64,000 bases of DNA from Actinomycetota bacterium (GTDB lineage: Bacteria; Actinomycetota; Actinomycetes; Nanopelagicales; Nanopelagicaceae): the NCBI GenBank assembly GCA_026392845.1, contig JAPLBJ010000017.1, positions 1 through 64,000 of the forward strand. Direction: 5' to 3'. Numbering within the stretch: position 1 is the first letter of the stretch; the number at the start of each line of letters is the position of its first letter. A program made the translations under genes and the position numbers. Below are positions 1 to 64,000 of this stretch, one piece after another. The notes under the pieces are model-generated. The model was not told the DNA's origin. It saw only the letters and a list, made by a program, of their open reading frames with translations, and ran no database searches.

Positions 1-1191
1 AAAAAAATCACTGTGTCCTAATTCATCTTTATGTAATCGCCATCCCCATAAACAGGCAGCGCCATAAACAACTCCCATTGTTGAACCAGCACAGAGATTG
101 CTCCACGCTTCATGTCCTTGCCACCATCCTGCAGATTTTCCTATTGCTCCAGTGTTTTCATATGACGGTTCCCCATTTGCAACCGCGCGCTCTGGTTGGT
201 TGCGCCACATATCTGCAACACGTTCTTGAATATGTTCACCACCATGTCCAGTTTGGCACCACTGAAAATCTAACCACTCAGCACTTTGATGTGCGCTAGG
301 GCGTATGTGCGGCCTGTAATGAATCCCAGTTGGTTGTCCATAACAATCCCATTCGTGGAATTCTTTTCCACCAACTTCTACCTGTGCTTCAACACCTGTT
401 CCATCAGCACCCGCTAGATAAATCGCAGGTCGCGCACCATATCGAGCAACGATGTATCGACAAAACCGTGCATACTCTTGTGAATCAACAACGGGGCCAA
501 TTACTCCAAGCCCTTTCCAACCAAACCCAAAAAATAGTGGCGAATACACAGGAACAATTTCATTTTCAACTAATACTGAAATTAGTGAATCTAAATAATC
601 AAAATAGTCGGGATTGAGAAGATTGATGTGCCCTTCATGTAAATCTTCAAAGCCAACAGCAAATCCTTCATCAGCACCTCGATCTCGCGGACCGCGTGCC
701 CCCATATCTGGTTGTACAACCATAAGTAGAACTGCGTTAAAGCCTTTTGTTCTTCGATCTTTTGCGTAGAGCTTTACATCTTCAACGGTTGCACGCCACG
801 GTAGAGCCCATGCAGTATCTGCAACGATGAGATCAGGACTTCCGTCACGAAATTTTAGGTTGCGCTCCCCTGTTGGTAGCGACCAAAATCCTTTTTGATA
901 AAAGAGATTTTCGCTTATTTTCTCATTTGTAACTTCGAACGTATCCTCAAATTTGAACGACTGGTCTTCACAATTTGAAAAGAGCGAGATTCTCCACCTT
1001 CCAACCATTGGCGGAGCGAAACGAATTTTCCAATTATTTCCACCAGACCAAAAACCTGGACGTCTCATTACCGTGCCATCATCACACGTGAAATCTGCCC
1101 AAACTTCTACTTCGGTATATGCATTCTCGTAAGACTTAGATGATGTAAATAAAAATTCAATCTCTTGCCATAAAGAATGTGTAGAACTCAT
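1..1191 (-). CDS. DUF5060/DUF4038 (apiosidase-like TIM-barrel) protein, C-terminus cut by window edge
   Basis: Minus-strand reading frame from ATG at 1191 (MSSTHSLWQEIEFLFTSSKSYENAYTEVEVWADFTCDDG...) stays open to position 1; contains YQKGFWSLPTGERNLKFRDGSPDLIVADTAWALPWR..., typical of DUF4038. Absent from the ORF track because no stop lies in the window. Confidence 0.75.
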   Translation of the reverse strand, partial: MSSTHSLWQEIEFLFTSSKSYENAYTEVEVWADFTCDDGTVMRRPGFWSGGNNWKIRFAPPMVGRWRISLFSNCEDQSFKFEDTFEVTNEKISENLFYQKGFWSLPTGERNLKFRDGSPDLIVADTAWALPWRATVEDVKLYAKDRRTKGFNAVLLMVVQPDMGARGPRDRGADEGFAVGFEDLHEGHINLLNPDYFDYLDSLISVLVENEIVPVYSPLFFGFGWKGLGVIGPVVDSQEYARFCRYIVARYGARPAIYLAGADGTGVEAQVEVGGKEFHEWDCYGQPTGIHYRPHIRPSAHQSAEWLDFQWCQTGHGGEHIQERVADMWRNQPERAVANGEPSYENTGAIGKSAGWWQGHEAWSNLCAGSTMGVVYGAACLWGWRLHKDELGHSDFF

Positions 1192-2675
1192 TATGTGTTT
1201 TGAGGGAAACCCAAGTTGATTCCGCCATGGCTTGGATCTAACCAACGGCTCGTAACAACTTTGCCGCGAGTAAAGAAGTGAACTCCTTCAGTGCCATGTG
1301 CGTGAGAATCACCAAAGAGCGAGTTCTTCCAACCACCAAATGAGAAATAGGCCATTGGTACAGGAATTGGCACGTTGATACCTACCATTCCAACTTCTAC
1401 TTCATTTTGGAAACGGCGTGCCGCACCACCGTCATTAGTAAATATTGCAGTTCCATTTCCATATTCATGCTTATTCACTAAATCAAGTGCCTCGTCATAA
1501 CTCTTCACGCGAATAATGCTGAGAACTGGGCCAAAAATTTCTTCTTTATAGATACTCATTGAGGGTTTTACATTGTCGAAAAGTGTTGGTCCAAGCCAAA
1601 AACCATTTCCGTCTATCTTTACGGTGCGACCATCTTCTACAAGTGTCGCACCCTCTTTTACGCCTGCTTCAATATATGAAGCGACTTTATCGCGGTGAAC
1701 ACGGGTAACTAGCGGCCCCATATCTGAGCCCTTTGTTCCGTCACCAGTTTTAATCTTGTCCATGCGAGTTCTAATTTTTTCAATGAGAGCATCGGCTATT
1801 GGTTCCACCACAACGAGTACGCTTATTGCCATGCAACGCTCGCCGGCTGAACCAAAGCCTGCGTTGATTGCTGCATCTGCTGCTAATTCTAAATCTGCAT
1901 CTGGCAAGACAACCATGTGGTTTTTTGCGCCACCAAGTGCTTGAACACGCTTGCCAGCTTTAGTTCCGCTTTCGTAGACATAGCGGGCAATGGGTGTTGA
2001 ACCAACAAATGAGACAGATTTGATTCCTGGGTGAGTTAGGAGTGCATCAACACTTTCTTTATCTCCATGAACAACATTGAATACACCATCTGGCAATCCA
2101 GCCTTTTTCCATAGCTCTGCCATAAAAATGGCCGCACTTGGATCCTTCTCTGAAGGTTTCACAATCACTGTGTTGCCGCAAGCAATTGCAACTGGGAAGA
2201 ACCACATGGGAACCATTGCAGGGAAATTGAAAGGAGAAATAATTGCTACGGGGCCAAGTGCTTGGCGAATGGAATAAACATCAACACCCGTAGAAACTTC
2301 TTCTGAGAAACCACCTTTGAGAAGGTGTGGGATACCGCAAGAAAATTCAACAACTTCTAAACCACGAGTAACTTCACCGAGGGCATCGCTGAGCACTTTT
2401 CCGTGCTCTTCAGTAATGATTGCTGCAAGCTTTTCTTTGTTTTCATTAAGTAATTCGCGGAAAGCGAATAAAACTTGAGTACGTTTTGTAAGTGAACTAT
2501 GGCGCCATGATTTGAATGCTTCAGTAGCAACTCCCACCGCTTGATCTACGAGAGCGCTATCTGCAAAATCAACATTTCCAATAACTTCGCCAGTTGCTGG
2601 ATTGTAAATATCACCAGAACGAGCAGCCTTCGTTGTTGAAAATTCGCCATTTATCCAATGTGTGATTCTCTTCAT
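1191..2675 (-). CDS. mmsA: CoA-acylating methylmalonate/malonate-semialdehyde dehydrogenase
   Basis: ORF 494 aa; aldehyde dehydrogenase with FVGSTPIARYVYESGTKAGKRVQALGGAKNHMVVLPDAD and GSAGERCMA motifs of the MmsA/IolA subfamily. Confidence 0.9.
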   Translation of the reverse strand: MKRITHWINGEFSTTKAARSGDIYNPATGEVIGNVDFADSALVDQAVGVATEAFKSWRHSSLTKRTQVLFAFRELLNENKEKLAAIITEEHGKVLSDALGEVTRGLEVVEFSCGIPHLLKGGFSEEVSTGVDVYSIRQALGPVAIISPFNFPAMVPMWFFPVAIACGNTVIVKPSEKDPSAAIFMAELWKKAGLPDGVFNVVHGDKESVDALLTHPGIKSVSFVGSTPIARYVYESGTKAGKRVQALGGAKNHMVVLPDADLELAADAAINAGFGSAGERCMAISVLVVVEPIADALIEKIRTRMDKIKTGDGTKGSDMGPLVTRVHRDKVASYIEAGVKEGATLVEDGRTVKIDGNGFWLGPTLFDNVKPSMSIYKEEIFGPVLSIIRVKSYDEALDLVNKHEYGNGTAIFTNDGGAARRFQNEVEVGMVGINVPIPVPMAYFSFGGWKNSLFGDSHAHGTEGVHFFTRGKVVTSRWLDPSHGGINLGFPQNT

Positions 2676-2763
2676 GGGTATACGTTACTTCGCTTTTACC
2701 CATGCCCACTACCCCTTTAGGTGTTGGTCGTGATTAGATTGGTTACAAATAAAAGGGGATACC

Positions 2764-4113
2764 GTGGAAAAACCAGTAGCTAATCCAGAACTCGGCGCGC
2801 AGGTCTATGCAGATGATCGCGCAAATGTTTTTCACTCGTGGTCGGCGCAAAAACAGATTACGCCCATGGCTATTTCTGGAGCACAAGGTTCATACTTCTG
2901 GGATTACGCCGGTAAGAGTTATTTAGATTTTTCATGCCAATTAGTATTTACAAATATTGGCCATCAACATCCTACTGTTGTAAAAGCTATTCAAGAACAA
3001 GCAGCGGTACTAACAACCGTTGCACCGCAACATGCCAATATTGCGCGCAACGAAGCAGCAAAGCGAATTATTGAAGTTGCAAATGGCGGATTCGAAAAAG
3101 TATTTTTCACTAATGCCGGAGCTGATGCAGTAGAGAACGCAATTCGCATGGCGCGTATTCACACAGGAAGACATAAAATTCTCTCTACTTACCGTTCGTA
3201 TCACGGCAATACTGGCTCAGCAATTACCGCTACTGGTGATCCACGTCGATTCCCAAATGAATTCTCATTCGGTCACGTTCACTTCTGGGGTCCATATCTT
3301 TATCGCACAGCATTCTGGGCAACTAATGAAGCAGAAGAATGCCAGCGAGCGCTAGAACATCTTGAGCAGACAATTATTTTCGAAGGCCCAAAAACAATTG
3401 CGGCAATTCTTATTGAGAGCGTCCCAGGCACTGCAGGTGTATTAGTGCCACCTGTTGGGTATCTAGATGGAATTCGTGCCCTCTGCGATAAGTACGGCAT
3501 TCTCTGGATTAGCGATGAAGTAATGGCTGGCTTTGGCCGCACAGGCAAATGGTTTGCATACCAACACAGCAAATCAACTCCTGATCTCATTGTCTTTGCT
3601 AAGGGTGTTACCTCAGGTTACGTACCACTTGGTGGAGTAATTATTTCTGGTCCAATTGCTGCAACATTTGACGAAAGAGTATTTCCTGGTGGACTCACTT
3701 ATTCTGGTCACCCGTTAGCGTGCGCAACAGCTGTTGCAACCATTGATGTCATGAAATCAGAGAAAATGATTGAAAACGTTGCATCTATCGGCGAGAAGAT
3801 TATTGGTCCAGGACTTCATGCAATTGCCAAAAAACATCAACTAGTCGGCGATGTTCGCGGGCAAGGTGGTTTTTGGGGATTAGATATCGTTACTAATCGC
3901 GCTACCCGCGAGCCAATTGCTGCATATGGTGGATCAAGTCCTGCCATGAATGAAATTGTTGCGACATGTAAAAAGAATGGTTTGATGCCATTCAATAACT
4001 TCAACCGAATTCATATGAATCCACCATTGAATATCAGTGAAGCTGACGCTCAATTAGGAATGGATCTCTTGGATAAGTCGCTAGGTGAAATGGCACATCA
4101 CTACAAGGGATAA
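2764..4113 (+). CDS. class-III PLP aminotransferase (omega-amino acid/beta-alanine or taurine:pyruvate type)
   Basis: 449 aa; fold-type I class-III motifs (FFTNAGADAVENAIRMAR, ISDEVMAGFGRTGKW, FAKGVTSGYVPLGGV). Confidence 0.85.
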   Translation: MEKPVANPELGAQVYADDRANVFHSWSAQKQITPMAISGAQGSYFWDYAGKSYLDFSCQLVFTNIGHQHPTVVKAIQEQAAVLTTVAPQHANIARNEAAKRIIEVANGGFEKVFFTNAGADAVENAIRMARIHTGRHKILSTYRSYHGNTGSAITATGDPRRFPNEFSFGHVHFWGPYLYRTAFWATNEAEECQRALEHLEQTIIFEGPKTIAAILIESVPGTAGVLVPPVGYLDGIRALCDKYGILWISDEVMAGFGRTGKWFAYQHSKSTPDLIVFAKGVTSGYVPLGGVIISGPIAATFDERVFPGGLTYSGHPLACATAVATIDVMKSEKMIENVASIGEKIIGPGLHAIAKKHQLVGDVRGQGGFWGLDIVTNRATREPIAAYGGSSPAMNEIVATCKKNGLMPFNNFNRIHMNPPLNISEADAQLGMDLLDKSLGEMAHHYKG

Positions 4114-4122
4114 ACTTCTGGT

Positions 4123-5049
4123 ATGTCTTCACCACTGATTACAGCGCGTGGGCTCACGAAAAAATTCGATGAGTTTGTTGCCGTCGACGAGATTGATTTT
4201 GATGTGGCTAGAGGCGAATCATTCGGACTACTTGGCCCAAATGGTGCGGGTAAGTCAACGACGATGCGCATTATTGGTGCAACTTCCCAGCGAACATCTG
4301 GTGATCTCACAATTCTTGGAATGGATCCTGAAAAATTCGGTCCACAGATTCGCGCGCACTTAGGCGTAGTCCCTCAGCAAGATAATTTGGATATGCAGTT
4401 ATCGGTAAGTGAAAATCTTTATATCTATGGTCGTTATTTCGGTCTTTCACGTAAATTTCTCAAAACAAAAATTGAAGAACTTCTTGAGTTCGCCCAATTA
4501 GAAGAAAAGCGCAATGCAAAAGTTGAATCACTTAGTGGTGGAATGAAGCGTCGTCTCACTATTGCTCGTGGATTAGTAAGTGAACCTGAAATTTTGATGC
4601 TCGATGAACCAACAACTGGGTTAGACCCGCAGGCGCGTCATATTCTCTGGGATCGATTGTTTCGCCTCAAAGAACAAGGGGTGACACTCGTTATTACAAC
4701 GCACTTTATGGATGAAGCCGAACAGCTCTGTGATCGCCTTGTTGTCATGGATAAGGGCAAAATCATGGCAGAGGGAAGTCCTGCGCAATTGATTAAGGAT
4801 TATTCAACAAAGGAAGTTCTTGAAATTCGTTTTGGTTCAGAGCGCAATAGTGCAATGGCCGAACAGTTGCGCGGGATGTGCGACCGTATTGAAGAATTAC
4901 CAGACCGTATTTTGCTCTATAGCGAAGATGGTGAAGCGCTGTTGGAGAAGATTTATAGCGCCGGAATGCACCCCAAGACTTCGCTTGTGCGTAGATCTTC
5001 TTTGGAAGATGTTTTCTTGCGCCTCACTGGAAGAACTCTCGTCGACTAA
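4123..5049 (+). CDS. ABC-2 type exporter ATP-binding protein
   Basis: Walker A GPNGAGKST, signature LSGGMKRRL, Walker B ILMLDEPTTGLD. Confidence 0.95.
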   Translation: MSSPLITARGLTKKFDEFVAVDEIDFDVARGESFGLLGPNGAGKSTTMRIIGATSQRTSGDLTILGMDPEKFGPQIRAHLGVVPQQDNLDMQLSVSENLYIYGRYFGLSRKFLKTKIEELLEFAQLEEKRNAKVESLSGGMKRRLTIARGLVSEPEILMLDEPTTGLDPQARHILWDRLFRLKEQGVTLVITTHFMDEAEQLCDRLVVMDKGKIMAEGSPAQLIKDYSTKEVLEIRFGSERNSAMAEQLRGMCDRIEELPDRILLYSEDGEALLEKIYSAGMHPKTSLVRRSSLEDVFLRLTGRTLVD

Positions 5050-5888
5050 TGAGTACTTCAAATATTCGCCAAGGCTCTTTAGAGATAGTCGATCAGGAAA
5101 AAATAATTTCTCGCGGCTCTCTCTATGTTGCTCAAGCACGTCTGGCTGCAATGATGAAATGGGTTTGGATGATCTTGGCAATCGCTGTTGCCAATCCAGT
5201 TCTTTACCTTTTATCAATTGGGGTAGGTGTTGGTGCATTCATTGATAAGAGCGCAGGGCCTGCAGGTATTGATGGTGTGAAGTATTTAACCTTTTTAGCT
5301 CCCGCTTTACTTGCAACTGCCGCGATTCAAGGTGCAATTGATGAATCTGTTTTCCCAACTCTTGAAGGTTTCAATGGGTGGAAAAATTTCTTTGGAATGA
5401 ACGCAACCCCTATTTCTGGAAACCAAATCGCTACTGGCGTCTTCTTGGCCTCTTTTGTTCGAGTAGTTGGAACTGTCATTATTTATTGGTTTGTAATGCT
5501 CGCTTTTGGAGCGTTGGAATCAAGTAAAGCGTGGTTAGCAATACCTACAGCCGTAATGGCTGGTGTCGCATTTGGATCAATTACGCAGGCAATTGCTGGG
5601 TTACTCAAAGATGAAAATATGTTTTTTGTTATTTTCAATCGATTCATCCTGATGCCGCTCTTTCTTTTTTCAGGTACTTTCTATCCTCTTTCTTCAATGC
5701 CGAGCTATCTGCAATGGATAGGTTGGATTTCACCCTTGTGGCATTCAACTGAACTTGGTCGCTATCTCACATATGGGCACGCCCTTACTCAGACGATGGC
5801 AATAACTCACATGGTCTTCCTTCTAACACTTCTTGTGCTTGGCATATTTTTCTCTCGTCGTATCTTCACCCAGAGGCTAGCAAAATGA
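5049..5888 (+). CDS. ABC-2 type transporter permease
   Basis: Hydrophobic 279 aa protein, translationally coupled to the ATPase gene. Confidence 0.9.
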   Translation: MSTSNIRQGSLEIVDQEKIISRGSLYVAQARLAAMMKWVWMILAIAVANPVLYLLSIGVGVGAFIDKSAGPAGIDGVKYLTFLAPALLATAAIQGAIDESVFPTLEGFNGWKNFFGMNATPISGNQIATGVFLASFVRVVGTVIIYWFVMLAFGALESSKAWLAIPTAVMAGVAFGSITQAIAGLLKDENMFFVIFNRFILMPLFLFSGTFYPLSSMPSYLQWIGWISPLWHSTELGRYLTYGHALTQTMAITHMVFLLTLLVLGIFFSRRIFTQRLAK

Positions 5889-6712
5889 TAATTAGCGCAG
5901 CAGTTGCTATTGCCGAAGCGCGTCGCGGGCGATTAGGAGAGCGCGTTTACTCTGGGCGTTCTCGCGCAATCTTTGAACGCGGTTACATTGCATTCAAATC
6001 TTCTACCTGGATGGTGATCCTCTCTGGATTCGTTGAACCCGTGCTCTACCTCTTTGCTTTCGGTTATGGTCTTGGAGAGTTGATTGGCAATATTGAAAGT
6101 AATGGCTTGAGCATTCCTTATGCCGCATACATCGCACCAGCGCTCCTTGCCACAAGTGCCATGAATGGCGCGATTTATGACTCCACTATGAACATCTTCT
6201 TCAAACTCAATCATGATCGTATTTATCACGGCATGCTTGCAACATCACTTGGTCCACTAGATGTTGCACTTGGTGAAATTGGGCTAGCACTGCTTCGCGG
6301 TTTTCTTTATGGAGTTGGATTCATGGCCGTTGTCGCACCACTCGGATTGATTCCGAGTTTATGGGGAATCTTGGCGATTCCGGCTGCAGTACTTATTGCA
6401 TTTGGTTTTGCGGCTGTTGGTATGGCACTTACTACTTATATGAAATCTTTTCAGCAATTAGAAATAATTAATATCTTTTTGCTTCCTATGTTTTTATTCT
6501 CTGGTTCTTTTTATCCACTTTCTGTTTTCCCAGAGTGGTTACAATTTATTATTAAGGCACTACCGCTTTCACAAGCAATCCACTTAGTTAGAGGACTTAC
6601 TCTAGGGCAGATAAATATTGGACTTTTAGGCCATATTTCCTATTTTATTGTCATGATTGTTGTCGGACTTTTTTTCACAACAAAAAGATTAAATGCACTT
6701 TTTATGAAATAA
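5885..6712 (+). CDS. ABC-2 type transporter permease (second, paralogous)
   Basis: Hydrophobic 275 aa protein; start overlaps the upstream permease stop; shares the FLFSGSFYPLS-type motif with it. Confidence 0.9.
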   Translation: MIISAAVAIAEARRGRLGERVYSGRSRAIFERGYIAFKSSTWMVILSGFVEPVLYLFAFGYGLGELIGNIESNGLSIPYAAYIAPALLATSAMNGAIYDSTMNIFFKLNHDRIYHGMLATSLGPLDVALGEIGLALLRGFLYGVGFMAVVAPLGLIPSLWGILAIPAAVLIAFGFAAVGMALTTYMKSFQQLEIINIFLLPMFLFSGSFYPLSVFPEWLQFIIKALPLSQAIHLVRGLTLGQINIGLLGHISYFIVMIVVGLFFTTKRLNALFMK

Positions 6713-6725
6713 AGACATTTTTTTC

Positions 6726-6741
6726 ATGCGTAAACACGCAT
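6726..6741. promoter_or_regulatory. inverted repeat ATGCGT-AAAC-ACGCAT in a 5' intergenic region
   Basis: Perfect 6-bp arms read directly; weak terminator or operator candidate. Confidence 0.4.
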
Positions 6742-6835
6742 AAAATTTCTGCACTTGCTTTAAAGTCTTTACTTGCTAAACTCGGGGTGTAACAAACTCT
6801 GTAGGGAGTAAGGCATTAGGGGTTCCGGGAAAGCC

Positions 6836-8251
6836 TTGGAATCGAAAATGCAAAAAATGAAAACCCACGCTAACCATGCGCAAACGTTTAGATCAGTACC
6901 CGCAACATCCGAGCCGTTATCAGTAACAAAAATACAGGCCCTGTTAGATCAAGAATGGGCGCGCTTTAAAGAAAACACTTCAGCCTCTGAAAAAGAGAGT
7001 GCTCTCGCGCTTCGAACAATGCCCATGGGTGTTCCTTCCAGCTTTCAACATTGGGATCCATATCCAATCTCAATCGTTTCAGCACAAGGTGCGTGGATGA
7101 CAGATGTTGATGGACGTCGCTTACTCGACCTATCAATGGGCTTTGGAGCAATGCTCGCTGGCCACCTAAACCCAGTTGTTGTGGCCGAAATTGAGGCATC
7201 TCTGAAAGAGGGAATGCTCTTCGTTACACCATCTCCAATTTCTCGCGATGCAGGCGAACGTATCTGTAAGCGTTTTTCTATTGACCAAGTTCGTTTTGCA
7301 AACTCTGGTACGGAAGCCACAATGTATGCAACTCGTCTTGCTCGCGCATATTCTGGAAAGAATGGCGTCGTAAAGATTGAGGGCGGATACCACGGATCAT
7401 TCGACCCACTTATGGTCTCTGCAAAGCCAGCACTCGATGAAGCCGGCGATGCGCAATCACCTAATGCTATTGCTTACATCGGAACAGTTCCTGGTGATGT
7501 CTATGTTGTTCCTTACAACAATCTTGTTGCTTTAGAGACAGTATTTGAAGAGCATGCAAAAGATATTGCCTGCTTTATTCTCGAACCTGTCCTAGAAAAT
7601 ATTGCAATTGTTCTCCCAGATGCTGGATACCTTGAGGGCGTTCGCGCACTCTGCGATCACTACGACATCATTCTTATATTTGATGAAGTAAAAACAGGAC
7701 TTACTGCTGGACCACAAGGTGCAGCGCAACGTCTTGGTGTTCAACCAGATCTGATCACACTTGCTAAATCAATTGGCGGTGGAGTTCCACTTGCAGCTTT
7801 TGGTGGCAAGAAGAAGTACATGGATGCAGTAGCCGATGGCCGTCTTGCACACTTCGGTACTTTCAACGGCAATCCACTAGCAATGGCTGGTGTACGTGCA
7901 GTTGATAAAATCTGTACAGATGAGGCACTTGCACATGCAGAAGCTCTAAACATGCAGGCACTTGAACGTATTACGCAAATTATTGAGCACTACCAATTAC
8001 CAGCACACACTGTTGGTTTTGGCGTAAAAGGTTGCATAACATGGTCAACGCTGCCCGTGCGCAACTACCGCGATTACAAAGCAACTAATTTCAAAATCGC
8101 AGAGCTCTCATGGCTCTGGTCCCTCAATCGTGGAGTAATTACGCCTCCAGGACTCGATGAACAATGGTTGATCTCTTTGGCGCACGGCCAAGAAGAGATT
8201 GATATTTTGGTAGAAGATTTCCGCAGTCTTGCGGAAGCGCTACGTAGCTAA
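6836..8251 (+). CDS. class-III aminotransferase, glutamate-1-semialdehyde aminomutase-like
   Basis: ORF with TTG start (ATG alternatives at 6848 and 6857); GTEATMYATRLARAYSG, IFDEVKTG, TLAKSIGGGVPLAAFGG. Confidence 0.85.
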   Translation: MESKMQKMKTHANHAQTFRSVPATSEPLSVTKIQALLDQEWARFKENTSASEKESALALRTMPMGVPSSFQHWDPYPISIVSAQGAWMTDVDGRRLLDLSMGFGAMLAGHLNPVVVAEIEASLKEGMLFVTPSPISRDAGERICKRFSIDQVRFANSGTEATMYATRLARAYSGKNGVVKIEGGYHGSFDPLMVSAKPALDEAGDAQSPNAIAYIGTVPGDVYVVPYNNLVALETVFEEHAKDIACFILEPVLENIAIVLPDAGYLEGVRALCDHYDIILIFDEVKTGLTAGPQGAAQRLGVQPDLITLAKSIGGGVPLAAFGGKKKYMDAVADGRLAHFGTFNGNPLAMAGVRAVDKICTDEALAHAEALNMQALERITQIIEHYQLPAHTVGFGVKGCITWSTLPVRNYRDYKATNFKIAELSWLWSLNRGVITPPGLDEQWLISLAHGQEEIDILVEDFRSLAEALRS

Positions 8252-8284
8252 CCAAATAACGTTTTTCGAAATCCATAAAAATCT

Positions 8285-9358
8285 TTAGGGAATTAGCGAA
8301 ACCTTAATTGATTCGTTTCCCGCCGAAACCATATCTAGTCCTTTTTGGAAATCTGCCAAAGGAAGTTGATGAGTACAGATTTTATCCAAGGGTAATTTCC
8401 CTGATTCAATCATGGCAATTGCGGCTGGCCAGCAATGTGGACCAAGATGAGCACCAAGAAGATCGAGTTCTTTATCATCGCTGATAATGCTCCAGTCGAC
8501 AGTGACATCTTCTTTGAAAACACTGTACAAAACAAAGGTTCCAAGTTTGCGCAAGATTTGTAGTCCTTGTGCCACGGCGCTTGGGTGGCCAGTGCCCTCT
8601 AAGTAGATATCTGCGCCATATCCTTCGGTCAATTCTCTAACTATCTCAATCGCATTTTCGCGACCGATATTGATAGTAAGAGTTGCGCCGCATTCTTTTG
8701 CAACTGCTAATTTACGATCATCTAGGTCTAAAGCAATGAGAATTGCAGGTTTCTTCACAGCAGCGCCAGCAATCATTCCAAGACCGATGGGACCACACCC
8801 AGCAACAACAACTACATCTGTATTCTTAATCTTTGCGCGTTCAACAGCGTGAAGTGCGCACGACAATGGTTCTGCATATGCAGCATGCGCTGGTTTTACA
8901 CTTTTAGAAATTTTGTGAACGCGAGAATGCGTAGAAAAAATCATGTACGAAGCCATTGCACCAGGAGTTTTTCTTTTGAATCCAAAAATCCCGTGAGGTG
9001 CGCACATCCAATATTCACCACGTTTGCAGTAACGACACTCTTCGCAAGGAACAATCTGTTCTGCGACAACTCGGTCCCCAACTACTACTCCCCAACGCTT
9101 GCTTGCTTCTTCATCAATTTGTGCAATCTCGCCAACGAATTCATGTCCTGGAATTACTTCAGTTTCAGCATATGCAGGTCTATTGGCATCTCCCCAAAAC
9201 TTTGATGCACCGTGATAACACTTCAAATCGCTAGCGCAGATACCCACTGCTTCTACTCTTACAAGTGCTTCACCTTTAGTTGGCGTAGGTATTTCAACAT
9301 CCTCTAACTTGTAATCCATCGGACCATGACATACGACTGCCTTCATTGTTGGGCTCAT
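8285..9358 (-). CDS. eltD: zinc-dependent alcohol dehydrogenase, erythritol/L-threitol dehydrogenase-like
   Basis: MDR family: GHEFVGEIA, Cys-rich structural Zn loop CEECRYCKRGEYWMC; closely resembles what I recall of the M. smegmatis erythritol/L-threitol dehydrogenase; clustered with TIM-, RpiB- and DhaK-type genes. Confidence 0.75.
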   Translation of the reverse strand: MSPTMKAVVCHGPMDYKLEDVEIPTPTKGEALVRVEAVGICASDLKCYHGASKFWGDANRPAYAETEVIPGHEFVGEIAQIDEEASKRWGVVVGDRVVAEQIVPCEECRYCKRGEYWMCAPHGIFGFKRKTPGAMASYMIFSTHSRVHKISKSVKPAHAAYAEPLSCALHAVERAKIKNTDVVVVAGCGPIGLGMIAGAAVKKPAILIALDLDDRKLAVAKECGATLTINIGRENAIEIVRELTEGYGADIYLEGTGHPSAVAQGLQILRKLGTFVLYSVFKEDVTVDWSIISDDKELDLLGAHLGPHCWPAAIAMIESGKLPLDKICTHQLPLADFQKGLDMVSAGNESIKVSLIP

Positions 9359-9377
9359 GCGAGATCCTCTTTCTTTT

Positions 9378-10142
9378 TCATAGGTGTGCTGCTTTGATTG
9401 AAATACATTCTTGAACTATTGAAATATAAGTTTGAGGGTTATGAGATCTGCGACCCAGGAATAATCCATCACATGTTTGAGAGATCATTTCAAAGAGACC
9501 TTCACCCGCACTTCCCCCATAAAGTATCTGAAAATCTTCGATTTTCATATCCTCTAATTCGGTACGGATAAGTGAGCACATTTTATTGATATGTTCTGCA
9601 GAGGCTGGATGTTCAACCCCAATCGCCCATGTTGGCTCATATGCAATAACTAACTTCTTTAGATTCTTTTGGTCTTTGACCGCGCTTCTGATCTGGGTTT
9701 TTACCTCTGCCTGCGCTGACTTTTCTTCAGTGCTGAGCTCGCCTATGCAGACAATGGGGATGAGATTATTTCGAGCACTTGCTGCAATCTTGTGAGAAAT
9801 TACATCGTTACTTTCGCCAAAAAGTGTTCTTCTTTCGTGATGACCAATGAGTGCGTACTCGCAGCCCATTTGAGCTAGCAATTGAGGGCTGTTCTCACCA
9901 GTAAAAGCACCAGAATCATGCTCGCTTACATTTTGCGCTCCGATTGCAAGTTGAGAGCTAGATGTTTTTTCTACACATTGTGAAATCAATGGCGTCGCTG
10001 GAAGTAGAAAAAGTTCAACATCATCTTTATTGATACTGCCTAAGCCAGTAACTGCTGCCTCTAACCATGAAAGCGTTTGATCTCTATCCATATACATCTT
10101 GAGATTTACGCCTACCAATAGTTTGCTTGCACGACTTCCCAT
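9378..10142 (-). CDS. lerI: triosephosphate isomerase homologue, probable L-erythrulose-1-phosphate isomerase
   Basis: TIM-family motifs in altered form (GVNLKMY, IGHHERR, AYEPTWAIG, YGGSAGEG); context with RpiB and DhaK homologues. Confidence 0.7.
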   Translation of the reverse strand: MGSRASKLLVGVNLKMYMDRDQTLSWLEAAVTGLGSINKDDVELFLLPATPLISQCVEKTSSSQLAIGAQNVSEHDSGAFTGENSPQLLAQMGCEYALIGHHERRTLFGESNDVISHKIAASARNNLIPIVCIGELSTEEKSAQAEVKTQIRSAVKDQKNLKKLVIAYEPTWAIGVEHPASAEHINKMCSLIRTELEDMKIEDFQILYGGSAGEGLFEMISQTCDGLFLGRRSHNPQTYISIVQECISIKAAHL

Positions 10143-10610
10143 CTATTGATCTTTATTTTCAAATTCAGTAATAAGTGCAACTTTTTGTGCCGATGCTGAA
10201 CTTTCATCAAAATGATATGTGAGCCATTCTTTTGCTAATCGTGATGCCAATTCAATACCAATAACACGTTGACCGAAAGTAAGGACTTGTGCATTATTAC
10301 TAAGAACAAGTCTTTCTACTGAATAACTATCGTGAGCTGTTGCTGCGCGTATTCCTTTTACTTTATTGGCAGAAATTGCGACTCCAAGACCGGTGCCACA
10401 AATCAACAATGCTCTATCAGCTTTCCCATCGGCAATCATCTGCGCTGCAGCAATAGCAACATCTGGATAAGGGGTTTTACTTGATGCATCAACCCCAACA
10501 TCTACTACCGATTCAACATTAGCGTCACTTTGTAATTGCTTTTTTAATATCTCTTTATATTGAAAGCCTGCATCGTCACTTCCGATTACTACGCGAAATT
10601 TCTCGGTCAT
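10143..10610 (-). CDS. derI: RpiB/LacB-family isomerase, probable D-erythrulose-4-phosphate isomerase
   Basis: [32 protein letters not shown]; likely start is M10 of the 10143..10637 ORF, just after the upstream stop. Confidence 0.7.
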
Positions 10611-10611
10611 A

Positions 10612-12330
10612 TCATTTTCCTTCCAAAAAATTAGCAATTGTAGAAATAATCATTGCTAGTGACGTTGCGCCTGGATCTTGATGGCCCAAACTTTTTTCCG
10701 CATGCGGGCGCGCGCGGCCGATTTTAGGAAGAAGATTTGCAGTCTCTGCGGCGGCACCTGTTGCCACATTGCTTGCACTGCGCCAGGCTTCTGGAAGTTC
10801 TTTCCCGGCTGCTTTACTTAGTTCTTTTGAGAATGGGATAAGTACATCTACAAGCGTCTTATCGCCAATCTGCGCTTTTCCAAATTTAGTGACTTCCGCA
10901 GATGCTCTAGCAATCGCACTGGCTACTACTTGCGCTGATGGTTTTACAGAATCACCAAATTCTTTACCAATTTCTCGAAGAATAATTCCCCAGATAATTC
11001 CTGAGGTTCCTCCTGCTTTATCAGACCAAGAATCTGCTGCCGCTTCAAGGGTGGATCCAGCACCTGCGCCAGCAGCTACAACTTCTTTTCCTGCAGTTGC
11101 TGCTGCGTGTGCCCCGCGTGCCATACCGATTCCATGATCACCATCGCCTGCATAGGAATCTAATAGTCCATATTCATCTGCTCGCTGGGCTGTATTCGTT
11201 TCGATGAGTTGCAAAATTTTCGCAATATTTTTAGCGCACTCGTGTGATTCGGAACTTCCTTTAGAAATTACTTTCTTCTCTTCTCGTGAAGAATTCACTT
11301 GAGATGAAGCAGAACTTAGAGAGATAGTGCCTTTTTTATACCCTGGTGTATACGTTGGCTTCTTCCAAAATCCTTCTTGCTCCTCATTGAGCCATGTAAA
11401 AGTAAGTGATGCCCCCGCCATTTCAAAGCTAGTAACAAGCTCACCGATTTCTGGTTCGACGATTTCAATATTCTTTTCTTTTAGCAGCGCAAAAATATTA
11501 TTATAGAGAACATAGAGTTCCTCATACTTCACGCCACCTAGACCATTAACCAATACGCAAAGACGAGTCTTTGAGTCATTGCGACAGGAATCAGGAGTTT
11601 CATCCAATAAGTGAGTAACAAGTTCTAGAGCTAATTCTTTTGAAGTTGGTATATCACTTTCACTAAGGCCTGGTTCACCATGAATACCTAAGCCAAGTGC
11701 CATTCGTCCCTTTGGAACCGTAAATAGCGGTTCCGTTTTGCCTGGCAAAGTACAACCAGAGAATGCAACACCAATAGTGCGAGTGCGCTCATTTGCTTCA
11801 ACGGCAACTCTATAAACCTCATCGAGTGAATAACCTGCCTCAGCAGCGGCGGCGGCAACTTTGAATACAAATAGATCGCCAGCAATTCCTCGGCGCTTAT
11901 GAAATTCCTCTTTACTCGCGCTCATAATGTCATCTGTTACAAGGACAGTTTTGCACGGGATGCCTTCGTCATTGAGTTGTGATTGCGCCAAATTAAAATT
12001 CATGACATCGCCAGCATAATTTCCATAACTCAATAAAACTCCGCCGCCTGCTTCCGCAGCTTTACAGACAGTGTGTACGCGCTGTGTCGATGGTGAAGAA
12101 AAAACATTTCCGACAACTGCGCCATGGGCTAAACCTGGGCCCACAATTCCAGCAAATGCTGGGTAATGTCCCGAGCCACCACCAATAACAACAGCAACAT
12201 GACCTTTTGTTTTCTCTTGATTTCTAACAACGCCACCTTGCACTCGTCTTACTAGATGAGAGTGTGCAGCTACGAATCCTTCTGTGGCTTCATCAACAAA
12301 ATCCTCGGGATCATTTAGTACGTATGGCAA
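10612..12330 (-). CDS. fused DhaK-DhaL dihydroxyacetone/erythrulose kinase
   Basis: DhaK region ([27 protein letters not shown]) and DhaL region ([25 protein letters not shown]) in one 572 aa ORF. Confidence 0.85.
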
Positions 12331-12438
12331 TGTGTAACCAATCTATTCATCTGCGGCCAAGAGCAAGGTTGAAGTATTCCAGATAGCCAGTAAAGTTACC
12401 AGAGTAAAATATTGCTTATATGGAAGTTGAGGCTCACT

Positions 12439-13194
12439 ATGACTGTTGATATGAACTTTTCACTCACCAACAAGATTGCTCTTGTCACAGGTGGTGCCTC
12501 TGGTATCGGAAAATCTATTTGCGAAAATTTTGCTAAAAAGGGCGTCACGGTAGCTGTCGTTGATATGAATATTGCCTCTGCTCAAAAGGTTGCAGCTGAT
12601 ATTGGGAATGGAGCAACTGCACACGTTTGCAACGTAACTGATATCGCCTCAATTGATAAGGCAGTTGCGGAAGTTATCTCAGCACATGGACGTATCGATA
12701 TTTTGGTCAATAGCGCAGGTATGGCTGCATTAGATCCCGCGGAGAGTGTAAAAGCATCAGACTGGAACACAACAATTGCAGTCAACCTAAGCGGTACCTT
12801 CTTTGTTTCTCAAAGTGTGGGACGAGAAATGTTGAAAGTCGGTAAAGGAAAAATTATTAACTTAGCCTCTCAAGCAGCAAGTGTTGCGCTAACAGATCAC
12901 GTTGCTTATTGTGCTTCCAAATTTGGAGTTCTCGGTGTAACAAAGGTTTTGGCATCTGAATGGGGCGGGCGCGGAATTAATGTGAATTCAGTCTCTCCAA
13001 CTGTTGTACTTACAGAATTAGGCAAGAAAGCATGGGCTGGCGAAAAAGGTGACGCTCATAAAGCACAGATTCCAGTTGGCCGATTTGCTGAACCTGAAGA
13101 AGTTGCAGCTGCCGTTATCTTCCTTGCATCCGATGGTGCTGACATGATTAATGGCGCTGACTTAGTTGTCGATGGTGGATACACAATCAGATAA
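12439..13194 (+). CDS. short-chain dehydrogenase, D-threitol dehydrogenase-like
   Basis: TGGASGIGK cofactor motif, YCASK catalytic motif, FLASDGADMINGADLVVDGGYT; divergent from the kinase operon. ORF opens at 12412; internal ATG 12439 chosen. Confidence 0.75.
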   Translation: MTVDMNFSLTNKIALVTGGASGIGKSICENFAKKGVTVAVVDMNIASAQKVAADIGNGATAHVCNVTDIASIDKAVAEVISAHGRIDILVNSAGMAALDPAESVKASDWNTTIAVNLSGTFFVSQSVGREMLKVGKGKIINLASQAASVALTDHVAYCASKFGVLGVTKVLASEWGGRGINVNSVSPTVVLTELGKKAWAGEKGDAHKAQIPVGRFAEPEEVAAAVIFLASDGADMINGADLVVDGGYTIR

Positions 13195-13242
13195 TTAAAG
13201 AAGAAAAGCCCCCGGTGTGAAAGGCACCGAAGGCTTAACTCG

Positions 13243-13315
13243 TGCGCGCGAAGGGATTCGAACCCCTAACCTTCTGATCCGTAGTCAGATGCTCTATCCG
13301 TTGAGCTACGCGCGC
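13243..13315 (-). tRNA. tRNA-Arg(ACG)
   Basis: Cloverleaf: acceptor GCGCGCG/CGCGCGC, anticodon loop CTACGGA, T-loop TTCGAAT. Confidence 0.95.
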
Positions 13316-13381
13316 ATATTTAGTTTTGTTGAGCCTGCGAATCCTACCTGCTTTTGGCTAAGAGCCCAATTTTGCCCTTAT

Positions 13382-15766
13382 TTATTGGACTTCAACATTG
13401 ACCGCAAGGGATTCATCAAGGGCGCTAGAGGCAATCCAGATTTTCCATGAACCTGATTTGCGAACCCACCCTGATTCCCAAAAATCAAATGAATGCGCTG
13501 CAATAGAGATGCTTACTGATTTCTTTTCACCAGCACTAGCAAATACTTTTGCAAAACCTAATAGCTTTTTATTTGTTAGATTTGATTCTGGTGCGCCGTA
13601 AATCTGTACAACATCTGAGCCGCTTCGACTACCGCTATTTCTTACAGAAACTTCTAGGTTTAAGCCTTTATTCCATTCGTTTGAAAGCAGTTCTTTCTTC
13701 CATGTTGTGTAACCAAGCCCGTAACCAAAAGCGAATGATGGTTTGTTGCCGGACTTAATCCATGCACGATATCCGATATCGCTTCCCTCTTTATATTCAA
13801 GAATTCCTTTTACTGGAGTTACATCGCGTACCGGAAGATCCGATTCTTTATCCGGCCATGTTGTTGGTAGGCGCCCACCTGGTTCTGCTTCACCAAATAA
13901 AATATCAGCAATCGCGTTACCCATTTGCTGCCCAGGAAACCATGTTAGAAGAATTGCATCGACATCGTTTTTCCACGGCATCAGAATTGGTGATCCTGCA
14001 TTTATTACAACGATAGTTTTCTTACTTACCGCAGCAACTGCCTTTACGAGTTCATCTTGGCCTTCAGGTAGTTTCAAATCTGTTCGGTCAAAACCTTCGC
14101 TCTCGATTGCAGGTGTCGTTCCAACAAATACAATCGAAACATCACTTGTTTTTGCAATTGCAACAGCCCTTTCGCGCTCTTGTTGCAAAGTTCCTACAGG
14201 TTTTTTGAATCCAACATTGCATGCAATGACAGGAATATCTAAGCCACCTGTTTGAAATTCAAATACAAGCTCTGTTGCAACACCTTTTTTGAGCTCGCGA
14301 TCAACGCGCACCTCTGGAGGATTGAGAACAGCGCCGCCAATATCGTCGGTATCTGGCAGCACATCAGTATCAAGAATCTTGGCTCCATCTTGAGTAATTG
14401 TTACTGGTCCTACATAACCCACTCCAAATTGATGTTTTCCATCTTCATCTGGTGTGTATGTAAGTGAGACTTTCAAACTCTTTGTTCTAAATACCCAATC
14501 AATAGCCATCCAATTGAGCTGTCCGGCAAAGCGTTCTTCGCTATGAATAAGTACGCCGTTTTCATCGAATGCTTCGATCTGCATTCCAGGTTTTTTAGTC
14601 ATCGTGTTGATGGCATTACGCGCGCTAAATCGAGTCAACTTGCTATCGGCTTCAACGCCCATTGCATATGAAATTTTCGCTTTACTTGCTGCGCTAATTC
14701 CAACTAGTGGTGTAATTACTTCAACTGGAACAACTGTTGCGCTTCCGCCACCTTGTTCGCGCCCGGCAGATGCGTGCCCTCCAATTACAGCAATTGATAC
14801 CTCTTTGGCTAACGGCAGTGCATCGCTGTTTTTGAGAAGTACTGCGCCAGCAGATGATGCTTTGCGAGCAAAATCTTGAATAAATTCATTACTTAGGTTT
14901 TCTGGTTTTGGAGCAGGGCCAAATCCACCAACGCGTTGGGCCATGAGCAACAAGCGCTCAACCTTTGCATCGATTGCAGCCATTGAAACTTTGCCCTTAT
15001 TTACTGCAGCAACAAGTGCTGCTCCCCACGGTGTGTATGGACCAGGCATCGCTAGATCATTTGACGCGTTACCCGCATCCACTGTTGTGCGCACTGCCGT
15101 CCAGTCTGAAATTACAACACCATCAAATTTCCATTCACCCTTGAGTGGTTCATCAAGTAATGGGTTCTCAGTCATTGTTGGCCCATTTACCGAGTTATAC
15201 GCAGACATTACTAACCATGGCTTTGATTCTTCAATCGCAATTTCAAATGCTTTGAGATAGAGCTCTCGTAGCGTTTTTTCACTAACTACCGCGTTGAGTG
15301 TGTAGCGATCAGTTTCAGAGTCATTTGCAACATAATGCTTGAGCGTTGCGCCAACACCTTTTGCTTGAATTCCTTGAACAAATCCTGCAGCTAATTTTCC
15401 GCTGAGATATGGGTCTTCAGAGAAACATTCGAAGTGGCGACCACCAAGTGGTGAGCGATGCAAATTTATTGTTGGCCCGAGTACAACATCAACACCTTTG
15501 CGTCGCGCTTCAAATGCCATAACGCGTCCAACTTCTTTTAGTAGTTCGGTATCCCATGTTGATGCAATTGCAGTAGCTGAGGGCAAACTCAGCGATGGGT
15601 CACGTTCATCCCAAACTGGACCGCGCACACCTGAAGGACCATCAGAGACAACCATGCTTCGCAAACCAATAGATGGCAGTGGTGTTGTTGACCAAAAATC
15701 TTGTCCTGAAAGAAGTGAAACTTTTTCTTCAAGAGTTAACTTTGCAAGCATCTCTGAAATTTCCAT
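13382..15766 (-). CDS. glycoside hydrolase family 3 beta-glucosidase with PA14-like insert
   Basis: 794 aa; KHYVANDSETDR, nucleophile region VVISDWTA, C-terminal Fn3-like region. Confidence 0.9.
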   Translation of the reverse strand: MEISEMLAKLTLEEKVSLLSGQDFWSTTPLPSIGLRSMVVSDGPSGVRGPVWDERDPSLSLPSATAIASTWDTELLKEVGRVMAFEARRKGVDVVLGPTINLHRSPLGGRHFECFSEDPYLSGKLAAGFVQGIQAKGVGATLKHYVANDSETDRYTLNAVVSEKTLRELYLKAFEIAIEESKPWLVMSAYNSVNGPTMTENPLLDEPLKGEWKFDGVVISDWTAVRTTVDAGNASNDLAMPGPYTPWGAALVAAVNKGKVSMAAIDAKVERLLLMAQRVGGFGPAPKPENLSNEFIQDFARKASSAGAVLLKNSDALPLAKEVSIAVIGGHASAGREQGGGSATVVPVEVITPLVGISAASKAKISYAMGVEADSKLTRFSARNAINTMTKKPGMQIEAFDENGVLIHSEERFAGQLNWMAIDWVFRTKSLKVSLTYTPDEDGKHQFGVGYVGPVTITQDGAKILDTDVLPDTDDIGGAVLNPPEVRVDRELKKGVATELVFEFQTGGLDIPVIACNVGFKKPVGTLQQERERAVAIAKTSDVSIVFVGTTPAIESEGFDRTDLKLPEGQDELVKAVAAVSKKTIVVINAGSPILMPWKNDVDAILLTWFPGQQMGNAIADILFGEAEPGGRLPTTWPDKESDLPVRDVTPVKGILEYKEGSDIGYRAWIKSGNKPSFAFGYGLGYTTWKKELLSNEWNKGLNLEVSVRNSGSRSGSDVVQIYGAPESNLTNKKLLGFAKVFASAGEKKSVSISIAAHSFDFWESGWVRKSGSWKIWIASSALDESLAVNVEVQ

Positions 15767-15803
15767 GGAGGAAACCTATCAGCGTAAATAAAGCTTGCCT
15801 ACT

Positions 15804-17084
15804 TTAAATCCCTGCAATCTCACATGCTTGACTGCGCTCGATGACTTTGCGACGGGGTTTGCCCGCCTTTTCGCCTTCAGCCACTTCATGTGCGTTCAAC
15901 TTCTCCCACGCACTTTGATCTATATGTTTTTTGCCTGCTAATAATTCAGCAATATCTGTTGAATTCTTTGGCGCGTGTAGTTGAGTAACTAATTTTTCTA
16001 TAACTGCAGCTGCATCTGATTTATTTGTGCCGATAACACCAGATGGCCCGCGCTTTGCCCAACCAACAACATAAATATTATCTTTTACATGTCCCTCTTT
16101 ATTTAGAACTTTTCCACTTTCGTATGGAACTCCATCAATTCCTGCAGCCTGATAACCGATTGCCGTAATTACTAAACCACAAGGAATTGTTACTTCTCCA
16201 TTTGGGGTGGAATACGTAATCGATTCAACACGATCAGTGCCGTTGATAGATATAGGTGTGTGCTGAAATAAAAATTCAATAGTTCGCGCATGACCTTTAT
16301 TTTCAAGACCAGCAATGAGTAGCATCGCATCCAAATTACTCTTCACATCTTTTTCGGGCGAATCCCCTGCGCGCGCAATTGCGCCATTGATATCACTCTT
16401 ATTCATAAGAACATTTGTATGTTCTAGTTTTGGAAGTTCACGCAATTCTGGCGAAGTAAATGCAGCATGTTCGGCGCCTCGGCGAGCACTTATATAAACC
16501 TTACGTATTTTGCTCTCTTTGAATATTTCAAGTGCGTGATCTGCCGTATCTGTTGGGTCTAATTCACTGGGTTCAAGTGCAAGCATTCTGCCAACATCCA
16601 TAGCAACATTTCCGGCGCCAATAACTATTGCAGTCTTGCAATCTAGTGGCACAAAAAGATTGGCAAAATCTGGATGGCCGTTATACCAAGGTACAAAATC
16701 AGCAGCCGATAAAGAACCCGGCAAATCTTCTCCTGGAATTCCTAATTTTTTACCGATCGCAGAACCAGTGGCAATTACTACTGCATCATATTTTTCTTGT
16801 AGCTGATTAATAGTTACATCACTGCCCAGCTCAATATTTGCAAACAATCGAAAATTCTCAGTTGTTGCAATTTTCTCAAAAACCTTAGAGACGCTCTTAA
16901 TTTTGGGGTGATCTGGTGCAACCCCTGAGCGAACAAGCCCCCATGGTGTTGGAAGTCTTTCAATCATGTCGATTGAGAATTGAAGTTCGGGTGTTTCTAA
17001 ATTCTGCAGTGCTAGCGCAGCAAAGTAACCTGCAGGTCCTGCGCCAACGATTACCACTTTATAGGTGGGCACGTTAGACCTCAT
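15804..17084 (-). CDS. fprA: ferredoxin-NADP reductase (FprA-like), FAD-dependent
   Basis: VVIVGAGPAGYFAALAL, LPTPWGLVRSGVAPDHPKIK, IGAGNVAMDVGRML. Confidence 0.85.
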   Translation of the reverse strand: MRSNVPTYKVVIVGAGPAGYFAALALQNLETPELQFSIDMIERLPTPWGLVRSGVAPDHPKIKSVSKVFEKIATTENFRLFANIELGSDVTINQLQEKYDAVVIATGSAIGKKLGIPGEDLPGSLSAADFVPWYNGHPDFANLFVPLDCKTAIVIGAGNVAMDVGRMLALEPSELDPTDTADHALEIFKESKIRKVYISARRGAEHAAFTSPELRELPKLEHTNVLMNKSDINGAIARAGDSPEKDVKSNLDAMLLIAGLENKGHARTIEFLFQHTPISINGTDRVESITYSTPNGEVTIPCGLVITAIGYQAAGIDGVPYESGKVLNKEGHVKDNIYVVGWAKRGPSGVIGTNKSDAAAVIEKLVTQLHAPKNSTDIAELLAGKKHIDQSAWEKLNAHEVAEGEKAGKPRRKVIERSQACEIAGI

Positions 17085-17117
17085 TTCTCTGTGGAGATGA
17101 TTGCGGTATTGAGCAAA

Positions 17118-18158
17118 CTACATCGTTGAATTATCAATAACAAAGCGATAGCGCACATCACTGGCTACAACTCTGTCGAATGCTTCATTGATATAGCTGG
17201 CTGGAATAACTTCAATTTCTGGCAAAACATTATGCTCGCCACAGAAATTGAGCATGTCCTGAGTTTCTTGTACTCCAGAAATGAGTGAAAGCGTGAATAC
17301 ACGTTGCTTAGAAACTCCAACACTTGTAGATAATGAAACTGTAGGAGTTGGATCGGCGCCAATTACAACAAATGCTCCATCAAATTTGAGCAATTCATAA
17401 TAACCAGCTGTATCTACAGTCACACTTACCGTGTTTAGAATAAGATCAAAATTCTCTTTTAGTGAAGCAAAGGCGTTTGCTTCCATTTTATGAAATGCAA
17501 ATGCACCCATTTTTAGAGCATCCTCTTTTTTCTTATCAGAATGGGACAAAATCGTAACTTCGGCGCCCATTGCTTTCGCTAACTTCAAACCAACATGTCC
17601 TAATCCACCAAATCCAATGATCGCAACTTTCTTACCTGGGCCAGCATTCCAACGCTTGAGCGGCGCCCACAAAGTAGAACCTGCACATAACAACGGTGCA
17701 GCTGCATCGAGTGGAAGATTTTTCGGAATAGAAACTACAAAATTATGATTTATTACAGCAGATTGTGTGTAACCACCTTGTGTGACAGTTCCATCGCGAT
17801 CAGTTGATCCATATGTAAAGATTGCGCCGTTTTGGCAGAACTGTTCGTGACCAGTTTTGCATGGTTCACAGTTCAGACAAGAATTAACTAGGCAACCCAC
17901 ACCAACATGATCACCGATTTTAAACTTTGTTACATTTTTTCCAACTGCCGTTACTTTTCCAGCAAGTTCATGGCCGGGAGATAATGGATATGTTTGCTTG
18001 CCCCACTCACCACGAACTGTGTGAATATCGGAGTGGCAGATACCGCAAAAAAGTACATCGAATTGCACATCATCTGGACCAACGTCGCGTCGATCAACCA
18101 TTGTTGCAACTAGTGGAGCACCTTCTGAGGGCGCTGCATATGCTTTTACTTTTGTCAT
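17118..18158 (-). CDS. NAD(P)-dependent alcohol dehydrogenase (YahK/cinnamyl-ADH type)
   Basis: FCGICHSDIHTVRGEWG, GHELAGKV, VGIGFGGLGHVGLKLAKAMG-like Rossmann region. Confidence 0.9.
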   Translation of the reverse strand: MTKVKAYAAPSEGAPLVATMVDRRDVGPDDVQFDVLFCGICHSDIHTVRGEWGKQTYPLSPGHELAGKVTAVGKNVTKFKIGDHVGVGCLVNSCLNCEPCKTGHEQFCQNGAIFTYGSTDRDGTVTQGGYTQSAVINHNFVVSIPKNLPLDAAAPLLCAGSTLWAPLKRWNAGPGKKVAIIGFGGLGHVGLKLAKAMGAEVTILSHSDKKKEDALKMGAFAFHKMEANAFASLKENFDLILNTVSVTVDTAGYYELLKFDGAFVVIGADPTPTVSLSTSVGVSKQRVFTLSLISGVQETQDMLNFCGEHNVLPEIEVIPASYINEAFDRVVASDVRYRFVIDNSTM

Positions 18159-18170
18159 TGTGGCTCCTTA

Positions 18171-18224
18171 GGACCTTACCTTGTGAGCGGTTAGGCACAC
18201 CAGACCAGGCTATTCGACATCTTA
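18171..18224 (-). pseudogene. degenerate tRNA-Ser(GCT) 5'-half remnant
   Basis: Gapless alignment with the intact tRNA-Ser at 19539..19592: 41 of 54 identical by manual count. Anticodon GCT kept; acceptor and anticodon stems broken. Confidence 0.7.
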
Positions 18225-18264
18225 TGTAAGTGCCTATTCTACAGGGGTACTGGATACTTATCTT

Positions 18265-19479
18265 ATGGTGCCTTGGCGTGGAGCGATGCTGGATATCTCC
18301 CGACATTATTTTGATAAAGATTTTATAAAAAAGACGATGAGCGCCCTGGCGCTTTTTGATTACAACGTACTACACCTACATTTGACAGATGATCAGGGTT
18401 GGAGATTCGAAAGTAAAAAATTTCCTCTTCTACATGAAGTGGGATCGCGCCGCCTCAAGAGTCAAATCAGTCATTCTTTACAGCCTCAAGAATTTAAATA
18501 CCAAGTCCATGAAGGTTTTCTAAGCCAGGCTGATATAAAAGAAATTGTTGATCATGGTAAGTCGCTCAAGATTGATGTCGTCCCAGAAATTAATATTCCG
18601 GGACATACAGGTGCCCTTCTAGCCGCATATCCCCAATTCGGAGTAAATAGAGAAACAGTTGAGGTGAGTGGAGGGTGGGGAATATCGAATCATCTTCTAA
18701 GACCTTTCCCTGATACATTCGAGTTTTTGCGCGAATTGTTTATGGAAGTCAGTTCAGTTTTTCCTTCTGAATATATACACGTTGGCGGAGACGAATCCCT
18801 CATTGATAACTGGTTAAAAGATCCTGAAATTGTTTCCTTCATGAAGGAACGAGAATTCTCTACACCAAAAGAGCTCTTTATTTATTTTATGAAAGAGATT
18901 GAAGTAATTATAAATACTCTTGGTAAGAAGATGATTACGTGGGATGATGCATTTGCCTTCAACCCAAGTCAAGCAACTCACGCGACAGTTATGTCATGGC
19001 GTGGAGCAGATATCGCTAAGACTGCAATGGAACATGGCCGCAACGTAATTTTGTCCCCAGTCTTCCCTACATATTTTGATTACTCACAAGAACTTTCTGA
19101 GTCGGAGCCACTTGCAATCGGGGGACCTGTCACTTTGGAAGATGTTCTCTCTTTTAAACCAACCGATGGCGTGCTTGGAGTTCAATGTCAGATTTGGTCC
19201 GAATATATAGAGAACCCATCTCATCTTGAATATATGATGTGGCCTCGAGCTGCAGCTTTAGCATTTGCAGCATGGGGTGATGGCGATAATTTTATGCAAT
19301 ATTTCAACGAGCGTCGGGCAGATTTAGATTCTCTCGGCATCACTATCCGTGAAATAGAGCCTCTTCAAAGAAAAAACATCGGTGATCTCGGTGTCGGCAA
19401 ATATCACCCGGGCTATCCCATTACATCTATGATGCAAAAACTTGAAGAATCGGCGGCAAGTGGCGAAGTTGCGCATTAG
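18265..19479 (+). CDS. glycoside hydrolase family 20 (beta-N-acetylhexosaminidase) catalytic domain, no N-terminal GH20b domain
   Basis: VPWRGAMLDISRHYFDKDFIKKTMSALALFDYNVLHLHLTDDQGWR and IHVGGDES catalytic D-E pair. Confidence 0.9.
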   Translation: MVPWRGAMLDISRHYFDKDFIKKTMSALALFDYNVLHLHLTDDQGWRFESKKFPLLHEVGSRRLKSQISHSLQPQEFKYQVHEGFLSQADIKEIVDHGKSLKIDVVPEINIPGHTGALLAAYPQFGVNRETVEVSGGWGISNHLLRPFPDTFEFLRELFMEVSSVFPSEYIHVGGDESLIDNWLKDPEIVSFMKEREFSTPKELFIYFMKEIEVIINTLGKKMITWDDAFAFNPSQATHATVMSWRGADIAKTAMEHGRNVILSPVFPTYFDYSQELSESEPLAIGGPVTLEDVLSFKPTDGVLGVQCQIWSEYIENPSHLEYMMWPRAAALAFAAWGDGDNFMQYFNERRADLDSLGITIREIEPLQRKNIGDLGVGKYHPGYPITSMMQKLEESAASGEVAH

Positions 19480-19503
19480 CGCACAATGCAAAATAAATAA
19501 GAG

Positions 19504-19592
19504 CGGAGACGAGGAGATTTGAACTCCTGAAGGCTTTTAGACCTTACCTCGTTAGCAGTGAGGCGCACTCGACCGGGCTATGCGACGTCTCC
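19504..19592 (-). tRNA. tRNA-Ser(GCT)
   Basis: Acceptor GGAGACG/CGTCTCC, anticodon loop CTGCTAA, long variable arm, T-loop TTCAAAT. Confidence 0.95.
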
Positions 19593-19642
19593 AAGTGGTG
19601 GCTGTAGTTTACATCTAATTTCTACTCGCAGTATCCTGCCGT

Positions 19643-19957
19643 ATGACTTATGAACTGCGAATTTACACAGCGAATCCAGGAAAAATCGACGCACTCTGTG
19701 CCCGCTTTAGAAACCACACCGTTGCCCTTTTTGCCAAACACAATATGGAAAGCATCGGTTATTGGCTTGAAGATGCACACACAGATGTATTGACCTACGT
19801 CATTAAACATTCTGGAGATCCGGCTAAGAATTGGGAAGCATTTATTGCTGATCCTGTGTGGATTGCTGCAAAGGATGCATCAGAAGTTGATGGACCACTT
19901 GTTGAATCAATTGATTCGCGTTACATGACATCAACTGATTTCTCTGCATTGAAATAG
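19643..19957 (+). CDS. NIPSNAP family protein
   Basis: MTYELRIYTANPGKIDALCARFRNHTVALFAKHNMESIGYW, typical NIPSNAP. Confidence 0.85.
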   Translation: MTYELRIYTANPGKIDALCARFRNHTVALFAKHNMESIGYWLEDAHTDVLTYVIKHSGDPAKNWEAFIADPVWIAAKDASEVDGPLVESIDSRYMTSTDFSALK

Positions 19958-19976
19958 TTATTGTTAGGCTAATCCG

Positions 19977-21410
19977 ATGAGCGCTGAAGAGAAGAAGTCT
20001 GGCCGAGTTTATGATGTAGAGCCATCACAGCTCTATGCAGAATTTATGAAAACTGGTTGGGCTCCATCTCCACTTCATGGAATAACTCCAGATGATGTTG
20101 CAACATATGCCTTCTCGCGACGTCAAGCACTCTCAGCAGCATTTCCAGGAATGCGTTTAATATTGCCTTCCGGAAATTACAAAGTGCGCAGCAATGACAC
20201 TGATTATCTCTATCGTCCACATTCAGCTTTTGCTTATTACACAGGTGTGCAGGGCGTCGAGGCAACGGCGGACGCTGTCTTGGTAATGGAACCAAGTGGT
20301 GATTCACATGAACCGATTCTTTTTATAAATCCTCGCTCAACTCGCGATACCGATGCATTTTATAAAGATGCGCGCTACGGAGAATTATGGGTTGGCCGCC
20401 GCTTTACTCTTGAAGAGGCACAGGCTCGATATCAAATCGCAACTCGCAAAATTAGTGAATTAGAAGCCTTCTTAGCTAAAGATAAAGGCGCTCTTGTTAT
20501 TCGCAATCAAGATACATTGATTGATTCAATTATAAGTAAGAATGTTCGCGATGACGAGTTAGCTAATTTCACATCGGTGCATCGTATGATCAAAGATGAT
20601 TATGAAATTAAAGAGATGCAACGAGCGATCGATGCAACACATTCAGGTTTTAACGACATTATTCGTGCACTTCCAGCAGCTGTTGAAACACCTCGCGGAG
20701 AAAGAGTTGTTGAGGCTGCTTTTTATGGTCGTGCGCGTATTGAAGGTAATGATCTCGGCTATAACACCATCGCGGCCTCTGGTGCGCATGCCTGCGTACT
20801 GCACTGGACTCGAAACGATGGCGCAGTTCGAAATGGCGAACTCATTCTCATTGATGCTGGAATAGAGATGGATTCTTATTACACAGCAGATATAACAAGA
20901 ACTTTGCCAGTGAGTGGAAGGTTTTCTCCGGAGCAGCGCGCGCTATATATGTTGGTATATCGAGCTCAGCAAGCAGGCTTTGATGCAGTAAAAGCTGGTG
21001 CAGATTTTCTTGATATAAATCGTGCTTGCCATCGTGTTATTGCACAAGGGCTACATGATTTAGGAGTTCTAACAGTTAGCGTCGATGAATCCATGCAACC
21101 AGAAATTGGTTTACACCGTCGTTGGACACTTCACGGTGTAAGCCACATGTTAGGCATGGATGTTCATGACTGTGCGCAAGCGCGTAAAGATCAATATACC
21201 GAAGCAAAACTTCGCGCAGGAATGATTTTGACTGTTGAACCAGGCTTCTACATTCAACCTGATGATGAATTATTCCCACCTGAGTATCGTGGTATCGGAA
21301 TTCGAATTGAAGATGATGTTCTGGTTACCGAGGATGGTTACATAAATCTAAGTACGAATATTCCTAGTCATCCAGATGAGATTGAAGATTGGATGCAATC
21401 TCTACGCTAA
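19977..21410 (+). CDS. pepP: Xaa-Pro aminopeptidase (aminopeptidase P)
   Basis: M24 metallopeptidase motifs (LIDAGIEMDSYYTADITRTLP, HGVSHMLGMDVHD, TVEPGFYI). Confidence 0.9.
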   Translation: MSAEEKKSGRVYDVEPSQLYAEFMKTGWAPSPLHGITPDDVATYAFSRRQALSAAFPGMRLILPSGNYKVRSNDTDYLYRPHSAFAYYTGVQGVEATADAVLVMEPSGDSHEPILFINPRSTRDTDAFYKDARYGELWVGRRFTLEEAQARYQIATRKISELEAFLAKDKGALVIRNQDTLIDSIISKNVRDDELANFTSVHRMIKDDYEIKEMQRAIDATHSGFNDIIRALPAAVETPRGERVVEAAFYGRARIEGNDLGYNTIAASGAHACVLHWTRNDGAVRNGELILIDAGIEMDSYYTADITRTLPVSGRFSPEQRALYMLVYRAQQAGFDAVKAGADFLDINRACHRVIAQGLHDLGVLTVSVDESMQPEIGLHRRWTLHGVSHMLGMDVHDCAQARKDQYTEAKLRAGMILTVEPGFYIQPDDELFPPEYRGIGIRIEDDVLVTEDGYINLSTNIPSHPDEIEDWMQSLR

Positions 21411-21737
21411 TTGAAGTCCACACCACGCAGCGAGAAGTCCTATCCCGAGTGAGAGCACTAAGTTCATCGCTGCATCTTTGTACCGCCTAAGTTCAAATGC
21501 TAAGTAAATATCGAGCATAAATGTTGACCATGTTGTAAATGCTCCGGCAAAACCAATTGCTAGTAGATCATTAACTTTTTCGCTGCTCTTGAACGTCATT
21601 CCTAGTAGGAAAGATCCCAGAATATTGACAAGAAAAATTCCATAAGGTTTGTTGGTGAATTTTCGAATGTATTGATCTATTGCAAAGCGGGCTGGCGCAC
21701 CAATGGCAGCCCCAAGAATTACATATAAGGTATTCAT
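21402..21737 (-). CDS. crcB: CrcB/Fluc fluoride channel subunit
   Basis: GAAIGAPARFAIDQYI, GTFxxNxxG-like NILGSFLLG, GFAGAFTTWSTFMLD. Confidence 0.9.
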   Translation of the reverse strand: MNTLYVILGAAIGAPARFAIDQYIRKFTNKPYGIFLVNILGSFLLGMTFKSSEKVNDLLAIGFAGAFTTWSTFMLDIYLAFELRRYKDAAMNLVLSLGIGLLAAWCGLQLA

Positions 21738-22087
21738 GAGCGCACTGGAATAACTCTGCGGGCGAGGGGCAAAATAATAATGATAATGATTATTGATGTA
21801 ACAAGGTTCTCTGCCAGAAATAGCAGCCCACCTTCACGTGGTTCTAACGATTGAGCCGTCACAGCTGAAAATGTTGTTAGTCCCGCACAAAAACCAGGGA
21901 GCAAAAGATGGCGCAGCTCTGTAATTCCTCGTCGCTCCATTAGTACAAGGAGCGCGGATGCCAGTGCTACTCCCACCATATTTGCAACAAGAGTTCCCGT
22001 GCGATCATCAGGAATTATTACGCTGAGAAAATAGCGAAGAAGAGTTCCGAATACTCCGCCGATCGATACAAGTACTAATGACTTCAA
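21734..22087 (-). CDS. crcB: CrcB/Fluc fluoride channel subunit (second copy)
   Basis: GGVFGTLLRYFLS, GTLVANMVGVAL, GFCAGLTTFSAV. Confidence 0.9.
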   Translation of the reverse strand: MKSLVLVSIGGVFGTLLRYFLSVIIPDDRTGTLVANMVGVALASALLVLMERRGITELRHLLLPGFCAGLTTFSAVTAQSLEPREGGLLFLAENLVTSIIIIIIILPLARRVIPVRS

Positions 22088-22090
22088 GTA

Positions 22091-22852
22091 CTAAACAATA
22101 CCCTCGCGTTTGCGAATCTTTGAGCCTAGCCAGCGAATTGGATCATATTTTTCATCAACAACGCGCTCCTTCATAGGAATGATGGCGTTATCTGTGATTC
22201 GAATATGTTCTGGGCACACTTCTGTGCAGCACTTGGTGATGTTACACATTCCAAGTCCATGCTCTTCTTGCGCTGTTTTCTTTCGATTCTTCAAAGTATC
22301 TAGTGGGTGCATATCTAATTCAGCGATGCGAATAAAGAATCGTGGACCAGCAAAAGATTTCTTATTCACTTCGTGATCGCGGATTACGTGACATGTGTCT
22401 TGGCACAAGAAACATTCAATACATTTACGGAACTCTTGGCTGCGCTCGACATCTACTTGTTCCATACGCGCTTCACCCGGTTTCAAATTCTCAGGGTGTG
22501 AATATGCAGGAATCTCCATGGCTTTTCTATAGTTGAAAGAAACATCCGTTACTAAATCTTTGATAACTGGGAATGCACGAAGCGGTGTAACAGTAATTGT
22601 CTCGTCATCGCCATATGCAGAAACTTGAGTCATACAAGCAAGACGTGGCTTTCCGTTGATTTCCATTGAACAAGATCCACATTTTCCTGCTTTACAGTTC
22701 CAGCGAACTGCAAGGTCGCCCATTTGTGTTGCTTGAACACGGTGAATTACATCGAGAACAACTTCACCATCATTAGCCTCTACAACAACATCTTGTAGAC
22801 CGCCATTGGTCGAGTCGCCTCTCCAGATACGAAGATTTAGTTTGCGTGCCAT
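22091..22852 (-). CDS. sdhB: succinate dehydrogenase/fumarate reductase iron-sulfur subunit
   Basis: CKAGKCGSCSMEING (2Fe-2S) and CIECFLCQDTC / CCTEVCPE clusters. Confidence 0.95.
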   Translation of the reverse strand: MARKLNLRIWRGDSTNGGLQDVVVEANDGEVVLDVIHRVQATQMGDLAVRWNCKAGKCGSCSMEINGKPRLACMTQVSAYGDDETITVTPLRAFPVIKDLVTDVSFNYRKAMEIPAYSHPENLKPGEARMEQVDVERSQEFRKCIECFLCQDTCHVIRDHEVNKKSFAGPRFFIRIAELDMHPLDTLKNRKKTAQEEHGLGMCNITKCCTEVCPEHIRITDNAIIPMKERVVDEKYDPIRWLGSKIRKREGIV

Positions 22853-24735
22853 TAGTTGGATCCGCCTTTCGTAATTTCTTCTGGTGTCATGTACTTCTCT
22901 AATTCATGAATATCAAAGAGATCAAAGAGTTCTTTGGGGATTGGCAGGAGGGCTTGTGCTCTCACGCTAACTTTATCTCCATCAAAACTCGAGATGTGGT
23001 TTACCTGGCGCCATTTGTTATTCATGCCGGGGAAATCGTCGCGGGTATGTCCGCCGCGAGATTCTTCACGCAAGATTGCAGACTTTGCAGTGCTTTCGGC
23101 AACGAGCAACATATTGTCTAGGTCAAAGGCTAAATGGAAACCAGGATTGAATTTTCTGTCTCCGGCTACTGCAATATTTGCACTTCGCGCACGAATTGCT
23201 GCAATCTTTTCGATTGCTTCTTGTAATTCAGATCCGGTGCGAATAATTCCAACTAAGTTATGAGTGATTTCTTGAAGTTCGGCGTGAAGTGAATAGGCAT
23301 TCTCTCCGCCAGTGCGACTAAATGGTGCTTCGATACGCGCAGCTGCAGCCTTGATTGCCGCATCACTGACTGGATTTTCACCATTCTTCTTTGCATATTC
23401 AGATGCGCCCATTCCTGCGCGGCGTCCAAATACTAAAAGATCTGAGAGCGAGTTTCCGCCGAGTCGATTAGAGCCATGCATTCCACCTGCAACTTCACCT
23501 GCTGCAAATAATCCTGGAACTCCAATTGCTGCTGCAGTATCTGGCTCTACTTCAACGCCGCCCATTACATAGTGACATGTTGGGCCAACTTCCATTGCCT
23601 CTTTTGTAATGTCAACGCCAGCAAGTTCATAGAACTGGTGCCACATTGATGGGAGGCGCTTCTTAATTACTTCTGCCGATAAACGCTTTGAAACATCGAG
23701 GAAAACTCCACCGTGCTCTGTTCCGCGGCCAGCTTTTACTTCAGAGTTAATTGCGCGAGCAACTTCGTCACGAGGCAATAGTTCTGGTGGGCGGCGGTTA
23801 TTATCTTGATCGAGATACCAACGATCTGCTTCTGCTTCATTATCGGCATAAATATTCTTGAAAACTTCTGGAATGTATTTGAACATAAATCGCTCGCCCA
23901 CATTGTTTGTAAGGATTCCACCTTCACCGCGAACTGATTCAGTTACAAGAATTCCACGCACTGATGGTGGCCAGACCATTCCTGTTGGGTGGAATTGCAA
24001 AAATTCCATATCAACTAAATTTGCTCCGGCTCTAAGGGCGAGTGCATGGCCATCGCCAGTACCTTCCCAAGAGTTAGATGTAATTTTGAAAGTTTTGCCT
24101 ACGCCACCAGTTGCAATAATTACAGATTTTGCATCAAAGAGAACTTCGCTTCCACTTTCGCGCCAATATCCATAAACACCAGCGACTTTGCCATTTTCCT
24201 TAATAATTTCTGTAACTGTAAGTTCAGAAAATACCTTCATGTGGCTTTCGGCATTACCGTGATCGCGAGCATCTTGTTGTTGCAGTGCAACAATGCGCTG
24301 TTGCATTGTGCGAATAAGTTCTAGACCAGTGCGATCGCCAACGTGTGCAAGGCGTGGGTATTCATGTCCGCCGAAGTTACGTTGTGAAATCTTTCCCTCT
24401 TTAGTGCGATCAAATAGAGCGCCCCATACTTCAAGTTCCCAAATGCGATCTGGAGATTCCTTAGCGTGTAATTCAGCCATTCTGTAATGGTTGAGGAATT
24501 TTCCACCGCGCATTGTGTCGCGAAAGTGCACCATCCAGTTATCGCCAGAGTTGACGTTACCCATTGAAGCAGCTGCGCCGCCTTCAGCCATAACTGTGTG
24601 TGCTTTGCCAAAGAGTGATTTACAGATAATTGCAACGCTAAGGCCAGATTCGCGCGCTTCTACTGCTGCGCGAAGACCTGCGCCACCTGCACCGATGACG
24701 ACTACGTCGTACTTATATTTTTCTAAGTTAGTCAT
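22852..24735 (-). CDS. sdhA: succinate dehydrogenase/fumarate reductase flavoprotein subunit
   Basis: VVVIGAGGAGLRAAVEARESG, HTVMAEGG, HGSNRLGGNSLSDLLVFGRRAG. Confidence 0.95.
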   Translation of the reverse strand: MTNLEKYKYDVVVIGAGGAGLRAAVEARESGLSVAIICKSLFGKAHTVMAEGGAAASMGNVNSGDNWMVHFRDTMRGGKFLNHYRMAELHAKESPDRIWELEVWGALFDRTKEGKISQRNFGGHEYPRLAHVGDRTGLELIRTMQQRIVALQQQDARDHGNAESHMKVFSELTVTEIIKENGKVAGVYGYWRESGSEVLFDAKSVIIATGGVGKTFKITSNSWEGTGDGHALALRAGANLVDMEFLQFHPTGMVWPPSVRGILVTESVRGEGGILTNNVGERFMFKYIPEVFKNIYADNEAEADRWYLDQDNNRRPPELLPRDEVARAINSEVKAGRGTEHGGVFLDVSKRLSAEVIKKRLPSMWHQFYELAGVDITKEAMEVGPTCHYVMGGVEVEPDTAAAIGVPGLFAAGEVAGGMHGSNRLGGNSLSDLLVFGRRAGMGASEYAKKNGENPVSDAAIKAAAARIEAPFSRTGGENAYSLHAELQEITHNLVGIIRTGSELQEAIEKIAAIRARSANIAVAGDRKFNPGFHLAFDLDNMLLVAESTAKSAILREESRGGHTRDDFPGMNNKWRQVNHISSFDGDKVSVRAQALLPIPKELFDLFDIHELEKYMTPEEITKGGSN

Positions 24736-24746
24736 GATCGCTCTCT

Positions 24747-25547
24747 TTAGAAGAAGTAGAAATTAGTCCAGGCGCCAGATGCAACTTGGCGAACATAAAT
24801 ATCGGCAAATGCAACTGCAGCTAATGAGTACCAAGCAAATCGTGGGTGTGAGTGATTGAGTACAGAGACCCAACTCCACAATTTATATCGCACTGGGTGT
24901 TTTGAGAAATGCTTGAGTCGACCACCAAGTGTGTGGCGACATGTGTGGCATGACAATGAATATAGCCACAGCATTGTTGTGCTGAGAACAAGAACAAGTG
25001 AGCCAACGCTCATATGGCCCCATTCACCTTCAACGCTTTTAAATGAAATTATTGCATCGTAGGTAAGGATCACATTAAAAATTAGTCCCGCATAGAAAAA
25101 CCAACGGTGCCCATTTTGTAAAATAAGTGGTGCGCGTGTTTCACCAGTGTATTTAGAGTGTGGCTCTGCAACTGCGCATGCAGGTGGCGACATCCAAAAT
25201 GCACGGTAATACGCCTTGCGGTAGTAATAGCAGGTCATGCGGAATCCAAGTGGGAAAATCAAAATAATCAGCGCTGGTGAAAGTGCAAAGTTGAATATTT
25301 CTGCACTCACTGGAGTCCAACCAAAAATTGTTGCTTCAGGAACACATGCTTTAGAAAGACATGGCGAATAGAAAGGAGAGATTAGGTGGTCCTTGTAATA
25401 ATTCGCACCTTCAAATGCTCTAAAGGTTGCATAGATAACAAAACTAAAAAGAACACCGAAGGTAATTGCGGGCTGTAGCCAGTATTTATCAGTGCGCAGG
25501 GTGCGCTCTTTTATCTTTGCTCTCGCTGGTGAAAATACACCTGACAT
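24747..25547 (-). CDS. sdhC: succinate dehydrogenase cytochrome b membrane anchor, Sdh1-type
   Basis: Five-TM-like hydrophobic 266 aa protein with conserved histidines, upstream of sdhA/sdhB. Confidence 0.85.
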   Translation of the reverse strand: MSGVFSPARAKIKERTLRTDKYWLQPAITFGVLFSFVIYATFRAFEGANYYKDHLISPFYSPCLSKACVPEATIFGWTPVSAEIFNFALSPALIILIFPLGFRMTCYYYRKAYYRAFWMSPPACAVAEPHSKYTGETRAPLILQNGHRWFFYAGLIFNVILTYDAIISFKSVEGEWGHMSVGSLVLVLSTTMLWLYSLSCHTCRHTLGGRLKHFSKHPVRYKLWSWVSVLNHSHPRFAWYSLAAVAFADIYVRQVASGAWTNFYFF

Positions 25548-25661
25548 ATTTCTAGCCCCTTTAGTAATTCCTACGGAGCAAGTCTCCTCCCGGTGTGAAG
25601 AGAGTGCTAGGTGTAGCTCTGCTTATGGGCTATGAAGTCAGCCACAAAAAAAGAAAAATGG

Positions 25662-25744
25662 CGGAGGGCGTGGGATTTGAACCCACGAAACTTTCGTTTG
25701 CCGGTTTTCAAGACCGGTGCACTCGGCCGCTATGCGAGCCCTCC
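25662..25744 (-). tRNA. tRNA-Ser(TGA)
   Basis: Acceptor GGAGGGC/GCCCTCC, anticodon loop CTTGAAA, long variable arm. Confidence 0.95.
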
Positions 25745-25794
25745 GTGGGAGAGATTACCCGAGAATCACAAGAGTTGAAAATTAAGGATTGAAA

Positions 25795-26607
25795 TTAGGC
25801 AGGAAGATCGAGTAATTCCTCGATGATTATCGCAACACCATCTTCTGTGTGGGGGCGAGCAATTCCTTTTGCATGTTTTGCTCCATCTGGATGACCATCG
25901 GCCATTGCATAAGAGCGACCACACCATTGCAACATTGAAAAATCATTTGGGTTATCGCCAAATGAAACACAATCTTGTGCATCAATTCCGAGTCGGGCTG
26001 CCATCTTCGCAAGTGTGGTGCCTTTTGAAACATCGAGTGCAGAAATTTCCAATAGCGAATCGTGCGGATTTGAATGTGTAACAGTTACTAAACCTTCAAG
26101 TTCTTTTGTTGCAATTGCTAACATCTCATCTGAAGTATGTTCTTGGTTAGAACAACGTGCCAACATTTTGAGCGCAGGGGAACTTATGATTTCTTCAATT
26201 TTATCTACGCCTATATTGTCGATTCCGACATCCCAGCGAGGTACATAAATCTTTTCACGATGAAAATAATTATGTGATTCAACTGCAAAAGATATTTCTG
26301 GAATTGCTTTACGCAATCTCTTCACAGTCTCTAACTGCGCATCTACCGGCATTAGCCATTCTTCTAATACTTTTTCATTCTTAAGGTCATACAACATCGC
26401 ACCGTTTCCACAAATGGCCTTTCCGATTCTAAATGCTGCTTGAATTTCTGGCATCCAGCGCGGAGGGCGTCCCGTTACATAAAAGATTTCAATCCCCATG
26501 GAATGTGCGCGCCTAAATACATCGATGGTGCGTTGAGATATCTCTCCGTAGTGAGCTACAACAGTTCCATCTAGATCTGTAGCAATAAGTTTGGGGCGCT
26601 TATTCAC
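25795..26607 (-). CDS. HAD-superfamily Cof-type phosphatase
   Basis: ATDLDGTVV and [11 protein letters not shown] motifs. Confidence 0.9.
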
Positions 26608-27866
26608 ACCAACTCAAATCGTTTAGTTCCTAAGAATGGCTGCAGGGCTTGTGGCACATTGACACTTCCATCTGCGTTTTGATGGTTCTCAAGAATCGCA
26701 ACAATCATGCGCGGGATTGCAACAAGTGTTCCATTGAGTGTTGCAACAGCCCTTGTGCCATCGCTATCTTTGAATCGAATGTTTAGCCGACGTGCTTGAA
26801 ACTCTGCGCAGTTAGAAGTGCTTGTTACTTCGCGATATGCCTTCTGCGTAGGAATCCAGGCCTCAATATCAAATTTTCGGTTCGCACTTGAGCCAAGATC
26901 TCCTGATGCAACATCAATGACTCTGTATGGGATTTCCATCGCATTAAGGAAATCTTTTTCCCATTGCAATAAACGCTTATGTTCTTCTAGCGCTTGATCT
27001 GGATGACAGAAAGAAAACATCTCTACTTTGTCGAATTGGTGAACGCGAATAATCCCGCGCGTATCTTTTCCATATGTTCCTGCTTCGCGACGGAAACATG
27101 TTGAATAACCTGCATAACGCAAAGGTAGTTTTTCTACAGGTAGAACTTCGTCCATGTGATACGCGGCGAGTGGAACTTCGCTAGTTCCAACTAAATACAT
27201 TCCATCTTTTTCTAAATGGTAAACATTTTCTGCCGCCTGACCAAGAAAACCCGTACCTTCCATTGCGGGAGGATTTACTAAGACTGGAGGAATTACAGGA
27301 GTAAATCCAGCCTTGACTGCAGATGAAATTGCATAGTTCACTAATGCGAATTCAAGAAGTGCGCCAACACCGGTGAGGTAGTAAGAACGTGAGCCTGAAA
27401 CTTTTGCACCACGCTCTGTATCGATTGCACCCAGTAATTTTCCTAACTCCACATGATCTTTAGGTTCAAAGTCGGTAAATTCGCGAGGTGTGCCAACATG
27501 TTCAAGAATGACAAAATCTTCTTCTTTTCCTATTGGTGCATTCGGATCTAAAAGATTAGAAAGCTGAAGTGCAATTACTTGAGTTTGCGCTTCAAGTTCA
27601 GCTCTTATCGCATCAGCGCTCTTTACTTTATTTGCTAAATCTTTAGCGCTTTCGAGTAATTTTGCTTTTTCATCACCCTTTGCCCCGCCAACCGATTTAG
27701 ATAGCGTGTTTTGCTCTGCTCGCAGTAACTCGAATTCATTGATTGCCGCTCTGCGCTTTTCATCAATTGCGATAACTTGATCGACAAGAGTTACATCTTC
27801 TCCGCGACCTTTTTGTGAAGCGCGAACTACATCAGGATTCTCGCGTAAGAATTTGATGTCGATCAT
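26604..27866 (-). CDS. serS: seryl-tRNA synthetase
   Basis: [17 protein letters not shown]; class II motifs [35 protein letters not shown]. Confidence 0.97.
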
Positions 27867-28694
27867 TTATTTGACCTTTTCTCGCGGGTACGAACCTAGG
27901 AATCTAATATCTTCACACTTCTGGCGAAGGCTCGCTACGGCTTCTGCAACTGGTGCATCATTGATATGGCCCTCGACATCAATAATGAAATGGTAATGCC
28001 CGAGTTCGCGTCCAGTAGGGCGACTCTGAATAAAAGTTAGGTTGACTTCGCGCTTTGCAAATTCAGTCAATATTTCTAGCAGCGCACCAACGTGATCGAT
28101 TCCAATAAAGATAGCCATGGAGGTGCGATCGAGTCCGGTTCGCGGCGGGATGGTTCCTGGCTTTGATACCAATACAAATCGAGTAATTGCTCCATCGTTA
28201 TCGCCAATATTGTCAGCGATTATTGTTAGGCCGTAGTGAGCTGCTGCGACAGGGGCCGCGATCGCAGCATCAAATTCTCCGCGTGAAATTGATTCAGCCG
28301 CTGCCGCTGTTGAAGCTGTTGGAATAATTTCAGCATTTGGGTAATTCAATGCGACATATGTACGACACTGCGCTTCGGCATGCGGGTGTGTGGCAATTCT
28401 TTTTATATCTGTTGTGCCATGTTTTACCATCAAAGCGAAAGAGACGGGCAAAGTCACTTCAGCAACAATTGTGAGTGCTTCACCGGTTGCAAGTTCATCG
28501 AGTGTGCGGGCTACAACACCCTCTACGGAATTCTCAATTGGGACTAAGGCAAAGTGTGCATTTCCCTCGCGTACTGAATTGAGAGCAGCTGTCACATTTG
28601 CATATGGCTTGAGTGAATCATTTGCAGAAGTGATCTTTTTTAGTGCCGCCTCAGTAAAGGTGCCCTTTGGTCCTAAGTATCCGTATGTTCCCAC
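27867..28694 (-). CDS. pheA: prephenate dehydratase
   Basis: YLGPKGTFTEAAL, PIENSVEG, DGAITRFVLVS, C-terminal ACT region. Confidence 0.95.
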   Translation of the reverse strand: MGTYGYLGPKGTFTEAALKKITSANDSLKPYANVTAALNSVREGNAHFALVPIENSVEGVVARTLDELATGEALTIVAEVTLPVSFALMVKHGTTDIKRIATHPHAEAQCRTYVALNYPNAEIIPTASTAAAAESISRGEFDAAIAAPVAAAHYGLTIIADNIGDNDGAITRFVLVSKPGTIPPRTGLDRTSMAIFIGIDHVGALLEILTEFAKREVNLTFIQSRPTGRELGHYHFIIDVEGHINDAPVAEAVASLRQKCEDIRFLGSYPREKVK

Positions 28695-28697
28695 CGA

Positions 28698-29375
28698 CTA
28701 ATGATACCCGAGTACATCACGTGCACGTGACGGGGTATTTGTAATTAGAACTTTGACCTTATTGCGCTCACAAAATTGCATATCTTCATCTTTATCGACA
28801 GTCCAGACAAATAAATCACGAGTTTCGCTCAAATATGTTGAATCTTCTCTCAACATTTGAATACTTGGTCCTAAATTCTTTGCTGATGAAAAGCGACGCA
28901 TTAATCGTGAATGGCTTGGGTGCAGAAGAGCCACAGTTTTCTGTTCTGGTGCTAATTTCTTAATCCGTTCGATTGCTAACCAAGAAAATGACATTATCGA
29001 TATTTCTTCGTTATGAATTTCTTGATTCAATAAAGTGAGCACACTCTCTTCGATCTTGTTTGCCGTTGGCACCGGATGTTTTGTCTCTATCGCTACTTCT
29101 TTTTTATTATCTCTAGCGAGGACAAGTAGTTCTTCGAGTGTGAGTATCTCTGGGTATTCCCTGCGAATCTGTGCGTACTTCATCTCTGCGATTCGCCCTG
29201 AAACACCAGCACATCGCTGGAGGTCGGCATCGTGCCAGAGCAGAGCCACATTATCTTTTGATAAACGGACATCGCATTCGAATCCATCCACGCCTTGAGC
29301 GATAGCGCCGTTATAAGCGCGCAATGTGTGCTCAGGAAAATCCTTCGAGGCTCCGCGGTGGGCGTAGATTTTCAT
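28698..29375 (-). CDS. glycerophosphodiester phosphodiesterase
   Basis: MKIYAHRGASKDFPEHTLRAY...GFECDVRLSKD; internal Met of the longer ORF 28698..29531 taken as start. Confidence 0.85.
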   Translation of the reverse strand: MKIYAHRGASKDFPEHTLRAYNGAIAQGVDGFECDVRLSKDNVALLWHDADLQRCAGVSGRIAEMKYAQIRREYPEILTLEELLVLARDNKKEVAIETKHPVPTANKIEESVLTLLNQEIHNEEISIMSFSWLAIERIKKLAPEQKTVALLHPSHSRLMRRFSSAKNLGPSIQMLREDSTYLSETRDLFVWTVDKDEDMQFCERNKVKVLITNTPSRARDVLGYH

Positions 29376-29406
29376 ATGCAAGATTAGCACCGTTAGGCTT
29401 ACGTCT

Positions 29407-30192
29407 ATGAGTAGCAAAGGTGCGCAATACTTTTTTGAAAGTTCCGCGCGCTCTGTTCTCGGTTTGGTTCGTGAAGGTAATGAAGATTCAGGATTTACTT
29501 CCGCAAAGTTGATTGCTGTTGCCGATGGCATGGGGGGTCATGCGGGTGGAGAAGTTGCTTCGCGCATTGCAATAAAGACTTTGGCATCACTGACTCCAGT
29601 TTTATCGAATCCTGAAATTGATTCAGACTCAATCGAAGATCTTCTGCAGAATTCTTTACACACTATTGATAATGAAATTGGCGAACATGCACGCGAAGCA
29701 ATAGAAGTACGTGGAATGGGTACAACCCTTACCGCCTTATTGCTTTACGGGGCAAAGATTGCACTTTTACATGTCGGTGATTCACGCGCCTACCGCTTAC
29801 GTGGAAATGATTTAGAACAACTAAGTTGTGATCACACCGTTATGCAGGAACTGCTCGATCAAGGAGCTATTACTCCTGCTGATATTCGTGATCATCCGCA
29901 ACGTTCCGTACTCACACAGGCCCTTATGGGCGATGGCAATGTAACACCAGTTTTGCAAATTTTTGATGTAAAGGCAGAGGATCGCTTTATTGTATGTAGT
30001 GACGGTTTATCTAGTGTGCTCAGTGATAAAGAGATGAAAGCATTGTTGAAAAAGAAAACTGCAGACGAATCAATTACTGCACTCATTGACGCCACTTATA
30101 TCAACGGGGCACCTGACAATATTTCTATAATCATTGCCGATGTAGTTGCTTCAAGTGAAGTATCAACGCACTTTATTGGGGCTGCGCAATGA
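29407..30192 (+). CDS. pstP: PP2C-family Ser/Thr phosphatase (PstP-like)
   Basis: VREGNEDSG, VADGMGGHAGGEVAS, HVGDSRAYRLR, CSDGLSSV, GAPDNISIIIADV; no C-terminal TM/extracellular domain seen. Confidence 0.9.
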   Translation: MSSKGAQYFFESSARSVLGLVREGNEDSGFTSAKLIAVADGMGGHAGGEVASRIAIKTLASLTPVLSNPEIDSDSIEDLLQNSLHTIDNEIGEHAREAIEVRGMGTTLTALLLYGAKIALLHVGDSRAYRLRGNDLEQLSCDHTVMQELLDQGAITPADIRDHPQRSVLTQALMGDGNVTPVLQIFDVKAEDRFIVCSDGLSSVLSDKEMKALLKKKTADESITALIDATYINGAPDNISIIIADVVASSEVSTHFIGAAQ

Positions 30193-31736
30193 TGAATCTA
30201 ACGTTGGGCGGCCGCTACGTTCTGGGCGAAATGATTGGCACTGGCGGAATGGCTGATGTTTACAGAGCCCATGATCAACGCCTTGCTCGCGAGGTAGCTG
30301 TAAAAGTATTGCGTAGCGATCTTGCGCGCGATCCTTCCTTTGTCGCTCGTTTTCGCAAAGAAGCATTTGCAGCAGCCGGTCTCAACCATCCTGGAATCGT
30401 GGCTGTTTATGACTCGGGTGAAGAACCTGCGCCATACATTGTTATGGAATTAGTCTCTGGACACACATTGCGCGACCTCATTCATCGTGGCGAACGAATT
30501 CCTCTTGCTCGCGCGCTAGAAATTGGCGAAGGAGTTCTTGCAGCGTTGGAATATTCACACGAGCGCGGAATTGTGCATCGAGATATAAAGCCTGCAAACA
30601 TCATGATTACCGATCAAGGTGATGTAAAGGTTATGGATTTTGGTATTGCTCGCGCTCTCGATGATTTAGGTGCAACTCTTACAAGTACCTGGAACATTGT
30701 CGGAACTGCTCAGTATTTATCTCCCGAGCAAGCGCTAGGTGAAATCGCCGATGCACGTAGCGATATTTACTCAACTGGTTGTTTGCTTTACGAAGTTCTA
30801 ACAGGGCAACCACCTTTTACTGGTGATACACCTGTCTCTATCGCATACCAACATGTTTCAGGAGAATTAGCGCTGCCAAGCAAAATTGAACCAACGCTGC
30901 CTGAGGGAATCGACATACTTTTATCTGTAGCGCTAGCTAAAAAAGCAGAAGATAGGTACCAATCTGCAGGGCTAATGCTTGATGATTTATTCAAAATACA
31001 TTCTGGTGAAACCGTCACAACAAAGATGGTGAAAAAACCAATAAACCGCCGCACACTATTTAGTGTAATTGGCGCTTCAATTCTAATCTTGGCAGTTGCC
31101 GGTGCTGGTTTATTTGCTTCACGCCCAGGTGAGCCCTCCGTCGGTAATGAAATCCCAAATGTTGTTGGTCTCACAGAGGTTGCTGCACGCGCATTGCTCT
31201 CTGATTATGTTGTTACCGTCACCAGAGCGCACGATTCTCGTATCCCGAAAGATCGAGTCGCTAGCCAAATTCCTTTAGCAACAACACGTGTGAAATCTGG
31301 ATCTGGTGTTGTGCTCACAATTTCTGATGGCCCTGGTGATTCTGTTGTTCCTACAAATCTAGTTGGGTTATCACTACAAGATGCACGCGCATCACTTTCG
31401 GCTGCAGGTTTAGTTGTCTCACTCACTGAGGCCATTCCATCCGATGAGGCTCAAGGAACTGTTTTGAAAGTTACACCCGAGCCAGGGTCAACAATTACTG
31501 CCGGCAGCGGTGTTGTATTGCAGATTGCAAGTGGTGAGGTTGAAGTTCCTAATCTCATTGGTATTGATGGCATACAAGCTAAGACTCTTCTGGTTCAAGC
31601 TGGTTTCCTTATCAATGAATTAGAGGCGAGCGATCCTGATCAACCAACTGGTGTTGTAATTCGTCAAGCACCTGATGGTGGAACAACTCAAACAATCGGC
31701 AAATCTGTAACAATTACAATAAATAAAACTCCGTAA
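30189..31736 (+). CDS. pknB: Ser/Thr protein kinase with PASTA repeats (PknB-like)
   Basis: Kinase motifs GTGGMADVYRA, HRDIKPANIMI, MDFGIAR; one TM (FSVIGASILILAVAGAGLF); three PASTA repeats. Confidence 0.93.
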   Translation: MMNLTLGGRYVLGEMIGTGGMADVYRAHDQRLAREVAVKVLRSDLARDPSFVARFRKEAFAAAGLNHPGIVAVYDSGEEPAPYIVMELVSGHTLRDLIHRGERIPLARALEIGEGVLAALEYSHERGIVHRDIKPANIMITDQGDVKVMDFGIARALDDLGATLTSTWNIVGTAQYLSPEQALGEIADARSDIYSTGCLLYEVLTGQPPFTGDTPVSIAYQHVSGELALPSKIEPTLPEGIDILLSVALAKKAEDRYQSAGLMLDDLFKIHSGETVTTKMVKKPINRRTLFSVIGASILILAVAGAGLFASRPGEPSVGNEIPNVVGLTEVAARALLSDYVVTVTRAHDSRIPKDRVASQIPLATTRVKSGSGVVLTISDGPGDSVVPTNLVGLSLQDARASLSAAGLVVSLTEAIPSDEAQGTVLKVTPEPGSTITAGSGVVLQIASGEVEVPNLIGIDGIQAKTLLVQAGFLINELEASDPDQPTGVVIRQAPDGGTTQTIGKSVTITINKTP

Positions 31737-32366
31737 TTATTTTTTGCCGACAACTGGTGATAGACCTACAGCTTTACTTTGTGCATCTTTGTCGCCACAT
31801 TGAGTGAGCCAATTCGCAAGCATCTGATGTCCGTGCTCTGTCAATACAGATTCTGGATGGAACTGCACGCCTTCGATTGGAATTTTTGTATGTCGCATCG
31901 ACATGATAATTCCTGAATCTGTTGAACCAGTAATCTCAATTTCTGGCGGGACGGTATCTCGTTCAACGGCAAGTGAGTGATATCGAGTTGCCGTAAATGG
32001 AGATGGGAGATTAACTAAAACGCCACCGCCTTGGTGATTTACTTGAGATGTTTTTCCATGAAGTAATTCTGGCGCGCGCGAAACTGTTGCACCAAATGCA
32101 ACACCAATTGCTTGGTGTCCAAGGCAAACACCGAAGAGTGGAATATTATTTTCTGCGCAGTATGTGATCATCGCTATTGAAACTCCTGCGCGCTCTGGCG
32201 TTCCGGGTCCAGGAGAAATAAGAACTCCGTCGTAATTTTTAGCCTCACTCGCCTCTACTTCGTCATTTCTTACAACAGTGCACTGCGCGCCAAGTTGGGC
32301 AAGGTATTGCACAAGGTTGTAGACAAAGGAGTCATAGTTATCGACTACAAGGATTTTGGTCGCCAC
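31737..32366 (-). CDS. trpG: anthranilate/aminodeoxychorismate synthase glutamine amidotransferase component
   Basis: VVDNYDSFVYNLVQYL, PGPGTPE, GVCLGHQAIG, GVQFHPES. Confidence 0.93.
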   Translation of the reverse strand: MATKILVVDNYDSFVYNLVQYLAQLGAQCTVVRNDEVEASEAKNYDGVLISPGPGTPERAGVSIAMITYCAENNIPLFGVCLGHQAIGVAFGATVSRAPELLHGKTSQVNHQGGGVLVNLPSPFTATRYHSLAVERDTVPPEIEITGSTDSGIIMSMRHTKIPIEGVQFHPESVLTEHGHQMLANWLTQCGDKDAQSKAVGLSPVVGKK

Positions 32367-32440
32367 GCGCTAATTCTCTCCTATTGCTCGGGCTCTCACT
32401 ATCCTTTTCATTTCTAGGCAAACTGGTGTAACTTCGCCTT

Positions 32441-32707
32441 ATGCCAAAGTCTAAATTGCGTAAAAAGGTTGTTGAACAGCGTACCCATGAGCAAGAAGAG
32501 GTCGTTCACGCTCCACAAGGCCCACTTGAGAGCCCTGCCTGGCTTGCTCCAACAATGGTGACTGCATTTTTGATCGGTCTTCTCTGGATTGTGACTTTCT
32601 ATGTCACTCAGACTCGTTTTCCAATCCCAGGTATTGGTGCATGGAACATGATCGTCGGATTCTCATTTATTGGCGTGGGATTCTCCCTCGCTACGAAATG
32701 GCGCTAA
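32441..32707 (+). CDS. crgA: cell division protein CrgA
   Basis: MPKSKLRKK..., two TM helices, position between trpG and rhomboid/ppiA. Confidence 0.9.
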   Translation: MPKSKLRKKVVEQRTHEQEEVVHAPQGPLESPAWLAPTMVTAFLIGLLWIVTFYVTQTRFPIPGIGAWNMIVGFSFIGVGFSLATKWR

Positions 32708-32731
32708 TTACACGCATGTAATTCTCCACAC

Positions 32732-32753
32732 GGTGGATAACTTCTGTGGATAA
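32732..32753 (-). promoter_or_regulatory. tandem DnaA-box-like sites GGTGGATAA / TGTGGATAA
   Basis: Perfect TGTGGATAA at 32745..32753 and one-mismatch GGTGGATAA at 32732..32740, in the gap between crgA and the rhomboid gene. Confidence 0.55.
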
Positions 32754-32757
32754 AGTT

Positions 32758-33312
32758 TTACCGTTTTTGACGAAGCAAGAGTGTTGAAGCGATTGCTCCC
32801 CCGATAAGTCCACCCAGATGTGCACGCCAATCAACGCCACCCAATGCAAATCCAAATGCGAAGTTAATTCCAACTATGACTGCAATAGATCGAATATCTG
32901 CGCCAATTTTTCGTCCAACAACTGCCATTGCGCCGAAGAGTCCAAAGACTGCCCCGGATGCACCTACGGATGGTTGGTTGGCGGCTGCTAAGTAATTCGA
33001 TAAGAGCGATCCACTAACTAGTGAGATGAAAAATATTATCAAAAATCTTTCTTTTCCAAATGCAGCTTCAATTGGATTTCCTAAAACCGTCAGTGCATAC
33101 ATATTAAATCCAAGGTGAAAAATTCCTCCGTGTGTGAGGGCAACTGTTAGTAATCGATACCACTCACCACGGGCAGTTCCATGAATTTGTCCATCATTGA
33201 GAATTGCTTCTTTGATGAGAAATAATTGTTGTTCTAAATTTGGAACAAGTAATTGCACTAAGTAGGCAGCACAAATAATTGTGATGAGTGTGAGAGTTGC
33301 AGAACGCTTCAT
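32758..33312 (-). CDS. rhomboid-family intramembrane serine protease
   Basis: Catalytic GASGAVFG and downstream AHLGG histidine; multiple TMs. Confidence 0.93.
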   Translation of the reverse strand: MKRSATLTLITIICAAYLVQLLVPNLEQQLFLIKEAILNDGQIHGTARGEWYRLLTVALTHGGIFHLGFNMYALTVLGNPIEAAFGKERFLIIFFISLVSGSLLSNYLAAANQPSVGASGAVFGLFGAMAVVGRKIGADIRSIAVIVGINFAFGFALGGVDWRAHLGGLIGGAIASTLLLRQKR

Positions 33313-33326
33313 CAGCGCGATTTAGA

Positions 33327-33842
33327 TTATTTGATGCTAACGCTATTGATTGTAATTGGCGTTGATGGCCGATCTTGAGGTCCTGTCTTTGCTTTACCAA
33401 TAGCGTCAACTACAGCCTGGCTAGCAGAATCCTTTACTTCGCCAAAAATACTGTGCTTGCGATTCAACCACGTCGTTGGCGCAACAGTGATAAAGAATTG
33501 TGAACCATTTGTTCCTGGTCCTGAATTCGCCATTGCAAGAATGTATGGGCGATCAAAAGTTAGTTCTCCGTGAAATTCATCTGCAAACTTGTAACCTGGT
33601 CCACCGGTTCCTTGACCAAGTGGATCTCCACCTTGAATCATGAAGCCATCGATAACGCGGTGAAATACTGTGCCGTCATACAAATTTGCATTTGATTTTT
33701 CGCCAGTGCGTGGATCTACCCATTCGCGAGCGCCTGTTGCGAGTTCAACAAAGTTTGCAACTGTCTTTGGCGCATGGTTTGGGAAAAGTTCAATAACAAT
33801 GTCACCCATTGAAGTGTGGAGAGTTGCAGTATTTGTTGACAT
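33327..33842 (-). CDS. ppiA: cyclophilin-type peptidyl-prolyl isomerase
   Basis: [41 protein letters not shown]. Confidence 0.95.
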
Positions 33843-33891
33843 AAATGAACCGCTTTCTTTTGATTAGTTTTATATATCGTCGACGTACTTG

Positions 33892-33964
33892 TGGAGACCA
33901 GGGGAATCGAACCCCTAACCCCTGCCTTGCAAAGGCAGTGCTCTACCAATTGAGCTAGGTCCCC
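33892..33964 (-). tRNA. tRNA-Ala(TGC)
   Basis: GGGGACC/GGTCTCC acceptor, anticodon loop TTTGCAA. Confidence 0.96.
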
Positions 33965-33977
33965 GTGTTGAGCGGGG

Positions 33978-34052
33978 TGGGCCTAGATGGACTCGAACCA
34001 TCGACCTCTTCCTTATCAGGGAAGCGCTCTAACCAGGCTGAGCTATAGGCCC
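33978..34052 (-). tRNA. tRNA-Ile(GAT)
   Basis: GGGCCTA/TAGGCCC acceptor, anticodon loop CTGATAA. Confidence 0.96.
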
Positions 34053-34128
34053 GCAATTGCGTTAGACGCAATCACAGAAGCGCAAGGTTACCTTGAACTT
34101 TGCGTGAGCCCAAACTCAGGCTCTTACC

Positions 34129-36612
34129 CTACTGATTTTTCGGGGAAATCTCATCTTCGCTGTTTTTAGTTACTGAAAGCAGGCTCACACCATCATCAAG
34201 ATTGACCAAACGCACACCCATTGAGTCACGCCCTGTTTGGCGAACCTCTGCAGCAGGTGTTCGCATCACTGTGCCTGCCGATGTAATTGCAAGCACTTCA
34301 TCTTCATTACGAAGAACTAGTGCGCTGACTAATGATCCTCTGGAATCTTCATCAATCTTTGCAGCCTTGATTCCAATACCACCTCTACCTTGAACTCGAT
34401 ATTCATCGATAGGGGTTTTCTTTCCGTAACCACCATCGGTTGCAGTAAATACATATGAATCTGTTGCCAGTGATGTATCTATACGAGCCATTGTTAGCAA
34501 CTCATCATCTTTCTTAAACTTCATTCCAATAACGCCGCTAGTTGAGCGCCCCATTGGTCGTAAGGATTCGTCATCGACTACAAAACGCAATGACATTCCT
34601 TTTCTAGAAACTAAAAGCAATTCATCTCCCACATTCATGAGTGATGCACTTACAACTTCATCACTATTTTTGAGAGATATCGCAATAAGTCCACCTGTAC
34701 GTGGTGAGTCATATTCGCTCAATGGCGTCTTCTTTACAAGACCACTCTTTGTTGCAAGGACTAAGAATGGAGAAATTTCATAATCTTTTATTGAAAGTAC
34801 TTGTGCGATTTTCTCTTCTGGTTTGAATGCCATGAGATTTGCAACATGTTGACCACGCGCATCGCGTCCAGCATCTGGTAATTCATGAACTTTTGAACGG
34901 TACACACGTCCCTGATTTGTGAAAAAGAGCAACCAGTCATGTGTTGATGCAATAAAGAAATGATCAACAACGTCATCTTCTTTCAGTGCAGCACCCTTTA
35001 CTCCTCTTCCACCACGGCGTTGTGATCTGTAAAGATCGGCCATGGTGCGCTTTGAGTAACCACCTCGAGTAATTGTTACAACTACATCTTGATCCGGGAT
35101 TAAGTCTTCTGCAGAGAAATCGCCTTCACTTGCAACGATTTGAGTGCGGCGTTCATCGCCATATTTTGCAACTAATTCTTCCAGCTCTGTTTTGATTATT
35201 TCACGCTGTTTTTCAGGGCTAGCAAGGATTGTATTGAGTTCAATAATGTCAGCCATCAATCCTTCGTACTCGTCATTGATTTTCTGGCGCTCAAGTGCTG
35301 CAATTCTACGCAACTGCATATCCAGAATTGCATTTGCTTGTATTTCATCGACATCGAGTAATTTCATCAAACCTGTGCGAGCCTCTTCAGGTGTTGTGCT
35401 TGCGCGAATCAAAGCGATAACAGCGTCAAGTGCATCAAGTGCCTTGAGATAGCCAAGAAGAATATGAGCACGTTTTTCTTTTTCAACTAAGCGGAATTTA
35501 GTGCGGCGCACAATTACTTCTACTTGATGTTCGATATAGAAACGGATGAATTCATCGAGGCGCAGCGTGCGTGGTACCCCGTCGACGAGTGCCAACATAT
35601 TTGCACCGAATGTATCTTGGAGTTGTGTCTGCTTGTAAAGGTTATTGAGTACGACTTTTGGAATTGCTGAACTTTGAAGCACAATAACTAGGCGTTGTCC
35701 TAAGCGCTCATTGCCTTCGTCGCGAACATCTGCAATGCCTTTGATTTTTCCATCTTTGACGAGCTCTGCAATTTTTAGTGCGAGATTGTCAGGGTTTACT
35801 TGGTATGGAAGTTCGGAGATAACTAAACATGTGCGCTTATTTATCTCTTCTACTTGTACAACGGCGCGCATTGTGATTGAACCACGTCCGGTGCGATAGG
35901 CACTCTCAATTCCTGTGCGCCCGACAATAAGTGCTTTTGTTGGAAAGTCTGGTCCTTTTACAATCTTTAGTAACTGTGTAAGTAACTCATCTGATTTTGC
36001 TTCAGGGTGTGCAAGTGCCCAGGCGACACCTTCACCGATTTCGCGAAGGTTGTGCGGTGGAATATTTGTAGCCATTCCAACTGCAATACCCGCGCTGCCA
36101 TTTACTAATAAGTTTGGGAAACGACTTGGTAGAACTGTTGGTTCTTGTGATCGCCCATCGTAGTTAGGTACAAAATTGACTGTATCTTCATCGATATCTC
36201 GCATCATCTCCATTGCTATAGGAGATAGGCGAGCCTCTGTGTAACGCATTGCTGCAGCTGGATCATTACCGGGGGAGCCAAAGTTTCCATTGCCATCGAT
36301 GAGTGGATAGCGCAGTGACCAATGTTGGGCTAAACGAACAACGGTGTCATAAATAGCCCCATCTCCATGTGGATGGTAATTACCCATGACGTCACCAACG
36401 ATGCGCGACGATTTGTAGTAACCCTTATCAGGGCGATATCCAGCGTCATACATTGCGTAGAGAACACGGCGGTGTACTGGTTTCAAACCATCTCTAATAT
36501 CTGGAAGTGCGCGTCCGACGATAACGCTCATTGCATAATCTAAATATGAGCGCGCCATCTCCACCTGGAGATCTACTGTTTCGATTCTATCGAAATCTTT
36601 ATTTTCATCCAT
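34129..36612 (-). CDS. gyrA: DNA gyrase subunit A
   Basis: [32 protein letters not shown]; GyrA beta-pinwheel repeats. Confidence 0.98.
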
Positions 36613-36620
36613 GGTTTTTC

Positions 36621-38591
<1,971 letters not shown>

Positions 38592-38765
38592 TCAACCCCT
38601 GAAAATGGCGCTAGAGGCGAAATTCCCACCTAGCAGTCTTTTATCCTATCGGTAAATTAGCAGTAGAGATACTCGTGAGAAGGCTTAGTAACCCCATTTG
38701 GCGCACGTTTGGCTAATGGGTGAGGGTTCCTATTAGAGAAGGTGAAGAAATGACCTTTTTTACGC

Positions 38766-39230
38766 TCAACCGTAGGTGTCGCGGGGTCCACGCGCGCCCC
38801 GGATTGTGCGGATCCCTTTTTTCCAATTTGGGGCATGAGGGCCGATAAAAACCAATGATTCAACCAAGGCACCTGATGCGCTCTTTTGGATTGTCGCTAG
38901 TAGTTCATTTGAAACCATTGTTAGTTGGGTTGCCCATGCAGTTGAACTTGTTTGCACAGTAAGTACGCCATCGAGAATAGAGAGTGGGGTTGTGTGCGCA
39001 GCTATATCACTTCCAACAATGGAAGGCCATGTTGTGTAAAGGGTTCCCTCTGCGATTCCGCTTTTCCAGTCGCGCTCTTGAATAAGGTTGGAAACAAGAT
39101 CGCTAATTAATTCTGGATCACCGTTGTCTTTCCGCTCTTTTTGCACAACTGGTGTACTAGTTCTAAATTTTTTCGAGTATCCAGTTTTAAAACTTTTGAA
39201 AAGATCAATAGCTAAATCGCGTTTAGACAT
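38766..39230 (-). CDS. DciA-family (DUF721) helicase-loader-like protein
   Basis: DWKSGIAEGTLYTTWPSIVGSDIAAHTTPLSILDGVLTVQTSSTAWATQLTMV; recF-gyrB gap position typical of actinobacterial DUF721. Confidence 0.88.
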   Translation of the reverse strand: MSKRDLAIDLFKSFKTGYSKKFRTSTPVVQKERKDNGDPELISDLVSNLIQERDWKSGIAEGTLYTTWPSIVGSDIAAHTTPLSILDGVLTVQTSSTAWATQLTMVSNELLATIQKSASGALVESLVFIGPHAPNWKKGIRTIRGARGPRDTYG

Positions 39231-40324
39231 TAGCCTTTTCCTTTCTTTACCACACCGGGTGTTACATAATATTTTTCACTCAGTAATTCTCTTGGTAGGT
39301 CGGCTTCAACCGCTGTAGTGATAAATGTTTGTTCCGCAATTGTTGTTGCATGTATTAATTGTTGACGCCTCGATACATCTAGCTCTGCAAAAATATCATC
39401 GAGTATAAGAATTGGCTCTGAGCCATCGTTTTTCAATAAATTGAATGATGCTAAACGAAGTGATATTGCCATCGACCATGATTCTCCGTGGCTTGCGTAA
39501 CCTTTTGCTGGAAATTCTCCAAGGTGTAAATCTAAATCATCTCTATGTGGACCAATAAGTGAGACTCCGCGCTCTATCTCTTGATATGCAACTTCTTCTA
39601 AACGCGCAGAAAGCACACTTATATTATTATCAAAATTTGCAGACACGCCTTCTGTGCTGCATTTATAAGCGATAGATGCTTTCTTTACTTCATTGAGTTG
39701 TGCATAGTTTGTTGTCACAAAGGGATTAAGTGCTTCAACTAATGCGATTCGCTCCGCTGTTAGCGCTGCGCCAAATTTTATAAGTTGTTCATTCCAAGGA
39801 ATAAGAGCGCTTTGTGAAGATCGCGTTTTTAGAAGAGCATTACGTTGTTTTACAACTCTTTCATAATCAGCAATAACGCCTGCTAGTCGCGGGCTTCGTG
39901 TAATAAGTAGGCGGTCTAAGAAATCGCGCCTAGTTGATGGATCCCCACGTACTAAATCTAAATCTTCGGGCGAGAAATAAATTATTTGGCAGGCGCCTAA
40001 AATTTCGCGCTGGCTACGTGTTGGGTTTTGATTCAGGCGTGCACGGTTGGCTTTATTGAGATTAATCTCTAAATCAACCTGAAGGGTTCGTCCATCTTTT
40101 TCTATTTCTGCTCGAATAATTGCTTGGTTGGCGCCGAGAGAAATAAGGGGTTGGTTACTTGAAACTCGATGGGAAGAAAGAAAGGCCAAATAAATAAGAG
40201 ATTCAGCAATGTTCGTTTTGCCGGAACCGTTATCTCCGATAAATGTGTTTACGCCTTGCTTTAGTTCTAACCTTAATTTCGGATACGAGCGAAAGTTAGT
40301 TAGCTCTAATTCGTTTATGCGCAC
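39230..40324 (-). CDS. recF: DNA replication/repair protein RecF
   Basis: LTNFRSYPKLRLEL, GDNGSGKTNIAE, LILDDIFAELD. Confidence 0.97.
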   Translation of the reverse strand: MRINELELTNFRSYPKLRLELKQGVNTFIGDNGSGKTNIAESLIYLAFLSSHRVSSNQPLISLGANQAIIRAEIEKDGRTLQVDLEINLNKANRARLNQNPTRSQREILGACQIIYFSPEDLDLVRGDPSTRRDFLDRLLITRSPRLAGVIADYERVVKQRNALLKTRSSQSALIPWNEQLIKFGAALTAERIALVEALNPFVTTNYAQLNEVKKASIAYKCSTEGVSANFDNNISVLSARLEEVAYQEIERGVSLIGPHRDDLDLHLGEFPAKGYASHGESWSMAISLRLASFNLLKNDGSEPILILDDIFAELDVSRRQQLIHATTIAEQTFITTAVEADLPRELLSEKYYVTPGVVKKGKG

Positions 40325-40342
40325 GCGAAGCTCTTATAAATA

Positions 40343-41473
40343 TTAGGAGGCGTAACGCATAGGCATGAGAAGGTAGCGGTAGTTTTCGATCGCTGCGCCC
40401 GCTGGTTCTTTTTTACCCATTAAAATCGCTGGCTTGTTTGGGCCAGTAAAAGAAATTTGTACAAAAGGTGTACCGATTGCTTGTAAGCCATCAGCTAGAA
40501 AAACAGGGTTGAAGGCAATTGAAATATCTTCACCGTTGAGAAGAATTGAAATCTCCTCCGTTGCTTGTGCTTCTTCACCAGCACCTGCTTCAAGGGATAA
40601 CGATGTTCCCGAAAATTCCAAACGGAGTGGAACTGTTTTATCTGTTACAAGAGCAACACGACGTACGGAATCTAAAAATGGGGCTACTTCAATAACCGCA
40701 GTTGTAGTTACGTCTTGTGGGAGTAAATGGCGGTATGGAGGAAATGTTCCATCCAGCATTCTCGATGTCATTGTTTTTCCGTCGCCCGCAAAACCAGCAA
40801 GTCGATCATTGCTTGTTGTTGGAGCAAATGAAATTGAAACATTTTTTGAGTGTGTTAGTGATTTAGCTGCATCAGCGATAGTCCGTGCGCGCATAAGTGC
40901 TGTGAGTGAAAGGTTTGGTGTTGTTGGCTCCCATTGAATTTCACGAACAGCAAGGCGGTATCTATCTGTTGCTGCCAAAGTCACACTTTCTTCATTTATT
41001 TCAATATGTACGCCGGTAAGTGTTGGTAGTGAATCGTCGCGACCTGCAGCAATTGCAACTTGAGCAACAGCGGTTGCAAATGTGTCACTTGGTACTACAC
41101 CTGTTGATGCTGGTAGTTCCGGCAAGTTTGGATACTCAGTAATTGAAAGCGTTGGTAAAGTAAATTTTGCGCTACCGCTAGTTACGAGAACACGGGATCC
41201 ATCTAACGCAAAAGTTATTGGTTTATTTGGAAGAGAACGGCAAATTTCAGCAAGCAGTTTTCCTGGAACTAAAACTTTTCCTTTTTCTTTTATTTCTGCG
41301 GCGAAATGGGACTTACTTGCTGTCTCTAAATCTGAGGCGGAGAGAAGCACATCGTCACCACTTGCATCGATAACAATTCCTAGAAGTTCTGTTTTTATAG
41401 GGCGGGTTGAAAGGCTTCGGGAAACCCAATTGACTCCATCAACTAGTGCGCCTTGTCCTACTGTAAATTTCAC
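40343..41473 (-). CDS. dnaN: DNA polymerase III beta subunit
   Basis: Sliding-clamp three-domain sequence, LLPMRYAS C-terminus, position next to recF/dnaA. Confidence 0.97.
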   Translation of the reverse strand: MKFTVGQGALVDGVNWVSRSLSTRPIKTELLGIVIDASGDDVLLSASDLETASKSHFAAEIKEKGKVLVPGKLLAEICRSLPNKPITFALDGSRVLVTSGSAKFTLPTLSITEYPNLPELPASTGVVPSDTFATAVAQVAIAAGRDDSLPTLTGVHIEINEESVTLAATDRYRLAVREIQWEPTTPNLSLTALMRARTIADAAKSLTHSKNVSISFAPTTSNDRLAGFAGDGKTMTSRMLDGTFPPYRHLLPQDVTTTAVIEVAPFLDSVRRVALVTDKTVPLRLEFSGTSLSLEAGAGEEAQATEEISILLNGEDISIAFNPVFLADGLQAIGTPFVQISFTGPNKPAILMGKKEPAGAAIENYRYLLMPMRYAS

Positions 41474-41826
41474 AAGCTTCTCCCTGTATTTGTCATTTGA
41501 AAGTCTTTCATAGTTTGTGGGTTCGCCACAGAGCGGGTTTTATCTATATATAAGTAGTAGTAGTAACCAGAAGGCTTTACTGTGGATAAGAAAGAAAAGT
41601 CCACTTCAAAAGCCTTATTCCAGGCTTTTTGAATGTGGGTAAACCAAAGAAAGGTGTGGGTAGAAAAAAACGAAAAGCGATCACTTTTCATAAACAAGAC
41701 CCCTTCCTTCTCTAAGTAAAAAGATACCCACAGAAATTCTGCACATATCCACACTTATCCACACCTTTTCCCCAACTGGGGGTAAAAAGGATTATCTAGG
41801 CGAAAACCCCTAAATCGGACCTTTTA
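41474..41826. other. oriC, dnaN-dnaA intergenic part
   Basis: DnaA-box-like 9-mers TGTGGATAA 41581-41589, TGTGGGTAA 41634-41642, TGTGGGTAG 41655-41663, ATACCCACA 41724-41732, ATATCCACA 41745-41753, TTATCCACA 41755-41763; AT-rich TTTTATCTATATATAAG plus TAGTAGTAGTAA at 41538-41566. Confidence 0.85.
41608..41630 (-). terminator. stem-loop downstream of dnaA, AAAAGCCT-TATTCC-AGGCTTTT
   Basis: Perfect 8-bp inverted repeat with 6-nt loop, T/A-rich flank; rho-independent terminator-like in either direction. Confidence 0.6.
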
Positions 41827-43239
41827 CTAATTACGTGCTTGTTGTTTGATCCGGTTGGTCAACTCAGTGACCTGGTTATAGATCGAACGACGCTCTGCCA
41901 TAAGTTGGCGAATCTTGCGGTCTGCATGCATCACTGTTGTGTGATCACGCCCCCCGAAAGTCTGACCAATTTTTGGAAGAGAAAGATCTGTTAGTTCACG
42001 ACACAAGTACATAGCGATCTGTCGCGCATTTACTAACACTCGAGAACGCGAAGTGCCACAAAGATCGTCGAGCGTGAGGCTGAAATATGCAGCGGTCTGA
42101 GCCATGATCGTGGCCCCTGTTATTTCAGGAGTTAGTTCATTAGGAATCAAATCTTTCAAAACAATTTCAGCAAGTGATAAATCAACACCCTGGCGATTCA
42201 AGCTAGCGAAAGCGGTAACACGGATAAGGGCACCTTCAAGTTCGCGAATATTTGTTGAGATTTTGCTCGCGATATATTCCAACACATCATCGGGTGCATT
42301 GAGTTTATCTTGCGCGGCTTTTTTACGAAGAATCGCAATACGTGTTTCTAATTCAGGTGGCTGAATATCTGTAATCAAACCCCACTCGAAACGAGAACGT
42401 AGTCGATCTTCCAAAGTTGTTAATTGCTTTGGGGGGCGATCGCTAGAAATAACAATTTGTTTGTTTGCGTTGTACAAAGTATTAAACGTATGAAAAAACT
42501 CTTCTTGAGTACGTTCTTTGTTTTCTAAAAATTGAATATCGTCTACAAGCAGAACATCTAAATCGCGGTAGCGGCGCTGAAAAGCAGAGGCTTTATCATC
42601 ACGGATTGAGTTAATGAAGTCATTAGTAAACTCTTCACTTGATACATAACGAACTCGAACACTGCCATATAACTCTTTTGCATACGCACCAATAGCGTGC
42701 AATAAGTGGGTCTTTCCAAGTCCTGATTCACCATAAATAAATAACGGGTTGTATGCCTTCGCAGGGGCTTCAGCAACTGCAACAGCTGCGGCGTGCGCAA
42801 AACGATTTGATGCACCGATAACAAATGTTTCAAATATATAACGTGGGTTTAGTTGCGATTGTTCTCCGCCCTTAGTGATCGACGCAGCCGAAATATCATC
42901 GCGCCCAGTTCCTGATTTAGGTGGCATGAATTCAATATCAACTTCTGGGATTGGAAGATTTAAAGATTCCAAAGATTCATCGACCGTAACTGCAATATTT
43001 GCTTTCTCGCCGAGTTCGCGTGTGAGCACATCGCCAACAATTGCGCGAAGACGACTCTCTAAAACATCTTTCGCAAAAGCATTTGGTGCAGCAACTAATA
43101 AATTTGTAACACCGTTGCCTTGAAGCAGACCCAAAGGTTTTGTTAGTTGTAAGAAAGCTCGATGTTGTGGGGCATCGACTGCAACCTCTTCAATTACCCG
43201 GCTCCACAGTTGGGTCAGTTCGACCTCTTTTACATCCAT
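41827..43239 (-). CDS. dnaA: chromosomal replication initiator DnaA
   Basis: [62 protein letters not shown]. Confidence 0.98.
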
Positions 43240-43500
43240 TAAGCGCCCCTTTGGTAATCCACAGTGTTATCCACAGGCTGTGGTCTAAACCTCAGATTGA
43301 GCCCTGTAATGGGCCTTCTGTGGTCCTTCCCTGTGGATAGAAGGGAAAAGTAGGGCTTCTTGGAGAAAATAGCAACTGGTTATCCACAATTTATATATGG
43401 AGGGATATGGGAAGTGGCCAGTTTGCCAACCTTATCCCCAGACCTCTACCGTTACTTCCTTGTTCCACTTCCCCCGCATTTATGACCTGATTTTTGATCG
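43240..43500. other. oriC, dnaA-rpmH intergenic part with DnaA boxes
   Basis: TAATCCACA 43255-43263, TTATCCACA 43267-43275, TGTGGATAG 43332-43340, TTATCCACA 43380-43388. Confidence 0.8.
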
Positions 43501-43515
43501 CTATAAGGAGTCTTC

Positions 43516-43653
43516 ATGACAAAGCGCACCTTTCAACCTAATACACGCCGTCGCGCCAAAAAACATGGTTTCCGCGCACGCATGGCAACACGTGCTGGTC
43601 GCGCAGTTCTAGCTGCTCGCCGCGCTAAAGGTCGCCTACGCCTCTCTGCGTAA
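43516..43653 (+). CDS. rpmH: ribosomal protein L34
   Basis: [45 protein letters not shown]; below the ORF-track length cutoff. Confidence 0.98.
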
Positions 43654-43682
43654 TTACCGAAAGCACACAAGGAATAACTCGC

Positions 43683-44030
43683 GTGCTTCCAAAAAATGCA
43701 CGTCTAACAGATAGCAATGAGTTTGCTCGCGCCACAAAAAGCGGATTGCGCGTGTCAACGCAAAACTTTATTGGCTATTTGTATCTAAATAATAGTGAGG
43801 AAGAAACACGCGCTGGAATTATAATTAGTAAGAGCGTTGGAGGTTCAGTGGTCCGACACCTAGTATCGCGCAAAGTACGACATATCCTCGCCGAAGAAAT
43901 TAAGAATCTTCCTGCAAACTCTCTTCTTGTGATCCGCGCACTAAACGGGGCGGCCAAAGCACACCACCAAGAGGAAATTTCTTTGATTGTCACAAAACTC
44001 ATTAAGAAATCTTCCGAGGTGAAGAAGTGA
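43683..44030 (+). CDS. rnpA: ribonuclease P protein component
   Basis: GTG start; MLPKNARLTDSNEFARATKSG..., follows rpmH. Confidence 0.93.
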   Translation: MLPKNARLTDSNEFARATKSGLRVSTQNFIGYLYLNNSEEETRAGIIISKSVGGSVVRHLVSRKVRHILAEEIKNLPANSLLVIRALNGAAKAHHQEEISLIVTKLIKKSSEVKK

Positions 44031-44260
44031 TAAGAAAAATTTGCGTTGGAGCTATTCGTTTTTACCAAAAATGGATCTCCCCAAGTTTTGCTCCTCGCTG
44101 CAAGTACTACCCATCATGTTCAAGTTACGCAGCAACAGCAATCGAGAACTATGGAATCAAAGGTGTGGCTATGGCGACTTGGCGATTAGTTCGATGTAAC
44201 CCGTGGTCACATGGTGGTGTTGATTATGTTATTACTAAAGAGAAGGCAGGAACTAACTAA
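44027..44260 (+). CDS. yidD: membrane protein insertion efficiency factor YidD
   Basis: IRFYQKWISPSFAPRCKYYPSCSSYAATAIENYG. Confidence 0.97.
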   Translation: MIRKICVGAIRFYQKWISPSFAPRCKYYPSCSSYAATAIENYGIKGVAMATWRLVRCNPWSHGGVDYVITKEKAGTN

Positions 44261-45165
44261 TGGATACGATCCTAAACCCATTGTATTTCGCTGTTTCTTG
44301 GGTCATCATCACAATCCACGAACTTCTCTCCCCAATCTTTAGCGCAGACTCTGGTGTTTCATGGAGTCTTTCAATTATTGGCCTCGTGATTATTATCCGC
44401 ATTCTTCTTATTCCATTATTTGTAAAACAAATTAAGAGCCAGCGCGCCCTTACTGCTTTGCAACCGCAAATGAAAGAGATTCAAAAGAAGTATAAAGATG
44501 ATCGCCAAAAGCAATCAGAAGAGATGATGAAGCTTTACAAAGAACACAAGACAAACCCACTTGCCTCATGTTTTCCAATACTTGCACAAGCACCTATTTT
44601 CTTTGCTCTCTTTACTGTGCTCAACGGGATCGGTAAAAACCCTCCCGTAAAACATGGAGTGCTAACTCAAGAAGATGTCGTTAGCGCCGCCCAAGCTAAG
44701 TTTTTTGGCGCTCCAATTTCAGATACTTTCTTAGGAACAGATATAACAACAGTAAAAATTGTTACTGTTTTTCTCATTGCTTTTATGTCAGCGACAACTT
44801 TTACAACACAGCGTCAGTTGATGGTAAAAGGAATGCCAAAGATGGATTCCAGCAACAACATGATGTTGCAACAACAAAAAATTATGTTGTATTTGTTCCC
44901 AGTTATATTTGCAATCTCTGGCGTGAACTTTCCAATCGGTGTTCTTATTTATTGGTCAACAACAAACTTATGGACATGGGGACAGCAGTACTACGTCATT
45001 AAGAGAAACCCAACTCCAGGTTCTCCTGCATATGAAGAGTTAGAAAGAAAACGCAAACAAAAAAATGGAGATCTTCAAACTCCAGATTCAGGATCGAATG
45101 AAACGGTCCAGGAGCCAGAGATAAAAGGACAGCGCAAGCAACCAAAGAAAAAGAAGAAGAAATAG
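44260..45165 (+). CDS. yidC: membrane protein insertase YidC
   Basis: Oxa1/YidC core, RILLIPLFVKQIKSQRALTALQPQMKEIQKKYKDD, basic C-tail. Confidence 0.96.
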   Translation: MDTILNPLYFAVSWVIITIHELLSPIFSADSGVSWSLSIIGLVIIIRILLIPLFVKQIKSQRALTALQPQMKEIQKKYKDDRQKQSEEMMKLYKEHKTNPLASCFPILAQAPIFFALFTVLNGIGKNPPVKHGVLTQEDVVSAAQAKFFGAPISDTFLGTDITTVKIVTVFLIAFMSATTFTTQRQLMVKGMPKMDSSNNMMLQQQKIMLYLFPVIFAISGVNFPIGVLIYWSTTNLWTWGQQYYVIKRNPTPGSPAYEELERKRKQKNGDLQTPDSGSNETVQEPEIKGQRKQPKKKKKK

Positions 45166-45220
45166 GACAAATAGCCTTAATTCCACACAATGTGGACATT
45201 ATCAATAAAGGAGCAGTACA

Positions 45221-45721
45221 TTGAGCGAAATTGAAACTGTAGAAGAGAAAAGCCCACTCAAAGGAGTCGCCAAACTAGAAGAAGAGGGCGATATCGCCGC
45301 GGACTACCTAGAGGCACTCCTAGATATCGCAGACCTTGATGGCGATATTGATATCGATGTGGAAAATGACCGCGCAGCCCTTGCCATAGTCGGGGGAAAA
45401 CTCAACCACCTCGTTGGTAGCAATGGTGAGGTCCTAGATGCAATTCAAGAGCTGACTCGCCTCGCTGTACAGACGGCAACCGGGGATCGCAGCCGGCTTA
45501 TGCTCGACATTGAGGGCTTTCGCGCTGGACGCAAGAGCGAACTCAAAAAGTTGGCAGAGGAGAAGGCGGCGGAGGCAAAGAGCACTGGAGCCTCAATCAA
45601 GCTTGCCCCAATGAATGCCTTTGAGCGCAAAATCATCCACGACACAATTCAAGATCTAGGCCTAACAAGTGAATCTGATGGCGAAGATCCAAACCGCTTT
45701 GTCGTGATCTACCCTGCCTAA
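45221..45721 (+). CDS. khpB: KH/R3H RNA-binding protein (Jag/KhpB)
   Basis: KH GSNGEVLDAIQELTRLAV; R3H APMNAFERKIIHDTIQDL; TTG start. Confidence 0.92.
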   Translation: MSEIETVEEKSPLKGVAKLEEEGDIAADYLEALLDIADLDGDIDIDVENDRAALAIVGGKLNHLVGSNGEVLDAIQELTRLAVQTATGDRSRLMLDIEGFRAGRKSELKKLAEEKAAEAKSTGASIKLAPMNAFERKIIHDTIQDLGLTSESDGEDPNRFVVIYPA

Positions 45722-45736
45722 AGCCAGACTCTGCCT

Positions 45737-46342
45737 ATGAGCTCTCCTGAGGTTTCACGTGAAACCCTCATCGAGCGATATTTTCCCGAGAGAAAAGATG
45801 AGATTGCTGCCTATTCGCGCCTCCTGATAGGGGCGGGAATCGAGCGAGGCCTCATTGGGCCCCGTGAAGGAGAGCGCATCTGGGAGCGCCATATCTTCAA
45901 CTGCCTTCCCATTATTAGCCTCCTCCCCCAAAAAAGCAGCCTCATAGATATTGGTTCAGGCGCTGGGTTGCCCGGAATAGTTATCGCCCTTGCTCGCCCA
46001 GATCTGAGTGTGAGCCTTATTGAACCCCTTGAGCGCAGACAAGATTTCCTTGAAGAGGCGATTGCTCCACTTGTTGCCAATGGGGCAAAAATCAAAGTCC
46101 TTCGTGGCCAAGCCCAAGATTTTAGGGAGCAGGCCCACTGTGTCACCGCCCGAGCAGTTGCGCCGCTGGAGAAGTTGCGCCGCATTAGTTGGCACCTCAT
46201 CAAGGTAGGTGGCTCCCTCCTTGCTATGAAGGGGGAATCAGCGCAGGAAGAGATGAAGAGCGTGAAGAATTCCATCCTCCACGAGATAACTCTTGAGGGT
46301 CTTGAGCTCGGTCGAATCGTTGAGCTACGCAAGGGTGGTTAG
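45737..46342 (+). CDS. rsmG: 16S rRNA 7-methylguanosine methyltransferase
   Basis: IWERHIFNCLPI, LIDIGSGAGLPGIVIALARPDL, TARAVAPLEKL. Confidence 0.95.
   Translation: MSSPEVSRETLIERYFPERKDEIAAYSRLLIGAGIERGLIGPREGERIWERHIFNCLPIISLLPQKSSLIDIGSGAGLPGIVIALARPDLSVSLIEPLERRQDFLEEAIAPLVANGAKIKVLRGQAQDFREQAHCVTARAVAPLEKLRRISWHLIKVGGSLLAMKGESAQEEMKSVKNSILHEITLEGLELGRIVELRKGG
45752..45765. promoter_or_regulatory. parS site (GTTTCACGTGAAAC)
   Basis: Perfect match to the 14-bp palindromic parS core, inside rsmG codons 6-10. Confidence 0.95.
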
Positions 46343-46350
46343 ATAGCCGC

Positions 46351-47262
46351 GTGGATGATTCACGTGAAACCAAGAAAGTTATAGGCGTTCGCCGCCTCAA
46401 AGAGGCGATGGCTAAACCTGGCGCACTTCGCATCATCACCGTCGCTAATCAAAAAGGTGGCGTAGGCAAAACAACGACAACAGTGAATCTGGCGGCAGCC
46501 CTTTCTATGGGTGGTCTGCGCGTACTCGTTATTGACCTAGATCCACAGGGCAATGCCTCAACCGCCCTTGGGGTGGAGCATCTTGATAATGAGGGTATTT
46601 ATGAAGCCTTGATGGGCAAAGCAACAATGGAATCTGTTGTACAAAAAGTTGCTGGATTTCCCGCCCTTGAATGCATCTCATCTAATACTTCCCTTGCACA
46701 AGCCGAAATTGAATTAGTACCAATGGTTGCTCGCGAATTTCGTTTGCGCGAAGCAATCGAAGAGTTAGTGCAATTGCGCACCACACAAAATATTGCCTAC
46801 GACTACATATTTATTGATTGCCCACCAAGTCTTGGTCTATTAACAATAAATGCACTCACTGCTGCAAAAGAAATGTTGATTCCAATTCAATGCGAATATT
46901 ACGCACTTGAAGGTTTGTCACAACTTCTAAAAACATTTGAATTAGTAAAAAAGAGATTGAATATAGAATTAAAACTTTCCACATTTGTACTCACTATGTT
47001 TGATAGCAGAACACGACTAGCTAATGATGTCGCAGATGAAATTAGAAAACATTACCCAAATGAACTTATTAATATTCCTATACCGCGCGCAGTGCGTGTA
47101 TCGGAGGCACCAGGTTATAACCAAACTGTAATGACTTACGATGCATCATCACCTGGCGCGGTTGCATATATGCAAATAGCGCGGGAGTTGGCGGATCGCG
47201 GAAAACCATTTGATTCCAATGTAGTGAGCATCAATTACAAGCGCGAAGGTGAGATTGCATAA
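46351..47262 (+). CDS. parA: chromosome partitioning ATPase ParA
   Basis: GTG start; NQKGGVGKTTTTVNLAAAL, DLDPQGNASTALG. Confidence 0.97.
   Translation: MDDSRETKKVIGVRRLKEAMAKPGALRIITVANQKGGVGKTTTTVNLAAALSMGGLRVLVIDLDPQGNASTALGVEHLDNEGIYEALMGKATMESVVQKVAGFPALECISSNTSLAQAEIELVPMVAREFRLREAIEELVQLRTTQNIAYDYIFIDCPPSLGLLTINALTAAKEMLIPIQCEYYALEGLSQLLKTFELVKKRLNIELKLSTFVLTMFDSRTRLANDVADEIRKHYPNELINIPIPRAVRVSEAPGYNQTVMTYDASSPGAVAYMQIARELADRGKPFDSNVVSINYKREGEIA
46357..46370. promoter_or_regulatory. parS-like site (GATTCACGTGAAAC, one mismatch)
   Basis: 13/14 match to parS core, inside the first codons of parA. Confidence 0.85.
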
Positions 47263-48122
47263 TGGCAAGACGTGGTGGACTCGGTACTAATTTAGATGCG
47301 TTGATTCCAACATCTCTCACTGTTGCAGGAAATGAAGTCGGTCAACAAAATGAAGTTCTAATTTCTTCTATCTCACCAAACCCACGCCAACCACGTAAAA
47401 ACTTTGATGAAGTTGCACTTAATGAATTAATTGCTTCGATAAAAGAAATTGGAATATTGCAACCACCTGTTGTTCGCCAAACATCACCAGGACGCTATGA
47501 ACTCATTATGGGAGAGCGTCGCTTCCGCGCCGCAAAAGCTGCAGGACTTACTTCAATTCCTGTAATCATTAGACAAACACCAGATAATGAATTATTGCGC
47601 GAAGCACTTATTGAAAATATTCACCGTAGCGAACTCAATCCACTTGAAGAAGGCGCTGCCTATTCACAATTACTTACTGATTTTAATTGCACACATGAAG
47701 AATTAGCGACAAAACTTGGTCGCTCTCGCCCATTAATCTCAAACATGATTCGTCTTATGAACTTGCCCACTTCGGTTCAACGATCTGTCGCATCAGGTTT
47801 GATTTCCGCAGGACACGCTCGCGCGCTACTTGGCCTAGCATCTGCTCAAGAGATTGAAGCACTCGCAAAAAGAATCATTTCCGAAGGACTAAGCGTGCGC
47901 TCTGTCGAAGAGATTATTACTTCTTCATCTCCTTCCAAAAGCGCTAAAAAGAAAGCGAAGAAGAACGCAACCCCTATCGAATTTAGTGAAATTGCCGATC
48001 GTATTGGCGACGCCCTCGACACTCGCGCAACAATTGAGGGAACTCCTGCAAAAGGCAAAATAATTATCGAATATGCAGGTATAGAAGATTTACAACGAAT
48101 TACAAAAGCAATAGAGGGTTAG
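47262..48122 (+). CDS. parB: chromosome partitioning protein ParB
   Basis: ISPNPRQPRKNFDE, GERRFRAAKAAG, ENIHRSELNPLEEGAAY; HTH RSRPLISNMIRL. Confidence 0.97.
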   Translation: MARRGGLGTNLDALIPTSLTVAGNEVGQQNEVLISSISPNPRQPRKNFDEVALNELIASIKEIGILQPPVVRQTSPGRYELIMGERRFRAAKAAGLTSIPVIIRQTPDNELLREALIENIHRSELNPLEEGAAYSQLLTDFNCTHEELATKLGRSRPLISNMIRLMNLPTSVQRSVASGLISAGHARALLGLASAQEIEALAKRIISEGLSVRSVEEIITSSSPSKSAKKKAKKNATPIEFSEIADRIGDALDTRATIEGTPAKGKIIIEYAGIEDLQRITKAIEG

Positions 48123-49399
48123 TTCTTTAGCTCATATCCGCTATGGCGGCGCTCAATCTCTTGCTTTATGACCCCACCTAACGCCTTAACGCCTTCACGA
48201 ATTCGTTCGGGGGTTGGATAACAATATGAAAGGCGCATAGCCCAACTACCAAGTCCATCGGCATAAAAGGCAGTTCCTGGTACATAGGCAACCTTTGCAA
48301 CGATTGCTTTAGGCATCATTGCTTTTGTATCAATTTCCGGCGGCAATGTAACCCAAACATAGAAACCACCACCAGGTTTTGTCCATGTTGCAGAGGCAGG
48401 AAAATGTTCAGTGAGCGACTCAAGCATTGCATCACGGCGAACTTTATAAAGATTACAAAAACTAGCAATCTGATCACGCCATGGCTGATCTGCTAAGTAA
48501 TTAGAAATTGTTAGTTGAGTAAAGTTTGAAGGACACAAAATAGAAGACTCACTAGCAATAACTAATTTTTCTTTGAGTGATGGTGGAACAAGTGCCCAGC
48601 CAACGCGCAACCCAGGAGAGATTGTTTTAGAGAAAGAACCAAGATAAATAACATTCTCACTATCTTCGGCGCGCATTGCATCAGGAGATGGACGATCAAA
48701 ACCTAATAAACCGTAAGGATTATCTTCAACAACAAAAATCTCTTCCTTGCGACAGATTTCGAGAATCTCTGTACGGCGATCTGCCGGCAAGAGAACACCA
48801 GATGGATTTTGATAATTTGGAATCAAATACAAAAACTTTATTTTCCGTCCTTCAGCACGAACACTCTTGATTGCTTGACGCAGTGCTTCAGGGACCATTC
48901 CATTTGCATCTAACTCAACATGTACAACAGATGCTTCATATTGATGGAAAGTTCCAAGTGCACCCACGTATGACGGTGCTTCAACAAGTACAACGTCGCC
49001 CGGGTCGATAAAAATACGAGAAATCAGATCTAGTGCCTGTTGAGATCCTGTTGTAACAACAATGTCATCAGCATTAGCTCGAATTCCTTCGAGAGCCATC
49101 ACATCGCATATTTGTTCGCGCAATTTTGGATGGCCTTGACCACTTCCGTATTGCAGCGCTTCGGCGCCATTTATAGAAATTAAGTTATGAACAACATCGG
49201 CCATCATTCCCATTGGTAGCGCAGAAAGATTTGGCATTCCACCCGCAAGAGAAACAATTTCAGGACGCGAAGCAACAGCAAAGAGTGAACGGATTTCACT
49301 CGGCTGCATTCCAACAGCTCGGGCAGCAAATCGGCGTTCGAGGTGCTGTGGGTCGCCAGTTTGGAAACGTGACGTTAGCTCGCTCATGGCGCACATCAT
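48119..49399 (-). CDS. PLP-dependent aminotransferase (2-aminoadipate/aromatic, fold type I)
   Basis: YGSGQGHPKLREQI, VEDNPYGLL, YLGSFSKTISPGLRVGW. Start may be the internal Met at 49387. Confidence 0.88.
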   Translation of the reverse strand: MMCAMSELTSRFQTGDPQHLERRFAARAVGMQPSEIRSLFAVASRPEIVSLAGGMPNLSALPMGMMADVVHNLISINGAEALQYGSGQGHPKLREQICDVMALEGIRANADDIVVTTGSQQALDLISRIFIDPGDVVLVEAPSYVGALGTFHQYEASVVHVELDANGMVPEALRQAIKSVRAEGRKIKFLYLIPNYQNPSGVLLPADRRTEILEICRKEEIFVVEDNPYGLLGFDRPSPDAMRAEDSENVIYLGSFSKTISPGLRVGWALVPPSLKEKLVIASESSILCPSNFTQLTISNYLADQPWRDQIASFCNLYKVRRDAMLESLTEHFPASATWTKPGGGFYVWVTLPPEIDTKAMMPKAIVAKVAYVPGTAFYADGLGSWAMRLSYCYPTPERIREGVKALGGVIKQEIERRHSGYELKN

Positions 49400-49432
49400 T
49401 CCACATAGTCACGTTTATGCGCGACGAGTTAT

Positions 49433-50431
49433 TTAGCGACGAATACCCGCGCTACGAAGATCAGATAAACGAAGTGTGCCCGTTTTTGCATCATCTTCAG
49501 CAGCTAAATAAAGTCGCTGAATCGCAATTACTAGGGCCTCAGCAATAACGTCACGAAAATCAGGGCGGCTCAGGCGCGATAAATCACCTTCATTGGAGAG
49601 GTAACCCAAATCAATTCTTACCGCAGGGGCTTTTGTAAGGCGTAACAAGTCCCAACTTTTTACATGTGTATGGCAATTTACTAAATCTGTTCTCGCACAA
49701 ATTTCACGCTGGACTACATTCGCGAAGCGTTCCCCCACTACAGAATGAATCCCATGTGCATCTGCTCCATAAAAATAAGTTGAACAACCATGAGCTAATT
49801 CATTTCTATAAGTATCTGTATTCAAAGAGATCATTAAATCGGCGCCACTTTTGTTTGTAAAAGCAATACGTTCTGTTTCGGTTGGATTATTTTTAGCTCC
49901 GCGAGAGAGAAAAACACTAGCGCCAAGTGCCAGTAAGCGACCTTCAGTTCTAACCGCAACATCATGGACAATGCTTTCATTGTCTCCACCGGCGGGATCT
50001 AAAACAATAACTTTATTAGCTAGTGCTGGCCCACGATTTTTTTGCACAGCACTTTCACGAAGTACGGAGGGCAATCCACCTGAAACAATTCGTGAAAGCC
50101 TAAGCAAGGCAATAATTGTTGCTGGTCCACACTTTCCATCAGATGTGATTCCTGCAGAGCGCTGAAATTCCTTTACGGCACTCTCTGTGCGCACTCCAAA
50201 AATTCCATCGACTCGTCCGCAATCGAAACCCATTTCTGTAAGCCTTGATTGCAAGGTCGCAACATCATCACCCCGTATCAATGGGGTTTCTTGTAAATAA
50301 AGTGAGCGATCTCCAAGTTTCCAGCGCGCCTCCTCTAGCGCACGCGAAGTTACTTCATCAATAACGCCCGTGATGTTGAGACCGCGTTGTTGTTGAAACG
50401 AACGTAACTCATCAGGAGAGAGCTCTTTCAT
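49433..50431 (-). CDS. cwlM: peptidoglycan-binding/amidase_3-like protein, CwlM-like, zinc ligands apparently absent
   Basis: Two PG_binding_1-like repeats then an amidase-3 fold (VIVLDPAGGDN..., LMISLNTD, VRIDLGYLSNEGDL); no signal peptide; parB-trxA synteny. Confidence 0.8.
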   Translation of the reverse strand: MKELSPDELRSFQQQRGLNITGVIDEVTSRALEEARWKLGDRSLYLQETPLIRGDDVATLQSRLTEMGFDCGRVDGIFGVRTESAVKEFQRSAGITSDGKCGPATIIALLRLSRIVSGGLPSVLRESAVQKNRGPALANKVIVLDPAGGDNESIVHDVAVRTEGRLLALGASVFLSRGAKNNPTETERIAFTNKSGADLMISLNTDTYRNELAHGCSTYFYGADAHGIHSVVGERFANVVQREICARTDLVNCHTHVKSWDLLRLTKAPAVRIDLGYLSNEGDLSRLSRPDFRDVIAEALVIAIQRLYLAAEDDAKTGTLRLSDLRSAGIRR

Positions 50432-50459
50432 AATTTCTCTCCTTCAATTCCAGAACTGA

Positions 50460-50783
50460 TTAAATAAAACCTTCGAGCTCTTTGAGAAGAGCAGGCTTTG
50501 GTTTTGCGCCAACGATTGACTTTACAATCTGGCCATTGTGAAAAAGATTCATTGTTGGAATTGATGTAATTCCATATTTGATAGCAATAGCTGACTCTTC
50601 ATCAGTATTGAGTTTTACAATCTTGATCTTGTCGCCATGCTCATTTGAAATTTCTTCAAGGATTGGTCCAACTGCGCGGCATGGCCCACACCATTCTGCC
50701 CAAAAATCAACGAGAACTGGGGTCGTGCTCTTGAGTACAACTTCATCAAAATTAGCTGTCGTTACTGCAGTTGTGCCGGCCAT
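50460..50783 (-). CDS. trxA: thioredoxin
   Basis: VDFWAEWCGPCRAVGPILEEI. Confidence 0.97.
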   Translation of the reverse strand: MAGTTAVTTANFDEVVLKSTTPVLVDFWAEWCGPCRAVGPILEEISNEHGDKIKIVKLNTDEESAIAIKYGITSIPTMNLFHNGQIVKSIVGAKPKPALLKELEGFI

Positions 50784-50822
50784 GATTACTCCTTGGATTT
50801 AGATGTGTCTACGGATTGAACT

Positions 50823-51752
50823 TTAGTGGTGCGAGAGAAATTTTTCAGCATCAAGGGCTGCCTGACAGCCTGATCCTGCAGCAGTAATTGCCTGTCGATA
50901 GGTGTGATCAACCAAATCTCCACACGCAAAAACTCCTGGCAGATTTGTACGCGTTGATCTTCCTTCAACTTTCACATAGCCCTCACCATCGAGATCTATC
51001 TGAGTGGTTATTAGTTCACTACGAGGAATATGTCCGATAGCAACAAAGAGACCGGTGAAATCACGAGTACTCACTGATCCATCTAGAGTGTTTCGTAACT
51101 GAAGTGCTTCTACTTTTTCGGCGCCGAGAACATCAGTGACTTCTGTATTCCATAAAAATTCAATCTTCGGATTTGCGTGCGCGCGATCAGCCATAATTTT
51201 TGAAGCGCGCAAAGAGTCGCGACGATGAATCAAAACAACTTTATCTGCAAATTTTGTTAGAAAAGTAGCTTCTTCTATTGCAGAGTCACCACCGCCGACA
51301 ACAGCAATTGTTTGATTGCGAAAGAAGAAACCATCACATGTGGCACACCATGAAACACCGCGCCCAGATAACCTTTTTTCATTTACTAATCCGATTTCAC
51401 GATAGGCAGAACCCATCGCCAAAATTACAGATTTTGCTTTTATAGTATTTCCGGATCCATCTTTTAGAACTTTGATATCGCCAGAGAGATCCATTTCAAC
51501 AATATCGTCGGTGACAAGTTCACTACCAAAACGTGCAGCTTGTTTGCGCATTGAATCCATAAGATCAGGACCCATCACACCATCAACAAAACCAGGAAAA
51601 TTTTCAACCTCAGTTGTATTCATAAGCGCCCCACCTGCGGTGACCGAGCCTTCATAAATCAGTGGTGATAGTTGCGCGCGTGAAGCATAAATTGCTGCCG
51701 TGTATCCAGCAGGTCCAGAACCAACAATGACAACTTCTCTAACATCACTCAT
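50823..51752 (-). CDS. trxB: thioredoxin-disulfide reductase
   Basis: [48 protein letters not shown]. Confidence 0.97.
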
Positions 51753-51782
51753 ATATTCACCATAACCCTAATTTATCTCCTT

Positions 51783-53420
51783 TTATTCCACGCTCTTGTT
51801 GCGACCCATAAATGAGGCGACCAACTCTTTACCCATTGAAACCTCTTCAATACGCAGCAATCGAGCAGTGAAGAAGAAACCAATAAAACTAATAACCATC
51901 ACAAAAAGTAGTTCTAGCGCTCGTATTCCAGAGGAACTATTTGCACCTACCCAATCAAAATAGATCGAGATTGCAAAGAGAGGGACCATTGCAATTAGTG
52001 AGGCAAGTAATAAGCGAAAATGTTGTGGCGCAAAATCTCGCAGCGCTAGTTTCCCAATATGGCGCTTGAGAAGAAAGAGTGTGATGAAGAGCCCAACCAA
52101 ATAGCTAATTGAGAAAGCTGCACCTAATCCCACGGTTACCCATTTGTTTTGAAGAGTTGATAAAAATAAATAAGAGAGCCCAACCGAAATAACGTTTATG
52201 ACAAGGATTGAGCTCACCTGAGTGCGGGTATCTTCAAAGGCGTTGAACCCTCGTATTAAAATTAAGTTGATAGAAAATGCAACAAGTCCAAAACTAAGAG
52301 CGGATAAGACGTAACCGATATAGCGAGAATCGTCTGATCCGATACCAAAAAATAGCACCTCTGTAATTAGTGGACCGAATAACAATAATGCAACTGCGCT
52401 GGGCACAGTTATTACGCCGACCATGCGAATAGCACGCACCAATTGTTCACGAACTTCATCTACCTTTTTATCTATAGCAAGGCGCGATAGATGTGGAAGC
52501 ATTGCAGTAACTATAGAAATTGTGACAATTGAATATGGCAATAACATGATGAGGTATGCATTACTAAACGGTGTGACTCCAACACCCGTTGTTATGCCAT
52601 CTTTTGCACTTCGAACAGCAGCGCTAGTTGCAACATTGACAGTTACCAAATAACCAACTTGTGAGATAAATACATAAAGTAGCGTCCAGCCAGCTAACGT
52701 AAATGACTTTCCTAATCCTTGAATCCCCCACATGGGACGAATGCGAATTCCAGATCTATAAACAACAGGAATGAGAATCAGCGCTTGTACAACTATTGCA
52801 AAAGTTGTGCCCCAACCCAGTATTTGTATTTGCGCATCTGTAATTGTTGCAACAGTGAGTGCAGGTGAGTAATAAAGTACTGCTCCAAATATTACAATTC
52901 CAACAATATTATTAGCTATTGGCGCCCACATAAGAGGGCCAAATGAGCCACGTGAATTAGCCACTTGGCCTAACATTGTAAATAAACCCAAGAAGAAAAT
53001 TTGTGGCAAGCAATAACGAGTAAATGCGATTGCGATATCGCGCTCATGTTCAAAGCCAGAGGTAAAGAACTCGGGTGCATATAAACGAACCAAAAACGGA
53101 GCAAAAATTACACCAATAGCAACCAGAGCTAACAAAATAATTGAAATGGTAGTAACTAAACGTGAAGCAAATGCGTGACCACCATCTTCATCATTGAACG
53201 AGCGCACAAGTTGTGGAACAAAGATTGCTGTTAGAGCGCCACCAACTAATAAGTTATAAAGAATATTTGGCATTGTATTCGCGACGTTGTACGTATCGGC
53301 CAAAAGCGCCGTACCCAATACAGCCACAATAAGTAAACCGCGAATAAATCCTGTTATACGGGAGAGAATTGTTCCGACCGCCATGATGCCCGATGCGCGA
53401 TAAAGGTCCTGAGATTTCAC
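51783..53420 (-). CDS. murJ: lipid II flippase MurJ
   Basis: MVF/MurJ family multi-TM protein; GTG start at 53420 overlapping the upstream TGA is preferred to the longer ORF start at 53501. Confidence 0.88.
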   Translation of the reverse strand: MKSQDLYRASGIMAVGTILSRITGFIRGLLIVAVLGTALLADTYNVANTMPNILYNLLVGGALTAIFVPQLVRSFNDEDGGHAFASRLVTTISIILLALVAIGVIFAPFLVRLYAPEFFTSGFEHERDIAIAFTRYCLPQIFFLGLFTMLGQVANSRGSFGPLMWAPIANNIVGIVIFGAVLYYSPALTVATITDAQIQILGWGTTFAIVVQALILIPVVYRSGIRIRPMWGIQGLGKSFTLAGWTLLYVFISQVGYLVTVNVATSAAVRSAKDGITTGVGVTPFSNAYLIMLLPYSIVTISIVTAMLPHLSRLAIDKKVDEVREQLVRAIRMVGVITVPSAVALLLFGPLITEVLFFGIGSDDSRYIGYVLSALSFGLVAFSINLILIRGFNAFEDTRTQVSSILVINVISVGLSYLFLSTLQNKWVTVGLGAAFSISYLVGLFITLFLLKRHIGKLALRDFAPQHFRLLLASLIAMVPLFAISIYFDWVGANSSSGIRALELLFVMVISFIGFFFTARLLRIEEVSMGKELVASFMGRNKSVE

Positions 53421-54526
53421 TTCTTTGACCTCCGAATTCTTCGAACGCTTTGTGCGACAGCTGCAAGGAAGAGAATAATCGCTGCTCCAGTTGTAAACCA
53501 CGCTACTCGCGTATCAATGACTGTGAGATTTAGCGAGAGCATTGCTGGCTCGCCAACATTATTACCTTTGCTATCTGTTAGTTGAGCTTCAATGGTGGTG
53601 TTTCCAGGTGCAACGACACTGACATCCATCGACAATTGTAATTTTGAATTTGCAGCAATTGTAATGTCGCGAATATTTGGTGTGTAAGCCTTGAAATTAT
53701 CGGGTGTGAGCCACAGATCTAGAGTGATAGGCACAGGATATTTATTAGTGATGGTGACAGGAACTTTTACTTCTGCAGATGTAAGTCTGTATTTACCCTC
53801 GTTAACGCTTATTTTACCAACTTCATTCTTTACAGTTTTTGTTGCTTGTAAAGAAAAATAATTACGATTTTCACGATTGAGAGAAGGTGATAAAAGAATC
53901 GCCAATTTTGCTCGAAGTGCTTTCAATTCAGCATCATCGACAACCCTAGATAACTCTGTAAGACGTTGCCTATTTTTGGTATAGCTAACTTTTTGCAAAT
54001 TACTCAAGCGAGATACTGCTTTTGTAGGAGTAAAACTTGGACGGGTTGAAACCAAACGGATCAAATTCTTACTAAGGGATTCATTGCCATATGAAAAATA
54101 CATTTTGAGTTCGCTAGGCGCTAATCGCTTAGCGAGCTTTATATCTGGGTTTCCATAAGCAAGGGCAACGACTTGGTTGCGAGAAGTTACATATCGCAAT
54201 TGTGTAATCCAACTAAGGGCAATATCACTTCCGACGCCAGGATCCTCGTTTACTAACGAATACTTATTGGTCATCGCAACCACTTCATCAACCAGAGCGG
54301 GATCAATAATCCATGTTCGATTAGTTTTTATCGGCACATAAACAAGTGCTCCAAGTCGCCCTGTTGGTGACAAACTTTGTGCCAATAAGTCATCCCTAAA
54401 AAAGCCATCAAAATTTCTATGGGTAACTTCTGTTACTACAACAAATTCATTTTCAATAGCTGTAGCGGGAGGTATGGAGATTGCAACAATCAAAATTGTC
54501 GCTAGAAAAGTCAGAAACTTTTTCAT
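53417..54526 (-). CDS. secreted/membrane protein, DUF6049-like
   Basis: Signal peptide, beta-rich ectodomain, C-terminal TM; sits between a NUDIX gene and murJ as DUF6049 proteins do in actinobacteria. Confidence 0.7.
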   Translation of the reverse strand: MKKFLTFLATILIVAISIPPATAIENEFVVVTEVTHRNFDGFFRDDLLAQSLSPTGRLGALVYVPIKTNRTWIIDPALVDEVVAMTNKYSLVNEDPGVGSDIALSWITQLRYVTSRNQVVALAYGNPDIKLAKRLAPSELKMYFSYGNESLSKNLIRLVSTRPSFTPTKAVSRLSNLQKVSYTKNRQRLTELSRVVDDAELKALRAKLAILLSPSLNRENRNYFSLQATKTVKNEVGKISVNEGKYRLTSAEVKVPVTITNKYPVPITLDLWLTPDNFKAYTPNIRDITIAANSKLQLSMDVSVVAPGNTTIEAQLTDSKGNNVGEPAMLSLNLTVIDTRVAWFTTGAAIILFLAAVAQSVRRIRRSKK

Positions 54527-55110
54527 AAAACTAATTCCCCACTACGGGCAATCAATTTCTTTTCATCGGGATAAGCTAGCTTCTCTACAATTTCTGTTAG
54601 CGGAAACCATGCGACCTCATCAACTTCAGTGATTTGTGCTTGTAGCGATCCACCAACTTCGCGGAAAAGAAAATGATGTACAGTTTTATGAATTCTTTTC
54701 CCGCCAGCCATGAACCAAAAATCAATAACACCTAATGATTTTGCAATCTCTGAAGTAATCCCAGTTTCCTCTGCAACCTCACGAATTGCGGCTTCTTCTG
54801 GCGATTCACCTTCTTCTATATGTCCCTTTGGTAGCGACCACAACAAGCGAGTTCCGGTGACATCTTTGTGATCAAAGCGCCCAATAAGTAGGCCTAATTT
54901 TCCCGTGGCGTCGATAACTAAACCACCAGCACTAACTTCATCTACACGCTTGGCATACGGTTTTGCGGCGCTCTTCTTTGCACTTTTAGGCGCGCTAGTG
55001 CTTTCTGCGCTTGTCGTACTCTCACTACTTTGGGGGCTGCGATGTGCGGGCTTTCGTCGCCTGCGTTTTTTCTTCGTGCCTTCGCTGCCCGCACCAGGTG
55101 CCGGGATCAT
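54523..55110 (-). CDS. NUDIX hydrolase
   Basis: GHIEEGESPEEAAIREVAEETGI NUDIX box; Ser/Ala/Lys-rich N-terminal extension. Confidence 0.93.
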   Translation of the reverse strand: MIPAPGAGSEGTKKKRRRRKPAHRSPQSSESTTSAESTSAPKSAKKSAAKPYAKRVDEVSAGGLVIDATGKLGLLIGRFDHKDVTGTRLLWSLPKGHIEEGESPEEAAIREVAEETGITSEIAKSLGVIDFWFMAGGKRIHKTVHHFLFREVGGSLQAQITEVDEVAWFPLTEIVEKLAYPDEKKLIARSGELVL

Positions 55111-55142
55111 GAAGCAAGGGTACTGCTCTAGCCTTATCTATT

Positions 55143-56573
55143 GTGAAGAGTGCATTAGGAGCCGCAGGCGAGTTAGCCATCCGCTCCCTCATCGAGAAGG
55201 CGCCATTGGCGAGCTCACTCGCACAAGCATTTTCAGCAAAGGGTTACACACTCGCATTGGTTGGCGGCCCAGTTCGCGATGCGATTTTAGGGCGCCTCGG
55301 TAACGATCTTGATTTCACAACGAACGCAAAACCTGAAGAGAGTAAAAAAATATTGCATGGGTGGGCAGAACATGTGTGGGATACAGGAATTGCATTTGGA
55401 ACTGTTGCCGGAAAATTAGGAGATACAACAGTTGAGGTAACTACATACCGCAGCGATGTTTATGAAAAAGATTCACGCAAACCAGAAGTTTCTTATGGTG
55501 AAACCATCGAAGGAGATTTATCGCGAAGAGATTTTCGTGTCAATTCCATGGCGCTCGAACTCACTGGTCCGACACCAGAATTTATAGATCCTTTTGACGG
55601 TTTGAGTGATCTCACTAAAAAAATTCTACAAACTCCAGGAAAACCAGAAGATTCTTTCTCCGATGATCCATTGCGCATGTTGCGTGCTGCACGATTTGCA
55701 AGTCAACTTAATTTTGAAATTGCACCAAATGTTTTAGTTGCGATGAAAGAAATGGCATCTCGACTCAGCATAATCTCTGCGGAAAGAATCAGAGAGGAGC
55801 TATCTAAGATTCTTATGTCACAAAATCCAAGACTAGGAATAACAATTCTTGTTGATACTGGACTTGCAGAAATAGTTCTCCCTGAGATTCCGAAACTGCG
55901 TTTAGAGGTAGATGAGCATCATCACCATAAGGATGTTTACGAACATTCGATAACTGTTTTGGAACAGGCAATAGAGCACGAAGATCGTCTCGGTGGACCT
56001 AATCTTGTAATTCGCCTTGCTGCGCTGTTACACGATATTGGAAAACCGAAAACTCGAAACCTTATTGAAGGCGGCGGAGTCTCATTTCATCACCACGAAG
56101 TTGTTGGAGCGCGCCTTGCCAAAAAACGCTTACAGGAGCTTCGTTTTGATGGGCACACAGTTGAAGAGGTAGAAACACTCATTGCGCTACATCTGCGTTT
56201 TCATGGATATGGCGATGGTGAATGGAGTGACTCGGCAGTGCGACGCTACGTTCGCGATGCAGGAGATTTATTAGTACACCTTCACGTTCTAACTCGCGCT
56301 GATTGCACAACACGTAACAAAACTAAAGCTGCTCGATTAGCTGCAACGTATGACAGCTTAGAAGCGCGTATTGCTGTTTTGATGGAGCAAGAAGAATTAT
56401 CAAAGATCCGCCCAGATTTAGATGGTGCACAAGTTATGGAAATTCTTGATCTCAAGCCATCGCGAGCAGTTGGTCAAGCGATGGATTTCCTTATGGAATT
56501 ACGTTTAGAGCGTGGGCAACTCGGAGCCGAAGTTGCGAGAGAAGAGTTACTAAAGTGGTGGCGCACTAGGTAA
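55143..56573 (+). CDS. CCA tRNA nucleotidyltransferase
   Basis: GTG start; LVGGPVRDAILGRLGNDLDFTTNA, RRDFRVNSMAL, HD motif LLHDIGKPKT. Confidence 0.95.
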   Translation: MKSALGAAGELAIRSLIEKAPLASSLAQAFSAKGYTLALVGGPVRDAILGRLGNDLDFTTNAKPEESKKILHGWAEHVWDTGIAFGTVAGKLGDTTVEVTTYRSDVYEKDSRKPEVSYGETIEGDLSRRDFRVNSMALELTGPTPEFIDPFDGLSDLTKKILQTPGKPEDSFSDDPLRMLRAARFASQLNFEIAPNVLVAMKEMASRLSIISAERIREELSKILMSQNPRLGITILVDTGLAEIVLPEIPKLRLEVDEHHHHKDVYEHSITVLEQAIEHEDRLGGPNLVIRLAALLHDIGKPKTRNLIEGGGVSFHHHEVVGARLAKKRLQELRFDGHTVEEVETLIALHLRFHGYGDGEWSDSAVRRYVRDAGDLLVHLHVLTRADCTTRNKTKAARLAATYDSLEARIAVLMEQEELSKIRPDLDGAQVMEILDLKPSRAVGQAMDFLMELRLERGQLGAEVAREELLKWWRTR

Positions 56574-57837
56574 GTTGCATGAATTTAGACGGGCGTAACA
56601 GTCGTACTGCTCCAAGATAATATGCAAGAGTTACAAGAAGTGGTACCACTGCAGAGACACCTGAAACAGGGAGTAACAGGGCAGCAATAAGTGCACCTGA
56701 AACAATTGCACCATTGACAATCACATCGTAGAGCGCAAAAACGCGACCCCTAAAGTAATCATCAATTTTTGATTGTACGAGTGCATCATTAGTAACTTTC
56801 AGATTCTGTCCGCAAAATGCCGTAAAGAACGCGGTTACAATAAGTGTTACTTGACTTTGATGCACAGCTAAAACAATTGGGAAAAAAGCACTTGCAAATA
56901 GAGATAGTCGCATCCATCGATGTCGTCCAAAACGAGCAACTCCGTATGGCGCAAGAAATGCTCCTAAAGTAAGGCCAACGCCTGCAAAACTGAGAGCAAA
57001 ACCAAATCCGGCAAGACCTTCCTCTGGTTTATTGGGATCATTAAAAGTATTTCTCTCTAGTAAAAGCGCTGTCAATGTAAGAGCAGTAAGCCCACCTCTA
57101 TGTATTGCCGTTGCTGCAATTCCACGAGCCGCATCGGTATGTTCTTGGAGAAACCCAAGCCCTTCGCGCATATCACGAATACCATTCATAAAACTCGCAA
57201 CTGCTCGCTCATGTGAAAGAGGACCAATTTCACTTTTATTTAGACGTGTTGTTAGTAAAGCAGCAGTCAAGTAACCAATTGCTGCAATAAGAATAAGTAA
57301 AGAATCTGCATGGTTTGCAATAGTAAAGGAATCAACTAAAGAGCGAACGCCAACACCAATGCCACCACCTATAACAACAAGTACCGATCCACCAGTTACT
57401 GCAATTGCATTCGCAGAAATTAGTGAGCGTGGTTCGATAAGTAAAGGTAAACCAGCAGATAGTCCAGCAAGAATGAGTCGGTTGATTCCAAATGCAATGA
57501 GCACAAATACCGTTAACTCAATTCCAGTTTTTCCACTAAAAATAAGTAAGGAAACAATTGATAAATTAATTGCCCGCGCCATATTAGAAAAGAAAAGCGC
57601 ACGTTGTCTAGAAACGCGATCCAATATTGTCCCCACAAAAGGACCAACAACTGAATAAGGTAAAAGAACAACAGCAAAACCAAGTGCGGCACTTAATGCA
57701 TTTGCTTGGCGTTCGGGCGAGAAAAGTACAAAAGAAGCCAACGCACTTTGAAAAAGCCCATCAGTTATTTGCCCGCTCCAACGAACGGCAAGTAAACGCG
57801 AGAGCCGAGGATGGCGCAGAAGTGCCCAGAAACTCAT
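56566..57837 (-). CDS. MFS transporter
   Basis: About 12 hydrophobic segments; VVLLPYSVVGPFVGTILDRVSRQRALFFSN. Confidence 0.85.
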   Translation of the reverse strand: MSFWALLRHPRLSRLLAVRWSGQITDGLFQSALASFVLFSPERQANALSAALGFAVVLLPYSVVGPFVGTILDRVSRQRALFFSNMARAINLSIVSLLIFSGKTGIELTVFVLIAFGINRLILAGLSAGLPLLIEPRSLISANAIAVTGGSVLVVIGGGIGVGVRSLVDSFTIANHADSLLILIAAIGYLTAALLTTRLNKSEIGPLSHERAVASFMNGIRDMREGLGFLQEHTDAARGIAATAIHRGGLTALTLTALLLERNTFNDPNKPEEGLAGFGFALSFAGVGLTLGAFLAPYGVARFGRHRWMRLSLFASAFFPIVLAVHQSQVTLIVTAFFTAFCGQNLKVTNDALVQSKIDDYFRGRVFALYDVIVNGAIVSGALIAALLLPVSGVSAVVPLLVTLAYYLGAVRLLRPSKFMQLT

Positions 57838-57880
57838 AGGAGAAGCGTAGTAAGAAAGAAGCGATTATTCTTTACTCCTT

Positions 57881-58294
57881 ATGAAATCCCTCCGCTCCTA
57901 TATCGACTATTCACTCGATAAGCGCGCGACCTTACTGGCACTTTTTCGTGGCGCCGTAGATGCGTGTGATGCAGATCCATACTTGATGCGTGCAGCGAAG
58001 TTTCATGGCGAGAAAGTAAATAGAAACTGTCCAGTATGTAAAAAACTATCTTTAGTAGAACTTAGATACACATTCGGTGATCAGTTAGGTCAATACTCAG
58101 GGCGAATCAAAACCCCAGAAGAGTTAGCTGCAATGGAATGTGAGTTCGGGGAATTTCGCGTCTATATTGTTGAAGTTTGCCGAGATTGTTCTTGGAATCA
58201 CCTGTGTGCCTCCTTTGTTCTAGGTGATGGTGTTGAGCGCAAGGCACCCCGTCGAGTACGCACCTTGGAAGATGACGATTGGGTGAAGGGGTAA
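57881..58294 (+). CDS. DUF5318 family protein
   Basis: CPVCKK zinc-finger-like protein with VEVCRDCSWNHL, upstream of a class A PBP as in other actinobacteria. Confidence 0.75.
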   Translation: MKSLRSYIDYSLDKRATLLALFRGAVDACDADPYLMRAAKFHGEKVNRNCPVCKKLSLVELRYTFGDQLGQYSGRIKTPEELAAMECEFGEFRVYIVEVCRDCSWNHLCASFVLGDGVERKAPRRVRTLEDDDWVKG

Positions 58295-58303
58295 CCTTTA
58301 CAA

Positions 58304-60211
58304 ATGCTGCGCAAATTTCTAATCAGATCAGCCATCTTTATTGGCGGTTTTGGATTTATTGCCGCTGCAACACTTTTTGCTCTTGCCTATTTCACCGTTT
58401 CAATTCCAGATCCAAATGCTTATGTAAATAGTCAATCAACAATTATTCAATATTCCAATGGCGCTGAAATCGGGCGAGTGGGAACTCAGAATCGCCAAAT
58501 CGTTCCACTTGCAAAAATTCCACTCAATGTACGTCATGCTGTATTAGCTGCTGAAGATCGCAACTTCTATTCCAATCGTGCATTTAGCGCAACAGGAATT
58601 GCACGAGCAGTATTCAATAATTTACGCGGTGGTTCACTACAAGGTGGATCAACAATTACACAGCAATATGCAAAAACAGCCTTTTTATCCCCCAGTCGAA
58701 CAATTCAAAGAAAAATCAAAGAATTAGTAATTGCAATCAAACTCGAGAACTCACTTAGCAAAGATCAAATTTTTGAAAATTACTTGAATACTATTTATTT
58801 TGGACGTGGTTCCTACGGTGTTATGACTGCTTCGCAACAGTATTTCAATCGCAATGTTGAACAACTTACAAATTCTCAAGCAGCCGTGATTGCGAGTATT
58901 TTGCGCTCACCTGGACTCTATGATCCTGCTTTCAAAAAAGGAAACGAAGAACGCCTGAAGGCCCGTTTTCAATATGTAATAAATGGAATGATTGATGCGA
59001 AGTGGCTGACTAAAGAAGATGCAGCCAAAATGAAATATCCAACAGTTGCACCACGCGCAACTTCGGGTTCACTCAGTGGTCCTAAAGGACATGTGATTGA
59101 AGCGGTACAAAAAGAATTAGCAAAACTGGGATTTTCTCAAGACCAACTATTAGTCGGCGGATTAGTTATTCGCACAACGATTGATCAGAAGGCACAGCAA
59201 TCTGCAATTGATGCAGTAAATAAGCTAACCCCCAAAGGTGCGCCAGAGAACTTACATATTGGCTTAGTTGCAATTAGGCCGGGTACAGGTGAAATTATTG
59301 CGCTTTACGGTGGCGCGGATTATCTAAAACGACAACTCAGCGATGCAACACAAGCGATTGCATTAGCAGGTTCCACCTTCAAACCATTTGCAATAATTGC
59401 AGGACTTGAAGCAGGTATTCCACTTACTTCAATGTGGAATGGTGATAGCCCACAAACATTTGATGATGCTGGAAAACCATATGAAGTCTCTAATTATGGC
59501 GATGAAGGCTGGGGCCAGATATCACTTATGGAGGCAACAAAGCACTCAGTAAATACAATCTTTGTTCCACTCGGAATCAAAGCCGGTCCTGACAATGTTG
59601 TTGACGTAGCACGTCGAGCTGGTATTCCAGAAAGTGTTGCGATGATGCCAACACCATCTGTTGTGTTAGGTGTTGCAAGCCCACACGTAATTGATGTTGC
59701 AAATGCATATGCAACATTTGCTGCGCAAGGAATTTACTCCAAACCATATTTAGTAGCCCAAGTCATAGGTTCAAATAAGGGAATTTTGTATGAAGGAAAA
59801 GCTCAAACTCAAGAAGTATTTAGTAAAGAAGTTATGGCTGACCTTACATATTCACTCAAAGGTGTAGTCAATGGCGGAACAGGATCAGCTGCCCTTGCAC
59901 TTGGCCGACCAGCTGCAGGCAAAACAGGTACTAGCCAACAAAATGCATCAGCATGGTTTAGTGCATATGTTCCACAACTTGCTGCTTCCGTTGCATTTTT
60001 TAGAGATAGCGCAAGTGAATCACTCAATGGCATTGGTGGTCTTACATCCGTAACAGGTGGAACATTCCCTGCACGTATCTGGACAGCATTTATGAAAGGT
60101 GCACTCAAGGGAGAACCAGTAATGGATTTCCCCGCCCCATCAAATATCGGAGGGCTAGATCCCATTGAAATGACTTCTGGTGGAGTTCAAACCATCAAGA
60201 AGAAGAAGTGA
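58304..60211 (+). CDS. class A penicillin-binding protein (transglycosylase/transpeptidase)
   Basis: EDRNFYSNRAFSATGIARA, GGSTITQQYAKTAFLS, AGSTFKPFA, KTGTSQQN. Confidence 0.95.
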   Translation: MLRKFLIRSAIFIGGFGFIAAATLFALAYFTVSIPDPNAYVNSQSTIIQYSNGAEIGRVGTQNRQIVPLAKIPLNVRHAVLAAEDRNFYSNRAFSATGIARAVFNNLRGGSLQGGSTITQQYAKTAFLSPSRTIQRKIKELVIAIKLENSLSKDQIFENYLNTIYFGRGSYGVMTASQQYFNRNVEQLTNSQAAVIASILRSPGLYDPAFKKGNEERLKARFQYVINGMIDAKWLTKEDAAKMKYPTVAPRATSGSLSGPKGHVIEAVQKELAKLGFSQDQLLVGGLVIRTTIDQKAQQSAIDAVNKLTPKGAPENLHIGLVAIRPGTGEIIALYGGADYLKRQLSDATQAIALAGSTFKPFAIIAGLEAGIPLTSMWNGDSPQTFDDAGKPYEVSNYGDEGWGQISLMEATKHSVNTIFVPLGIKAGPDNVVDVARRAGIPESVAMMPTPSVVLGVASPHVIDVANAYATFAAQGIYSKPYLVAQVIGSNKGILYEGKAQTQEVFSKEVMADLTYSLKGVVNGGTGSAALALGRPAAGKTGTSQQNASAWFSAYVPQLAASVAFFRDSASESLNGIGGLTSVTGGTFPARIWTAFMKGALKGEPVMDFPAPSNIGGLDPIEMTSGGVQTIKKKK

Positions 60212-60214
60212 CGC

Positions 60215-61432
60215 TTGCGCCCAACGGCTCGAGTCTTGGTCGCACTTGCGATTCTTGCTTCGCTTTTCTCTTTTATAAAATTTAGTCATTGCGAAGGTAA
60301 AAATTGGGCAACCCCCGATCAATATGTGCACGCTTGTTACTCAGATTTACCATCGCTATTTGGCGATCGCGAACTCAATAAACATAAATGGGCTTATCTA
60401 GGCACAGAAAAAGCAGTGGAATACCCAGTAATTACTGGTCTTGTCATGTATGCAACTGCATTGATAACACCGTCAAATTCGAATAGCGCTACAAATTATT
60501 TTCTAATCAATGCTTTCCTTATCGCCCTTCTATTTATATTTATAGTAGTTCTTATCGCACATATAAAACCAAATTATTGGTATCTACTTCCTGTTGCTCC
60601 GGCAATGATTGCATCGCTCTATATTAATTGGGATCTTTGGGCAATTACATCGATGCTAATCGCAATTTATTGGTTTGATAAAGAGAAATATAAATGGAGC
60701 GCACTTGCACTTGGTATTTCAATCTCGACAAAATTCATGCCAATATTTTTGTTACTACCAATATTTCTTATTCTCTGGCGCAAAAATAGAATTCGTGAAA
60801 TTGCGCAATACTCAGGAATTGTTATTGCATCATGGTTAGCAATAAATCTGCCAGTCGCTCTCACCACCACGCAAGGATGGTGGCGTTTCTATGATTTGAA
60901 TTTGTCACGTGGTGCTGATTGGGGGTCGCCATGGTTAGCATTTTCAATACTGGGAATAAATCTAGCAAATCTGAATTACCTGACAATTTTGGCGCTACTT
61001 GCAGGCCTGACGATAATTACACTAATCTTTTTTGAATTTTCTATAACCCCAAAACTTGCGCAAATGAGTTTTATTCTTCTTGCTGTAGTAATGATTGTAA
61101 GTAAGGTCTATTCACCACAATATGTTTTGTGGCTTACTCCTCTTGCAATTCTTGCCCTGAACAAAGAGAGCATTCATGCTTTTTGGATCTGGCAAGGTGG
61201 CGAAATTATTTATCACATTGCAATCTGGCAACATCTTGCAACGGTTACTGGAGCCACCTTCGGGCTGCCGGCCAAGGGGTACGCCCTTCTCACACTCTTG
61301 CGTATCGCCACGACCATCTATCTCATCGCCGTAATCGCCCGCATCGCCATCAGAAATTCACGCACAGATGAGACCCGTCCACACACCAGGCTCTTCGATT
61401 TTCTCTTTGAGGGCTCTTCAAGTTACCCTTAG
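60215..61432 (+). CDS. polyprenyl-linked mannosyltransferase-like membrane protein (GT87/DUF2029)
   Basis: Multi-TM 405 aa protein, TTG start, between ponA-like gene and rpsF as in other actinobacteria. Confidence 0.7.
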   Translation: MRPTARVLVALAILASLFSFIKFSHCEGKNWATPDQYVHACYSDLPSLFGDRELNKHKWAYLGTEKAVEYPVITGLVMYATALITPSNSNSATNYFLINAFLIALLFIFIVVLIAHIKPNYWYLLPVAPAMIASLYINWDLWAITSMLIAIYWFDKEKYKWSALALGISISTKFMPIFLLLPIFLILWRKNRIREIAQYSGIVIASWLAINLPVALTTTQGWWRFYDLNLSRGADWGSPWLAFSILGINLANLNYLTILALLAGLTIITLIFFEFSITPKLAQMSFILLAVVMIVSKVYSPQYVLWLTPLAILALNKESIHAFWIWQGGEIIYHIAIWQHLATVTGATFGLPAKGYALLTLLRIATTIYLIAVIARIAIRNSRTDETRPHTRLFDFLFEGSSSYP

Positions 61433-61440
61433 CCCTCCTC

Positions 61441-61462
61441 GAAGAACCCATATGGGTACTTC
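61441..61462. promoter_or_regulatory. 22-bp near-perfect palindrome GAAGAACCCATATGGGTACTTC
   Basis: Read directly; one mismatched pair. Confidence 0.6.
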
Positions 61463-61476
61463 AAGGAAGCACTAAC

Positions 61477-61520
61477 CCTCCTGTCACGGAAATACCGTGG
61501 CCGTCTTAGTCCAGAGGAGG
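61477..61520 (+). promoter_or_regulatory. candidate rpsF mRNA leader structure
   Basis: CCTCCT (61477-61482) complementary to the RBS AGGAGG (61515-61520), enclosing hairpin CACGG-AAATA-CCGTG (61485-61499). Confidence 0.45.
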
Positions 61521-61531
61521 TCGGGTTACGC

Positions 61532-61816
61532 ATGCGTCACTATGAATTAATGGTCATTCTCGATCCAGAACTTGAAGAACGTACAGTCACACCAAGCCTT
61601 GAGACATATCTCAAAATCATTAAAGACAGCGGAGGCCGCGTCGACAAGCTCGATGTATGGGGCCGTCGTCGTATGTCATTTGAGATTCTAAAAAAAGGTG
61701 AAGGTATTTACGCAGTTGTTGATATGCACTGCGAGCCAGCTGCCATCAAAGAGTTAGATCGTCAACTCAATTTGAATGAGTCAGTTCTGCGCACCAAAGT
61801 TATTCGTCCAGAATAA
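61532..61816 (+). CDS. rpsF: ribosomal protein S6
   Basis: [31 protein letters not shown]. Confidence 0.97.
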
Positions 61817-61862
61817 TTTAAGAATTTATAGCACGGACCTAAAAGAGATTAGAGGATAAAAA

Positions 61863-62369
61863 ATGGCAGCAGGCGATACAAACATCACTCTCATCGGTAA
61901 CTTAACTGATGATCCAGAGCTACGTTTCACCCCTTCTGGTTACGCGGTTGCAAACTTTACGGTTGCATCCACTCCTCGAAATTACGATCGCACAACAAAT
62001 ACTTGGAAAGATGGAGACACTCTTTATCTCAGATGTTCTATTTGGCGCGAAGCGGCAGAGAGCGTTGCAGAGTCACTTACAAAAGGAACTCGTGTAATGG
62101 TTACTGGTCGTTTGAAGCAGCGTTCATATGAAACAAAAGAGGGTGAAAAGCGAACTGTCTTTGAGGTAGAAGTTGATGAAGTCGGTCCATCACTTCGCTA
62201 CGCAACAGCAAAGGTCACACGTACCCAACGCCAAGGCGGAGCACCAGCAGGTGGAGGATTTTCTGCTCCAGCAGGAGATTCAATCAACGATGATCCTTGG
62301 GCTGCAGCATCTTCAACGCCAACTGGCGGAGGATGGGCAACCACAACTAACGACGAACCACCATTTTAA
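61863..62369 (+). CDS. ssb: single-stranded DNA-binding protein
   Basis: OB fold [27 protein letters not shown] and acidic tail NDEPPF. Confidence 0.96.
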
Positions 62370-62444
62370 AAAACAAACCTATCCATCCATTCCTAGTTAT
62401 AACCGTAAGGTAAAAAATTAGGGCACCCGATAAGGAGCACCACA

Positions 62445-62732
62445 ATGGGAGCAAGAAATAATAAGGCTCTACGCGAGCCAAAGAACAAGGGCGCAAAAGC
62501 AGCTGCCCTCAATAAGAAGTTCAAGAAGAAGCCTTGCAGCTTCTGCCAGAACAAGGTGAGCTATATCGATTACAAAGATATTGCAACACTTCGTAAGTAC
62601 ATCTCGGATCGCGGAAAGATTCGCGCTCGCCGAGTAACAGGTGCTTGCACACAACATCAACGCTCCATTGCAACTGCTGTAAAGAACAGCCGTGAAGTTG
62701 CTTTGTTGCCTTACACATCGACAGCAAGATAA
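62445..62732 (+). CDS. rpsR: ribosomal protein S18
   Basis: [45 protein letters not shown]. Confidence 0.97.
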
Positions 62733-62746
62733 GGAGCGAATCAACT

Positions 62747-63193
62747 ATGAAACTCATCCTTACTCGTGAAGTTGCAGGACTCGGTTCTGCAGGAGATGTT
62801 GTAACTGTAAAAGATGGTTTTGCTCGCAATTTCTTGCTGCCACGTGGCAATGCAATTGCTTGGTCACTCGGTGGCGAAAAGCAGATCCTGAGCATCCGTC
62901 GTGCTCGCTCTGCTCGCGAAATTCGCGATATCGACCACGCAAAAGAGATCAAGGCAAAGCTTGAGTCAACAACAATTACCGCAAAGGTAAAAGTTGGCGC
63001 AAAGGGCGTTCTCTTCGGTTCTGTAACAGATAAAGATGTAGCAGCTGCAATCAAGAGCGCTGTTGCAATCGATATCGATCGTCACAGCATCAAGACAAAG
63101 GGCCACATCAAGAAGATCGGAAACCACGAAGTAAAGGTTTCACTTGGTCACAACGTTGTCGCAACCGTGACAGTAAGCGTTGTTGCTCAATAA
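62747..63193 (+). CDS. rplI: ribosomal protein L9
   Basis: MKLILTREVAGLGSAGDVVTVKDGFARNFLLPRG. Confidence 0.98.
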   Translation: MKLILTREVAGLGSAGDVVTVKDGFARNFLLPRGNAIAWSLGGEKQILSIRRARSAREIRDIDHAKEIKAKLESTTITAKVKVGAKGVLFGSVTDKDVAAAIKSAVAIDIDRHSIKTKGHIKKIGNHEVKVSLGHNVVATVTVSVVAQ

Positions 63194-63210
63194 ATAGTTA
63201 GTAATAAAGA

Positions 63211-63240
63211 GCCCGTCGCACTCGCGGCGGGTTTTTTATT
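63211..63240 (+). terminator. rho-independent terminator after rplI
   Basis: GCCCGTCGC-ACTC-GCGGCGGG stem-loop followed by TTTTTTATT. Confidence 0.85.
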
Positions 63241-63350
63241 TTAAATCTCAACTAATGAGAAGTAGAAAAATACTTTCCTCCACAGGTACGCAAAGAGAAA
63301 ACGCCCGTATGACCTGCACTTATAGCAAGGTGTAACCCCTCATGGCAAAG

Positions 63351-63426
63351 TTACCCACAGAGCGTCCACCGATATTTACACAGGAAAAGTGCAATATTCA
63401 CCTAGTTACCCACAACCTTATGCACA
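63351..63426. promoter_or_regulatory. cluster of near-consensus DnaA boxes upstream of dnaB
   Basis: TTACCCACA 63351-63359, TTACCCACA 63406-63414, TTATGCACA 63418-63426, each one mismatch from TTATCCACA. Confidence 0.45.
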
Positions 63427-63536
63427 CCCAGATTGGGTGATATTCGCTATCAATTGAGCGTGCATCTACGGTTACACCATCGGAACATACGCGAGATTAC
63501 GCGTAAATGTCAGTGCGTAATGAGAGGGTGGTCGAT

Positions 63537-64000
63537 GTGAGCATCGCAGAATTCCCTTCCCAAAGCAGCAACCGTAATCAAAACATAAATGCAGTTGGTG
63601 CTGAATTTGAGCGCACTCCCCCACAAGATTTATTAGCAGAGCAGAGTGTTCTTGGTGGAATGTTATTGAGCAAAGATGCAATCGCTGACGTTATTGAAAT
63701 TCTCAAAGAGCGTGATTTTTATCGACCAGCACATGAATTAATTTACGATGCAATTCTTGATCTCTATGGGCGCGGTGAACCAGCGGATGCTGTAACTGTC
63801 TCAGCTGAACTTACAAAGCGTGGAGATATTGCACGCGCAGGCGGCGCACCATATTTACATACACTTATTTCATCTGTACCAACAGCTGCAAATGCTGGCT
63901 ACTACGCAAAGATTGTTCGAGAACAAGCAATCATGCGCCGCCTTGTTGAAGCAGGTACAAAAATTGTGCAACTCGGTTACACAACTGAAGGCGAAGTAGA
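63537..64000 (+). CDS. dnaB: replicative DNA helicase DnaB, truncated by window end
   Basis: GTG start; TPPQDLLAEQSVLGGMLLSKDAIADVIEILKERDFYRPAHELIYDAILDLYGRGEPADAVTV. Confidence 0.95.
   Translation, partial: MSIAEFPSQSSNRNQNINAVGAEFERTPPQDLLAEQSVLGGMLLSKDAIADVIEILKERDFYRPAHELIYDAILDLYGRGEPADAVTVSAELTKRGDIARAGGAPYLHTLISSVPTAANAGYYAKIVREQAIMRRLVEAGTKIVQLGYTTEGEV

Follow-up and report, generated by a model that had tools for sequence, protein, structure and literature searches.

Positions 8285-13194 of the window, which is the whole stretch of 64,000 nucleotides analysed here, hold genes for a Zn-dependent dehydrogenase (Zn-ADH), a TIM homologue, an RpiB homologue, a fused DhaK-DhaL kinase and an SDR, and this combination raises the question of whether the locus duplicates housekeeping sugar metabolism or encodes a catabolic route of its own. 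Enzymes of these types constitute the pathway for D-threitol, L-threitol and erythritol in Mycobacterium smegmatis (EltD, DthD, LerK/DerK, LerI and DerI; Huang et al. 2015, as relayed in PMC10733421 and PMC12780249). The best reading of our results is that this known tetritol pathway is present in a new lineage: the five genes very probably constitute a tetritol/erythrulose catabolic cluster, EltD-LerK-LerI-DerI(+DthD), leading to D-erythrose-4-phosphate, for which we infer the substrates and their stereochemistry. The host is a small-genomed actinobacterium, probably of freshwater origin, and its genome (G000) comprises 1.36 Mb in 73 contigs at 94.5% completeness. Its size and base composition, together with its relatives, point to a probable member of the Nanopelagicales (acI).

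Organisation of the cluster

An earlier note had described four genes lying nearly end to end with an SDR gene diverging from them, and all five open reading frames were found where it had placed them, intact and with conserved active-site residues (Table 1). The kinase, RpiB, TIM and Zn-ADH genes form, in this order, a tightly packed minus-strand operon (12330-8285), with the SDR gene diverging from 12439. The kinase end at 10612 overlaps the RpiB start, which is ATG 10613 and not the TTG upstream of it; the RpiB and TIM genes abut at 10143/10142, and the gap from TIM to Zn-ADH is 19 bp. For the SDR, ATG 12439 is a more likely start than TTG 12412 and gives 251 aa, the length seen in its orthologues. 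The five proteins carry the Pfam domains Dak1+Dak2, LacAB_rpiB, TIM, ADH_N+ADH_zinc_N and adh_short_C2. This grouping is not a product of chance, because the four-gene operon recurs with its order unchanged in six other genomes of the order. No transporter or regulator adjoins the cluster, as had been noted before.

Table 1. Features of the cluster, with predicted functions
Feature	Position	Strand	Remark
Zn-dependent dehydrogenase, EltD-type (predicted erythritol/L-threitol dehydrogenase)	8285..9358	-	last operon gene
TIM-barrel isomerase, actinobacterial LerI-type (predicted L-erythrulose-1-P isomerase)	9378..10142	-	TPI cut-offs missed; tree; residues
RpiB-fold isomerase, probably DerI-type (predicted D-erythrulose-4-P isomerase)	10143..10613	-	Cys active-site type
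Fused DhaK-DhaL kinase, LerK-type (predicted erythrulose kinase)	10612..12330	-	first operon gene, TTG start
Divergent regulatory region (putative)	12331..12438	.	contains shared element AAGTATTYCAGAT at 12372-12384
SDR dehydrogenase, GolD/DthD family (predicted D-threitol dehydrogenase type)	12439..13194	+	NF005309 match

The cluster isomerases are second copies

Both isomerases of the cluster are second copies within the genome. The search for a separate canonical tpiA near gap/pgk, proposed in the earlier note, located this gene directly after pgk on another contig (C17), and another RpiB is encoded on contig C16. The products of these genes are 33% and 32% identical to the cluster TIM and RpiB, respectively. 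The possibility that the genome has a single TIM, placed with the housekeeping TpiA, is clearly dismissed by this separate tpiA and by a branch with 100/98 support between the two; a housekeeping TPI/Rpi identity was rejected on the separate canonical genes and the TIM tree. A search of the genome for DhaK proteins found none besides the cluster kinase.

The TIM homologue falls in an actinobacterial LerI-type clade

In a tree of 57 TIM sequences, the canonical TPIs lie on one side of the 100/98 branch and the cluster TIM on the other, in a LerI-type clade of 33 TIMs that are all actinobacterial except for a copy on a Klebsiella plasmid. A contig profile search with a generic TIM pattern, which returned mostly ordinary TPI among the matches listed, supplied outgroups and three LerI-type loci (L047-L049). 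The L-erythrulose-1-phosphate isomerase structure 11ef and a Shinella TIM form a third lineage, a clade of their own with 100/97 support. An identity with EryH, the proteobacterial L-erythrulose-1-P isomerase, was rejected because the tree sets the 11ef/Shinella clade apart from the actinobacterial group.

The window TIM scores below the cut-off of all TPI family models and keeps the catalytic residues Lys15, His101 and Glu169. Its loop 6 reads GVEHPA, the canonical GTGK being replaced by GxxxPA. In all canonical enzymes compared, loop 6 starts with GTG. Nearly every member of the LerI-type clade has GxxxPA instead, and 11ef has GENGIPA, with the replacement at the same place as in the window TIM. 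Within the LerI-type clade, GHSERR becomes GH[AHFY]ERR and YGGSV becomes YGGSA. The motifs named previously (GVNLKMY, GHHERR and YGGSAGEG in the TIM, DDAG in the RpiB) were all found in the sequences. Their interpretation as expected if substrates had changed stands in part: the altered TIM motifs exist and would fit a change of substrate, yet they are not special to this genome, being nearly clade-wide. The apparently atypical TIM motifs are signatures of the actinobacterial LerI-type clade. Annotation by family name lumps LerI-type enzymes with TpiA, and loop 6 GxxxPA, YGGSAxxGL and GH[AHFY]ERR are markers that separate the two.

The erythritol pathway of Brucella and rhizobia (EryABCD, EryH and EryI) first phosphorylates erythritol itself and ends with TIM-type and RpiB-type isomerases that yield D-erythrose-4-phosphate. 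Loop 6 is also replaced in the EryH-type TIM, but this enzyme belongs to a separate lineage with GHSERR and YGGSVN.

A further observation is that, when the window is compared with L036, L037 and L038-L041, sequence identity falls off much more steeply for the TIM than for the other operon proteins: TIM identities are 87% versus 92-99% for the partners in G148, 60% versus 88-95% in G054, and about 44-45% versus 64-82% in G028, G088 and G043.

Family placement of the RpiB, the kinase and the dehydrogenases

The cluster RpiB is 63-71% identical to the RpiB of mycobacterial EltD operons. Against the DerI model NF051858, a rhizobial model, it scored 152.9 bits (cut-off 240), and the housekeeping RpiB gave no match. 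TIGR02133 was dropped as evidence for DerI because the housekeeping RpiB passes it too. The change from DHAG to DDAG pointed out in the earlier note is present, but it marks the DerI-type group rather than this genome: DDAG is the commonest form in DerI-type RpiBs, with DEAG, DSAG, DKAG, DAAG and DNAG as variants.

The kinase keeps the GIHGE and DGDHG motifs. In a kinase tree it clusters with TIM-linked kinases (97/95); a distinct clade (100/100) is made up of the kinases from mycobacterial EltD-type loci. Whether it acts on L- or D-erythrulose had been left open, and the question is narrowed by this placement together with the reported action of LerK, alongside EltD, on the erythruloses derived from both L-threitol and erythritol (PMC10733421).

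In 69/396 Mycobacterium genomes, a genus tentatively assigned to the compared genomes from their MspA porins, there is an enzyme with 64-72% identity to the Zn-ADH; the counterparts in six related genomes reach 80-98%. Its identity to proteins annotated as erythritol/L-threitol dehydrogenase is ~47-49%; the next groups reach about 50%, and Tdh ~33%. The SDR passes the GolD/DthD model NF005309 (367.9 bits, cut-off 286) and is 59-62% identical to orthologues in five Mycobacterium genomes. Close orthologues of both dehydrogenases in mycobacterial EltD/DthD-type clusters support the earlier inference that these are EltD/DthD-type enzymes.

Distribution and neighbourhood in relatives

A second TIM, called at an E value of at most 5.5e-60 with the next matches from 1.5e-40, occurs in 7 of 199 sampled genomes of the order, and all seven have the kinase-RpiB-TIM-ZnADH order of the window. 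The SDR gene diverges from the kinase gene in four of these (G000, G148, G054 and G028). In three of the six sampled relatives (G088, G043 and G149), an ABC transporter with a ribose-type (RbsB-type) substrate-binding protein replaces it directly upstream of the kinase; the window genome has none there. The element AAGTATTYCAGAT occurs in each of the four genomes whose SDR diverges, whereas no copy was found in the three loci linked to a transporter, and it has no second match within the window; it is a candidate operator or promoter part.

No transporter orthologous to that of the relatives was assigned among six PF13407 places in the window's own genome, four of which were examined and comprise one XylF-like protein and three LacI-type regulators. 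ABC parts near PF13407 matches are at most 39% identical to the transporter parts of the relatives. Uptake would presumably rely on a transporter encoded elsewhere.

Across Actinomycetes, the TIM profile marks a LerI-type enzyme in 17 of 396 sampled genomes, of which 15 belong to other orders; ordinary TPIs close to the threshold are left out of this count. Kinase, RpiB and TIM genes form an uninterrupted block in at least 13 further actinobacterial loci among those examined, one of them on an annotated Arthrobacter plasmid. Of 20 sampled mycobacterial Zn-ADH loci, 17 have a DhaK-DhaL kinase downstream, accompanied in 16 by an RpiB, while the 20 kb read at each locus contained no TIM; in the loci read in detail, open reading frames resembling a substrate-binding protein and ABC components lie between, as judged by eye. 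All five Mycobacterium genomes with a LerI-type TIM also carry orthologues of the Zn-ADH and the SDR, the latter ~4 kb from the RpiB end of the EltD-type cluster in two of them. In several other Actinomycetes, kinase-RpiB-TIM is present without an EltD-type ADH, so the block could serve another erythrulose source; this counts against the tetritol reading, as do the missed DerI cut-off and the lack of an adjoining transporter or regulator.

The cluster appears to share its enzyme types with the M. smegmatis pathway, the link running via the orthologues in mycobacterial EltD-type clusters that also hold a kinase and an RpiB; it differs in having a single kinase in the genome, a TIM inside the operon, the Zn-ADH directly after that TIM, and no ABC transporter beside it. 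An operon on the Arthrobacter plasmid NZ_CP084551.1, whose TIM is named a triose-phosphate isomerase family protein, is alike in kinase-RpiB-TIM order, TIM clade and TIM motifs, but unlike the window it has a ribose-type ABC transporter, a DeoR regulator and different Zn-ADHs (28% identical).

Proposed pathway and alternative explanations

In the proposed pathway, the EltD-type Zn-ADH would convert erythritol to D-erythrulose and L-threitol to L-erythrulose, and the DthD-type SDR would convert D-threitol to D-erythrulose. The single DhaK-DhaL kinase, presumed to use both enantiomers, would form L-erythrulose-1-P from L-erythrulose and D-erythrulose-4-P from D-erythrulose. The TIM-like LerI would then turn L-erythrulose-1-P into D-erythrulose-4-P, from which the RpiB-like DerI would produce D-erythrose-4-P for the pentose phosphate pathway. 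No transaldolase (PF00923) match was obtained in the 94.5% complete genome; D-erythrose-4-P would therefore enter central metabolism via transketolase or aromatic synthesis, unless the gene lies in the unassembled part. That the cluster encodes a tetritol route to D-erythrose-4-phosphate, as the earlier note had put forward, is supported by the TIM tree, the separate tpiA and the mycobacterial orthologues.

With EltD, LerK, LerI and DerI on one plasmid, an E. coli tktAB mutant is reported to grow on erythritol and L-threitol; EltD acting with LerK converts L-threitol to L-erythrulose-1-P and erythritol to D-erythrulose-4-P (PMC10733421). Given these products, LerI is required on the L-erythrulose branch alone, in keeping with the mycobacterial loci that have kinase and RpiB without a TIM. 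The presence of a TIM in the cluster therefore suggests use of L-erythrulose (L-threitol). With what appear to be all four enzyme types, the window operon should handle both branches, to which the SDR would add D-threitol.

The same erythrulose-phosphate chemistry could serve a different nutrient, either L-erythrulose in free form or some other polyol or short sugar that the two dehydrogenases would convert to an erythrulose. Promiscuity is common among polyol dehydrogenases, the kinase-RpiB-TIM block elsewhere in Actinomycetes adjoins other dehydrogenases and a ribose-like transporter, and no adjoining transporter fixes the substrate here. We nevertheless consider this unlikely, as the two dehydrogenases fall specifically into the EltD and DthD/GolD groups, and orthologues of each occur around a single mycobacterial cluster.

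A dihydroxyacetone/glycerol utilisation set, consisting of a DHA kinase, a second triosephosphate isomerase and a ribose-5-P isomerase, is what the Pfam-level protein names and the sole DhaK of the genome would suggest. It is highly improbable: the TIM reaches none of the TPI cut-offs and branches apart from the canonical TPIs, DHA use would gain nothing from an RpiB and a TIM of its own, and canonical tpiA and another RpiB exist elsewhere in the genome. Patchy occurrence (seven of 199 genomes) and the fast divergence of the TIM might instead indicate decaying or mis-assembled accessory genes without present function, but five intact reading frames with conserved active-site residues, arranged identically in three genomes of the genus, leave this idea scarcely credible.

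The preferred reading, a tetritol/erythrulose catabolic cluster, would add planktonic actinobacteria with small genomes, whose carbon sources are hard to determine by culture, to the hosts of a pathway characterised in Mycobacterium; among the open-access papers searched, none was found that ties Nanopelagicales/acI to erythritol or threitol use. More tentatively, and with appreciable doubt, one kinase might serve both erythrulose enantiomers, allowing a streamlined planktonic actinobacterium to use erythritol and both D- and L-threitol, which would make tetritols an overlooked carbon source in lakes.

Flanking genes and intergenic elements

A class-III aminotransferase gene (6836-8251; product below the hemL cut-off) flanks the cluster in G000, G148 and G054, and also in G028 at 67% identity; it may be a functional neighbour of the cluster. 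Only 33 bp separate it from the Zn-ADH gene in the window (8251-8285), which is missing a gene of ~428 aa that occupies this place in G148 and G054. A tRNA-Arg (ACG) gene lies directly downstream of the SDR gene on the minus strand (13242-13315).

In all three transporter-linked loci (L038, L040 and L041), a GC-rich inverted repeat, seen by eye, separates the gene for the ABC substrate-binding protein from that for the kinase and might form a hairpin for mRNA processing or attenuation. The neighbours of the operon in G043 (L040, 2689-8123) are a split transketolase, a DeoR/SorC-type regulator, an FGGY kinase that is glycerol-kinase-like but below its cut-off, and a 322-aa protein without an NCBIfam match; together they possibly represent a second sugar pathway.
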